From: Pseudocercospora fijiensis CIRAD86
Taxonomy: Eukaryota; Ascomycota; Dothideomycetes; Mycosphaerellales; Mycosphaerellaceae
DNA: 64,000 nucleotides
Direction of reading: 5' to 3'
Assembly: GCF_000340215.1 (NCBI RefSeq)
Contig: NW_006921538.1
Coordinates: 3,019,869-3,083,868, forward strand
Within the stretch, counting starts at the first letter, position 1. The number at the start of each line of letters is the position of its first letter. The position numbers and the translations under genes are program-made. Positions 1-64,000 of the stretch are shown one piece after another. The notes below the pieces were generated by a model, which did not search any database, was not told where the DNA came from, and worked only from the letters and a program-made list of their open reading frames with translations.

Positions 1-1050
1 ATCTTCTTCTACGTAGACGACATTGTACTATTATATTACCGACAGCATATGTAAAAGGCAATAGACCTTAAGTAGAAGTTAATAAAGGAATATAAAATTA
101 GTAACCTAGGAAAGCTCTTATAGTTTCTCGGTATTAAAGTCATACGTAACAGACAGAACAGGAAGCTATAGTTGTTATAAAAGGCATACACTAAGAAGAT
201 AGGTCAGCGTTATAGAATTGATCCTAAGACTAGCAGGCGAGCAGAGGCACTATTGCTAACTAGATACGAACTATACGAGAAACCCACTAACAAGGAGACT
301 CGTTATATAGACTTATCAGCAATACTAGCCTACTAGAGCCGTATAGGATCGCTCAACTTTTTAGTAGTTTAAACTAGGCCGGATATAGCCAAAGCAGTTT
401 CTATGCTATTAAAGGCCCTTTAGAACCTACGACAAGAGGATATAGCCGCAGCCAATTGGTGTATCAAGTACCTACTACAGATAAGGCACCTATGCTTAGA
501 GTACAACGCCGATAGACTAGCAGTTACCGCCTATTCAAGCTAACAGCTTTACGAATTTTACGGAGCTTCTAACGCTTCCTATAGCGACTATACGGGTACG
601 AGACAGTTATTAGAAGGATGGATATTCAGTCTATTCAATAGACCAGTTGATTAGAAAGCAGCGCGATAGTCAACTATCACTAAGTCTACGACTAAAGCCG
701 AGCTGCTAGCTGCCTTATATGCAGGCTTAGAACTAATCTAGTAGAAGCGCTTCTTTAGCAATATTGGCCTTACCTTAGACAGCACACCGGTGCTATACTA
801 TAATAATATACAGACTATTCGAATCATCAAGGCGGATGCTAGCAAGTTAGATACTAAGCTTAGGCATATAGACATTCATTAATGCTAGCTACGCTAAGAA
901 CATAAATTAGGTCGTATACAATGCGAGTATCTAGCAACACAGGACATGCTAGCTAATGGGTTGACTAAGCTCTATAGCCCTTAGAACTAGAAGAGGTTCA
1001 TTAAACAACTAAGACTAACTAGACTACCTAACCTAACAACTAACTAAGAT
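1..1050 (+). pseudogene. Copia retrotransposon, 3' part of pol (RT end and RNase H), decayed
   Basis: Frame 1 opens with IFFYVDDIVLL, the Ty1/copia reverse-transcriptase active site with both Asp codons intact. It runs on through RT thumb and RNase H-like sequence; near 870-1000 it reads DIH..., EHKLGRIQCEYLATQDMLA and NGLTK, the usual copia RNase H C-terminus. Many in-frame TAG/TAA codons lie at expected Trp and Gln positions, as RIP would produce. The upstream part of the element is outside the window. It is a different copy from the Copia elements further right and cannot make a functional protein. Confidence 0.85.
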
Positions 1051-1940
1051 ATATAGTTGTAGGGGTATATAAGGAAGCAACTCTTCCTCTAACAACCTCT
1101 TCCTCTTTAGCAACACGAAGATAACTCTATATAATAGGTAGTAGGCGCCGCCCCCCCTATTAATTGTAACTAAGTCGATTAAGTACACCTTTATCGATTA
1201 GCGCTAACAAAAGTGTCTAATACGATAGCGACGACTAATTAGGACAAAGGATTCAACCTCACTTCCTAATACGTTATTATCGCCTATATTATTACTTCGA
1301 ACGTCACTTCTACTAACTAATAACAAGTCTGCGGCGATTGTATTAGTGCTAGTAATAATAGTGCAGTAGTCTTAGCTAAGGGTGGCGTCCTTAGTTAAGT
1401 TACCTATCCTAATTTATCAAATCTGTTTAACTAATATACATCTCACCTAATCCTTTATCTAATCAAATAGACGCTACCTATGCGATTGATATAATAACCG
1501 ATAGTAATAATGTAACGGGCTTAGTTTAGCTGAACTAACTTTACTGTACGATACGAGTACTTAGATAAGGCTTAATAGTGTCGGTCTGTGCTTAGACTAC
1601 GTAGGAAGACAACAGTTCCTAGTAATAGGGACTATATGTGAAGGTGTATATGCAGTCCGGATTATATAACGATATCCTTCTAGGGTAATCGGGGTATGAA
1701 ATAAGACTCTCTTATATATAGTATAGATTCAAACCATTTTTTTAGTATTTTAATGAAGTACTATATAAGGAGTTGAAAAGATTAATTTTTCTTTTGTTTG
1801 CATATAAAGAAGCATTGACTACCTTGCCTAAAATAGAAGGCAACCTCTTTTGTACAAGCTAAAGGGGTGTATAACGCGTCAGCTTAGTTATATAACAAGT
1901 ACGTAACTTCTTAGCTTGAAGAATTTTCATTGTATTTTAG
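1051..1940. other. RIP-altered non-coding repeat DNA, probably 3' LTR and decayed flank
   Basis: TA-rich, CA/TG-depleted sequence after the Copia RNase H end. A short purine-rich stretch near 1059 (GTAGGGGTATATAAGG) could be a polypurine tract with the 3' LTR after it, but the partner LTR is not in the window. I see no gene. The change to ordinary base composition, and so to host DNA, lies around 1930-1970. Confidence 0.4.
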
Positions 1941-2325
1941 ACTATAGAATAGAGCAGAACATAGGCAATCAACGAAGCCAATTCAACCGCCGGCAATGCA
2001 GTATTACGTAAGTAATCCACTGCGCTGTGCGTGATATCCAGGCAGTAGTAGGGTAGACGGTGGTCCGCGCGACTTGGCGTAGTGACTCTCGGATAGAACT
2101 AAGACATGGCCACGATTGCAGCGAGGACTTCACCAGCGTCACTTCCAAACGAATATCAAATAATGCGAAATCTTCGAACCTGCACGGCATCTCATCTTTC
2201 GATCGATCCATGCAGATCTTGGTCGCTTGATAGAACTACAGCTAGAGCAACAACATCAAAAGTATGGCAGAAAATGCTTTCGACGAGAAGAGATGGACTG
2301 TTTAGTATAGGTAGTAGTATGACCA
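1941..2325. other. Host 3' flank of the TrpRS-like gene
   Basis: Ordinary base composition, including CA and TG. It lies downstream of the minus-strand TrpRS-like gene and should hold its 3' UTR. No convincing gene: the short open frames show no recognisable protein features. Confidence 0.4.
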
Positions 2326-3513
2326 TCAGCGAATCAACCTCCGCGTCATCATCTCCTCCAGATAGTCGTCCGTGACCCGAACCCTGATTTCCTGGAACGA
2401 CAAGACAACCTGTTGTATTGCGACTATGAGAGACTCCCTGAGCTCAATCGACCGCACAGTGCCGTGCGCAAAGCCCATCTTGAGTCGTGCCAATTCTTCA
2501 TCATCCTCCAGAAAGAAGTTCAGATATTCGAAAAGCGTTTCCATCTTGAAGCCACCATCGTCGGGGAAGGCAAGCTCAATCTTCTGTCGGACCGATTCGC
2601 CATCATCTGCAAGGAAAACCGCGGACACCGGCACCGAAGCCGACATTTTTTCCTCTGGCCCTTGCAAAGACGGCAGCAGGCTGGAGTAAAGGAACGCAGC
2701 TCGTTTGAGTCCCAAAGCTTCGGCGTGCTTCCTCACTTCACTGAAATAGCCGTCGATGTCCCAAGAGCACACAATTAAACATCGCATGTTTTGCAGTGTC
2801 GCTCGGTCTTCCTCTGTAGTGTCGGGTCCGAGGATGCCAGGAAACGACGTTGCGAATGTGCCTGCGCTTTGAGTCGAGCAGCAATAGAACATGCCGACAT
2901 TGTGTCGATCCTCAAACCCAAGGGCTTGTTTGATGTCCGAGACTCTGATCATTCTGGCCACGCGGATGATGTTCTGATAGAAGGGCCCTCCCACAAAATC
3001 GAGATTCGAAAACATAAAAGTCTTCACAGGATCGAACGCGAAAGCTAGTATGTCTTTGGCGTTTTCCACTGTGTACCGCTTCACTGTGGATACATCCAAG
3101 GAAGCGGAATGCAAGAGTTTCATGTCATCGGTGAGCATCATGATAAGCGGAGCACCGAAGACATCTTGGAGCCATCTGATACTGCGTCAGTGCTAGTATC
3201 TCGGAGAGACAGATAGTCAAACATACTTTGTGAATTCGAACGGTATGGAGTGTCCGAGATGTAGACTGTCACTGCTTGGACCGCGGCCAGTGAACAAATA
3301 AAATGGTTCTTTTCGTTCGTATTTGTCGAGGATGGTCTCCAGGTCTCGGTGACTGAAGACGATACCCCTTCGTAAAAAGCGATGCGGCTTCCGGCCAGTC
3401 ACATCCGTGAAACGCTGAAGGAGGTCCTTGTCGATAAGACTTGCATGAGATTTGGTAGCAAAGGCGTGGACCTCACTGCTCAGTGGAATATTCATCTCGA
3501 CTGAAATGCCCAT
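2326..3513 (-). CDS. Tryptophanyl-tRNA synthetase-like paralogue, class I aaRS fold, altered Trp pocket
   Basis: Two exons (3513-3227 and 3175-2326) flank a 51-nt intron (3176-3226, GTATGT...CAG). The join restores FTKWLQDVF and gives 378 aa. Over its length it resembles eukaryotic cytosolic TrpRS, which charges tRNA-Trp. The ATP-site signatures are intact: [14 protein letters not shown] (HIGH motif, about residues 75-88) and KMSAS (272-276). Residues that contact tryptophan in the human enzyme, by my recollection of its numbering, are changed: Tyr159 to Phe74, Gln194 to Met109, Glu199 to Met114, and Gln313 (IDQDPYF) to Ile in WDIDGYF near 234-239. The C-terminal domain is shortened (the AFSGG/GGN segment is reduced) and there is no N-terminal extension. 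The frame is open and not RIP-damaged. Probably not the housekeeping enzyme: an extra copy for resistance, another amino acid, or tRNA-independent adenylation are all possible. Confidence 0.85.
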
Positions 3514-3888
3514 GGTGGTTAACGTGCGAATATATCTGGAAAGAACGGCACTGCGGCCAAGGTCTCTATCTGATTGCCAATCCCCGCGTAAAGACTATCA
3601 TTAAATACTCGTACCGAACCTCACGTAAGATCTTGGCGACTGACATGAAGCTTTTGTCAGAATGGCCCGAAGCGCTTCGGGGCACTCCAAGGTCCACTGC
3701 GTCTATATGGACTTCACACCTTGCGACTTTGCGATGCATCCCAGATCCCGGTATTGTGGTGAAGAATGTGCATATACTGCATAAAATGTCTACAACTAGA
3801 TGTTGGCTAGAGCATGAATGTCGGCAGCTCGAGGAGGGTCATGGTGCATAAGCAAGTCCTCCGATCGTCAAAACAGACGCAGCTTGGT
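3514..3888. other. Intergenic spacer between the regulator and TrpRS-like genes
   Basis: 375 bp of normal-composition host DNA between the stop of the bANK regulator and the start of the TrpRS-like gene, which lie head to tail on the minus strand. It should hold the TrpRS-like promoter and 5' UTR. No extra gene was recognised. Confidence 0.5.
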
Positions 3889-4919
3889 TCACATTGTTGC
3901 ATTTATGTTTGCTCCCCTTACGAACAAAAGCTGCAAAATCGCGTCTTGCCCATTCGCCGCCGCAATGTGTAATGGTGTCTGACCTCGGGCATCCTTCACC
4001 TCAAGCATAGCACCAGCGCCCAGCAAACTTCCGACGATACCATCATGACCTTGAGTCACCGCAATGTGTAATGCTGTCCGCCCATCTTTTTCCCGCACGT
4101 CGAGACACGCAGGACGCTTGACGAGTTCTTCCACGACGCTTTGCTGTTGGTTCCCTACGGCGAGGTGCAGGCTGGTACGGCCCATTGAGTCCTGGGCAAG
4201 CACATTGGAGTTTAATCGCAAGAGGAGCTGCACAGTAGACAGTCTGCCGCTCTCGGCTGCAATATGCAGTGCAGTCTTGCCATCTTGAGGTACGTCGGAT
4301 GCGGCGTGGCTACTTGGCTAGAGAAGACCAATGTTAGTGCTTGCTGATGAAGAAACAGATGTCTTGGTACGGTACTAACATCCTCAGTTGACCTCGGGCA
4401 GACCTGTGAACTAGCATGTTCACCATTTCCGCCGCCAATGCCATTCAGAATCAGAGCCACCGGGTATGCTTCGCCCAAGTCCCATGAGCCAAGGGACGGT
4501 ATGTCTTGGTCTGGGTTATAAGAAGTGTCTACAATCGCCGACGGTGTTTGGAGCCCGGTTCTACTAATCGCTATGGCGTTGTCGCGGCTTTCGCAGTAAG
4601 ACACGGGCTTTGTGCTCTCGATGGAACCTCCAAGCATCGGCGCGCCAAATGTTGGTATTGATAGTTGGTTGGAGACGGCCTGTTTGTTCGATTCATCCTG
4701 TTCCGACCCTGGTGATGCGCCAACGACGAGGGTCATCTTTCCCACGGTCATGGTATCTCTAAATAATTCCAGCTCTTCCATCCGAGACTTCAGTCGCTTG
4801 CCTGTATTGATTTCGTGTTAGTGACTTTTGGCCGAGATTCTCATGGCTTGCAACTCACGGTAGGCCCTTTGCGCAATGCGATTCTGGACTTTCTTCCGAC
4901 TTGCGGCATCTTCTACCAT
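3889..4919 (-). CDS. bANK-type transcription factor (bZIP basic region plus four ankyrin repeats, ToxE-like)
   Basis: Three exons (4919-4859, 4801-4380, 4317-3889) with introns of 57 nt (4802-4858, GTGAGT...ACAG) and 62 nt (4318-4379, GTTAGT...CTAG, branch CACTAAC). All joins are in frame and give 303 aa. Residues 7-24 hold the fungal bZIP basic motif (RKKVQNRIAQRAYRKRLK). It runs into RMEELELF without a clear leucine-zipper heptad. From about residue 170 four ankyrin repeats follow (DGKTALHIAA, MGRTSLHLAV, DGRTALHIAV, RGQTPLHIAA). A basic region without a zipper plus ankyrin repeats defines the bANK family, known from ToxE, the regulator of the HC-toxin cluster in Cochliobolus carbonum. Presumably a nuclear DNA-binding regulator of nearby genes. 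The 68-bp LTR of a TRIM starts only 12 bp upstream of the ATG, so the native promoter now lies about 12.6 kb away. Confidence 0.87.
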
Positions 4920-4931
4920 TGCGGTCCTTGT

Positions 4932-4999
4932 TGTTGTAAAAAGCGACGCCGCTCCTAACCCCAAGTCAGAAGTAGCCCATATAACTTTGTCGTACAACA
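4932..4999 (-). repeat. 68-bp LTR of the outer TRIM, bANK-proximal copy
   Basis: It starts TGTTGTAAAAAGCG and ends CGTACAACA. Next to it, inside the element, is a pyrimidine run (CTCCCCCTACTTC; purine-rich on the minus strand), so this is the 3' LTR of a minus-strand element. It keeps three C residues (AGTCAG, AGCCCAT) that are T in the distal copy, so it was less exposed to RIP. It reads open and in frame into the bANK coding region. Confidence 0.85.
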
Positions 5000-5210
5000 C
5001 TCCCCCTACTTCTTTACTTCGGGGAAGTAAAGAAGTCCTCTCGACTTAGGTATCCTTATCCCGCTACTAGCGTAGTATACTCCTACTCGCGGTATAATAG
5101 AAGTGCCGGCAACCTTTCCTAAACGGGCTTAGTTCTCTTCTTTTACGCTGTAACTACTACGCTATATCGCCGTCGGCGATCCCTCGAAAGCGCAAAGCCG
5201 GGCTTATAAC

Positions 5211-5606
5211 TATTGTAAATAATATAGATAAGCGGTAAACTATTAGAATTGCTTGCTATTCGAACAAAGGACTTACTAGCTACCTATACACCCTAGCGCT
5301 AAGAATTACAAGCTATTACTAAGCCGTAAGTAAATAATCTTTTAACTTCCTTCTCTTTCTCCTACCTACAAATCCGACTAGACTCGCACATTCTCGAGCA
5401 TTCTAACATATTACAAATAATACAGACAAGCGGTAAACCGTTAGAATTGCTTGCCACCCGAACAAAGGACTTACCAGCTACTTATATACCCTAGCGCCAA
5501 GAATTATAAGCTATTACTAAGCCGTAAGTAAATAATCTTTTAACTTCCTTCTCCTTCTCCTACTTATAAATCCGACTAGACTCGTATATTCTCGAGTATT
5601 CTAATA
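5211..5606 (-). repeat. Two head-to-tail 198-bp LTRs (2-LTR junction)
   Basis: Units 5211-5408 and 5409-5606 are near-identical and abut directly. Each starts TATT(G/A)(T/C)AAAT and ends CTAACA or CTAATA, i.e. RIP-altered TG...CA ends. On the right is CTCCCTAGCCTCTAC (purine tract on the minus strand) and on the left GGGCTTATAAC (primer site). Polypurine tract, LTR, LTR, primer site is the order at the junction of a 2-LTR circle. Unit 2 keeps more CA dinucleotides than unit 1. Confidence 0.7.
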
Positions 5607-5621
5607 CTCCCTAGCCTCTAC

Positions 5622-7491
5622 TTAGCTATCTAGTCGTAAACTAAATAGCTAAGTCCTAATCCTTCTTAATCGTTTTTATCCCTAGGACTCTTTTTACGTT
5701 TTCTTCGAACTTCCCTTTTATTAGGGGCTTAGTAAGGAAGTCCGCGAGTTAGTCCTTTATCGGAATATGCTTTATATCGACTAGCTTGTCCTCGACTAGT
5801 TCCTGTACGTAATATACTACTACGTCGATATGTTTCGTTCTCGAATAAAATTCCGGATTTCGTACTAAAGCGATAGCCGCCTTATTATCCCCGTAGATAA
5901 TCGTAGGTTCTTTAAAGTCGTCTTCCGTAAGGTATCCGACTTGCTCGAGGAAATTTCGGATCTAAATAGCTTCTTTTGCGGCGTAGGATAGCGCTAAGTA
6001 TTCGGCTTTCGTAGTGCTAGTCGTTACGGACCTTTATAGTTTAGTAGACTAAGATATAGGTCCTCCGGCTAGTAGGGATATATATCCTATCGTTAACTTC
6101 CTAGTCGAGTCCGCCGCGTAATCCGAATCGGTATAGATAACCGGTAAACGAGTAACTAAAGTACTCGTATTGTTTTCGTTCTTCGGGATAGGACTGTACT
6201 TTATATAGTAGTCCCGAGCGTTCCCTAGGTATCTAAGGCCGTAGATACCTCCGTCGTAGTATCTCCTAGCCGGATTTACCGTAGATTAGCTTAGTCTTTA
6301 CGTTAGAAAAGATATATCCGGCCTCGTAGCTCGTACGGTCTAATTGAGTTTTCCGATAAGTCGTTAGTATCTCTAGACGTCTACTACCTCCTCGTCCTTT
6401 ATAATAGGTAGTAGATTCGTATATCCGTTTGCCGGAGTCGATACTTAGAAGGTTTCGTTTAGATCTAAGCCCTCTTCTCTAAGCGTATTTTCGATATAGT
6501 GCCTTTAATCTAGTAGTATAGATCCGTCGGCCTCTCTCTCGATTCGTCCGCTTAGTATAAACTTAGCGGGACCTAGATCCTTTATTTCGAACCTCTATAT
6601 AAGCCCGTCCTTTAGCGGTTTAACCTCCGCTTCTATCTTCGCTAGTGTAGTAGGATCGTCGACGTATAACGCGACTATTAGCGTATAGTCGCTATTAACG
6701 AAGACCGATTGATCCGTAGGTATAGCGTAGAGGTCGTATTCTTTAAAGAAGGCCGTAATAGTCTTATTCTAAACTCGTCCGGATTGTTTTAGTCCTAGTA
6801 CTCCTTTTAGGAGTTTAAGTACTTTATTAGTTCCGGGAACATCTAGGCCTTCCGGGATAGCTAGGTAGACTTCCTCTGTTAATTCTCCTAGTAGGTAGGC
6901 ACTTACTACGTCTATTTGGAATATAGTAAGTCCTTTACTAGCGGCGATAGCTAGGAGAAGGCGTAGGCTTTCGAGACGTATTACCGGAGAGAACGTCTTA
7001 AAGTAATCGATTCCGTAGCGTTGCGTAAAGCCCTTTCCTACTAATCTCGCTTTAAATTTATTAATTTGTCCGTTCGGTAGTATTTTTACTTTAAAAACCT
7101 ATTTCGGAGTAATAACGTTTATTTGCCCTTTTCTATCCTTTAGCTTAGAATAGTCGACAATCTCGTAGGTATTATTAGCCGTTAAGGACTCGATATGTTC
7201 TTTAATAGCGTCTTTCTACTGTCGGGAGTAAGGGCCGGTAATAGCTTCCGTATAGGTCTCGGGGATAGGTATTTCGAAGGCCTTTCGATAGTCGACTTTT
7301 AGAGCTACTAGCCCTATCTCGTCCCTTAGTCTCTTTAGTGCTTTAGGGACCCTCGTAGTCCTTCGTAGTCCTCCTTCGTTTATATTCGAATCCGTAGGAG
7401 TAGTAGAAGCCGTAGGAGTAGTAAACCTTTCGTCGTTTTTATTTAAATCGTTATCTTCGTCTTATAGTTTCGGAGTATTGTCTTCGGCTTC
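5622..7491 (-). pseudogene. Copia-1 pol, RT and RNase H part, decayed
   Basis: On the minus strand the RT active site reads VALYVDDP (YVDD codons at 6655-6666). RNase H reads EPTIIYGDNKAAIALV (about 5865-5910), a classic copia signature. Many TAG codons interrupt the frame. It continues beyond Gypsy-1 into the integrase/gag part at 14,596-17,300. The retained YVDD shows that decay here is by scattered nonsense changes rather than loss of the active site. Confidence 0.85.
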
Positions 7492-7496
7492 GGAGT

Positions 7497-7684
7497 TGTA
7501 AGAAGGGTTATGTTAGTAGGTAGATAGGGTAGTAGTAGATATAGTAGTATTCGATAGAGATCTAGGAGGAGAAGGAGGAAGGCAGGCTAGTTAGCCTAAC
7601 GCTAAGCGCTAAGCCCTGCCTAAGGCACTAAGACCCTAGCTTTACTCGAGCTAGTTATATACTAATTACGTATAGCCTCTAATA
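7497..7684 (-). repeat. Gypsy-1 LTR, left copy (3' LTR)
   Basis: 188 bp, matching 14403-14590 with scattered C/T and G/A differences of the RIP type. Confidence 0.9.
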
Positions 7685-8633
7685 TACGCTCCCCTTCTAA
7701 AGGCCGCGCCCTCGTAGCCTATCTATGTTCTAATCTTAACCTCTATAGCCGCTAACTTAGCATATTAACTAAGCTGCTTAGCCGCGCTAAATTAAACGCT
7801 TAACTACCTAATTATATAACTAAGCTAAACCTTACCTTCTAATATAATGTCTAACTCTAACTGCGCTATCCTTATATATAATAAAGTAAAGCGATATATA
7901 TCTATAAGAATTAAGGGCTATCGACTAATTATAATATAGGCTCGTCTTCCCTACTATAATAGGTAGACGTACGAGGTATTATAGTACTACCTCCGTTCTA
8001 AGTAATGTCGTTTCGAGTTCTTTGCGTCTACTCTTAAAAGACCTAGCAATGTCCGCTCCGAGGGTTGTTCTTGTTATTACGAGGGCTATTATTTACTATC
8101 GTAGTTTCACTAGCCCTAATTAGTTAGGTTTAGTAGCCTTTAATTGTTAATCTTATCTTACCTTTTTAGAAAAAACACAGTTCGTCTAGTTTCTATAGAT
8201 AAAGGCTATTATAAGTGTAATAGTTAAGGTTCGCCTTACTTAAAGGGTTAGAAAGATTAAGGAGTAATCTATTGTCCGCAAGATCGACCCCGGCTAGCTT
8301 AGCTCTATATTTTTGCCCTTAGTTAGTCTATTAATCGCTTAACCTTTTTAGTCCCTAAGCCCTTCGAACGGCTTAACCTTTTTAACCTAGTCGGTATAGT
8401 ACGGTTTAGCCTTAGGCCGCGGTATAGGTAAGGTTACCCTCGTAGGTATAGCGATAATAGTAGGTAATGTTAATAATAGCGGCGCTAGCCGTCTTAGCGC
8501 TAACTTTACCTTACTTCTAATTTCCTTCTTCGACTAGCAATACTTTAACTAGTAATATACTCTATAATACTATTACTAATATAGCCGCGCCGTCCCCCCG
8601 GCCGTCGCTAGCTTATAGCGCGACGCTATCGTT

Positions 8634-8655
8634 ATTATTATTATTATTATTATCT
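8634..8655. repeat. (TTA)n microsatellite inside Gypsy-1
   Basis: About seven ATT/TTA units in the 3' non-coding part of Gypsy-1. Gypsy-2 lacks the run at the matching place, so it is specific to this copy. Confidence 0.6.
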
Positions 8656-8929
8656 GCGCGCGTGCTATCCCCGCCGACCGCCTAGGCCTTAGGGCCTCGA
8701 TAGAATAAAGGAATAAAAGGGGGACCCGAATACTAAGAGAAGGGCCTTATTGCGTTAGCAGAGAGGTAAAATCCTTAAAAGAGTAGGCGATTAGTTAGCG
8801 CGTTATAGCGCGCTTATTAACGGTCGGTACGCGTTCGCTATAGTAGTATAGTATTATTGTCCTAGTTTGCCGGCCTCTAATTAGTTAGCTAATAGCACCC
8901 TAGGGGTAGCATTGTTCCTAGGCGACATT

Positions 8930-11900
8930 ATTTAGCCTTCTTCTTGTTCTTTATACTAGTCTAATACTTATCTAACAACTTAGTTATATCCTCGAAGGAA
9001 CCTTTAGCTTCCTACGAGTTCTATTTAGGTAAATAGCCTTACTATCTTGATAGGTATTCCTTCTTGCCTTGCCTAGTCTAGTGCTTTAGGATGCGTTCTA
9101 TAGACTATAGCTCTTTACTATCGGCTAAGACTTCTTCTAACTTAGTAGGCGCTTTATCGCCTTCGCGTTAATAGTATAGTTTAAGAAGGGATATATAAAA
9201 GGTATTACAGATAGTATAGTACAGTAGGAGCTATAACTAACAGGCCTATACGGAAGAGCCCTTAACTTCTCGAATGCAGAATAGGCTAATATATCTTAGT
9301 ACGAGCTTGGGCCTTGTTTTGCTATTAGGGGATAGGTGTTTGCGGATACGGAGGTTCTTCGTACTAAGTATAACTATATCGCCTTGTTTGAAGGTTATTA
9401 GTATATAGCGCTTATCGTAGTAGGTCTTTTAGTACTTTTAAGCCTTTGTTAGCTTCTTAGCTATCTTAGTATAGATTTCTCGTATCTTTTAAACCCTCTT
9501 AATAGCCGCTAGTATCTTAGGTTACCTGCTTCCCTTTCCTTACGCTCGGCCTCGAGCGATAGGGGGTCTTATAGCATAGTAGCGTTCTAGCCTATTATAG
9601 CTATATACGGTAAGACCTTAGTTAACGAGTAGACACTGTTATTATATACGAATTCGGCTAGTTATAGGAGGTTAACCTAGTCGTTAGGGTTCTTATTAAT
9701 GTAGCTACGCAGGTACTGCTATAGGGTAGCATTTTGCCTCTCGGTTTAGCTATCTATTTGTAGATAGAAGGCTATAGATAGCCGATGCTTAAGTCTTAGC
9801 TATAGGCATATCTCGCTCTAATAATAGGATATAAACGTCGAGCCCCGGTCGGAGACTATCCCTTTAGGGGTTCCCTAATAGCTATAGAAGATATTGTTCT
9901 ATAGGGCTTTAGCCACATTAATAGCAGTCTAATCCTTCCGCGCCGGGATATATCGAGCGCCTTTAGTAAATCGATCTACTATAACAAGGATAGCATTAAA
10001 GACGTCCTTGCTACCCCTATGCTTAGTAGGCGGAAGGCCTATAATAAAGTCTATTATTAGCTCTACAAATAGCTTCTTTAGAATAGGAAGTAAAGACAAC
10101 TCGCCGAATAGTAGGTATCTTAGTGCTCTAACTCGTTAATATACGGCATACGTGTTTACGTAGTCCTTTATATCCCGCTTACTATTTAGCTAGTAGTATA
10201 TACGCGATAGTAGCTCGTGCGACCTCTCTATACTATAGTAACTAGCAAGCTTACTATTATAGTGTCGCTTAAGAAGCTCTTGTCGGATCGAATACTCGGT
10301 AGGGATATACAATCTGCCTTTATAGCGCAAATAGCTATCGGCATTAATCGACTAATTCTTGCTAGATCTGGTTTTGCGACTACTAGTAAGCTAATCTATA
10401 CGGACTGTAGTAAAAGCGTCCCTTTACTAAGCGCGTAACAGCTCGTTTATAAAGGCTTAGCTATCTCCGTCCGTAAGTTCGCTTAATAGCACCCTCGCTG
10501 TCTTACGTAGTACGTACTATATGTATCTAGTAGTACTAGCAGCCGGATTAACTGCATTAGTACTCTAATCGCTGTTACTATATATAGCGATATCGACTAG
10601 GGAGTTATTATAGCTCTTTCTATTAGTGTTATTAGCCCTTGCCTTAATACGTACTATTAATATAGCAAGAGCATTAACATGCTTTAAGCCGTCGCGGAGT
10701 CCGGTAAGCCGCTTATTCTACGCTTACTTATTAATAATACGGGCTATAGCAATCTTATACTATAGGGTTAGAAACAAAGAATTAATATGTTAGGTCTCGC
10801 TATCGTAATTAGGTCGCCTCGATAGGCTATTAGTAGGGTTGCTTACGCCTAGCCGATATAATATATTAAAATCGAACCTAGCGAGATAGACGGCCTATCT
10901 AGCCTATCGACCTATAACCCTAGTAACCTTCGTAATTCTACGGAGGTTGTTATAGTCCGTATAGACCTAAATAGTGTGCTATATACTATCGAGATAGTAG
11001 CGCTAGTACTTAAAGGCTTCTACGATTACTAAGAGCTCTTACTCGTAGGTCTTATATCGGCGCTCTATATCGATTATCTTTCGCGAGAAGAAGGTAGTCG
11101 GGTGCTAGTAGGTGTTATTAGCCTATTGTAACATAATAGCTAATATAGCGAACTATAAAGCGTTAGTCTCAATACGGATCTGCCTACTTAGTACGAAATA
11201 GTGTAGTAAGGGGACTTTAGTAAAGCGTTGCTTTAAACCGTTAAAAGCGGCTTATGCTTTGTTAGTCTATTTGAACTCTCTAGATAGGTTAGCCTTGGTT
11301 TTAGTAAGCTTAGTTAGGGGCATTACGTATCGTAAGTAACCCTCGATAAATCGACGGTAGAAGTTAGCAAAACCTAGGAATAATTAAAGCTCCTTAATAC
11401 TAGTAGGCGTTAGCTACTTAGTAATAGTTTTAATCCAATTAGGATTAGCCTTAACACCCTTAGTTAATACGAGGAAGCTAAGGAAGGGCACTTCTATAGC
11501 AGCAAAGGTGTATTTAGAAGACTTGCAATATAAGCTATAGGCCCGTAGGCGGTCGAGTACCTTACGGACTATAGCCTAGTACTCCGCAATATTAGGTAAG
11601 TATATATAAACTAGGATATCGTCTAGGTAAACTATACAAAGGTAGTCTAATAGGCCTAATAGGGCCCGATTAATATAGGACTAGAATATTATAGGGGCAT
11701 TAGCTAGCCTAAATAGTATAACTAAATACTCGAAATAGCTATAGCGAGTGCGGAAGGCTGTCTTCTATTTATTACCCTTACGAATACGAATGCGGTAATA
11801 GGCGTCCTTAATGTCTAATATAGTATAGAAGTAGGCGCTAGAAAGGCGATCGAGGGTCTTATTAATAAGCGGAAGTAGATAGCGGTCCTTAATAGTAATA

Positions 11901-14160
11901 GTATTAAGCCTATAATAATCGATATATAGGCGTAGGCTACTATCCTTCTTTAGTACGAATAGGATAGGTGCACTAGCAGGGCTGTTACTATACTAAATTC
12001 GACTATTAGCTAGGTTCTTATCTAGGTACTTACGTAGTATAGCAAGCTCGCGTTTACTAAGGTTGTAAAGCGGCCTAAAAGGAACCTCCTTGCCCTATAT
12101 AATATCGATCTTATAGTCCGTCTCTTTAAATATAGGCAATGTCGATACTAGGTAGTGTTTAAATACATTAATATAGGTTTCTCGAATAGGCTATAGTATC
12201 CGAGCGAGCTAATTAGGGTCTATGCTATTAGGGGGCATAGGTTTATCGTTATCTCTACCGAGAAGATTAGCAGTTAGGTTAGCTAAGGCAGAGACTAGTA
12301 TTAGGTTGCTAATAAACAGGACCCTAATATCGTTAGGGCACTCGCTAACGTCGATATACTTAATATCCTCCTTCCTAGCGATTCCAAATCGCTACTATTA
12401 GAGGCCTAAGTCTATAGTTATAGCGTAGTGCTTAAGGATAGGGTTGCTAATAACAATAGTAGCTCCCCTATATAGGTTGTCTATATCTACTATATAGGTA
12501 GTAAAGTCTAGTAGGCGCTTATTTCCGAGGTCGTCCTTTAGAACTGTAGGAATATAGTAGGCCCTATAGGTTAAGTGCCGAGCATTATTAAACTAAGCAA
12601 GAGTTAGTAGGTTAGCCCTATTTAATTATCGAAGATCTAATTGCTTAGCTAAGCGATAGCTAATAAGGGTACTAACTGAATTTCCTAGATCTAGTGTAAC
12701 CTTAGTCTTATAGTTAGTTCTGTATGTGTCCTATATAAGGCAGGTACGTATAATAGCTAGTATAATGTCGATGGTTTTACGCCGTACGAGGCTAATAGTT
12801 AGTATAGCGCCTAATCTTTTTTCGACTAATTAGAAGGGCCGATAGGGGTAGCATTAGCGGCTAAAAGGTTTTTTCGGTGCTTAGAGGCAGTACGATTAAC
12901 TCGGGCCTAGTCTCGAGGCCTATTATATTAGCCTAGTAAATAAGTAGTACTATTATAGTTAAAGCATTTCAATCCGGTTAGGAGGTTGCTATAGCTACTA
13001 CTATTGTTAGTTAAGCAGTTAGTATTATAAGGATACGAGCCCCTTCTACGGCCCCTATTACGGCCTCCTCTATACAGCCGTCGGCTACGGCCTCTTCTAC
13101 GGTTATTGTTACCGTTCCTATTATTAGCACTATTGTTTTAGTAGGAACCTTAGTTTCCTCCGCGGGTACTACGGTTGCCGCGGTTAGTACTAGCTAGTCG
13201 AATCCTCGATTCTAGTCGTTACTAGAGCTAAATAGCTCGTTTAGCTATTTCTACTTCGACTATAAATTAAATGCGTATTAGATTAGCCTATTTAAACACA
13301 CGGCGGCGGTCCAATTTAAGGACTAATTCCTATCTCAATTTAGGGCGTATTTCGGAGATCTAGATAGAATTAGTCTTAGCCGGAAGGTTATCTTCGAGGG
13401 TCTTTAAATAGGCCTTAAATAAGCGAGCCGATTAATTAGTCTTTTGTTTAGCTCGAAGGTACTAGTCCTAAGCGTGTTGTTGCCTTAGTATAGGGTTTCT
13501 AAGGGTATCTAGTATAATGGTTTTATAGGTTTGCTACTAAATAGCGGTCTAATTATTAAGGGAGTTAAAATAGTTATCCTAGGTGCGCTTTAGGTCTCTA
13601 TTAATGTACTATATAGCATAGACGACTAAGGAATAGTTATCTAGCAGCGCTCTCGGTACATTGCGCTAGTTAAGCTTATAGTTACGAATATAGTCGTTAT
13701 ATTGCTTTCGACTAGAGCTATTAAACACAGTACAATCCTTGAGTTTAGTATCCTTCTTTTGAATAGTTAGTAAGGAAGGCCCTACTACTAGTTTAGTATT
13801 AGTTATTAGGGCCTCCTAAAGGCGGCGAAGCTCGAGGAGGTTATCCTTTAGCTACTACTCTTAACGTAAAGTAGCGAGCCTGTTTTAGGTAGCTTCTTAA
13901 AGTCTCGCTACTAGCTAGGGGCTAAAGGCTAGTTAGCTATATCGACGGTTAACAATATTGCTAAGAATGTCGTTAACGGGCAACGATAGGTTATCCCCTT
14001 CGATTATAGGTTCTTTAGTAGGCCCTCTAGTAGGCTCTTTAGCGGGAACTATACTACTAGCGTTGTTATTGCTAGCACTGCTAGTAGCGCCGCGGTTGTT
14101 ATTATTGTTTCGTAATAAGCCGGCTATTGTAATAAGGGGTAGTACTAATAATGTATCGTA
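8930..14160 (-). pseudogene. Gypsy-1 gag-pol, decayed
   Basis: Minus-strand reading. Gag has an Arg/Gly/Asn-rich tail and a degraded zinc knuckle (LKCFNYNSTTYLL, near 12,940). RT has an intact active site VYLDDILVY (YLDD at 11618-11629). Integrase shows LIIDFIIGLPPT (about 10,020-10,065). A chromodomain-like tail (about 8,960-9,115) reads KEYL...GYLP...NS.EA, matching the YLVKWKGYP...ENSWEP pattern of chromoviruses. Stops are nearly all TAG/TAA at Trp or Gln positions. Confidence 0.85.
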
Positions 14161-14402
14161 GCCCCTTATAGTACGGATATAGCGGAATTAGTAGGTATCG
14201 GCCTAGTACGATTAACTTAGTATAATAGGCCGTATAGAAGGCCTTGCTTAATAATTAGTATGGTTGTTTTAGTAGAATAGTACGTATAGGTCCCGTTCTT
14301 CGGGCGTAATATAGTTAAATCGATAGTTTTCGTAGCTATACCGCTAAAAGCTTAAAATAAGGACTATCTAGCTGCTACTCTTAAAGGGTAGATCGAATAC
14401 TA

Positions 14403-14590
14403 TATAAGAAGGGTTATATTAGCAGGTAGATAGGGTAGTAGTAGATATAGTAGTATTCGATAGAGATCTAGGAGGAGAAGGAGGAAGGCAGGCTAGTTAG
14501 CCTAACGCTAAGCGCTAAGCCCTACCTAAGGTACTAAGACCCTAGCTTTACTCGAGCTAGTTATATACTAATTACGTGTAGCCTCTAACA
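14403..14590 (-). repeat. Gypsy-1 LTR, right copy (5' LTR)
   Basis: 188 bp. Its outer end CCTCTAACA keeps the canonical CA, while the inner start is TATAAG rather than TGTAAG, a G-to-A change. Confidence 0.9.
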
Positions 14591-14595
14591 GGATT

Positions 14596-17300
14596 CTCCC
14601 TCTATTTCTTTAGATTCTCCCTTATCTAGGAGATCGATATCGTTATCGTTGTTATCCGAGTCTATAATAGGCCGTAGAGTAGGTAGTTCCTCTTCGGATA
14701 GTTACGTAGTAGGCTACTTCCCTTAGTCGATTCGTCGAATTTAACGCTAGTATAGATCCCGATAGCGTTTGTCTTAGGATTATAGATCCTATACTGTTTC
14801 GTAGACTTCGTATATCCGACGAAGATTCCTAGAAATACCGTCTTTTCTAGCTTATCTTTCCTTTTCTCCTTAGGAATAAACAGATAGGCTAGATAGCCGA
14901 ATACCCGTAAATGTTCTCCGCTAGGCTTTCTTCCGGTATAGAGCTCCTCGGGAGTTATATCCTTTCCTTTAATAGGTAGCCTATTATGTGAATAGGTAAC
15001 CGTATAGGCCGCTTCGCCCTAAAATTGTTTAGGTAATCCGGATCCTTCTAAAGCCGCCCGTACCTTAGTTATAATAGTACGGCTTTGTCTCTCTACTACC
15101 CCGTTTTATTCTAGAGTATAGGGCGTCGTTGTTTCGATTCGTAGTCCCGGATAGGCCTTAAGAGCTTTAATAAGCTCCGGAGCGTTATCGATTCTTACGG
15201 CCTTTAGTTTCCTCCCGGTTTCGAGTTCGGCCTCGTTTTTCTAAGCCTTAAAGGCTTCGTATACGTCGCTTCGGTAGCGAGTAAGACGGATATCTAACCG
15301 TCTCGTAGCGTCGTCCGTAATCGTTAGTATATACCTATTTCCCCCTAAGGTACTATACTTATACGAACCCTAAAAATCGATATATACCCTATCTAGGCAA
15401 TAGTCTGCCTTTTCGGGTTCTTCTCGACTTGATCGTCTATCGGACTTCGTAGTAATATAAGTCTCGTAAGATATTGTAAAAAGCGACGCCGCTCCTAACC
15501 CTAAGTTAGAAGTAGCTTATATAACTTTGTCGTATAATACTCCCTCTACTTCTTTGCTTTAGGGAAGTAAAGAAGTCCTCTCGACTTAGGTATCCTTATC
15601 CCGCTACTAGCGTAGTATACTCCTACTCGCGGTATAATAGAAGTGCTAGTAACCTTTCTTAAACGGGCTTAGTTCTATTCTTTTAGTTTTACGCTATAAC
15701 TACTACGCTATATCGCCGTCGGCGATCTCTCGGAAGCGTAAAGCCGGGCTTATAACTGTTATAAAAACCGACGCCGCTCCTAACCCTAAGTTAGAAGTAG
15801 CTTATATAACTTTGTCGTATAATATAAGACTTATTTAACGTCGAAAGCTCCGGGACTCCTAGTAGTACTTTATATACGTTTCGTTGTTTTTCGTCTCCTA
15901 GATATCCTAGGCGTCGATACTAAAGTAGCGTAGTACCTTTAGTCGTAGTAGTAGCTACTCTCGAAGTCTCGATAGATCCGGATTCCTTTAGAATATAGGA
16001 CCTTCCGACGCGTACTCCTTTTGCTAGTTCTTCGTTTTCTCTTCGAAGTATAGCCTCTTCTTTAGTAAATAGAGTCGTAATACCTCGTTTCGAGAGTTAG
16101 CTTATCGAAAGCAGGTTATAACCGATCTCGGGTACGTATATAACGTCCGGAATCGTAGTCGGAATTCCCTTAAACTAGACGAGGATTATACCGGATCCCG
16201 CGATCTTTATTGTTTTGCCGTTCGCTAGAGTAACTTTTCCGGTTATTTCCTTATAGTCCGTAAAGTAGTTCTTGTCGTTAGATATATGTCTAGTGCATCC
16301 GGAGTCTAGGATCTAATCCCCTTTATTAGATAGTCGAGTCGTAGAATCGATAGCTATCTAAGCCGCGATCTTAGATTCCTCCTTATTATTTTCTTGGATT
16401 TTTCCGTTCTTTTAGTCCTATTTGTATTTCCTATAGTCCCGTTTAAAGTGCCTAATCTTTTGGCAATAGTAACACGTCTTTCCTTTAGCCTTATTAGGCG
16501 TATTTTACGTATTGCCTTTCTTTCTGTTACCGGCCTTATCTTTCGCCGATTCCTTAGTATATCGGGCTACTACTTTATCGCCTTTAGAAGTAGTAATAGT
16601 ATATTCAACGTCCCGTAGTCGTTGAACTAGTTCTTCGTAGGAAAGAGTAGATAAACCGGCCGCCTTTAAGGCGAATATAGTAGACGAATACTCTTCTTCT
16701 AACGACGATATAAGGACTACTTTCTTAGAGGCGTCCGAAGGAACTTCGTCTTTATCCGCGGCCTTAATCTCGGATTAGATTTGCGTAAGAGCTAAAGCCG
16801 TAGTATCGATATCCTTAAGAGCTTTAAAGGAATAGAAATAGGAGAGTAGCGTCGAAACCCGTTCCTTTATCGATACTTCGCTTACTTCCTTTATTTTATC
16901 GATTACCTCCCTAGTCGTACGTAGTCCTAGGAGGTATATAGGCTTATCCCCGGCCGTAGACTTAATAAACGCAACTACTTTTACGTCTTCTTTTTTAGCC
17001 TCTCTTACTTTAGCCGAATCTTAGCTTATAGCTTCCGGTATACCGTTCCTATACTTCTAAAGGCCTTATCCGGATAAATAGTCTTAAATTAGATCGATCT
17101 AGATAGTATAGTTCTCGGTACTAAGTTACGGAATTCCCTTTACCGTACCGATAGGCGTCTTAGTAGTAGATATCTTTATTGTTAGATTTTTCGACTCGTA
17201 CTAGTTATATCGTTATTATTTTTAGATCGTTTGGTTCGTATTAGTCGGTTCTTTTCGCCTATAGACCGGCGTCTATAGCGGAGTAATAACCGTTATCTTA
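14596..17300 (-). pseudogene. Copia-1 gag and integrase part, decayed
   Basis: On the minus strand, a degraded zinc knuckle (CYYCQKIRHFKRDY, about 16,425-16,470) marks gag. Further on, the copia integrase motif TPYTLE*NGVVERQS (about 15,075-15,125) matches TPYTPEQNGVVERQN with a Gln-to-stop change. The 353-bp TRIM at 15,472-15,824 interrupts the integrase. The coding part begins some 100 bp inside the right LTR68. Confidence 0.8.
15472..15824 (-). mobile_element. Complete 353-bp TRIM element
   Basis: 68-bp terminal repeats at 15472-15539 and 15757-15824, with a 217-bp internal segment. Perfect 5-bp target duplications TAAGA (15467-15471, 15825-15829) prove a separate insertion into Copia-1. 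The internal segment starts next to the left LTR with CTCCCTCTACTTC (purine tract on the minus strand) and ends next to the right LTR with GGGCTTATAAC (RIP-altered half-tRNA-iMet site). It has no coding capacity, so it must have moved with proteins from another element. Confidence 0.87.
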
Positions 17301-17425
17301 TTGTTGTTCGAAGTTAGTCGCTTTCTTCGATTTGCGGAGTAACGTCGGATAAGGTTTAACCTTACGCAAGCGGATTGCCTGATCGGGTAATTTCTCGAAC
17401 TTTCTTGTTTCTTCACTTGCGTTCC

Positions 17426-17436
17426 GGGCTCATAAC
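17426..17436 (-). promoter_or_regulatory. Primer-binding site for half-tRNA-iMet
   Basis: GGGCTCATAAC on the plus strand equals the anticodon-stem/loop of initiator tRNA-Met (GGGCUCAUAAC, anticodon CAU). Directly inside the LTR in element orientation it reads GTTATGAGCCC. Drosophila copia and yeast Ty5 use this half-tRNA priming mode. A RIP-altered version sits at 15746-15756 in the small TRIM, and another at about 5200-5210. Confidence 0.7.
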
Positions 17437-17504
17437 TGTTGTAAAAAGCGACGCCGCTCCTAACCCCAAGTTAGAAGTAGCTTATATAACTTTGTCGTAC
17501 AACA
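17437..17504 (-). repeat. 68-bp LTR of the outer TRIM, distal copy (5' LTR)
   Basis: Same sequence as 4932-4999 except for three C-to-T changes in a CpA context. It is followed by the target duplication CTTGT. On its inner side lies GGGCTCATAAC, which reads GTTATGAGCCC in element orientation. Confidence 0.85.
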
Positions 17505-17509
17505 CTTGT

Positions 17510-18520
17510 TACAGCAACTATAGATGTCGAAGATTCCAAACTTCAGGCATAAATCGCTTCCACGATCAACGTTTCTACCCGAAGTACCTCACCGGGGAAG
17601 AAGATAGGCTTGTACGACAAGCCAAGGCGAGTATACAGTAGCGTGACATGGGCGTGTCGCTTCCGATTGCCATTGCCGCTATTGTAATACAATTCTGGGC
17701 GAGAGCCGCGCGCAACTGCGACACGAAGTTGTGCCACGAAGACGGAGGCGGAGGCAGGGTTAGAGGACGCGCCTTGTGGCAGATGCGCCGGTAAGGCACA
17801 GCTCGTTCGTCGCACCAAATCACCTCGCGTACATACGGGCATACCTAGCGTGCATACAGTATACTACGGACGTGGAGCGCGAGAACATTGCTCATGCGGG
17901 CAGTCAATGGCGCACATGAGGCTTGGGCAGCTGAGTGGCAGTACCACAGGTACTACAGTAAGCACCGGTAAGGCTGAATGATTCGAGATCCTTTGCCCCA
18001 CGGCCTCGGGAGGAATTCAGCTCCTTGCGCGTTCGTGGCGTTCGTGGCGTCCCTACATCTGGCAGATCACAGCTCGGCACTGGCTGGAACGGGCCACCCT
18101 CGTTTACCCGTTGGCCGCTCGTAGCCTCGTACGCAAACAGCCCTGCTCGTCGCCGCCTCAACACAGGGCATCGGGTTTGACCACGTTAGCGCCGATGGCT
18201 GACATGTAGTCAAGTTGAAAGCAACTTCACTATAGTGTTTCACGTCAGTATAGATGCCCCTCTCGTAAAGCGGCGGGGTACAACCTGCTTGAGGATTGAT
18301 GATATGATGTATAAGAAAAGCGCTTGCTGTCCCATGATATTGTCCTGGCGGTGTCTCCTGGCGGCACCGAATAAGCAGGAAACACCACATCAGCCTCTGT
18401 TCCTCCATCCCTTGCTTTCCCTTTGCAACAGATCAGACTCAAATAGTCTCCTGGCGGCCATCACAACATCACTCACAACACCCTCACCCACAACGCCATT
18501 GCCATTGCCGCCACCAAACC
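17510..18520. other. Host intergenic region, former divergent promoter of bANK and SDR
   Basis: Normal-composition DNA directly outside the target duplication. Without the composite it would join to the bANK ATG, giving about 1 kb shared by divergent bANK (minus) and SDR (plus). The last 70 bp are CA/C-rich (CATCACTCACAACACCC), as in many fungal 5' UTRs. Several overlapping short frames on both strands show no protein features. No gene called. Confidence 0.5.
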
Positions 18521-19540
18521 ATGCCTCATTCCAGCGCTCCCTACCAGCCGTACGCCGAAAGATACGTCGATGGGCCTGCATCTGGTCCAACGGCCGCAGA
18601 CATTGTGAAAGATCTTGGCCTCGAGGGCAAGCTGCAAGACAAGGTCATCTTCATCACTGGAGCATCGGCCGGTCTCGGTCAAGAAACCGCTCGCGTTCTT
18701 CACACCACCGGCGCAAAGCTCTACCTCACAGGTCGTGACCTCGCCAAAGGCCAGGCAGTGGCGGATGCACTCGTCGCAAGCAACCCCAGCGGCCAAAAGC
18801 CCGTCTTGATCGGCTTGGAGTTGGACAACCTCGAGAGCGTCAGGAAAGCAGCCAAGGAGTTCCTCGATCAGGAGAAACGCCTTGATATCCTCGTGCTGAA
18901 TGCTGGTATTATGGCAGTCCCCGAGGGCCGCACCGTCGATGGCTTCGAGACTCAGCTTGGCACCAACTACTTTGGCCACTTCTTGCTCTTCCACTTGATC
19001 AAGTCCACCTTACTTGCCGCCGCTACTCCACAGTCTCCCAGCCGTGTCATCACACTCTCCAGTGCAGGTCACAAGGCCGGAGGCGTCTTCTTCGATGACC
19101 TCGACTTGAAAAGGCAAGGCTACAACCCCATGGTCGCTTACGCCCAAAGCAAGACCGCCACTATCCACTTGGCGAACTCCATCGATCGTCACTACAGCGC
19201 ATCCGGAATTCGTGCTGTTTCCGTGCACCCAGGCATGATCTTCGAGACATCACTCGGCCGCCACATGTCGCAGGAAGAGATTGCTGGATTCGCTCCCATG
19301 GCACCTTTCGCGAGACCTCTTGCGCAGGGCGCAGCGACCACTGTCTGGGCGGCGCTCGATCCTCACTTCAACAAGCAAGGTGGTGTGTACCTCGCCGATG
19401 CTGGTGTCTCAAGCGCCGCTACCGCAGATGAGCACTTTGCTGGACCTGGATATGCTCCTCATGCCTTTGATAAGACGGCCGAGGAGAAGTTGTGGAAGCT
19501 CAGCTTTGGTGCCGTCGGTTTGTCGGAGGATGGTAACTAG
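18521..19540 (+). CDS. Short-chain dehydrogenase/reductase (retinol-dehydrogenase/WWOX-like SDR)
   Basis: Intronless frame of 339 aa, started at the ATG in AAACCATGC. Classical SDR features are in order: an N-terminal extension of about 40 residues, the cofactor motif TGASAGLG (46-53), NAG (127-129), catalytic Ser in LSSAGHKAG (180-181), and YAQSK with Tyr207 and Lys211. The spacing to C-terminal VHPGMI suits the NAD(P)-dependent Rossmann fold. The Arg in TGRD after the second strand (near 71) favours NADPH. Family members oxidise or reduce alcohols, ketones or lipids, and the substrate cannot be told. It lies divergent from the bANK regulator and upstream of the broken membrane-protein gene. 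Codon use is normal with no RIP damage. Confidence 0.9.
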   Translation: MPHSSAPYQPYAERYVDGPASGPTAADIVKDLGLEGKLQDKVIFITGASAGLGQETARVLHTTGAKLYLTGRDLAKGQAVADALVASNPSGQKPVLIGLELDNLESVRKAAKEFLDQEKRLDILVLNAGIMAVPEGRTVDGFETQLGTNYFGHFLLFHLIKSTLLAAATPQSPSRVITLSSAGHKAGGVFFDDLDLKRQGYNPMVAYAQSKTATIHLANSIDRHYSASGIRAVSVHPGMIFETSLGRHMSQEEIAGFAPMAPFARPLAQGAATTVWAALDPHFNKQGGVYLADAGVSSAATADEHFAGPGYAPHAFDKTAEEKLWKLSFGAVGLSEDGN

Positions 19541-21209
19541 ATGCCTTGTTCCGATGTTCTTGTCCCAGGGTTCGCAAGAAGGAGGCTCACACTGCTAGCT
19601 GTCCTTTGTTGGAGGGTTCAAGGGGGGTGTCTGCTGCCTAGCGCCATGACCTTTACCCACATGAGCTACCGCAGAGTGCATCAGCGCTCTCTTCTGAGCA
19701 CTCATCTGATGGTTTCTCTTTTCGAAATCATACTGTATGCAGACTATCTAGCTTATGACAAAGCCTGGCCATGCCCAGGCTATCTCTACTTCGGGTTTCT
19801 CTATGCTCTCGATCTCCTGCTAGTCTTTGCAATCTTGCTCGCCGTCCCGACTCAGAAGAGTCGCAGAAAAAGTATGCTAGGGTTTGGTGCCAGAATATTT
19901 CTTTCGATCAGGCCGCATCTAAGCTTCGTCCTAGAGATGCCATTTACCGGGCCATCTTTGATGACTGTTTCTTGATAATTAACCCCACACCTGAGACTTT
20001 CCGTAGAGTCTGGAATGCTCTCAACGGCCGCACTACGACGCAGGCTGCCGATATATAGGTCGTGTTGGCGAGCTGTTTTGGCTTCAAACATCCTCAGTTT
20101 CGCAAACTCGATGCTTCTGCAAAGATGGAGCGAATCGTGCTCAGTTCTGACATCCTGCCACTGCGGCTGTTCTTCAACACTGGGTCAAGGTTACGACCAA
20201 CAGAACATCATTACAACAGATGGGTGCCAACGGAGTTGGGTGACTATATCGAGAACGGCGCAAGCATGGTTCTATTCGCTGACTTCGACGAGGGTCAACA
20301 GAGAGACTGGAAGGTTCCATTGTTTCTTGAGGGAGACATTGAGGTCATCTATGTGGACCATCCTGTGCCAAAAGTGCAGGAATATACCCTACTTGACGGA
20401 GGATATACATTTCATGTTCTCTGCTTTGTCGATGAGTCGGATGAATTTGCCTTCGAGCAGGATGGCGACAAATGTATTAGTACCTGTTTTTTCTTCGAGG
20501 AGAGACCGGATGATCTCAGCCCGGTCTCTCGCGGTGCTTGTCTCTACGTGACCCCTGGTCAACCATTCGTTGAGGATGTGGAATGTCTGTCCAGACTTGA
20601 AATGATCTACTATTGCCTTGTTCTACTCACCAAATCTGTGTCAGATCCTCGACGAGGTGGAGATGTCGCATTTGCAGGACGGTGCTTGAAGCACACAGTG
20701 GAAAACGCTTGTGCAGGCGAGGAGGATTTCAATGGGGCACATCTATTCGAAATGAAGTGCAGTAAGTCTCTATCACCGCGTTAATGCTATGGGGAGCACT
20801 TTGCTGATGTTTGCCACATAGCGCCGATCCCTGAGAACGAGGAACTTGACAGACAGCCATCCGGCCTAGAATTCTCGGAGAGCAGACAGAAAACGGCTAT
20901 CAAAGTTCTCGCAGTTGTACCTCTCCTCTCGATTGTTGCCATCAGCCTCGTTGCAGTGGTATTCATGTTATACGAAGCTATCCTACAAAGCGAAACCTCG
21001 AATTTCCGAAAGGTGGTATACTATGCTTTTCCGGAAGGTTGAGAATGCCAAGACTCCTGGTTTTTTAAGCCTTATAGAACTCTAAGATTAGACTTCCTTA
21101 GGCCTGTTGTGGTTACTATTATACCGCTTATTAATCCAGCCTCTTTAATATGTATTATTACGCCTTATTGCCGCTAGAGGTTGCTATTCTTATCGCTATA
21201 TTAATAGCA

Positions 21210-22490
21210 ACTAATTTGTAGCGCCTATATCTCGAATACTCGGTAGCTATAGAGCGCGCGTCTCGATCGCGGAAACAGGCCTCGAAGGACCTTCTAGCGT
21301 ATAAGGAAGCGGTTAAGCGGCGCGAGTCGCCTACTAAGAAGGATAAGAAGAAGGCGGTTAAGAAGAAGGCGGTCGAGAAGAAGGCGGTCGAGAAGAAGGC
21401 GGTCGAGAAGAAGGCGGTCGAGAAGAAGGCGGTCGGCGGCGGCGGTAGCGGTAGCGGTAGAAAGAAGAAGACGGCGTAGTAGGAGAAGTTTAGTAATATG
21501 CCGGCCTTCGAGGCAGCGACGTATAAGGACTTCTAGGTTAATAATGCCGCTACTACTATAGTAGAAGATAACAATATAGCGGTTAAGGCTAGCGAGTTAA
21601 CGCGTTTAGCTAATGCCTCGCCGGCGCGGCGCCTAGTTAATAGTTAGTAGATAAACGAGGAAGATATATCTACGCTGTCTTATAACCCTCGTAAGGACCT
21701 TTAGTATAAGCAAACCTAGCGCCTTCTTACTAGCAATAATAAGCTAGCTTTTAAGAACTATAACCGTACTAGTACTAGCACTTAATACGCTAAAGATACG
21801 TACTATTAGGCTAACGAAGAAGCGTAGAAGAAGCAGCTCTACGTCGGTAACTATATATTAGTCGTATCCGCCGCGAAGGTGTCGAAGGGTAACTAGTTTA
21901 AGCAGAGTTAGAAGAAAGGTAAGGTAACGATATTCTTGCTATTGCTGTCGCTCTTACCTAACGGCTTCTTCCGCTTAACCTATACTAATTCCTTCTATAG
22001 TAAAAGATTATAATAAGGCTCTCGACTACGCTATAGAATTAATAAATAATGCTCGAGATAAGATTAAGGTTAATATCGAGTTCAAGACTGCTATAAAAGA
22101 TGCCGGAACTAGAGCTATCCTTAAGGTTAGCAAATTGAAGCCGAATAATTAATAGAATATCGATAGCCTTGCCTTTATTGCTAAGGAGCGGAAAGAAGGC
22201 AACTACACTACTAAGCTTCTTGCTAACTATATATATACCCTTCCTAGCTGCGAGAACTATAGTAACTACTATTATAGGCCTAAAGGATTGCTAGATATCG
22301 ATCGCTACTATTACTAGTTCTATAGTAAGGCTACAAAGCTGTAGTCTTATACCCTTGCTACAAAGCAAGAAGGTATAACTCTCAAGAAGCCGCTATATAG
22401 TGTATTCGCGAAGATGTAGCTATATAAGGAGAAACAGCAGGCTCGTAAACTAAACAGTCTACTTACCGCCGCGAAGGAGCCCTTCTAAGT
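21210..22490 (+). pseudogene. Accessory ORF of Tc1-like element A, decayed, function unknown
   Basis: The plus strand reads as a Lys/Arg-rich protein with few stops apart from TAG at likely Gln/Trp codons: AYKEAVKRRESPTKKDKK, then a (K/E)KKAV repeat, GGGGSGSG, and later FKTAIKDAGTRAILKVSKL and YTLPSCENYSNYYYRPKG. A frame break falls near 21,990. I recognise no domain. Elements B and C carry a comparable Lys/Arg- and Ser-rich frame in the same convergent position, so it is probably an authentic component of this element type. Confidence 0.5.
21345..21434 (+). repeat. Six tandem 15-bp units coding for (K/E)KKAV
   Basis: Units 21345-21359, 21360-21374, 21375-21389, 21390-21404, 21405-21419 and 21420-21434, each RAGAAGAAGGCGGTY. 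Units 3-6 are identical. In the accessory frame they make a highly basic pentapeptide repeat followed by a Gly/Ser linker. The unit holds no CA or TG and is therefore immune to RIP. Confidence 0.85.
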
Positions 22491-23029
22491 ACAGACACTA
22501 GCAAGGGCTCGCTCTACGCCTATATATCTAGCTCCGCCGCTAGCTGTTGATTATATTAGTCTTCTATAGACTATATTCAATTTAGTTAACTAGAAGCTAG
22601 GTACCGCCGCCGCCGCCGCTACCGCCGTGCTAGTTAAAGACGCTTAGTCGTAAGAGTCGCCTGTTCCAAGATACGTTGCTTAGCAATTGAATACACCGCT
22701 AAGAAGCCTACTAAGACAGTTCTTTTAATAGGCCGCTCTTTAGCACGAATAGAAGGAAGCTAAGGATAAAGAACAGCTCTTAAAGATAGAAGCACACTTT
22801 GTAACTAAACGATATAACTGCGATTAGTTATATCAACTTCCTATAAGAGATTGGAAGGAGCTTAGCTTCTATAAAGGCGACTTAGGTACGTTACGTAACT
22901 GCTTAAAGCGCTTCTAGAAGGAGAAACTATCCGAGAGAGAGTAAGATAATAACGATATTCGTAACGGAGCGACGGCTGTTTCTATTTGTTCAGTTTAGTT
23001 AGGCGTTTATATACAAACTACGAATCTAA

Positions 23030-24300
23030 GGGCTTGCTATTTGCTCCGTTGTATATATCTCTATTACTATCGTTGCTTCGAGAGTGCTTTCCGGCTTTAT
23101 TCTCGGAGTTGAAAGCGGAGGTAATATATAAAGCTTAGCAGTACCTACAATCCTATTATTAATTTTGCTATACTAACACTATACTAGCTATATATATAAA
23201 AATCATAACGGAGCTTTATATCCATCTTATCTTAGTATCCTATAAATACTAAGATATATAATCAAGGTTATAGTAGTTAGATTTGAAGCGACTAGAAATT
23301 CCGAGTAAGCTAGCTTTCCGCTTTAATCTCCGCTTTAGCTTTAGCTTTATTAAAGCCGTTTACGTTATATCTACTATGCTTAAACAACCCTGTTATATCT
23401 ATCTTTCTAATATAGTCTAGCGCCTATATAAGGAACTCTTAGAAGGTCTCGAAGTCGGCTATAAGGTCTCTATTCTTCTTAAGCTATTTCTTAAGTAGCG
23501 CGAAGGTCTGTTCGATAGGATTTAAGTTAGGAGAGTATAGCGGTAAGTACTCGAGCGTATATCCAGCTAACCGGATTATCGACTTAACCTTATCGCTATA
23601 GTAGATTAACGCGTTATCTATTATAATAATTATCTTCTCGTCTAGAAGCGGTAGTACTTTATTCTTAATCTAGTCGTTAAAGGTAACTTAATTAATAGCG
23701 CCTTAGACACAGAGCGTATACGGTAAATAGCTATAGATTGTAAGCGCTAGAAGTACTAACATTCGCTCTTGCCGTTGCGTATACTAATAGTCGTAGCAAT
23801 CTATACCCTTCGGAGACTATCTAAACTTGCGGTGTCTAGTCTTCTTATTAGAAGCCGTCTTATCGATAAATACTAACTTATCGACAGGCTATTTCTAACT
23901 CCTAGTATACTAGGCGGCTCTTGCTAGCGTACTACGCTCCTTCGCGATCTTCCGAGCGGCCTTGCGTATCTATCTAGTACTATATAAATAGCGCTATACT
24001 ATTAACGGATCTACCTCGATATCGAAGCGATCGAATAGTACGATATATATCTCCTCGAGGTATGCCTCCGGTCGCTTCGACAAGTACTTAAGCAGATAGA
24101 TTTCTATCTCCTTCGTTATCTTCCTTTTACGACTCGATTTAAACCGCTTCGATAGTAAGAACACCTTACTAAATTGATTATAATAGAACTTCTAACGATA
24201 TACAGTCGACTAGCTCGTACCTGTCTTTAATACGATATTAACCACCTTATAACCGGCGTTAAAATAGTACTTAGCGAGTCGCGTAGTATCGGTAGGTAGG
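23030..24300 (-). pseudogene. Tc1-like DD34E transposase of element A, decayed
   Basis: Minus-strand reading from an HTH-like N-terminus (about 24,300: TDTTRLAKYYFNAGYK) to the DDE core. First catalytic block LVFIDKTASNKKTRHRKF, where the family has FIDE: the first Asp is kept and the next Glu is now Lys. Second block IIIIIDNALIYYS with Asp kept. Third block LPLYSPNLNPIEQTFALLKK with Glu kept. Second Asp and Glu are 34 residues apart (DD34E). Several TAG/TAA codons interrupt it. It would cut and paste the element at TA sites if intact. Confidence 0.85.
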
Positions 24301-25217
24301 GCCGTAGGGAGGGCGCGTACGGCGTAGAAGAGCTAGAACAATACTAATAACAATACCTTAGACTGTATATTCAACGGCTATACTAACAACATATATTTTC
24401 TCGTGTTTAGGGCTATATAGCTAAAGAATGGGACAAAATAGTCGATTTACTAGCAAAATCTTAGTAGGGTTTCCCAGGTCTTGGCATTCTCAACCTTCCG
24501 GAAAAGGATAGTATCAACTGGTTCTACGACTACCTCCTCTGGCCTTTAATTGGACTCTTCTTCAGTGGCTTTTCTCTCGACCATTCGATTATAGGTGGTC
24601 TCTTCATTCTCCTCGGCCGAAAATTATTCGCCGTTTTATCGATCGGGATTACTGTATTCTTGTACATAGTGCTTGCTGGATTCGCTACCACACGACTTCA
24701 TGACTATATCTTTTTGTACCAGTCGTACGATGACAGGTCCGTTGCCGATAGAGTTCGCATCTTATTTAGAAACAGTTCCTCACGCCTCAGATATGCCTGG
24801 ACAGACATCAGTGGGAGACTTCGACGGGTATGCAACAGTTTGCCAGCAGGCTTCTAGGAACAGAGTCTCGCTCTTGGCAGCTCAAGGGAAAATTATCAAG
24901 TAGACGAAGCAGAGCAACAAGGAAGCACCAGCAGGGAAGAAGAGATACGCAGAGAAGAAGAGGCGGAGGCTGAAAGAGCAGAGCAGGCCAGGCAAGCTCG
25001 ACAAGCAGCGCGCGAACGCCTGCGAAACGCAGCTAAAAGAGGCAAGGAATTTGGCCAGAAGAGCTGGGTCTTCGTGCAAGAAAGAGTCGTTCCTGTTGCC
25101 ATCTGGCCTTTCGTGGCTATGGTCAAAGGCGTTGATGCGCTGAACCAGTGGCAGAATGAATACAGTGCTCGCAGGAGGTTGCGAAGACGTGAAGTTGGGC
25201 CTGTTCATCTCGATTAG

Positions 25218-25565
25218 TACTTCGTAGCGGATCATATAACATGTACAGTGCTGGCTGGTAGATTGAAATCGGCTGAACGTTCCCACATCTTTATGCGGCT
25301 CTCATTTGCATGGCAAGCAAAGTGGAATGATAGTTGGCTATCAGCAATACACGCCATCCTCAATCTGAGTATGCGCGACTATGTTCGTAAAGGCTCTCAT
25401 GCGTGCTCACATCTAGGCCGATGGCTTTGCGATTCACGGAGATGCGTGAATTCACGGATCGGACAGGCTAGGATTGCGCATCTCCCTTAGTGATGCTGTT
25501 GGCCCCTCACGACCATGTGAGGCCACGTCAATGCCATTGTTGCTCTTCATAGCATCGTTCTGTGA
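25218..25565. other. Host intergenic DNA
   Basis: Normal-composition sequence between the end of the broken membrane-protein gene and the start of Copia fragment 2. No gene recognised. Confidence 0.5.
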
Positions 25566-26108
25566 GGTTTAGTTTAGTGTCCCGCTCGGCCTCGTATTTC
25601 CATTCTCGGAACTTAGTGTATACCTCGCTCCTATAGCGAGTAAGGCGGATACTGGACCGTCTAGTAGCCTCGTCGGTTATCGTTAATACATAGCGGTTTC
25701 CGCCTAGGGTCTCGTATTTATATAGGCCCTAAAAGTCGATCTATACCCTCTCTAAGGGTTCCTTAGATTGTTCTAGCTCTTCTATACTTTGTACTTTAGT
25801 ACTCTTAGCCGTAATATAGGTAGAGTAGTTTAGTCTACTTACTGTCTTCGGTATTCCTTCTAAGGCTTTATCTAGCCTAGAGGTCTTAGATTCTCTAGAA
25901 TGTCCTAGGCGCCGATACTATAGTAGACTAGTACTATCCGTAGTACTATCTACTACTCGTATAGACCGTTTTTCCTTTAGGATATAGGTCTTTCCTTATT
26001 TAATTACCTTAGCGAGTATATTATTATTTCGCTTTAGAATCGCTACTTCTTTATTAAAGAGAGTAGTAATCCCTCGCTCCGCGAGTTAGCTTATAGAGAG
26101 TAGGTTAT

Positions 26109-26251
26109 TGTTACGGAGTGGTTACTTAGACCTAGGTTGGGGCCTAAGGCATCAAGTCTTAGCGAGGATACTTCCTCGCACGCTTCCTTCTACCTCTAGA
26201 TAGAACCGTACGACAACTCGTTTATCTCCTATACCTTACTATCTCGTAACA
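26109..26251 (+). repeat. Gypsy-3 5' LTR
   Basis: 143 bp, TG...CA ends, nearly identical to 33944-34086. The few differences are C/T and G/A. Confidence 0.92.
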
Positions 26252-26789
26252 TTTTGTCGTACTACCCGTTAAGTCTATTATAGAAAGGTTTTAGGGCTAT
26301 CGGAGAAGCGCCGGTGCGGCATACTTAGTTAGGAAGAGATAGGAAATTTTTACTACCCTTCGAGCAACGCGAGAAGCGCGTATATGCATCCACTAGTTAG
26401 ACGACTAACTATTAGCAGAGTCGATACAATTAGGAATAGACGATAGATTATTACTAGGATCGGCGTATTACGAGCCGTTAGTCCGAGAGCTGTGCTAGCT
26501 ATAGAGCGCTAGTATATCTAGTCGGGTCTTCAATCCGAAACACGTTAAGAGAGAGATAAAAGTTATATAGCAGCGATATAGTAGCTGCAGAACCATTTAA
26601 CGAGCATTTACCGCTCGAGTAGGAGCGGGGGAAATTAGGTTAGGTACTAACTAAACAGTTGGTCTTTATACTCTCTATACTTAGTTTCTATATACTGCAG
26701 TTTTAGTCTTATTTCAAGTCTATTTACGGTTCAGTTTCTACATACTGCTTACTATTCAATTGTCCTATATCTAGTATACCGGAGTCGCA

Positions 26790-29700
26790 ACAGTCGGCTC
26801 CTACCGATCCTAATAAGCAGAGAAAGCTGCTACAAGATATCGCCAAAATTAAAGCTAAAGGTAGTCAAGCACTACGAGAACACTAAGTAGCTCAGTTAGC
26901 CTATAAACAGCAATAAGAGGAGGATCCGGAGGAAAAGGCCTTCCTAGAAGGGACTAATCTACTAGCTTCTCCTCTTTAACGAATTTCTAGACGAACTTTT
27001 CCTACTTACGACGGCATCGATACGAACCCTAACATTAATATACTAAAAACCTCCGCTATAGCGAAAGGCGACGAGCTACCTCTAGCAATAGTAAAGGCTA
27101 CTTCGAAAGCGCTAATTAAAGACTTCCTTCAACCTTAGGCGAGCCTACGACCTCCTATTCGAGAAGAACTAGAGCTGTCGCTAACTAACCCTTTTAGGAA
27201 GCTAACTACCTTAAAGAGTACTAGGTTTGTAGGGTTTTAAGGAAAGAGCTTCGGAAGTCTAGCTACGAGACGCGATCTTCCCTCTAAGCGGCAATAGCTA
27301 TATTAAAATTAACCTAGGGTCGATAAGGACACTAAATCGGACATCTAGGCACTAGAGGCTAAGAATAGCTACATTCGCGACAATAGTGCTCGAGCCCGCG
27401 TACGACGCAAACACCCTAAACGCGAACCCTTAGTAGAATATATGTCTCCCGTGCGTATACCGGTCAACTTTAACGATTAGAGCTAAACTTAAGGGCGCTC
27501 TTAGCAGCCTCCGGCCCTTCTATCGCGAAGGACTAAGAAGTCGCCTCGAATGCCTCAAACCCTAGGCGCCTTCCTAGATAATAGGTCTAAAGTTAACAAG
27601 TCGTATGCCTTAGGGCTAGTTCCGTTAGACACTAACAACGATATAAACAATAACGAAGAAGAGGAAGGTCCTATCGATACTGCGTTTATCGACTAAATCG
27701 AAGCAATCTTACTAGAGAGCGAGCGCATCGTAAGTAAGCACTATCCGGATATTGCTTATATCGAGTAGCAAGATTAAATAATGGATCCTAACTAATATTC
27801 CGACGATAAGGGCGACTTAGATAGCACTTTATACCGGATCGACTTAAACGACTTCTTTATAGAACCGCCTACGTTCGACCTAGCCGATTAAGACGAGAGC
27901 AACTTTCGACCGGAGTACTACGTGGCCTCTAGCACTATAGAATTCGCAACGAAGACGGCTGTCCGACCGCGCGCCTAGTTCTACGGTACTATACACCTCT
28001 TCCGAGAATACTAGTCCCTTAAGCAGAACTAGTCCGCTAATGCCCGAGATTATAAGAAATAGATAAGTAAAGCAGTATCGTAGAAAATAAAGCACGCTAA
28101 CCTAGAACAAAAGCTCTAAGAAGCGAAGAAGATAGGCAAGCAGCCGCTTAACGTAACGCTTAGTAAAGAATACTAGGCGCTTAAGACGCTCGCAAACTAT
28201 AGGCTATAGATATTAAACTAGCAGAAGATTGCTCTCGAACAATAAGTTAAGGCTTTAGAGTAGTAGCTATAGTACCGGACCGATAAAGTTGCTACTATCC
28301 GGCAGTAGCTCAATAAGTATTCGTATATTAATCTAAGGACTCAAGCCGAGCGAGACTTAGTTAACGTCGCTTCGCCTCGCTAGCGCCTAGTAGAGATGCT
28401 AGGCTAACGCCCTCAACCGCCTCTCCGGCAATCTACTGCTCCTAATCCTTTGCAGTAGGTCTACTAACGAGCCTTCTAACGACTATAGTCCGTCTAGCCT
28501 CTATAGGCTCCTAGCTAAGCCCCTCTCCTTACTCCCCTCGCCGCTAGTATACCCCGAGGAGTAAGTGTAGCGCTATCTAACGCCGCTTAATATTACATTC
28601 CAAAGAACCGAGTGCGATAGCTAGACCCGGAAGTGTTTAGCGGAGACCGATCAAAATACTAAGCCTAGAAGATTAAGATAAAGGCTAAATTCGCGAATAC
28701 TTTCGAGTACGACGAAGTAGCGAGCTGCTTTGAGTACGCCGTAATGCTTACTGCCGAAGAGCCGTAGACAATGCTTATCGACAACACTTAGGAAGCGGAT
28801 GTCTAGCAATCTCTTAAGGATATGTAGGATGCCTTCGATGCTAACTAGGGACAAAATCCTAAGGAACGAATAGTCTTAGCATAGATACGCCTTACGACTA
28901 TATAACAACCGGATGGCAAGGATACGTTTAACGATTAGATTATCGAGTACCGTACTACCCTCTCTTAATCCCGCGAAGTACTAAACTCCTTCAAGCTCTA
29001 GAATAAGCTTAATAGCACCTATAAGCACGAGCTTAAGAATAAGTAGCGTCTACCTTTTAATAAGTTCTACGAGGAGGCAAGAGCTTTACAGGAGTTATAG
29101 GGCATAATTAAGGATTAGGCAAAAGCTAGAGATAAGAAGAAGGGTGCGCGTACTAACAATAACAATCGTCTAACAGCCGGACCTGCTAGAGCCCTACGAG
29201 TAGCAGGCGCCGGAGCTGCTGCTAGATTTAATAACCGCAAAGCCGTGCGTGTTATTCCTATAAAGTATAGCAAGATCACCCCCGCGACAGATGCCGAGAA
29301 GGAGAGGTTCAAGCGTAAGAACCGCTGCTTCCGCTGCCGGGAAATCGGCTATTAGTCCCGAGATGTAGCCTGCGTTATGCACTTTAGTAAGGGCCTATTT
29401 ACCTTCGGATATGTGAACGAGAGCACTCCTACGAATAAGTATAACCGTAACGTTCGCCTCGCACTTATAAGAGAAGAATCTAGACCCGAAGATAGAGAGC
29501 CGCTAGACGACAACGACGAAGCCGAACAGGATAATAATAGCGAGTATTCGGAAAACGACGAGCCTTAGGAGTAAGCCGCAAACCTAAGGCTAATAAAGAG
29601 CGCAACTATAAAGAGAAACTCTACTCGCTGTCTAACGAGGACGAGGGCTACGCTAGCGCCTCTATATAATCTATAGGCATGTCCTAGTAGGGTTAGGTAC

Positions 29701-32700
29701 TAGTTCAACCCTAGTATAGTCGCTATATAGTCTGCTCCGCTAGCATCCTGTCTCCCCGCCTTACGAAGCGTCGGAATCGTAATCCGCGTAAGAAACTACC
29801 TAAGCCGTTACCTAATAAGGTACGCTCGCTAATCGACTGTAGAGCTACTATATAGTTCGCCTATCCTTAGTTTATCCGTAAGCATTATATCGATACCTTC
29901 TCTTTGTCCGCTCTAAGACGACTTCGCCTTACCGACGGACGGCGTACGCATCTAACGAAAGCAGCATACATTACTATTACTATCGGAAATTATACCGACA
30001 CATCGCTATATTACCTTACTAATATCGATTAGTACGACTTAGTCCTCGGCATATTATAGCTAGAAGAGCATAACCCGTATATTTCCTAGCAGTACCGCAC
30101 CTTAGACTTCAATTCAGCTCAATGCTGTCTAGTATATAACTTGTATAGCAAGCCCTATATAGTCGCACTCGATTATAAGACGAAGGTTGTCCCTCGTACG
30201 AACGAAGCCGTAGCTAATATCTGCACTATTAGCGCTAATACCTTCGTCCGAATAGCGAAAAGGCCCGGCAATGAACTTTTTGTGCTATAGCCTAAAGACC
30301 TTAACGACCCTCAATTGAAGAGCCTTAAAGAGGTCGCTCTCTCTACAATGTCTCTAGAAGACTATAAGATCTTTATAAAGAAGTCCAAAGATATAGATCC
30401 GAAAGACAAGCTAATGCCGCGATATTATCATCTCGCTAAAGCCTTTAAGACTAAGGACTATACGGTACTCCTAAACTACGATCCTAAAACCGACTATGCT
30501 ATCGATCTAAAACTAGGAGCTTAGCCTCCCTACTAGAAGGGCTATCCTATAAATGCTAAGCAACTAGCAGTTACGAAGAAGTACGTCGATAACTAACTAG
30601 CAAAAGGAATAATTGAGCCTTCGAACTCGTCCTACGCGTTACCTGTCCTACTTATCCGAAAACTAGGAGGCGGCCTCCGAGTATATATCGACTATCGTGC
30701 CTTAAACGCGCTTATAGTAAAAGACCGCTATCCGATCCCGCTTATTAGAGAAACCTTAGACAGGCTCTGTTACGCTAAGTGGTTTACGAAGTTAGACATC
30801 GTCGCGGCTTTTAACAACTTACGTATTCGGAAGGGTAACGAGTAGTTAACTGCATTTATTACGCGCTACGGCCTCTATTAGTATAAAGTTCTGCCCTTCG
30901 GACTATACAACGGACCGAGTTCTTTCTAAAGGCACATTAACACAATCCTTCGCGAATTCCTCGACGATTTTGTTACGGTATACCTTAATAATGTCCTTAT
31001 CTATACCGATAGTACCGAAGAAGACTACGCTAAACAAGTCGAACGGGTTATTTAGAGGCTGCTAGATATAGGCCTGCTAATTGATATCGACAAAAGTGAA
31101 TTCTATATTAAGAGGGTCAAATACCTAGGCCTGTTCGTTATAACTAAAGGGATAGAAATAGACCCGTCTAAGGTCGAAGCCATTTAGCACTAGCAGACAC
31201 CCCGAAATCTGAAGGACGTATAAGCCTTCCTCGGGTTCGCTAGATTCTACCGGCGATTTATCTATAGATTCTCTTGCGTAGTAGTACCGTTAACTGCCCT
31301 TACAAAGAAAGACCTTCCTTAGTAGTAGTCTAACGATTGCTAGGCTGCGTTCGACAAGCTAAAGGAAGCATTCGTAACTGCCCCTATTCTCTCTTATTTC
31401 CGCCCCGGTAAAGAGACCTAGGTAGAAACCGACTCATCCGACTAGGTTACAGCCGGTATCCTGTCTTAAATACGTAATAGGCAACTCAAACTAATCGCCT
31501 TCTTTTCTAAGAAGATAGTACCTACCGAGATCAATTATAACATCTATAATAAAGAGCTCCTCGCTATTATTAAATGTTTCGAAGAGTAGGAGCTAGAACT
31601 AATAATGCAAGATGTAAAGGTACTATCGGATTATCGCAACCTAGAATACTTTATATCTACTAAGAAGCTCAATAGGCGTTAAGCTCGATAGGCTGAATTC
31701 CTATTACAATTCAGTTTCAAGATAACCTATCGACCCGGCAAGCAAGGAACAAAGCCTAACAGCCTTACGCGACGCTCTTAAGACATACCCTCTAACGCTA
31801 ACGATCCGAGACTGTAACACTAAGAACGAGTAGTACTAAAGAGCGACAACTTAGATATAGTTACTAGCTTCGCAATGAAGTGTAAAGAAGACAGCGGTTA
31901 CGAATCCTGTCTTAATATTAGCGTTAAGGACAACGCTAAAGAAAAGGAGGGGGGGGAAATAGCAGAAACGACGCCCGAAGCTGTATTAGAGGAAGCTAAG
32001 AAAGCGCAGTCGGAGATTGACATAGAATCGGCTATTAACTAGATGTTCAGCTAGGCATACGAGCAAGACAGCATACTAATATTTATAAAAGAAATGGATT
32101 AGCATCTACGAGAAGGAACTGTCTCGCCCTAGATAAGAATCTATAAGGTATCGCTAAGCGATTGTCGAATTGACTAGAAGCGACTTTAGATTAACAAAAG
32201 GTTCTATATCCCTGCTTTCAAGAACCTCCGGATACGCGCTATCTAGAGATTCTACGATAGTCCGCTAGCCGGACATTAAGGCATTAACCGTACCTTAGAG
32301 CTTATCTTGCGCAACAACCTCTACTAGCCTAAGATAACTGCTAATATCGCTCGGTACCTACGCAATTATAGGGCCTACCGAGGCGCTACACCCTCCCGTC
32401 TGTAGAAGCTAGGGACATTATCCCTATTACCTACGCCTACTAAACCTTAGAAGCACATTACCCTCGACTATATTGTCGATCTTCCTCTAAGTTAGAACGA
32501 ACACCTTAGCAACTAGAAAACCTATTGCTATATCCTTACGGTAACGGATTGCTTAACTAAGCAAGTGCGCCTGCTACCTACTAACCGATTGGATGCGGAA
32601 GATGCTACGTAGCTGTTCTTTTACTTTATCTTGCCCGTATACGGATTACCTAATGTCATCTTTAGCGATCGCGGTTCGCAATTCGTTAGCGTATTCTTTA

Positions 32701-33640
32701 AAAGATTGTGCGTCAATCTTAGCATTAAGCAAAACCTGTCTTTAGCATTCTACCCTAAGACTAACGGCTAGTCTAAGCGTACTAACTAAACGCTCGAACA
32801 ATACCTACGCGTGTTTTGCTCCTAACAACAAGACGACTAGTCTGCCTAGTTACCGCTAGCGGAATTCGCGATAAACAACCACGTCGCCTCCGCGACAGGT
32901 ATAACGCCCTTCTTCGCTAACATAGGCCGCTACCCCTTTATAGGTTTCTACGACATTCTACGCCTATAGGTTACTAAATAGCAACTGCCTAAACTCGAGG
33001 CAGCGGATGAGTTCGCTAAGCGAATACGTAGCATTCTCGAAGAATGCCGCGCCTCGCATATACTAACATAGGTTACTAACGTAGACTAAGCGAATACTTA
33101 CCGAACAGTTGCTGCTAACTATTAGCCTAGAACCCTAGTATAGCTAGATGCTCGAAACCTCCGAACTAACCGCCCTAGCAAGAAACTAGACAGGAAGTAG
33201 TTAGGACCCTTTACTATTAACAAAGCGATAGGTCGTCGCTTATATAAGCTTAACCTGCTAGATTCGATGCGATTAGTTCACCCTGTCTTCTATATAGTAA
33301 TATTGCGGCCTGCCGCCGACGACCTACTACTAGGGCAAGAGCTTATTAACGCTCTACCGCCTGTACTAATTACTAGGGAAGAAGGTAGACAGCCCGAAGA
33401 AGAGTGGGAGTTAGAGAGAATCTATAGCTCTAGGAAAGCTGCCGACGGAGAGATATAGTACAAGGCACGATAGAAGGATAGGTTAGAGACTAAGAACCGA
33501 TAGGATGACTTCCTTCCTAGTGCGGAAGAGCTAGTAGCCGAGTATTATTAGCGATATCTACGTAGACTGAAACCTGCCGTAGCTAAGGACTTGCTGCCTA
33601 TAAAGCAGTATAGACTGTCGGTAATACAAAAGGGCTATAC
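26790..33640 (+). pseudogene. Gypsy-3 gag-pol, decayed
   Basis: Gag is long (about 26,790-29,570) and ends in a zinc knuckle CFRCREIGY*SRDVAC (29,323-29,385) followed by an acidic tail. Pol (about 29,800 on) holds RT motifs [31 protein letters not shown] and VLPFGLYNGPSSF. The RT active site reads VYLNNVLIY (30981-30992), so both catalytic Asp codons have become Asn. Integrase follows (about 32,160-33,100). Near 33,390-33,560 comes a chromodomain-like end (EEEWELERIYSSRKAADGE...). Open remnants survive at 29377-29568, 30315-30524 and 33267-33458. The rest is broken by TAG/TAA at Trp/Gln sites. Confidence 0.87.
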
Positions 33641-33943
33641 TGTTCTACCGTAACGATCTTTAGAGTTCATGCTAGACCGTCCGACCCTAAACAGACTCGC
33701 TGCCGAGTAGTTGAGACAGAACCTAGCACTTGCAGCGACATTTGCCTCCTGCTAGGGCATAACGCTGTTCCGGTAAGCTGCTAGTAAACGGATAGCGTAA
33801 GGTGCCCGTAACGCCCGCCCGGACTTGTATAACTTGCATGCTATAGCATAGCGGTACGAAGCATAGTTATAGACATAGGAAAGAAAGGCCTGTTTGCACG
33901 TCGTTAAGTCGTCGCAGGAGCTCCTTATTGTGGAGGGGAATAC

Positions 33944-34086
33944 TGTTACGGAGTGGTTGCTTAGACCTAGGTTAGGGCCTAAGGCATCAAGTCTTAGCGA
34001 GGATACTTCCTCGCACGCTTCCTTCTACCTCTAGATAGAACCGTACGACAACTCGTTTATCTCCTATACCTTACTGTCTCGTAACA
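33944..34086 (+). repeat. Gypsy-3 3' LTR
   Basis: 143 bp, preceded by a purine tract and followed by the target duplication GTTAT. Confidence 0.92.
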
Positions 34087-34663
34087 GTTATAGGCTAAGT
34101 CCGGTACGTATAGGACGTCCTTAATACTAGTCTTAGTACTATTAAAGGTAACTAGTATCGTTCTAGTACCTTTTACTAGTACTCTCTTTCTATCGGCTAG
34201 CGTAATATCTCTAGTTTCCTCTAGATAGTCGGCAAATATATCCCGTTTATAGGTCGTATGCCGTATACATCCCGAGTCTAGGATCTAATCGTCTAGATCC
34301 TTATCCGTATCGTATAATAGAGTAGTCTAAGCCGCTACTCTCGTCGTATTTTTATTTTCCTTTCTCTTAGGATCCTTATTATCTCCCTCCTTTTCTTGCT
34401 TCTCTTTATACTTATAGTAATCCCGTTTAAAGTGTCCGTATGTTTAACTAAGTCCTACCCGCTCGTAATTCTTATAAACCCCCTTATTCTTCTAAACTCC
34501 TACGAAGCCTCTTCGAGTACCTCTAAGGTACCTAAGAAGGGCCTTAAAGACTCCCTCTTTCCCTTAGCTTCGGGTTGTATTCTTTTACTAGTTTCTTAGT
34601 ATAGGTAAGATCTTCTTCTAGCATTATATTATTATACTCTCGTAACTAACCTTTAGACCCCGT

Positions 34664-34686
34664 AGTAGTTCGGTTTCCGAACTACT
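34664..34686. repeat. Perfect hairpin near the left end of the hAT element
   Basis: AGTAGTTCGG, loop TTT, CCGAACTACT: a perfect 10-bp inverted repeat. Its position at the boundary with Copia fragment 2 suggests a terminal or subterminal element of the hAT. Confidence 0.6.
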
Positions 34687-34785
34687 AAACGTATATAGTT
34701 TAGTTTCTTAGCGGCGAACTAGCTCCCTAGTTCTAGTTTGGTTTTTTCGAACTATATAGATTCCTAGTTCGAACTAGAGACTATA

Positions 34786-35090
34786 TTAGTTTTACTATAA
34801 GGATACTCTTATTCGACTGCCGGCTACGATTGCCGGCTATAATAGTAACTCTATTACATTTACTACGCTCTTTTGCCGTTACTAGGGCGTAGTTACCGTT
34901 ACTAGGGCGTAGTTTTACTATAAGGACACTCTTATTCGACTACCGGCTACGATTGCCGGCTATAATAGTTACTAGGTTATATTTGCTACACTCTATTGCT
35001 ATTACTAGGGCGTAGTTACCGTTGCTAGGGCGTAGTTACCGTTACTAGGGCGTACTTGCTATTACTAGGGCGTAGTTACTATAGTTGCGA
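34786..35090. repeat. Direct repeats in the left subterminal part of the hAT element
   Basis: A unit of roughly 120 bp starting GTTTTACTATAAGGA is present twice (about 34,793 and 34,911) and includes GCCGGCTACGATTGCCGGC-like sequence. Around it GTTACTAGGGCGTA recurs about eight times between 34,880 and 35,080. Subterminal repeats of this kind are often transposase-binding sites in hAT elements. Confidence 0.6.
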
Positions 35091-35219
35091 AAGCTTACCT
35101 ATATAACGTTACGTAGGCGGCAACAATTAGGGCTTCGCAATATTCTTATACCTTTTAACTTCTTCCTCTATATCTATACCGATAATAACTGCTATACGCT
35201 ACGCCCCCGCCCCTTTTCC

Positions 35220-36610
35220 TTATAATAGTAAAAGAGAAGCGCGCCGCGCGCTAAATAGAAGATAGAACTAAAGACCGCGAGTTTGTTTTGCCTAAGTATC
35301 TAACTAAAAGGCGTAAGACTAAAGAGGAGTACTCTACGAAGAAGAATTCCGTACGAGACCGCGAGAGAAAGGAGAAGATAGATAAGGATAAAAGAGCTAA
35401 GGATAAGAGAAGAAAGGCGCGGAATAAGGTATTCTATCGATAGCTAGCGCCTATAGAAAAAAGTAAAGGTTAGAATAAGAAGATAACCTAAGAGAAGGCT
35501 AAGAGAAGGAAAGAATTGCGGCTAGTTTTCGAGCGTAAAGTTCTAGTAGCGTAAGTTAATCTAGCTAGCGGCCGTAGCTAGTAGCTACAGCCGGTAGCTA
35601 TAGCCGGCATATTTTTCTTTAAGACGTTAACTAATAGTATTTAGACCTATAGCCGCTACCTCTATCGATACGACCGATAGTAACGGAGATGTTTAGATAG
35701 CCGAGAATAATAATACTAGAGTTTAGGATACCGCAACAGAGCTTAATACTACGAATAAAGGAACTGAAAAAACTAAGAGATACTCTACGTCGATCTAGTA
35801 ATAGATATAGTCTTAGGGCCTAACGCTATAGACGATAAGCGCTAGGAGTAGATCGAGTATAGTTAAAGAGACGAGATACTAGTAAAGGGCTAAGGTATAA
35901 GTCCTATTAATCTAGAAAATTATAGTTAAAGCTACTACGAAAAGCTAGTAAGGATTACAATCGAGACTAGTCGTCTTTATATCCTCGATATAGAGTAGAA
36001 GTTTCTTTATTAGTATTAGAGCGAAGCCTTTACGTCTATAAAGGCAAAGTAGCTTACGATTAATGCGATCGGGGCTAGGTATCTAAGGACGGCAGAAGTG
36101 TTACTAAGGGAGGAAGGGGCACAGGTAATTATTCTATACTCGGCACATATAGCTAGCGTTCGTAGCCGGCAGATACTAATAGTTAAATAGAAAGCGTTTC
36201 TCGAGGGCAGAGTAGTACTACTATATAAAATCTTTACTAAGGTAGAGAGGGCTTATATCCGGAATCTAAGCTACTAGTAGGATAGGTTAGCGTTAGAATT
36301 CTCTAAATCTCTATACAAGCCTCCGAAGAATTACCTATTTTAGCGATACGGCTTTATCTCGACTACTCCGTAGGCATCCGACGAAGGTCGAGCGCTCTTT
36401 AAGGTCTTTACTAAGAAGCGGAAGGAGTTCGAGGATTAGGATTAGTTAATAGAGCTATTAGTTAGTCTTAGGTTTCGTAGTTAGACTCGGCCTAAGCATT
36501 TGCTTATCGAGTATCTTATACCGAAAGAGGATAGATTAAGACTAAAAACGAGCTTAGATTCGTTAGGTATAGTAGCTCGGTTCCGTTAGTAGGAGAGAGC
36601 CGCCGTATAG
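35220..36610 (+). pseudogene. Coding-like stretch upstream of the hAT transposase, function unknown
   Basis: One frame reads as coherent protein with only TAG/TAA interruptions: AKQLTINAIGARYLRTAEVL, then KVERAYIRNLSY, and SKSLYKPPKNYLFQRYGFIS. I recognise no family. It may be a separate accessory protein or an N-terminal part of the transposase. Just after it, an approximately 46-bp unit rich in AGGGTAGCTAGGAAA repeats (36,605-36,735). Confidence 0.4.
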
Positions 36611-38476
36611 AAGGCAAAATTTAGGTAGTTAGGGTAGCTAGGAAAGAAATTCTAGTAGTTAGGCTAGCTAGGGTAGCTAGGAAAAAAAATCTAGTAGTTA
36701 GGTAGCTAGGAAACAAAAAAAAGGGTAGCTAGCTATTTACTACCTAGCTATTCCTAACGATACGATACTATAAAAGAAAGGGTGTTTCCCTATAGCTACT
36801 AGTATATATCTACTACTCCTAAGTCCTTACCTTACTATACGAAGCTTTAAAACATACTAACCGATATTGTATATCTACTAGGCGCTATACTAGGAAGGGT
36901 AATAACGAGACGATAGTCGAAATAGTCTAGTATACGAGCGAGATTGCGACAACGTCGAGAAGAGGTCGTATACTTACCTTCGAGCCTATCGAGTCCTAGA
37001 CGACGATTAGGGCTAGATTTATCCTCTCCGAATCCTAGTAGTAGGAATTTATTATAGGGTACTACTACCTAGTCCTTACCTTTATAGAGTCTAAGTAGAA
37101 GGTTGTTCGGAGATATAAGAATATCGAGTATTAACCTAGAAATCTTCGAAAAGGCTAGCTAGGCGTATCTTTAGAAACCCGAGTATATAGAGCAGTTTAA
37201 TTAATAGGTCTATAAGATATAGTTCCTTTTATACTTACGTTCGAAGGAGTATACACTCCGGAAGTACTTAATACGATAGGATAGTAAGGAGCGAATAGAT
37301 ACATTCTAGAAGTTCTTTATAGAGGGGGTATTATACCGTTATACGACTTCTCGACTTAAAGGTTAACTAGTAATTGTCTACAACTTCTACGGTTTAATCT
37401 TAAAATACCTAAAACTAGGGGATAGGAACTTATCGCCTACGAAGTATCTCTATTCTAAACGGTATCGGGAATCTTAAGGAGAGAGGAGGGTTAGTATAGA
37501 TATAGCGTTCTAGAAAGAGGTACGTCTTCTAAAATACTAGCTATAGCTGCCGGCTATAGCTACCGGCTACTTTAATTAACCGTAGAGATCTAGCTAATTA
37601 TTATAGGCTACGCTTAAGGAAGCTCTAGGATTAAAGGCTACCGATTTCTCCTCTAAAGACTTTAAGCAACTAGTAAACGAAATACTAGCTATAAACGGTC
37701 TTCCGGAAGACTTCTACGAAAGGGAGTCTATATAGAAGATATACCTATATCTTATAAACTACCCTCCCCTACTTCTCGGCGTAATAACCTAGCGTATTAT
37801 ATTCGAAAAGAACAAAGAGGCTACGTTAGACGATATTCGGGAGATCCTCCGTAATACTCGCCGAGTAGCTATTACTATCGATAGCTAGTTAAGCCGGACT
37901 ATAAGAGCCTCCTTTCTCTTAATTATACTATACTTTATTAATTCGGATTAGAAACTCTAGGAACTTATAATCGGATTCCCTAAAATTCTAGGTTCCTATA
38001 TTAGTAAGGATATAGCGAAGCTTATCTATATAGTAATAGATAGGGTTAGCGTAATAACGAAACTAATCTCGATTACTACGGACAACGCTAGTAATAATTG
38101 AACATTATATAAAGCGTTATATATACAATTTACTCGTATATGTCTTTAAAATTACTAATCGTATTAATAGGGTCGAGTACGTAGAGGAGATTACAAGGTC
38201 TATAATCTAGCTTAATCTTCCGAATATTAAGCTCGCTACGATTTCGGATACGTACGATAATACGTACGATAATAACGATAAAGAGGAGCCTAGTAATAGC
38301 CCTAGCCTTATTAAATCGGAGCCGACGTCGTTGCTAGTCATATCTCTATAGAAGTTTCTCTACCTCGCTTATACAGTTTAAATCGCGATCCGAGCCCTCT
38401 TTAAGACGCTTAAAATTGCACTATTAAACGACGACTAATAGAAGATCCTAGATAAGGATAAAGCAAAGTCGAAAGT

Positions 38477-38665
38477 TGTAAGAAGGGTTATATTAGCAGG
38501 TAGATAGGGTAGTAGTAGGTATAGGTAGTATTCGATAGAGATCTAAGAGGAGAGGGAGGAAGGCAGGCTAGTTAGCCTAACGCTAAGTGCCAAGCCCTAC
38601 CTAAGGCATTAGGACCCTAGCTTTACTCGGTCTAGTTACATACTAATTACGTATAACCTCTAATA
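38477..38665 (-). repeat. Gypsy-2 LTR, left copy (3' LTR)
   Basis: 189 bp, starting TGTAAGAAGGG and ending CCTCTAATA. Confidence 0.9.
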
Positions 38666-39879
38666 TACGCTTCCCTTCTAAAGGCCGCGCCCTCGTAGCC
38701 TGTCTATATTCTAATCTAATCTCCGTTACCGCTAACTTAGTAGATTAACTAAGCTATTTAGCCGCGCTAAATTGAACGCTTAACTACCTAATTATATAAC
38801 TATATCAAACCTTACCTTCTAATACAATATCTAACTCTAACTACGCTATTCTTATATATAATAAAGTAATGCGATATATATCTATAAGAATTAAGGGCCT
38901 TCGACTAATTATAATACGAGCGCGTCTTCCCTGCTATAATAGGTAGGCGTACGAGGTATTATAGCACTGCCTCCGTTCTAAGTAATATCGTACCGAGTTC
39001 TTTGCGTCTACTCTTAAAAGACCTAGCAATATCCGCTTCCGAGGGTTGTCCGCTTCCGAGGGTTTGTTCTTATTATTACGAGGACTATTATTTACTATCG
39101 TAGTTTTACTAGCCCTAATTAGTTAGGTTTAGTAGCCTTTAATTATTAATTAATCTTATCTTTTTAAAAACGCAGTTCGTCTAGTTTCTATAGATAAAGG
39201 CTATTATAAGTGCAATAGTTAAGGTTCGCCTCGCTTAAAGGGTCGGAAAGATTAAGGAGTAACCTATTATCCGTAAGATCGACCCTAGCTAGCTTAGCTC
39301 TATATTTTTGCCCTTAGTTAGTCTATTAGTCGCTTAACCTTTTTAGTCTCTAAGTCCTTCGAACAGCTCAACCCTTTTAACCTAGTCGGTATAGTGCGTT
39401 TTAGCCTTAGGCTATAGTATAGGTAAGGTTGCCCTCGTAGGTATAGCGATAATAGCGAGTAAGGTTAATAATAGCGGCGCTAGCCGTCTTAGCGCTAACT
39501 TTACCTTGCTTCCGATTTCCTTCTTCGACTAGCAATACTTTAACTAGCGACACACTCCGTAATACCGTTACTAATATAGCCGCGCCGGTCGCACTGCCCT
39601 TTAGTATAAGCGCGACGCTGTCCTCGCCGACTGCCTAGGCCTTAAGGCCTCGATTTAGGTATTAAGAGAAGGGCTTGTAGGGTACGCTAGTAAAGAGGTA
39701 GATTCTTTAAAAGAGTAGCGACTAATTAACGCGTCGTAGCGCGCTTAGTATAATCTTATTGTCCTAGTTTGCCGGCCTCTAATTAGTTAGCTAATAGCAC
39801 CCTAGGGGTAGCATTGCCCCTAGGCGACATTATAGGCCCTTAGCCTTCTTCTTGTTCTTTACACTAGTCTAATACTCGT

Positions 39880-42800
39880 CTAATAACTTAGTTATATCTT
39901 TAAAAGCGGCTTCGGCTTCCTACGAGTCCTATTTAGGTAAATAGCCTTGCTACCTTAATAGGTATTCCTTCTTGCCCTACCTAGTTCGGTGCTTTAGAAT
40001 ACGTTCTATAGACTATAGCTCTTTACTATTAGCTAAGACTTCTTCTAATTTAGTAGGCGCTTTATCGCCTTCGCGCTAGTAATATAGTTTAAGGAGGGAT
40101 ACGTAGAAGGTATTATAGATAGTGTAATAAGGAGGAAGCTATAACTAGTAGGCCTATATACCCTTAGCCTCTCGAATGCGGAATAGGCTAATGTATCTTA
40201 GTACGAGCTTAGGCCTTGTTTTGCTATTAGGTAATAGGTGTTTACGGATACGGAGGTTCTTAGTGCTTAGTATAACTATATCGCCTTACTTAAAGGTTAT
40301 TAGCGTATAGTGTTTGTTATAGTAGACCTTCTAATAGGCCTAGGCCTTTGCTAGTTTATTAGCTATCTTAGCGTGAATTTCTCGCATCTTTTAAACCCTC
40401 TTAATAGCTGCTAGTGTCTTAGGGGTTAGTACTTAATACGCTTCCCTTTCCTTACGCTCGGCCTCGAGCGGTAGTAGGTCTTATAGCATAGTAGCGTTCT
40501 GCCCTATTATAGCTATATATAGCGAAACCTTAGTCGATAAGTGTATACTGTTATTATATACGAATTCTGTAGGCTATAGAAGGTTAACCTAATCCTCGGG
40601 GTTCTCGTTAATATAACTGCGTAGGTACTGCTATAGGGTAGCATTCTGCCTCTCGGTCTAGCTATCTATTTGTAGATAGAATGCTATAGATAGGCGATGC
40701 TTAAGTCTTAGCTATAGGCATATCTTACTCTAATAATAGGATATAAATATCGAGCCTTAGTTAGAGACTATCCCTTTAGGGGTTCCCTAATAGCTATAGA
40801 AGATGTTGTTCTATAGGGCTTTAGCTATATTAATAGCGGTCTAGTCCTTCCGAGTAGGGATATAACGAGCCCCCTTAGTAAATCGATCTACTATAACAGG
40901 GATAGCATCGAAGATGTCCTTACTACCCCTACGTTTAGTAGGCGGAAGGCCTATAATAAAGTCTATTATAAGCTCTGCAAATAGTTTCTTTAGAACAGGA
41001 AGTAAAGACAACTCGCCGAATAGTAAGTGCTTTAGTACTTTAACTCGCTAGCAAACTGTATAGGTCTGTATATATTCCTTTATATACCGCTTACTATTTA
41101 GCTAGTAGTATATACGCGATAGGAGCTCGTACGACCTCTCTATACTATAGTAACTAGCAAGCTTACTATTATAGTATCGCTTTAAAAGCTCTTATCTAAT
41201 CGATTGTTTAGCGGGGATATAGTACCTGCCCTTAAACTTCAAGTAACCCTTATTATCGATCGACTGGTTACTCTTACTAGATCGAGTCGTTCGCCTACTT
41301 ACAAGCTTATCGATACGTTTAGTAGCAAAGGCGTCCCTCTACTAAGCCCGTAATAGCTTATCTATAAACGATTAACTATCCCTATTTGCAAGGTTATTTA
41401 ATAGTACCCTCGCTATTAAACGAGGTACGTATTGTATATATCTAATAGCACTAGTAGCCGGATTAACTATAGCAGTGCTATCGCTATTACTATATATAGC
41501 GATGTCGACTAGGGAGTTATTATAACTCTTCCTATCTATATTATTAGCCCTTGCCTTAATACGCACTATTAATATAGTAAGAGTATTAATATACTTCGAG
41601 CCGTCGCGGAGTCCGGTAAGCCGCTTATCCTACGCTTGCCTTACTACGAGGTCTATAGCTATCTTATACTATAGGGTTAGAAACAATAAATTAATAGATT
41701 GGGTTTCGCTATCGTAATTAGGTCGCCTCGATAGGCTATTAGTAGGGTTGCTTACGCCTAGCCGATATAATATATCAAAATCAAACCTAGCGAGGTAGAC
41801 GGCCTATCTAGCCTATCGACCTATAACCCTAGTAACCCTAGTAATGCTACGGAGGTTGTTATAGTCTATATAGACCTATATTGTATATTAAGCCCTATCG
41901 AGGTAGTGCCTCTAATGCTTAAAGGCTTTAACGATTGCTAAGAGCTCTTGCTCGTAGGTCTCGTAGTAACGCTCTATATCGATTATCTTTTGTAAAAAGA
42001 AGGCAATTAAGTGCTAGTAGTAGTCCCTATCTAACTGCTAAGATATTATAGCTAATATAGCGAACTGTAAAGCGTTAGTCTTAATACGGATTGGTTTGCT
42101 TAGTACGAAGTAGCATAATAAGGGGACTTCAGCAAATCGCTTCTTTAAACCGTTAAAAGCGGCTTGCGCTTTATTAGTCTAATTGAATTCTCTAGATAGG
42201 TTAGCCTTGGTTTTAGTAAGCTTAGTTAGGGGCATTACGTATCGTAAGTAACCCTCGATAAATTGATAGTAGAAGTTAGTAAAACCTAGGAATAATTGAA
42301 GCTCCTTAATACTAGTAGGCGTTAGCTACTTAGTAATAGTCTTAATCCGATTAGGATTAGCCTTAATACCCTTAGTTAACACGAGGAAGCTAAGGAAGGC
42401 TACCTCCTTAGTAGCGAAGGTATATTTAGAGGGCTTGTAATATAGTCTATAGGTCCGTAGGCGGTCGAGTACCTTGCGTACTATAGCCTAGTATTCCGTA
42501 ATATTAGGTAAGTGTATATAAACTAGGATGTTATCTAGGTAAACTATATAGAGGTAGTCTAATAGGCCTAATAGGGCCCGATTAATATAGGACTAGAATG
42601 TTGCAGGGGCGTTAGCTAGCCTAAATAGCATAACTAAATACTCGAAATAGCTATAACGGGTACGGAAGGCTGTTTTCTATTTATCGCCCTTACGGATATA
42701 GATGCGATAGTACGCATCCTTAATGTCTAACGTAGTATAAAAATAGGCGCTAGAAAGGCGATCGAGGGTCTTATTAATAAGTAGAAGTAGATAGCGGTCT

Positions 42801-45080
42801 TTAATAGCAATAGCGTTAAGTCTACGGTAATTAACGTATAAACGCAGGCTACTATCCTTCTTAGGGACAAACAGGATTAGTATACTAGTAGGGCTGTTGC
42901 TATACTAAATGCGACTATTAGCTAGGTTCTTATCTAGATATTTACGCAATATAGCAAGCTCTCTTTTACTAAGGTTGTAGAGTAGCCTAAAAGGAACCTC
43001 CTTGCCCTCTATAATATTAATCTTATAATCCGTCTCTTTAAATATAGGCAATGTCGATACTAGGTAGTATTTGAATATATTAATATAGGTCTCTCGAATA
43101 GGCTATAGTATACGAGTAAGCTAATTAGGGTCTATGCTATTAGGGGGCATAGGTTTATCGTTATTACTACCGAGCAGGTCGGTAGTCGGATTAGCTAAGG
43201 CGGAGGCTAGTATTAGGTTGCTAATAAACAGGACCCTAATATCGTTAGGGCACTCGCTAGTATTAATATATTTAATATCCTCTTTCCTAGCGATTCTAAA
43301 TCGCTACTATTAGCTGCCTAGGTCTATAGCTACGGCGTAGTGCTTAAGAATAGGGTTACTAATAATAATATCGGATAGAAGGTTGTCTATGTCTACTACG
43401 TAGGCGGTAAAATCTAGCAAGCGCTCGTTGCCGAGGTCGTCTCTTAGAACTATAGGAATATAGTAAGCCCTATAGGTTAAGTGCCGAGCGTTATTAAACT
43501 AAGCAAGGGTTAGTAGGTTAGCTCTGTTTAATTGTCGAAGGTCTAATTACTTAGCTAGGCGATAGCTAATAAGGGCGCTAACTAAATTGCCTAGGTCTAG
43601 TATAACCTTAGTCTTATAGTTAGTGCTATACGTATCCTGTGTGGGACAGGTACGTATAATAGCTAGTACAATATCGATAGTCTTACGCTGTACGAGGCTA
43701 ACAGTTAGTGCGGCGCTTATTCTTTTTTCGACTAATAGGAAGGACCGATAGGGGTAGTATTAGCGGCTAAAAGGTGCTTTCGGTGCTTAGCGGTAGTACG
43801 GTCGATTCGGGCCTAATCCTTAGGTTTGTCGTATTAGCCTAGTAGATAGCTAGTACTATTATAGTTAAAGCATTTCAATCCGGTTAGGGGATTGCTATAG
43901 CCGTTATTACTACTATTGTTAGTCGAGCGGTTAGTATTATAGGGATACGAGCCCCTTCTACGGCCCCTATTACGGCCTCCTCTATATAGTCGCCGGCTAC
44001 GGCCTCTTCTACGGTTATTATTACTGTTCCTATTGTTAGTACTATTGTTTTAGTAGGAACCTTAGTTTCCTCCGCGGCTACGGTTGCTACGGTTAGTACT
44101 AGCTAGTCGGATCCTCGATTCTAGTCGTTACTAGAGCTAAACAGCCCGTTTAGCTGTTTCTACTTCGACTATGAATTAAATGCGTATAAGATTAGCTTAT
44201 TCAAAAACACGGCGGCGGTCTAATTTAAGGACTAACTCCTATCTCAGTTTAGGTCGTATCTTAGATATCTAGATAGAGTCGGTCTTAGGTAGCAAATCGT
44301 CCTTAAGAGTCTTTAGATAGGCCTCGAAGGATCGAGAGGTTTAGTCGGCCTTTTGTTTAGTACGTAGGTATTAGTCTTAGGCGTGCTGCTAGCGCAATAT
44401 AAGGTTACTAAGGGTGTTTAGTATAATAGTCTTATAGTCTTGCTACTAAACAGCGGTCTAATTAGTAAGGGAGTTAAAATAGTTATCCTAGGTGCGCTTT
44501 AGGTCTCTATTAATGTATTATATAGTATAGACGACTAAGGAATAGTTATCCGGCAGCGCTCTCGGTGTATTGCGCTAGTTAAGCTTATAGTTACGAATAT
44601 AGTCGTTATATTGCTTTCGACTAGAGCTATTAAATACGGTGCAATCCTTGAGTTTAGTATCCTTCTTTTAGACTAAAATAGATAGTAAGGAAGGCCCTAC
44701 TATTAGCTTAGTATTAGTTGCTAGGGCCTCCTATAGGCGGTGAATTTCGAGGAGGTTATCCTTTAGCTATTGTTCTTAACGTAAGGCAGTAAGCCTATTC
44801 TGCGTAGCTTCTTAAAGTCTCGCTATTAGCTAGGGGCTAAAGGCTAGTTAGCTATATCGTCGATTGACAATATTATTAAGAATATCGTTAATAGGCAATT
44901 CTAGATTATTACCTAGAACTATAGGTTCTTTAGCAGGCCCTTTAGCAGGCTCTTTAGCAGGCGCTTTAGTAGGCACTGCGCTACTAGTATTGTTATTGCT
45001 AGCGCTGCTAGCGGCGCCGCGGTTGTTGTTATTACTTCGTAATAAGCCGGCTATTATAAGGGGTAATACTAATAATGTAT
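39880..45080 (-). pseudogene. Gypsy-2 gag-pol, decayed
   Basis: Counterpart of the Gypsy-1 gag-pol: Arg/Gly/Asn-rich gag tail and degraded knuckle (about 43,860-44,060), RT (about 42,100-43,000), integrase (about 40,500-41,000) and chromodomain-like C-terminus (about 39,900-40,010). The RT active site reads VYLDNILVY (42530-42541): the second Asp is now Asn, unlike the intact YLDD of Gypsy-1. Confidence 0.83.
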
Positions 45081-45326
45081 TATAGGCCCCTATAATACGG
45101 ATATAGCGGAATTAGTAGGTATCGGCCTAATATAATTAACTTAGTGTAATAGGCCGTATAGAAGGCCTTGCTTAATGATTAGTACGGTTGTTTTAGTAGA
45201 ATAGTACGTATAGGTCCCGTTCTTCGGGCGTAATATAGTTAAATCGATAGTTTTCGTAGCTATACCGCTAAAAGCTTGAAATAAGGACTATCTAGCTACT
45301 GCCCTTAAAGGGTAGATTGAATACTA

Positions 45327-45515
45327 TATAAGAAGGGTTATATTAGCAGGTAGATAGGGTAGTAGTAGGTATAGGTAGTATTCGATAGAGATCTAAAAGG
45401 AGAGGGAGGAAGGTAGGCTAGTTAGCCTAACGCTAAGTGCTAAGCCCTGCCTAAGGCATTAGGACCCTAGCTTTACTCGGTCTAGTTACATGCTAATTAC
45501 GTATAACCTCTAATA
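45327..45515 (-). repeat. Gypsy-2 LTR, right copy (5' LTR)
   Basis: 189 bp, starting TATAAGAAGGG (RIP-altered TG) and ending CCTCTAATA, followed by AAAGT. Confidence 0.9.
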
Positions 45516-46479
45516 AAAGTCGAGAAACTCGTTATAGTAATAAGACGGGATAAGGTAGAGAGCCTCGCTCTCGTTTTATATAAGGTATAACTTTTATCTA
45601 TAGCCGGCACCTATAGCCGGTAACCTAGTATAGTTCTAACTCTTTTTCTCTAGCTTCGTCGTCTAGTAATATATACGAACTCGAGCTTATAGAGATATAA
45701 CCGATTCGAGGCTATTTAAAAGAACCTAATCGAGCGCCCTAAAACCGATACCTAGAATATCGTATAGAATAAGCGATAGTAAAAGCGGCCTCCTTAGCGC
45801 CTACTCCGTTTTACCTAAGACGTTAAGACCTAGTTCGATTCGACTTTCTATATAGTTACGAAGGGATATACTTTACGTACCGCTCTCGAGATCTATTAGA
45901 GTTCCGAGGGTATTAAGTAGCTCGCGCTTACCGCCGCTAAATAGCGCTAAGTAGAGTATCTCGTCGATATTAGTAAGTATTACGCGAAGGTTACTACTAC
46001 GATTAGAAGAACCCGAGGACCGACGATCTATAGTTTGCCGACTCGACCCTAAATAGAGGCCTATCTACTAAAATAAGAAAGCTAGGGAAAATAGTAGCAT
46101 AAGGGATTATCGATACGATACTAGATAGACGGTTCGCGTATATACTAGTATATACTAATCTTCGCAAGTTCTACTACTACTTAGTAGTTACTTAGCAGAT
46201 AGGCTAAGAGCAGTAAAGCGTCCTACGAGTCTTATTAGTTATATTTGTACTACTACTCGAAGAGGTCCGTTAACTATAGGCGATAAGATTTCTACGTATA
46301 CTAGTAGACTTTACCGTTCTAGCGATATATAGATACTATAACGACGAAACAGTTAAGTATCTAAGGATAGCATTATACCGGATAAACTAATAGAAGAATA
46401 TATTTCGCCTATATAGGGTAATAAAGGTATAGAAGAGAGCCTAGCGGGAGGCGAAGGCTACTACGTAAAGAACGAACGA

Positions 46480-47850
46480 TTTAGATAACGACGATATAGT
46501 TATAATAAACGAGGACGACGAAGCTAACGAGCTAATAATAACACAAATAGAAGGGTACTTTAATATACCGGAATTCTACGCTATAACATATGCCCCGAGC
46601 TATATTAAGACGTTCGGCAATCTTCTAGACTTAAATACTAGCTATTTCGAGCACAAATACTATAAACTACTAAAGCTTGCATTTCGGCTAATAAATAAGA
46701 AGCCTAGCTAGGAAGAAAGTATACTAGATAGCGATACTAATAGATTAAATATATAGGCCGAAGACGATAAAGAATATATAGCAATCCCTATAAGTGCTCG
46801 TACCGTTAAGAAGTATATATAATAGCTAATAATGCTAACTATAGTACGGCTAGTAGAGAATATCCTAGGATACTAGCTCGAGAAACTAAGGAACGGAAAG
46901 AAATCGGTTAAGTAGATTACGATAAGGGAGGCTATAGCTATAATAGAAGAGAACCTAGATCGCGACTTCTAATAAGCGATTGCGGTATTCGTACGGCAAT
47001 AGGGTGCCTACGATAAGAATAGCGTATTAAGTACCGTAGCCGACTCTAACGATATCGTAACAGACTATATATACGTCCTAGATATAGAGATCTACTTCTA
47101 CGGTAGAATCTAATACTAGAAGCCTATAGGTAAGGATATAGAATATCCTAACGTAGTAGTAGCTAACTTCGCGAGATATATACTAAACTAGGAGAGGCTC
47201 TAAGGTAACAGACGTTATAATTTTATATAGGTATAGGAATATAACGTTAATTATATAGAAACACCTAATAAATTAGCGGTTCGATTCGGCGGTCGCCTAC
47301 TAGCGTAACTAAAGTACGTAATCTCGATTAATATAGAAATAGGAATTAAATATAGAAAGAGGCTTAGGACGAAACGGAGGCCCGTTATAGGCGTTTTTAT
47401 TAAGCTTTACGACTATATTAACGATAAGAGCGAGTATAAGGATGCGTATAGTCTAACGACAATCCGGCTATAGCGTCTTTTACTATACTATAGTAGACTT
47501 AAAGGGCAACGGGTATATAGCCTACTACTAGTCTATTATATATTATACGCTATACCTATAGACGAAGGCGCCCTATATAGGACTCGCTATATTAATAGTA
47601 TAGTTAATTTCGAGACATATAATACAATTTACGACGAGAAATAGGGGGATAAGGAAATACGAGCTATAAAGGCTTATAGGCGAGTAATAAAAAGGCAACG
47701 TACCGAGTAGAGTATATAGAAATCGTATCTCCGAAATATAGAGGATAATAATACTAAGGCGGCGAAGAATAATTTTATAGTTAATAGAGAACGTATAAGA
47801 CAGGATATAGCAATATATAGTAACGACGGTTAATAGTAATAGTAATATAC
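46480..47850 (+). pseudogene. Second coding-like stretch of the hAT element, function unknown
   Basis: One frame continues with coherent sequence interrupted only by TAG/TAA: DIVIINEDDEANELIITQIE, then RTVKKYI, VVVANFARYIL, NKLAVRFGGRLLA and RSRLKGQRVYSLLLVYYIL-like text. I recognise no family. It may be the C-terminal continuation of the transposase or a separate accessory gene. Confidence 0.4.
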
Positions 47851-48023
47851 TTAAACCTATAGTACTACTAGTATATTCTAGTTTAGACTAAGTCGACTAA
47901 TATAACTAAGTTAACGAGTCGATAAGTATTAATATAGCAATATACGAATAGTATAAACATTACTAACGACTACGACTACGAGCGACCTAGAGCGACTCTA
48001 TATATATAAAAATTTACCTAAAC

Positions 48024-48203
48024 GATCCTATCGATTACGTCGATTACGTCGATTCTATCGATTCTAAGCGATCTAGGCGCGAGTCGGGTCGCCGCGTCGC
48101 GACTTAGTCGCTTAGGATCGCTTAGGATCGCTTAGAATCGCTTAGGATCGCTTAGGATCGCTTAGGATCGCTTAGAATCGATAGAATCGATAGGATCGAC
48201 GCG
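48024..48203. repeat. Long hairpin with a 7-unit 10-bp tandem array
   Basis: The unit CTTAGGATCG or CTTAGAATCG is repeated seven times in perfect phase (48111-48180). The left arm CGATTCTATCGATTCTAAGC (about 48,049-48,069) is the reverse complement of GCTTAGAATCGATAGAATCG at the right (about 48,170-48,190). CGATCCTATCG also pairs with CGATAGGATCG. It sits at the right edge of the hAT element and is probably a subterminal structure. Confidence 0.75.
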
Positions 48204-48230
48204 ATTAGAAAAAAAGTTTTTATAATAAAG

Positions 48231-48775
48231 ATATTATACTTTAATTTATTAAGGAATACTAATAAAGTAGAGCAGTTCTAGTAGTACGCGATTCTATACG
48301 AGTTCTACGCGTTATAGGTACGAGATATAGTCTCTACTAAGCGGCCTCTTCTGCCCTATCTAACTATTCTCGATACTTAGTATCTAGATAAGGGTATAAG
48401 ACCTACTTATAAAGGCCGCTTAATAACCGGAGCGGCCTCTATAGGTCCGCTTTAACTATTACCTAATAGAGCCGCTAAGAGTGTCCGGATCTAGTATATC
48501 CGAAGGTGTTAGTATTAGCGTACGAGGCTGCTAAAACTCTCTACTTGCGACGAACTTTCTTGTCTCTAACACTTAGTCGGGCTTGTAATACGTACGGTAG
48601 ATATTAATCTGCTCTTATTATTTATACAAAACCCTTCGCCTAGCCTACAAGCTTCTAACGGCTATTTTCTATTTGCTTAGTTGCTATTAACTGCTTGATC
48701 CCAAACTACCGGGTAATACAGTAATTAAGCTAATTTCTCGGTAGTAGCACCCGAGATTGATCCTAACCGTTCAAC
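48231..48775. other. RIP-altered sequence, unclassified
   Basis: CA/TG-poor DNA between the hAT hairpin and normal-composition DNA. It contains imperfect inverted motifs such as GGAGCGGCCTCTATAGG with GAGCCGCTAAG but no motif I can assign. From about 48,640 the composition shifts gradually toward host-like. Confidence 0.35.
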
Positions 48776-49174
48776 TTATTTTCTTATTACTATGTTTGTA
48801 GGTGCCGACCTCTTATTACTACGCGACGAACTTGTCGTGCTCTTCCCGTTTCCTGTTCGTCCCTCGTCCCTCCAATTTTCAGCGACCTTCTGAGACATCA
48901 CTTGCACAGCCAAGACGAGCGGTCCAAAATTTGTACGAATCGCTGGGGGCTCGTGGCTGGCTCGCATGACAGGCGTGGAGCTACTAGCCACAAGTGTACG
49001 CCAGCAGTGATCGAGGTCCTCGGTGCCGCATGGCGATAATTTTCCGACAAGACATCTTCGTAGGCGTGCGTAGGAGTGAGACGGTCGCTGTGCTCTTCGC
49101 AAAGCCATGTCTTGCTTCGCTTGCTAATGTCTAGCTATAGTTCTAGTTCTGGTAGCCTTAGCAGCATGCTTCTA
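48776..49174 (-). other. Island of host-like DNA with a 110-codon open frame
   Basis: Normal composition with CA/TG restored, enclosed by repeats. A minus-strand frame (49108-48776) of 110 codons is open, but the protein is low-complexity, Arg/Ser-rich and shows no domain. It is probably chance openness or a gene remnant. I would not call it a gene without transcript support. Confidence 0.35.
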
Positions 49175-49479
49175 CTATTGGTGCCTTGTAAAAGGGCCTA
49201 GACGCTGGAAGCGGGGGATTAGGGCCTACTACTATATCTTCCAACTAAGCAACTAACGACTACATAGCATTAAATATTGTAGTAACACGGTCGCAAATGC
49301 GACTACTATATGTTATCTTATATACTACATCTTCTTATGTATATTAAGTACCTGCAATAGTATTGTTCGTACCGCATCTACCTAGAAGCCGTATTTTTAG
49401 CACCTAGCTAGCTTTAGGCCGTTCCCTTCGAATCCGTATACCTCTACTATATATATATATACTATACCTATACTTACAA

Positions 49480-50690
49480 AACAAGACGAGAACCTAATAT
49501 AATAGGCCTTAGATAATAGTATAGAAGCCTACCTTGTCGTTAAAATGCTACTTAGCAACTATCGTAGCTCGCGGACTGCTATTTAGAACCGGATTACGAG
49601 GTAGAAGAAGACAGCGACTATATTTCTAGTAAAAGGTAGAAGGCCGCATATTATAATACCGGCTATGCGTAACGATCTATTAGACTTCCTAACAATAAGA
49701 AGTATATACTAGCTCGAAGAGATATAGATAATATTGCTAGAAAATCACTAAGAATAGGTCTTACAATCGACTATTAGTCGCTATCTTAGCAGCAGTAACT
49801 TTATATACAAATTGCTATCTCGTACGGCTTTACAAAGAGACCCTATTATAAGGGTACTATTTGAGGCTAAGTTATAGTTATTTGCGGCCTTCTAGATTGT
49901 ATACCTTAACGAGTCTTATGCTTTAGATAAGACAGCCCTTCGAAGGCGTAGATAGTTACTAAGAGGTATACTAGCAAGGGATGTCTAGTATCTATACTAT
50001 TTGTAGCGATACACGATCCTTCTAGTATACACGATTAATAGCTATCTTCCGGAGCTACTAATATAACAAGGCAGTGTTAATAGTAAAGACTTTATAGCAT
50101 TCGTACGCTATCGAGTATTACTACGTTATACGCTATATCTAGGTCTACGGTTAGTTATACTGCTAGACAACTATAGTACCTATTTAAGAGCTATTCTAAA
50201 GGAAATGTGCTTAGCTAAGGGTGTATACCTGCTCTTCCTTCTACTATATTCGTCTAACTATAACGCTATTAAATTGAGCTTTAAGCACCTAAAGCACTAG
50301 ATTAAGAAGCACTAGCAGACAATGCCTAAATATAGGTTACCTTACTAGTAGGCAGACTTCTAGGCATACCTAGAATTAGCATATAAGCGATAGGGTAACA
50401 ATATTAATTACCTAGCGCAGTTCAAGCACTACAAAGTGCTCGAGAAGCTATATAAATATAGTCTAATACTGCCGGCGGAGATATAGAATAGGAGGCAGTA
50501 ATTGCGATATACGTTAAATTCTAGCTCGATTTGTGTGTAGAGTGCTAAGACCTTTTATACTATAGTAAATCAATACTGTATTCTCTTCTAAGGAACTTCT
50601 AACGGTTGCCGTTTATACTATTGCTACTAGAAGTCATTATATCGTCTCTTAAAGGCGTAGCAATTTCGAGGCTTAGTACGTCGGAGCAAA
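49480..50690 (+). pseudogene. Tc1-like DD34E transposase of element C, decayed
   Basis: Plus strand: LLVYTINSYLPELLI, then QGSVNSKDFIAFVRYRVL. The core is LVILLDNYSTYLRAILKEMC with catalytic Asp kept, followed by LYSSNYNAIKLSFKHLKH where the family has PPYSPDYNPIELSF. The last catalytic residue is now Lys (GAG to AAG) and the spacing is again 34 residues. Stops are TAG/TAA. Confidence 0.78.
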
Positions 50691-50879
50691 TTTTAAAATG
50701 TCCGACATTCAGCTGAATACTATATATTATTACAACAACACTACATTATTAATATTATAATAGCCGGCAATTTAATAACAGGTGCGGCGCTATTATATAA
50801 AAAAACAACGATATAAATCGCATGTATAGTTATAGTGTAATCTATCGACAACTAAAATTAATATTATCGGCTAAGCTTA

Positions 50880-52738
50880 AAGGTAGTAAGGAAAGCGGAG
50901 GTAGGGCTTAGAATAGCAAATTTGATGTTAAACATTCAGCTATTAAAGATTCAACACCTATATAGCGCTAGAAGTCAACTATACTCTATCTAAATCAATC
51001 TATATAAAGCACGCGGTCTACCTATAGTATTACCTCTTATACCTCTAAGTTATAGAACCAAAATCGGATAGGTAGTTGTAGTAATCTAGACAGCTAGGGT
51101 TAGCAAAGCTAGCTTGTTGTTATGTCGGCTTCGTACCTCTTAATTTCGGCTACTTTAACGCATTATAGCAAAGTCTATAACTCGCTTACGAAGCGCCTAT
51201 CTAATGCCGAAGGCCGGCACCACTCTCGCTAACCTATTCTTATTCTCTTAGCGTCGCAGTTGTCTTAAATTCTAGGCGTTATCTATAATAGCTTTAGTAA
51301 TAGCCTCCTACCTATCCTGCTATATCGGATACTATTAGAAGAACTAGACTAAGAAGAGAGGTGTCTCTATATAGTTACCTAATATAGTGCTAATATCCGG
51401 CGGCACTAGCGAGCTACAGAGCTGTTGCTATAGTATAGATTAGACCTGCTATTAAGGTTGCAGAGCGCTTATAATAGCAGGGTTAGCTATTATTAGCTAA
51501 AACAGCATCGGGTTAAACTATTGCTACTGTTGCTACTATTGCTGCTATTGTTGTTACTAAAGCAAGGCTATAAGCAAGATAGACTCGCTGCCGCTACTAC
51601 TATTGCTAGTCGGTTGCTATCGCTCGGCAGTAAGGGCGCCTATAAGACTATCGATTGTATACTGTTGCTAAGAAGCCTTATTCTTCGCAGAAGCGGCGGT
51701 CTTAGCCTGTACGTATTCTTCGTAAGAAGCGACAATCTTGTCGGCAATCTCTATAGGTATATAGTATAGAAGAGCGCTATTAATTCGGACTATATTAGCA
51801 AATTCCTTTGCGTAAGAGCCTATTATACTGTAATAGACTCTACGGCGCTTGTAATAGCTAATTCTACGACCTAACTTCTTATTATCGCACTAGTAATTAT
51901 TGCATTTAAACTGCTTAAATACTGTCGAGAATACCTCGTCGTCTTTACGGCATTCTTCCTTCGTCTTATTATTAGTGTTCTTTCGGCTATTCTTAACCTA
52001 AGAGGCTAGTTGTAGCGGCTCTAGTAGATCGCTATTAATCTTAACAAACTAATTACTATTTAGTAGAGTTGATAGTCGATTAGGTATAGCAACGCGCTTA
52101 TAGCTCTTAAGGACCTTAATAACATAGTAAGTATTAGTATTAGCGCAATAGCGCAGGAACTTAGCTACCTCTTTATAATAGTCGTCCTCGTAGATAATAT
52201 TATAGAAAGTCTTCGAGCGCTTCGGTATAGATAGCCGTATACAGTAGATAGTAAATATACGGTCTAGCTGTTATTATAAGCCGAGCCCTTCTATAAAAAC
52301 CTATAAGGCTACTCTGTCCTTAACCTTCCGTATTAACTGCGCTATCTTATTGTTATTTAGCCTCGAGTAGGCAAAGTCTATGTTATTATCTTCTAGTATA
52401 TCATTTATAGTTATAATATTGTGCTGTTTGCCGTATAATCGATACTAAACGATCTATATAAGATCTGCGCTAAAGGGCTTCTTGTTCGCTCGTAGCTTCG
52501 GCGTTAGTATAGCTTTAGGCGTACGTAAAGTCGGTCGGCGTCGCGAGCTAGCTTCTAAGTGCGATTTCTTAACAACGCTATTAGATATCGACAATAGCTT
52601 AGTAGGAGGTTTATTAGACAGGTCGGCGCTATTATTCTGCCGTTTAGATAATGTTTTGCGGGTCTTGTTTCGTAGTGTTTTGCCCTTAGTCGATTTCCGC
52701 TTACGCGAAGAAGCTAGCTTTACGCCCGTAGCTAGCAC
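50880..52738 (-). pseudogene. Accessory ORF of Tc1-like element C, decayed, function unknown
   Basis: Minus-strand frame starting MLATGVKLASSRKRKSTKGK (open for 94 codons, 52738-52454). It continues as coherent sequence with TAG/TAA interruptions (INDILEDNNIDFAYSRLNN, then RYCANTNTYYVIKVLKSYK, to about 51,000). The N-terminus is very Lys/Arg/Ser-rich and basic. It converges on the transposase, as in elements A and B. No known domain recognised. Confidence 0.5.
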
Positions 52739-52895
52739 CTTCGGCGCCTCTATAGGCGACTAGTCCTTCTTAATACTCTGTCTTATATAATGCTAACCCC
52801 CCTTAGCGGGCATACTAGTTCTACGAGACGCTAGTTTTAGTGCAATTACTAGCCTCGGCGGAACTGTCTTCCTACGAATAGAAGGCTCGGAAATA

Positions 52896-53022
52896 GACTT
52901 AGAGTGTGTATCTAGGTATTAGGGTCTATTACGTGCCTAATGCCTAAGGCTGCAACTGCTGCACTTTATCTTCGGACTTCTATATAGATTAGTCCTTCTT
53001 CTAATACATTAGTTACATTAAG
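52896..53022 (+). repeat. Copia-3 5' LTR
   Basis: 127 bp, matching 58087-58213. The primer site starts at the next base. Confidence 0.85.
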
Positions 53023-53036
53023 TGGTTATAAGCCCC
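53023..53036 (+). promoter_or_regulatory. Copia-3 primer-binding site, half-tRNA-iMet type
   Basis: TGGTTATAAGCCCC is a one-base (G to A) variant of GGTTATGAGCCC, the complement of the initiator-Met anticodon stem-loop. Same priming mode as the TRIM/Copia-1 composite. Confidence 0.65.
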
Positions 53037-53389
53037 CCTACGTTTCTAACGCATTCTATACGTATTCTAATAGTTACTCCGATAGCTACGTAGATAGCGC
53101 TCGTTACTAAAAATTGCGCCGACACTAATATCGTCGCCGCCGCCGCCGCCCTCGAGTATTCTAGCAGGTGCTAGACCCGAGTCGGTTACTATTAGTATTA
53201 GCTGTCCGCTACACCGGTTCCTAATAACAGTGTTAGCTGTCCGCTACACTAGAATACAGGTGCGCCTATCGGCCGCCTCTTAAGACTACATTATCGCCGT
53301 CGCTGTTCGCAATAGCTCCCCCTACAACTACTAACGCTTATATAAGCAACATCCCTAAGCTAAAGAACAAGGAGAATTGTCTAGCATAG

Positions 53390-56300
53390 GCCTATGCCGC
53401 TAAAGGCGCCCTTAAAGGTATATCGGTCTAGCGCTGTATGCAAGGCACCCGCTAGCGACCCCTTTCTAAGGCCTCTAGTAAGTCTTCTAAGGAGTTTGAA
53501 GACCGCTAAGACGAATGCGACTCTAAAGATCAAACAGTACGTACCTAGATCTTTGCTAATTGTGTTAGTAATATTTAACAATTACTGCTTAGTCTGTCTA
53601 TATCCTAGGAAGTATAGGACTTCCTTAAGAAGAAATGTACTAGTAAAGGTAGGTCTACCAAATTCATACTCTGCTAGGAATATATTACCCTTCGGTATAA
53701 TAGCAAGGACATTAAGAAGTTCTATAATAAGTACAGGAAGAAGCTCGGTACCTTAAAGGACACTAAATTGACTATTAGCTAATATTAGGCTGTCTACATA
53801 TTTACTATACAAATCGCACCGTTCTACGAGGCTTTCGTACAGATGCGCCGTAAGCAAATGCGCGCCTTAGAATACACTATTAATAATAGCACCCTTAACA
53901 ACATTATTAGCGCGTTGCTTAATAAGAACGTAGCTTAACTGAACTAGGCCTAATACAATAGCTTCTTCGGTCTTTAACGCTAACTATAATAGCAAGGTAG
54001 CAATAGCAACGGTCGAGGTAACTCGAACCGTAGCGGTCGTAGTAGCCGCGGAAGCAGCAATAGTCGTAGTCGTAGTAGAAACAACTAGAATAGTCAAAAT
54101 CGCGAGAAGTGCTTATACTGCTAAGGCACTTACCCTTCTAACCGCTGCTATACTAAGTACCCTTACCTAAAGGAGGAAGACCGACTGCGTCGTAAACAGT
54201 AGAAGGCTAAGAAGAAGGGGGTGTAGCAACAGCAACAGTAGTAGCGTGGACTAACTGCTTAGCAATAGCAGCAACCGCTATCTAGTTAGAATAGTGCTTA
54301 GGGCCTATATATAGCTAATGCCACCCCGGGGGTGTTATTAGACCTAAGCCACAATTACGCCTTTACTGTAAACACTATAGTTACTATTAGCGACTAGGTG
54401 TCTACTGCTCTTACTACTAACACTCGGACTACTAATTAGGTTATCGACTTAGGTACTAGCATATATATAGTTAATGACCCTTTATTGCTTATTAAATACG
54501 AAGGCTGTTATATTCCTATCCGGTTTGGTAGCAACACGAAGCACGCTACGATAGTCGGAATAGCTTAGACTAAGGTAGTTAATAAGCGTAGTGTAAGCAA
54601 CATGAAGTTGTCTAATACACTGTATATACCTAGTCTAGTAGCTAACCTTCTATCTACTAAGAAGCTTGCCGACAAGGGTTGTTTCTACCGAAATGATAAG
54701 CGTGTCCTGTTTACGATAGTAGAGGGCAATGAGGTTACTATCGCTTAGACATACCGTAAGAATAGTCTTCCCTACCTCTATATACTAACCTCTAGTCTAG
54801 ATAGTAAAGTAGTTGCCCTTCTATCGAAGAAGGGGGTGCCTATAGGTACTATAGATAAGTAGCATCTACGATATAGCTATATCTATTACCGCAAGCTGTT
54901 ACGAATAGAAGCTAAGGGTTAGATCGTTATTACTAGTACTAAGAAGGACTTCCGCAACTACATTGCCTATCGTATAGCTATGTTACACAAGGAGTATAAT
55001 CGGCTGCTACGCGTACGACTATCTACGATCTATTACATTGTCTATGTAGATGTAGTTACTATTACTAACCCTAGTCTATTATAGGAGCGCTATTTCACAC
55101 TGTTTATATGCGCTAAGTTAGGCTATCGATACGAGTATGCTAGTACGCTCAAGTTAGGGGCTGCAGTAGCTATTAAGGACTATCGTATATATATCCGTAT
55201 ACAGACTAGTTACTTAATCCTAATCTACCGCCTCGATAGAGGGAGTAAATACGGCGGAAATTAGCTATTAAATTGGGCTCGAGACAAGGGCATTGTACTA
55301 TAAGTTACTGCACCTTATTTATCAACTTAGAATAGCCTTACTAAGGTTAGCAATTACATCGTATATACGACTGCGAGAAAGATGATGCTGTAGGCCAACC
55401 TTCTAAAGTCTCTGTAGCTATATGCTGTTGCCTCCGCTATATAGGTCCTTAATATTACGCCAACCGCTGACGGAGGAAGCCTATATACCATTGTCGCTAA
55501 GGAGCTCAATTAGTTACGAACATAGCCGCGTCTTTAGCACCTTCGAGCCTATAGCTGTACTGCTATTATCTACGACTATAGTATAGCTTGTAGCAAGAAG
55601 TTTAACGCTCGTAGAAAGCTTAGCAAACTAGTTAGTTATGCGAAGGGCTTAGTAGACTCTAGCAAATACATAATCTACTTGTCTAACGAATATAAGGTTG
55701 TTGCCTCGAAGGATGTCTAGTTTATTAAGTTAGGGAACGACAAGTTGTCGCTTCTAGAGGGCATAAACCTATACGCTAATCCTAATAATCTAGCTAAGAA
55801 CGAGTTTGTTACACTCGAGTCGGTTATGCCGGCTTTGTTCAATTCTATAAACAACGAGGCTCCGTCGCCTGCCGAGGCTACTAGTATAGTCTAGCGGCTT
55901 CTAGCTTAGCAAGAAGAACAGCCTATATAAGGACCTACACAGGAAATGGCTAATAAGGTCGCTAATCCGTTACTAATCGATAACGACCTTCTAGACGTTC
56001 AACTACTAGCTTTAAGTAATAAAGATAGCTTTTAGTTAGCCGACGAAGAGCTGGCATATAATCCTTACGCTAAGAAGGGCGAGCCTAGCTAGTTACTAGA
56101 GTTTGAGCGACTAAATGCTATAGGCGCTCGTTTAACACGTACTACTCGAAGCAATAAGTTAGTACGAGAGCTATTACGTAGATACCTAGCCGATGCTAGT
56201 GTCAATCGATTAACTCGCCGTAGCCTAGCTAATATGCTAATAGCCTATATAAAGGGCTTTATAGCTGCCTGCTATATTGCTAAGCAGAGCGATATAGAAG

Positions 56301-57905
56301 ACACTATTCCTATTCCGAAGAGTTACAAGGAGGCGACTTAGTTACTATACTAGCTACAATAGAAGGAGGCCTATAAGGCTAAATACAAGTCGTTAATAGA
56401 CAACTATACGTAGATATACGTTTCTCGGCTAGAAGTGCCTAAAGGTCGCAAGGTTGTCCGTAGCCGATAGGTGTTTACTATCAAGCGTAACGCTAATAGC
56501 AAGGTAAGCCGGTTTAAGGCTCGTTAGGTCGTCCGTAGTTTTACTTAGGTTAAGGGACAGGACTACGATGAGACCTATACGGCAGTAGCTAAACCTTCTA
56601 CGCTGCGAGCGCTGTTTGGCCTAATTGCTTATTACGACCTAGAGGCTAAGTAATACGATATTCTAACGGCCTTCCTTAATGCACTTATCGGTAATAAGTA
56701 TAAGATCTACGTCGAATAGCCGTACGGTTTTGAAGACCGTAGTAGCAAGGGCATAGTTTGCCTGCTGCTAAAGGCCCTATATAGTCTAAAGCAGTTACTA
56801 ATATTGTAGTATAAAGAGCTTCGGAAGTACTTGAAGAGCCTAGACTTCATTCTAATAATGTCCGACGTCTGTGTATTTAAGCACGTTAGCGGCTCGATTA
56901 TTGTTATCTACGTCGATAATATAATTATTATCGCCTATAGCCTATTAGTACTAGAAGCTGTTGCTTAGTTGCTAAAGGAGCGCTTTAATATGCGAGAACT
57001 AGGCGACCTTTACTACTATCTTAGTATGCGCATTATCCGCGACCGTAACAAGCGCACTATCTACGTTGTTTAGGACGCCTACTTAAATAGGCTCTACGAG
57101 AAGTATAGTATACGTAGCCGTATCGGACTAGCTACTCTAATAGCGCCTCGTTACGTTAAGATATCTATTTAACGCGCACCTAAAGGCTATATAGCTAGTG
57201 CCGCCTTTAAGACTTAGTATTAGGAGGGTGTTAGTAAAGCCCTCTAGCTAGCAATGATTACACGACCTAATGCTTGCTATACTATAGGCCTATTGTTACG
57301 ATTCATCTCTAACCCTACTAAAGAGCATTATACCGCGCTCCTTTGGCTAATTAAGTACCTAGTTAGTACCCTTAGTCGTAGCATACGCTTCTAAGGCATA
57401 TAGAACGATAAGCTCAATTTTGCTAGATACTGTAATGCCTTATAGGCCGACGATCTAGTTACCCGCCGCTCTATAGGCGGCTTCTACTTTACTATTATAG
57501 GCGGACCTCTATTGTATAAGTCTAGCCGCTAGACACTCGTTACACTGTTATCAACTGAAGCTAAGTATATTTAACTTACTATAGGGGCTAAGGAAGCAGT
57601 TGCCTTAGCTCGTTTATTAAAGGAAATTAGCTATAAGGGCTATATTCTTCTAGTTACGCTCTACGAGGACAATTAGTCCGCTATTGCTATTACTAAGTCG
57701 ACTAGCATTAATGGCCGCACGAAGCATATAGATGCTCGTGTCTACTATATTCGAGAGAAGATTGCTAATAGTACTATTGTCGTCTAATAGGTTAGCACAT
57801 ATAATTAGATAGCCGATAGCTTTACTAAGCCGCTTAACAAGACTAAGTACGGCCGCTTTATTAAACAACTAAACCTAGTAGATTGCAAGGCCGCTATTAA
57901 GAACG
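53390..57905 (+). pseudogene. Copia-3 gag-pol, decayed
   Basis: Gag begins near 53,390. A degraded zinc knuckle follows (CLYC*GTYPSNRCYTKYP, about 54,108-54,165), with His changed to Tyr. The protease core reads VIDLGTSIYIVND (about 54,430). Integrase lies at about 54,840-55,500. The RT active site reads IVIYVDNIII (56909-56920): YVDD with the second Asp now Asn. RNase H reads YEDN*SAIAITKSTSINGR and TKHIDARVYYIREKI, ending with ADSFTKPLNKTKYGRFIKQL (about 57,655-57,880), a textbook copia C-terminus. Stops are mostly TAG. Confidence 0.87.
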
Positions 57906-58086
57906 CTGCGAAGCTAGCTACTAAATACTAAGGAGGGCCTTTGTTTGCTTTGTCTGTTTGACCCGAGAGTAGTCTAGTTTGTTTACCTGTTTCTGCTTAC
58001 CTAATACCCCTGTTTGCTTTGCTAACTAAATAGCTATTGTGTTTAGTTTGCTTCATTCTATAGCGATATGCACGTGCTAAGGGGGT

Positions 58087-58213
58087 GACTTAGAGTGTAT
58101 GTCTAGGTGTTAGGGTCTATTACGTGCCTAATGCCTAAGGCTGCAACTGCTACACTTTATCTTCGGACTTCTATATAGATTAGTCCTTCTTCTAATACAT
58201 CAGTTACATTAAG
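58087..58213 (+). repeat. Copia-3 3' LTR
   Basis: 127 bp, preceded by the purine tract GCTAAGGGGGT. Confidence 0.85.
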
Positions 58214-58803
58214 TAATAGTAGAGGGAGGTAGCATTTAGGAGGTCCTCTCTAGGTTAGAATACACTAGTTCTACCGCTCCTTTCGACCGTATATATATTA
58301 TAGGCTCGTCGTTACTTGTCTCTTCGCCTAGCAATCTATTCTCTTTATCGTCGTCGTTGTTGCTATCCTTGTTATATAAAGAGTTAAGCTACTAGCTAAA
58401 CCGTAAGCCGTCGTCCTATATAGATAGATTGTCGAATACTTCTTAGGTACGTAGAAGATATGCTTCTCGTTAGTATAGTTGCTCGTTAAACGGAATAGTA
58501 TTAGGCGGAAATAGTGTGTGTTGTTGCTATAGAAACTGGTATTCAAAGTCGCGTTATATAAACGGGGGCGGGTTAGGAATTTAGGAAAAGTCTATAAGTA
58601 GACTACTAGGCAAATCGTTATATTCTATAGTAATACTGTCTCTGCTATTAGACTGAGTCTCGGCAATAGTATTATAATGCATTCTACGCGAAAAACGCGT
58701 ATAGAAACGTAGTATAGTAGTATTGTTATATAGAGTTCTATATAGGTTAGTAGTGCTCGAATCCCCGCCTCGGAGCGTCTAGGCCCTTTTGCAAGCTAGA
58801 ATA
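58214..58803. other. Right-hand remainder of Tc1-like element C
   Basis: RIP-altered DNA from the Copia-3 insertion point to the right inverted repeat of element C (CCCCGCCTCGGAGCGTCTAG, then GCCCTTTTGCAAG, about 58,763-58,795). It should hold the 5' flank of the accessory ORF, which runs leftward. No separate gene seen. Confidence 0.5.
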
Positions 58804-58939
58804 TACTATAGACGGCCGAAAGCCTGTTAGTACGGTCCGCAGAGCCGCCTTCTCTTACTATCGATTAGCAGGGGGCAATATAGGGGTGTTTTGTATATAG
58901 AATCGCTGTTTCTTCCTACTAACTATCGTTTAATAGAGG

Positions 58940-60695
58940 ATAATCGTATATTGAAGCCTCGTACGCGTATTTCTATCGATTTCTAGCATTCTGGCGCCAA
59001 ATTGCCGCTAATGTGGGTCTACGACCGACTCGATCGACTGTAGGCAAGCTAGTGCTGCGATTGGAAGAAGAGCTAAATAACTCTACGTTAAAGAAGAAGG
59101 TAGTAGAGCTTCTTGAGAAGCCTATAAGTCCGCCGCTAATAAGACGAGGTATAAAGGGTAGATCTAGTAGGTCTATTAGAGCCGGCAAGAAGGGCAAGAA
59201 GACTGCCGCGCTAGTTACTAAGTCGGTAGCGGCACTAAGTAAGGAGACCGTAGCAACGCCGGCAGAGGATAATAGTAACGTTATGCCTAGCAAAATAGGT
59301 GCTTCTTTCTCTACCGCCTCCTCTACTAAGGCCTCTATTTCCTCCTCTTTTAATACAGTACTAGAAGCCGAGGCTGCTACTAGCAGCATAACGGCCCTCG
59401 CTACTAGCAACGTACCTATAACTGCGCCTAGCTCTTTTAACTTAACTAATAAGCCTAAAGTCTTCTACTATAATGCGTAGTAGACTGTATTTAATCTGTC
59501 TAAGAAAGGCGCTAATCGATCGCTTATAACGAAGCTAATAAGGTTTCTTACTACGAGAGATAAGGAGCTATAGGATAGCTACTCGTAGGCGGCGAAGTTT
59601 GCTTAGCTTAATAGCTATAATCGACCTTACCGAGTTATAATCCGTACTAGTACGGAAGGAGCGAAGAATACGTTTACTAGCGACTAGTACTAAGTAGGTA
59701 ACGATATCGATAGCGACTTTGTTTATCGACAAGCTCTCGACTATACGATTGATCTTATAAAGGCTAAAAGGAAGCGCCCGTTCGTTAACCTCGAGTTCTG
59801 TATAAAGCCTAAGCAATTAGTAGTAGCTAGAAGCAAAGGTAAGAATAAGGAGGTCGAGAAGTTAAAGAAGAACCCTAATGCGGTTCAAATAAGGAATATT
59901 AGTCTAATTATCGCTAAACTCGAGTCGTCTAGCAGGTACGACTTTAAGATAATCAATAAGTAGCTCTACACTCGGAAGGACTGTCTAAATAGTAACAAGG
60001 CCGGCGAGGCTGCTTGCTAGTTTAATCGCTCGGTAAAGGAGCTCGGCGAGAACTATTTCCCCTTCTACGAGGCTGCAATAATTAAGCTAAGTCAAGCTAT
60101 TACTAAAGGCCAGTATATCTAGAATAAAGACGGCTCTTAGCCGGATAGGCTTCTAGTTTCGGTAGAGATAATATTAATAACTCGGAAGGTCGAGAAGAAG
60201 TATTAGGCAAGAACATAGCGGCGTAGTAATACGGACTCGCTAGGTAGCAAGAATAGTAGTATAATGAAGATGATAGGCGAATTTATAAGTAGTATGCTCT
60301 ATACTTAGAACAATAGCCTCGGTCGTATTCCTAGTACGCTATCGAAGACTCTAACTCGCGCTCTTACTAGATATCGCTTAGGTTACAAGGCGCCTATTAA
60401 GGTGCCTCGTACGGTGATCTCTAAAGCCGCTACGACTAAGTTCTTTAACTAGTATGCCCTCTAGCCGGAATTCGCGGATTAGGACTCTCTACGCGCCTAT
60501 ATTAGGGTTTTCGTAGGTTTAGTATAGCGGCTCGATACTATTACTAATATAGACTAATCTGACTAGCCTTACGAGCTTAAGGAAATAGGTGGAATGCGTC
60601 TAAGACTAAAAGAGGCTATTCGAGAATAGTTAAAGGAGAGGGACGATAATATTATCGCCGTAGAAAGAGCCGCTACGGAGGAGGGCGAATTTTAA
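58940..60695 (+). pseudogene. Accessory ORF of Tc1-like element B, decayed, function unknown
   Basis: Plus strand: FLAFWRQIAANVGLRPTRST, then VGKLVLRLEEELNNSTLKKK and a basic linker (RRGIKGRSSRSIRAGKKGKK), open from 59013 to 59480. Then about 1.2 kb of coherent sequence follows with TAG/TAA at likely Gln/Trp codons, ending EGEF near 60,695. Ser/Thr/Ala-rich in the middle. No recognised domain. It is the counterpart of the convergent frames in elements A and C. Confidence 0.5.
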
Positions 60696-60999
60696 GCGAA
60701 CTCGGGCTTTCTTTACGCACTATTCTTTTTATTACTACAATATATACAACCTTATAATAAGCGGGAGATTCTTACTGTAATTATACTCATTTAGACCCAA
60801 TTTAGTATATTAAATTGAATGCGTTAGTTATAGAACAATAAGAGGGTATAGCAAAGCTAGCGTTCGAACTATTTACCTAAATCTCTGCCTCCGGCGCTTG
60901 CCGGCACTAGTCTATATTAGTGCGGTTACTCGAAGTCCTCGAAATCTATATCCGATTCTTCTAGTTCTTGTTTATAGTCTTCCTTACTCTATACATAAT

Positions 61000-62215
61000 T
61001 ATTTAGGTTATCTAACACCGCCGGCGGCGTGCTCTTATACTGCGAATACTATGCCGACTCTTTAGCATCTATATTTAGCATATTTTGTGCGGATCTAGCG
61101 CTTATTTCGAAGGCTTTAGGATCGTACGGCAAATCTCGACCCTCTACGTTATAACTAGCGTGTTTGAATAATCTACGCGCCCTGCGGCCTCTATACTTAT
61201 ATAAACACTATACTAAGTAGGCTTAGAACCCTTCGAAAAGCGGTAGCTTATAGCGATACTTTTTAATAGTCTTCTTAAGCAGATTAAAGGTCTATTCGAT
61301 AGGATTCAAATCCGGTAAGTATAGCGGAAGAAACTCGAGATAGTAACCTGCTTCTAGGATAGCTTCCTTTACCCTCCTTCTATAGTAGATACTAGTATTA
61401 TCTATTATAAAGATTATCGATAGACTATTAACTAGCAACGGTAGCACCTCTTCCTCTAGCTAGGTATTAAATCGGTTACTATTAATAGATCCTTAGTATA
61501 CGTACGTATAAGGCAAGTAGCCGTAGAGCGTAAAGGTAGGCAAGATAGACTACCTTACTTCCCTTCTCGCATACTAATAATCTATACAAGCAATGCCTCT
61601 TAGCGACTATCTATACTTCCGCTAACTAGTCTTCTAATTATAGGTAGTCTCGTCGATAAAAATTAACCTATCCGCCGGCTAACTCGTATACCTAATAACC
61701 TACAATGCCCTTAGCAACGGGTTCCGCTCCTTCGCCTTCGTTTATATCTTCGTACGAGTCTATCCCTAACGCTTTAACGTTTTATATAGTAGACTCGGCG
61801 TTAGTACTACGCCTTTACCTCCTTTATTAACTAGACGGAGCCGTTTAAACTCGTCGTAAAGAGCAGCGATTATTTCTATAAAGTAGGCGTCCGGACGCTC
61901 GTAGAGATAGTTATAGAGCTATTCTTCCTCGCTATATAGAAGGCGCCTCGGATACCCTTTAACCGCGCTAGTATTCTTTATATATAACTCGCTAAACAAC
62001 CGCTACTTCTACTAGTACCTATATATCGACCTTACTACTATTAGCACTCGTGTTTCAGCTATTATCTGCTTAGGAGTAAACCTACGAGCGAAATAGGCCT
62101 TAAGGAGGGTCTGCAAAGCAGGGTTAATTAGTCTTAGCTTTATACTATACGTAATAACACCTCGGAAGGGCCTATACTACTGTTTTATCGACAACACGCT
62201 TTTAAAGATATATTA
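61000..62215 (-). pseudogene. Tc1-like DD34E transposase of element B, decayed
   Basis: Minus strand: ADRLIFIDETTYN keeps the first catalytic Asp and its Glu. IIFIIDNTSIYY keeps the second Asp. LEFLPLYLPDLNPIE keeps the final Glu, 34 residues after the Asp. The catalytic triad is therefore intact although TAG codons break the frame. It is about as long as the element A transposase and clearly homologous to it. Confidence 0.85.
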
Positions 62216-62351
62216 GAGAAGTCTACGAACCTTAGAAGAGTACGGAAGAGTAGATTTTAGTATAAAATAGCGGTGTGGGTTCTCGCCAAGCCTCTACCGG
62301 AGTTCTTGGTTTTCCCCGCAGCGACTGACAGGCTTTCGGCCGTCCATAGTA

Positions 62352-62844
62352 GAACAGCCGCACAAGAGCCATACCAAAGGCACTCCAGGCGCATCCAGCC
62401 GCTCTTCGCACCAAGCCATCCACCTGCGATTATTGCAAGGCAGTGTTAGCAGAGCTGTGATAATAATGCCTCTTCTCATGAAGCTGACACGAAGCTTTGC
62501 AAAATGCACCCTGAACGTTTCAGCAGTTGCGATTGACAGTTTCAAATGCTACATGACTCTCAGCCGAGCTGCACATCATCATACCTAGCTACATGTGATC
62601 CCCTCGGGCGCCCACTGCACAAACATCCAACAGTCATGCATTCCTCTACGCTTCATCTTCAATAGGAGGTCTGTATTAATCTCCATTGTCGGTCGTCAGG
62701 CATCGTTTGTACCTCGAACAATGCCATATTTGACCAAGATCACCACCTCGAATCCTTCGACTCTCAAAGGCTTGCGGAGCGGCGCAAAGACACTTCGCAG
62801 CTTAAGAAGGGCGTCCGTCCACATTTCTCCTTTCTACTCTTGCT
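62352..62844. other. Host intergenic DNA upstream of the hydrolase gene
   Basis: Normal-composition host sequence between Tc1-like element B and the alpha/beta-hydrolase ATG. It should hold the promoter and 5' UTR. An upstream ATG at 62721 opens a frame different from the hydrolase and overlaps its start, so it is a possible uORF. No separate gene recognised. Confidence 0.5.
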
Positions 62845-63873
62845 ATGGAGCCCTTCATCTTTGACCTAGGAGAAGGTGGTGGTGTGGTGAGCGGACTAAA
62901 GAGCTTTCCCACGAAACCTGAGGATGACGCACACAACACCAAGGGAAAACCATTGCTATTCTGCCTTCATGGTGCGACCTACTGCGCAAAGTATTTCGAC
63001 GCCCACGAGAAGTATTCTCTGAAACGAACATCGGATCTGCTCGGTCTGCCAGTGATTGCCATCAATAGACCAGGCTACATGAGCACCCCGGAACTACCAA
63101 AACCAAAGAATGAAGGATCAGACACGCATCTACAGAACGAGAGCCGCTGGCTCCACCGCCTTGTGCTTCCAACTTTGTGGCGAGCATATGGTCCCAGCTT
63201 GGGTGCCACGTCGATCGTGTTGATTGGGCACTCCATTGGGGCTGCTGTCGGTATCATTATCGCAAGCAAACACAGCAGCCAGACGAACAGCGGAGCTGGA
63301 ACTGCAGCACCGGGATATCCGCTTTCCGGTCTAGTAATATCAGGTCTAGGAACACAAAAAACCTTCCAACCGGACCCAGGTTACCTGTCTGTATTACCGC
63401 CTTTCAACGAGGAAGGCCAGCCAATGCATCATCACTGGAATCATGAACCCAAGACAAAGCTCATGCTCAACTCAGACTATGGCCAAGCACCCCGCGACAC
63501 AATCATGGCTCACGAGGCAATATGCACTCCAGGCCTGAGCACCGAAGCCTTGGACTTCAATGCGCCTGAGAACTGGCCTGCTTACTGGACTAAGCTGGCC
63601 GCCGAGATCACCATTCCGGTAATGTACTTTCTGGGCTCGGACGACCAACTATGGGAAGGTACTACGGAGCGCGTCGAAGAGTTTGCCAGTGCTTTCAAAA
63701 AGACGCCGAGAATCGAAAGAGGCGTCATGGGAGGCTCGGGACACTGTATAGAATTGAGTTGGCTCGGACCGGCTTGGTACGTGAGATGTGCCGGTTTCGC
63801 GATGGGATGTGCGATAGAGGCTGAGCTCCTGGGATCGATACGTATCGGATTGAGTCCAGAAATTGGATCTTGA
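62845..63873 (+). CDS. Alpha/beta-hydrolase fold protein
   Basis: Intronless frame of 342 aa, complete within the window. The fold's landmarks are in order: the oxyanion-side HG motif in LLFCLHGATY (42-43), the nucleophile elbow IGHSIGAA with Ser130 (GHSIG), the acid in FLGSDDQLW (Asp266 or Asp267), and His300 in GGSGHCIEL. A lid-like insertion rich in Gly/Pro lies between about 145 and 250. No signal peptide or membrane segment, so cytosolic. Family members hydrolyse esters, lactones, epoxides or amides, and the substrate cannot be told. The start was chosen as the first ATG in the frame (TGCTATGG context). No RIP damage although Tc1-like element B lies about 0.5 kb upstream. Confidence 0.87.
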   Translation: MEPFIFDLGEGGGVVSGLKSFPTKPEDDAHNTKGKPLLFCLHGATYCAKYFDAHEKYSLKRTSDLLGLPVIAINRPGYMSTPELPKPKNEGSDTHLQNESRWLHRLVLPTLWRAYGPSLGATSIVLIGHSIGAAVGIIIASKHSSQTNSGAGTAAPGYPLSGLVISGLGTQKTFQPDPGYLSVLPPFNEEGQPMHHHWNHEPKTKLMLNSDYGQAPRDTIMAHEAICTPGLSTEALDFNAPENWPAYWTKLAAEITIPVMYFLGSDDQLWEGTTERVEEFASAFKKTPRIERGVMGGSGHCIELSWLGPAWYVRCAGFAMGCAIEAELLGSIRIGLSPEIGS

Positions 63874-64000
63874 ATACAGCGCTGTTCGTCTTCTGTGCCC
63901 AATGCGAACTGAAGGAGGGGAGCGATCCAATGGCGCTCGCACTCAATCCAGCAATTTGCAGCCTCTACTTTCGAACGACCTGAAGTCGCTGAGACTCGTA
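63874..64000. other. 3' flank of the hydrolase gene
   Basis: Host sequence to the end of the window. No feature recognised. Confidence 0.4.

What the first reader, a model, noticed from the sequence alone, without database searches (positions are those of the whole stretch)
4927..17509. Copia trapped inside a TRIM as if a 2-LTR circle recombined through the shared primer-binding site
Minus-strand order: LTR68, PBS, gag-pol, purine tract, LTR198, LTR198, PBS, TRIM interior, purine tract, LTR68, bounded by one CTTGT duplication. An ordinary insertion would leave one LTR198 at each side of the Copia with its own duplication. Here both 198-bp LTRs abut, and the Copia body starts at the PBS next to LTR68. 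One crossover between the PBS of a 2-LTR Copia circle and the PBS of a resident TRIM (shared GTTATRAGCCCGG) gives exactly this order. Template switching between co-packaged RNAs at the primer site is an alternative. Either way it is a documented-looking route for a TRIM to capture a full-length element.
Basis: partly seen in the sequence, partly recalled or inferred. Interest (0 to 1): 0.78.

Follow-up and report, generated by a model that had tools for sequence, protein, structure and literature searches.

The report
Two retrotransposons fused at primer site
In a fungal genome a full-length Copia retrotransposon and a tiny non-coding retrotransposon are spliced together exactly at the short site where both start DNA copying, most likely because their copies were mixed up while being made; it is a rare, clean fossil of a known kind of accident.

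Summary
On the minus strand: CTTGT, LTR68, PBS, Copia interior, LTR198, LTR198, PBS, TRIM interior, LTR68, CTTGT. The genome is very probably Pseudocercospora fijiensis and the Copia a Sagui relative: published primers, amplicon size and element size fit locus L022. Ordinary copies differ: 28 of 30 Copia 5' ends follow a Copia LTR, and 27 of 30 3' ends precede a single LTR. The window is the only tandem and the only LTR68-Copia joint. The two LTR198s differ by 21 transitions, no transversion, no indel, so they probably come from one cDNA. Of 8 TRIM interiors, 6 follow LTR68 and 2 follow Copia LTR sequence: the window and L028, whose TRIM and LTR are of other subtypes. Copia-TRIM joining at the PBS therefore probably happened twice. 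My preferred route is intermolecular second-strand transfer in one particle, giving two reciprocal hybrids inserted together. No second copy of the whole composite was found, so nothing shows that it moved again.

The parts
4927..4931 (.). Target-site duplication CTTGT, left copy
   Evidence: Read directly; identical to 17505-17509
4932..4999 (-). LTR68 of the TRIM, 3' LTR of the composite
   Evidence: 65 of 68 identical to the 5' LTR68, transitions only; TGTTG...CAACA ends
5000..5210 (-). TRIM interior, with purine tract AAGTAGGGGGAG (5011-5000) and PBS (5210-5198)
   Evidence: one of 8 TRIM interiors found; shares with L029 the absence of 4 nt present in L028 and L030-L033
5198..5210 (-). 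PBS GTTATAAGCCCGG between LTR198a and the TRIM interior (recombination joint 2)
   Evidence: complementary to the tRNA-Met anticodon arm apart from one G-to-A of RIP type
5211..5408 (-). LTR198a, Copia LTR next to the TRIM PBS
   Evidence: ordinary LTR of the Copia family elsewhere in the genome
5409..5606 (-). LTR198b, Copia 3' LTR, abutting LTR198a with no extra base
   Evidence: 21 transitions, 0 transversions, 0 gaps to LTR198a; only tandem among 30 Copia 3' ends
5607..7496 (-). Copia interior, 3' part (RVT_2 piece at 6772-7098); its purine tract (5623-5607) has a private 5-nt insertion
   Evidence: Pfam RVT_2 E=1.7e-30; purine tract compared with 25 other copies
7497..14590 (-). Nested Gypsy-type element with about 184-bp LTRs; target copies ACTCC (7492-7496) and AATCC (14591-14595)
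   Evidence: L013 and L014 read ACTCC once at this site. Type rests on a weak RVT_1 match (22.3 bits, below the cut-off 29.6) in 1 of 2 pieces given
14591..15471 (-). Copia interior, middle part (SH3-like piece)
   Evidence: Pfam SH3_retrovirus E=2e-23
15472..15824 (-). Second, complete TRIM inserted in the ordinary way (TSD TCTTA at 15467-15471 and 15825-15829)
   Evidence: an internal control for a normal insertion
15825..17423 (-). Copia interior, 5' part (gag side; Pol_BBD piece at 16178-16312)
   Evidence: from base 236 on it mostly shares diagnostic sites with L009/L010 rather than the L013 group
17424..17436 (-). PBS GTTATGAGCCCGG between LTR68 and Copia gag (recombination joint 1)
17437..17504 (-). 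LTR68, 5' LTR of the composite
   Evidence: the only one of 30 Copia 5' ends that follows LTR68
17505..17509 (.). Target-site duplication CTTGT, right copy
   Evidence: Read directly

Best explanation
The composite is a Copia-TRIM recombinant joined twice at the tRNA primer-binding site, and it most likely formed during reverse transcription, before integration. Shown: the order of parts, both PBS joints, the perfect LTR198 abutment, and one 5-bp duplication outside two LTR68s. Inferred: a Copia RNA and a TRIM RNA, which share PBS and purine tract, were copied in one particle. At second-strand transfer each LTR-PBS strand annealed to the other molecule's PBS. This gave two reciprocal hybrid DNAs: LTR68-PBS-Copia-LTR198 and LTR198-PBS-TRIM-LTR68. 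The two LTR68 ends (one U3 end, one U5 end, the normal pair) were integrated together, leaving CTTGT on both sides. The two free LTR198 tips were then ligated, as in a 2-LTR circle junction. Repeat-induced point mutation later damaged the whole, and a Gypsy-type element and another TRIM landed inside it. My confidence that it is a PBS-mediated Copia-TRIM recombinant of some route is about 0.93; the figure below is for this particular route.
For: Both joints lie within a 22-nt shared stretch (9 nt of U5 tip plus the 13-nt PBS, transitions allowed). The PBS is the second-strand transfer site of LTR elements (established knowledge, recalled). TRIM and Copia share the tRNA-Met anticodon-arm PBS, the purine tract (AAGTAGRGGGAG) and TGTT...ACAACA-type tips, so use of the same machinery is plausible. 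LTR198a and b differ by transitions only, 0 transversions in 198, while each differs from 18 other Copia LTRs by 1-9 transversions; this fits one Copia cDNA. A second hybrid with the same joint exists at L028 (C11:1231809): 33 nt of Copia U5, then PBS, TRIM interior and LTR68. It has the 4 nt that the window TRIM and L029 lack, and the shorter Copia U5, so it is probably a separate event, and it looks like the remnant of one of the two predicted hybrids. Two of 8 TRIM interiors are hybrids. Perfect LTR68 ends with one TSD fit integrase action on LTR68 ends.
Against: No observation separates this from a 2-LTR circle recombining with a resident TRIM. The route needs two cross-transfers and one end joining, and in retroviruses the second-strand transfer is mostly within one molecule (recalled, no call). 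Neither free hybrid was found intact: L028 keeps only 33 nt of Copia LTR and abuts an inverted, 3'-truncated Copia. That neighbour's U5 plus PBS matches the remnant at 95.7% over 46 bp in inverted orientation, so a local rearrangement could have supplied the L028 joint. The mirror product (two LTR68s abutting between Copia LTRs) was not seen in the loci fetched. The 3' LTR68 has three states that I saw in no other LTR68 copy (by eye), so the two LTR68s are not as alike as a fresh product would be unless mutated since. Zero transversions between two LTRs is not exclusive proof of one cDNA: within 9 ordinary elements the two LTRs differ by 0-6 transversions.
Confidence: 0.47

Rival explanations
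1. One reading: a TRIM was already resident at this site (TSD CTTGT). A 2-LTR circle of Copia cDNA recombined with it once inside the shared U5-tip/PBS stretch, inserting gag-pol-PPT-LTR198-LTR198 between LTR68-PBS and the TRIM interior.
For: One crossover gives exactly the observed order. Abutting LTRs with no lost base are the expected circle junction when the PBS directly follows the LTR, as it does here. The 22-nt shared stretch is the longest that I noticed between the two elements (the purine tract with LTR tip shares about 16-17 nt, by eye).
Against: 22 nt with two differences is little homology for a chromosomal crossover. The L028 hybrid shows the PBS joint without a same-strand Copia in the 14.3 kb examined to its left, which the circle model explains only with a further loss. 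I saw no joints at the purine tract.
Confidence: 0.38
2. Double-strand-break repair: a break in a resident TRIM near its PBS was repaired by copying or ligating extrachromosomal Copia cDNA (a circle or an end-to-end dimer), guided by the short shared stretch.
For: Same sequence outcome. Filling of breaks by retrotransposon cDNA is known in yeast (recalled, no call).
Against: Both joints are clean within the PBS with no filler or loss; this is a variant of the circle model without separate evidence.
Confidence: 0.08
3. Ordinary nested insertion of Copia into the TRIM, followed by rearrangement (loss of the 5' LTR198 and gain of a second 3' LTR198).
For: Nested insertions are common here; two sit inside this very Copia.
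Against: No Copia LTR-plus-duplication at either side. 11 of 13 ordinary copies with both ends fetched have an exact 5-bp TSD. At least two precise extra steps would be needed.
Confidence: 0.03
4. Assembly error joining a Copia and a TRIM.
For: Repeats of this family are numerous (30 Copia 5' ends and 30 3' ends examined), and reads were not available.
Against: The two tandem LTRs differ from each other at 21 sites, one TSD bounds the whole, the near flanks are not RIP-mutated while the composite is, and a second PBS hybrid exists elsewhere.
Confidence: 0.04

Closest known systems
Template-switching LTR retrotransposon complexes of grasses (Sabot and Schulman 2007, PMC1950507; whole text read)
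   Same: Two interiors in one insertion bounded by one 5-bp TSD and by two alike outer LTRs; explained there by switching between co-packaged RNAs
   Different: Those have three LTRs and are attributed to switching between R regions of closely similar elements. Here there are four LTRs of two families, the two inner ones abut, and the joints are at the PBS
2-LTR circle junctions of retrovirus and retrotransposon cDNA (papers seen in search listings only)
   Same: Two LTRs of one element abutting tip to tip
   Different: Here the junction lies inside a chromosomal composite between two PBS joints
Tandemly arrayed TRIMs and Cassandra arrays (PMC4717578, PMC7215508; passages read)
   Same: Multi-LTR arrays that include TRIMs
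   Different: Those share single LTRs within one family; no autonomous element of another family is included in the passages seen
Sagui LTR-Copia of Mycosphaerella fijiensis (PMC3562529; passages read)
   Same: Same family: both published primers match L022 exactly on contig C20 (paper: Scaffold 20), 643 bp apart as published, 4,738 bp between LTR ends as published. Four other fetched loci (L013, L014, L016, L020) also match both primers exactly
   Different: The window copy matches each primer with 2 mismatches, has 198-bp LTRs and is heavily RIP-mutated; the passages seen name TRIM only as a class and mention no composite
Helenus, fungal TRIMs with a tRNA-like LTR (PMC10886601; passages read)
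   Same: Short TRIM, 5-bp TSD, anticodon-loop tRNA-iMet PBS common in fungal members, probable Copia dependence
   Different: No box A plus box B above chance in LTR68, so it is not filed as Helenus

Membership tests
Ty1/Copia LTR retrotransposon (Sagui relative) | Copia-type reverse transcriptase RVT_2 | tested here: met
   Piece 6772-7098, E=1.7e-30; in all 3 of 7 Copia pieces given matched a Pfam family (RVT_2, SH3_retrovirus, Pol_BBD), 4 matched none
Ty1/Copia LTR retrotransposon (Sagui relative) | Family identity to published Sagui | tested here: met
   Primer pair exact in L022 (and in L013, L014, L016, L020), 643-bp spacing, contig C20; 4,738 bp counted by hand from the LTR ends shown
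Ty1/Copia LTR retrotransposon (Sagui relative) | Own LTR at both ends with a 5-bp TSD | tested here: not met
   Window copy has LTR68 at 5' and a tandem LTR198 at 3'; ordinary relatives: 11 of 13 with exact TSD (read by eye; misses L009, L025)
TRIM | Two short LTRs, PBS, purine tract, no coding interior, under 1 kb, 5-bp TSD | tested here: met
   For the family: about 350 bp, interior 211-215 bp in the window (no ORF of 100 aa in it); exact TSD in 4 of 6 LTR68-led interiors (window inner, L029, L030, L032; L031 not evident, L033 interrupted), by eye
Template-switching complex (Sabot and Schulman) | One TSD outside alike outer LTRs | tested here: met
   CTTGT twice; LTR68 pair 65 of 68 identical, transitions only
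Template-switching complex (Sabot and Schulman) | Single shared internal LTR between two interiors | tested here: not met
   Two abutting internal LTR198s
2-LTR circle joined to a TRIM by recombination | LTR-LTR junction without loss, both LTRs from one cDNA | tested here: met
   No lost or extra base at the junction; 0 transversions, 0 gaps between the LTRs; one cDNA is inferred
2-LTR circle joined to a TRIM by recombination | TRIM present at the site beforehand | not testable with these tools
   Needs other isolates
Helenus TRIM | tRNA-like pol III boxes in the LTR | tested here: not met
   LTR68: box A 2 mismatches (500 of 500 shuffles as good), box B 4 mismatches (332 of 500). TRIM interior plus LTR: a box A match without mismatch (153 of 500 shuffles as good), box B 4 mismatches (495 of 500)

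The most novel reading that the evidence does not exclude
The composite and L028 are fossils of reciprocal second-strand transfer between different LTR retrotransposon families sharing one primer site. Two hybrid cDNAs made in one particle were integrated together through their matching outer LTR ends, and their inner LTR ends were ligated. This would make the PBS a recurrent crossover point through which a non-coding TRIM and its presumed helper exchange LTRs.
Probability: 0.42. Interest if true: 0.66.

Novelty: new variant of a known kind. Interest (0 to 1): 0.5.

Why it matters
It shows LTR exchange between a presumed helper retrotransposon and a non-coding TRIM at a base-precise point, probably twice. 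That gives one concrete route by which TRIMs could acquire new LTRs, or helpers could acquire TRIM LTRs, and it supports the view that Sagui-type Copia moves this TRIM. It also makes a testable distinction: a plain TRIM at the same site in another isolate means chromosomal recombination with cDNA; its consistent absence favours a reverse-transcription product.

Tried and rejected
Ordinary nesting was rejected (no Copia LTR with duplication on either side, LTR198s abut). An unrelated tandem repeat was rejected (the 198-bp unit is the Copia LTR). A Copia family with 68-bp LTRs was rejected (0 of 28 other 5' ends with a readable LTR; one more, L050, is cut before the PBS). I first took the bases between the two LTR198s for leftover circle-junction nucleotides; with the true LTR ends (TGTTAG...ACAATA, PBS directly after) there are none, so that idea was dropped. 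I looked for a breakpoint between Copia subfamilies inside the body: from base 236 it mostly follows L009/L010, and before that no site tells the groups apart. Dating the joints by LTR divergence is not usable, because nearly all changes are transitions, mostly in RIP context. I looked for the left half of the L028 hybrid in 14.3 kb of C11 to its left and did not find it. Paper searches for PBS-mediated or tandem-LTR recombinants gave no description of this structure among the listings and passages I saw; the library holds open-licence papers only.
Full report
What was checked. The window is G000:C7:3019869-3083868 of a 73.9-Mb genome in 30 contigs. On the minus strand I read CTTGT (17509-17505), LTR68 (17504-17437), PBS (17436-17424), Copia interior, LTR198b (5606-5409), LTR198a (5408-5211), PBS (5210-5198), TRIM interior (to 5000), LTR68 (4999-4932) and CTTGT (4931-4927). 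The near flanks are not RIP-mutated (TpA/ApT 0.58 at 2000-4926, 0.70 at 17510-20000), while every part of the composite measured is (1.6-4.0); so is the rest of the window, 20000-64000 (1.78).

Identity of the players. Of 7 Copia pieces between stops, 3 match Pfam: RVT_2 (E=1.7e-30), SH3_retrovirus and Pol_BBD. The published primers of the Sagui LTR-Copia of Mycosphaerella fijiensis (PMC3562529, passages read) match L022 on contig C20 without mismatch, 643 bp apart as published, and the element spans 4,738 bp between its LTR ends, as published for the copy on Scaffold 20 (length counted by hand). L013, L014, L016 and L020 also match both primers exactly, so the primers mark the family, and size and contig number point to L022. 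The window copy matches each primer with two mismatches. The 68-bp LTR belongs to a TRIM of about 350 bp. Eight interiors were found, in a search that scored 20 of 20 candidates, and 4 of the 6 that follow LTR68 show exact 5-bp duplications, read by eye. It lacks tRNA-like boxes above chance, so it is not filed as a Helenus TRIM (PMC10886601, passages read).

Normal copies as controls. Of 30 Copia 5' ends examined, 28 follow Copia LTR sequence, one (L050) is cut before the PBS, and one, the window, follows LTR68. Of 30 Copia 3' ends, 27 precede one Copia LTR with no second one adjacent in the stretch fetched, two (L072, L074) show none, and one, the window, precedes two. The 5' ends come from a search that scored 40 of 51 candidates, so some may be missing; the 3' ends come from one that scored 30 of 30. 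Of 13 copies with both ends fetched, 11 have an exact 5-bp duplication; L009 and L025 do not (by eye). The TRIM at 15472-15824 (TSD TCTTA) and the Gypsy-type element at 7497-14590 (ACTCC, with AATCC on the other side) show that ordinary insertions keep their marks in this same Copia.

One Copia or two. LTR198a and LTR198b differ at 21 of 198 positions, all transitions (16 in RIP context, 5 not), with no gap. Each differs from 18 other Copia LTRs by 1 to 9 transversions. Within 9 ordinary elements the two LTRs differ by 0 to 6 transversions. The simplest reading is that both come from one cDNA and were then mutated separately, mainly by RIP. Body and LTRs look most like the L009/L010/L011 subtype.

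The joints. The Copia and TRIM sequences agree, allowing transitions, over 22 nt: the last 9 of U5 and the 13-nt PBS, with two strict differences. Both joints fall in that stretch. The PBS pairs with CCGGGCTCATAAC of a host tRNA-Met (CAT) gene that I read as the initiator. The shared purine tract AAGTAGRGGGAG and the TGTT/ACAACA tips suggest that the Copia machinery handles both.

A second hybrid. At C11:1231809 (L028) a TRIM interior with LTR68 downstream follows 33 nt of Copia U5 and the PBS. Its TRIM has 4 nt that the window TRIM and L029 lack, and its Copia U5 is of the short subtype, so it is most likely a separate event. Upstream it abuts an inverted Copia whose 3' part is missing; the rest of the hybrid was not found in 14.3 kb to the left. 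The inverted neighbour's own U5 and PBS match the remnant at 95.7% over 46 bp, so a local rearrangement is not excluded. A search with this joint scored 32 of 32 candidates, and only L028 itself and the window span it. So 2 of 8 TRIM interiors carry Copia LTR sequence at their 5' end.

Mechanism. Two routes give the same letters. (i) Crossover of a 2-LTR Copia circle with a resident TRIM. (ii) In one particle, second-strand transfer between molecules, giving LTR68-PBS-Copia-LTR198 and LTR198-PBS-TRIM-LTR68; their LTR68 ends form a normal U3/U5 pair for integrase, and their LTR198 ends are ligated. I lean to (ii). The PBS is the natural transfer point, a second hybrid uses it, and route (ii) accounts together for outer LTR68 ends with a single duplication and a perfect inner LTR198 pair. 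The lean is small. The step from shared signals to co-packaging is inference.

Against my reading. The 3' LTR68 has three states that I saw in no other LTR68 copy (by eye), and the purine tract of the composite Copia has a 5-nt insertion absent from the 25 other copies compared, of 29 other 3' ends; I explain neither. No intact free hybrid and no mirror product was seen in the loci fetched. Reads and other isolates were not available.

Literature. Template-switching complexes with one TSD and three LTRs are described in grasses (PMC1950507, whole text read). Recombination between co-packaged family members is reported for Onsen (PMC5668417, passages). TRIM arrays with shared LTRs are known (PMC4717578, PMC7215508, passages). 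I saw no report of a four-LTR, two-family composite joined at the PBS in the listings of searches or the passages read, within an open-licence library. Hence: new variant of a known kind.

Noticed in passing
5607-5623: Purine tract of the composite Copia carries a private 5-nt insertion (AAGTAGAGG-CTAGG-GAG); the 25 other Copia 3' ends compared lack it. Unexplained.
   Followed up: partly
5160-5210: The TRIM leader continues its complementarity to the tRNA-Met beyond the PBS after a TTT bulge (GCGCTT block), which the Copia leader lacks (by eye).
   Followed up: partly
4932-4999: 3' LTR68 has three A-to-G states (TATGGG, CTGAC) that I saw in no other LTR68 copy fetched (by eye).
   Followed up: no
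L028:5109-5350: Inverted Copia LTR joined at its U3 tip to the inside of an oppositely oriented Copia LTR remnant, as autointegration or insertion into a hybrid would give.
   Followed up: partly
L009:4782-8750: Copia copy about 26 kb left of the composite has both LTRs but no matching target duplication (AAAGA/GGAAG) and an internal deletion.
   Followed up: no
5211-5606: RIP-type differences between the two LTR198s are patchy: mostly one copy is changed in the first 125 bp and the other in the rest.
   Followed up: no
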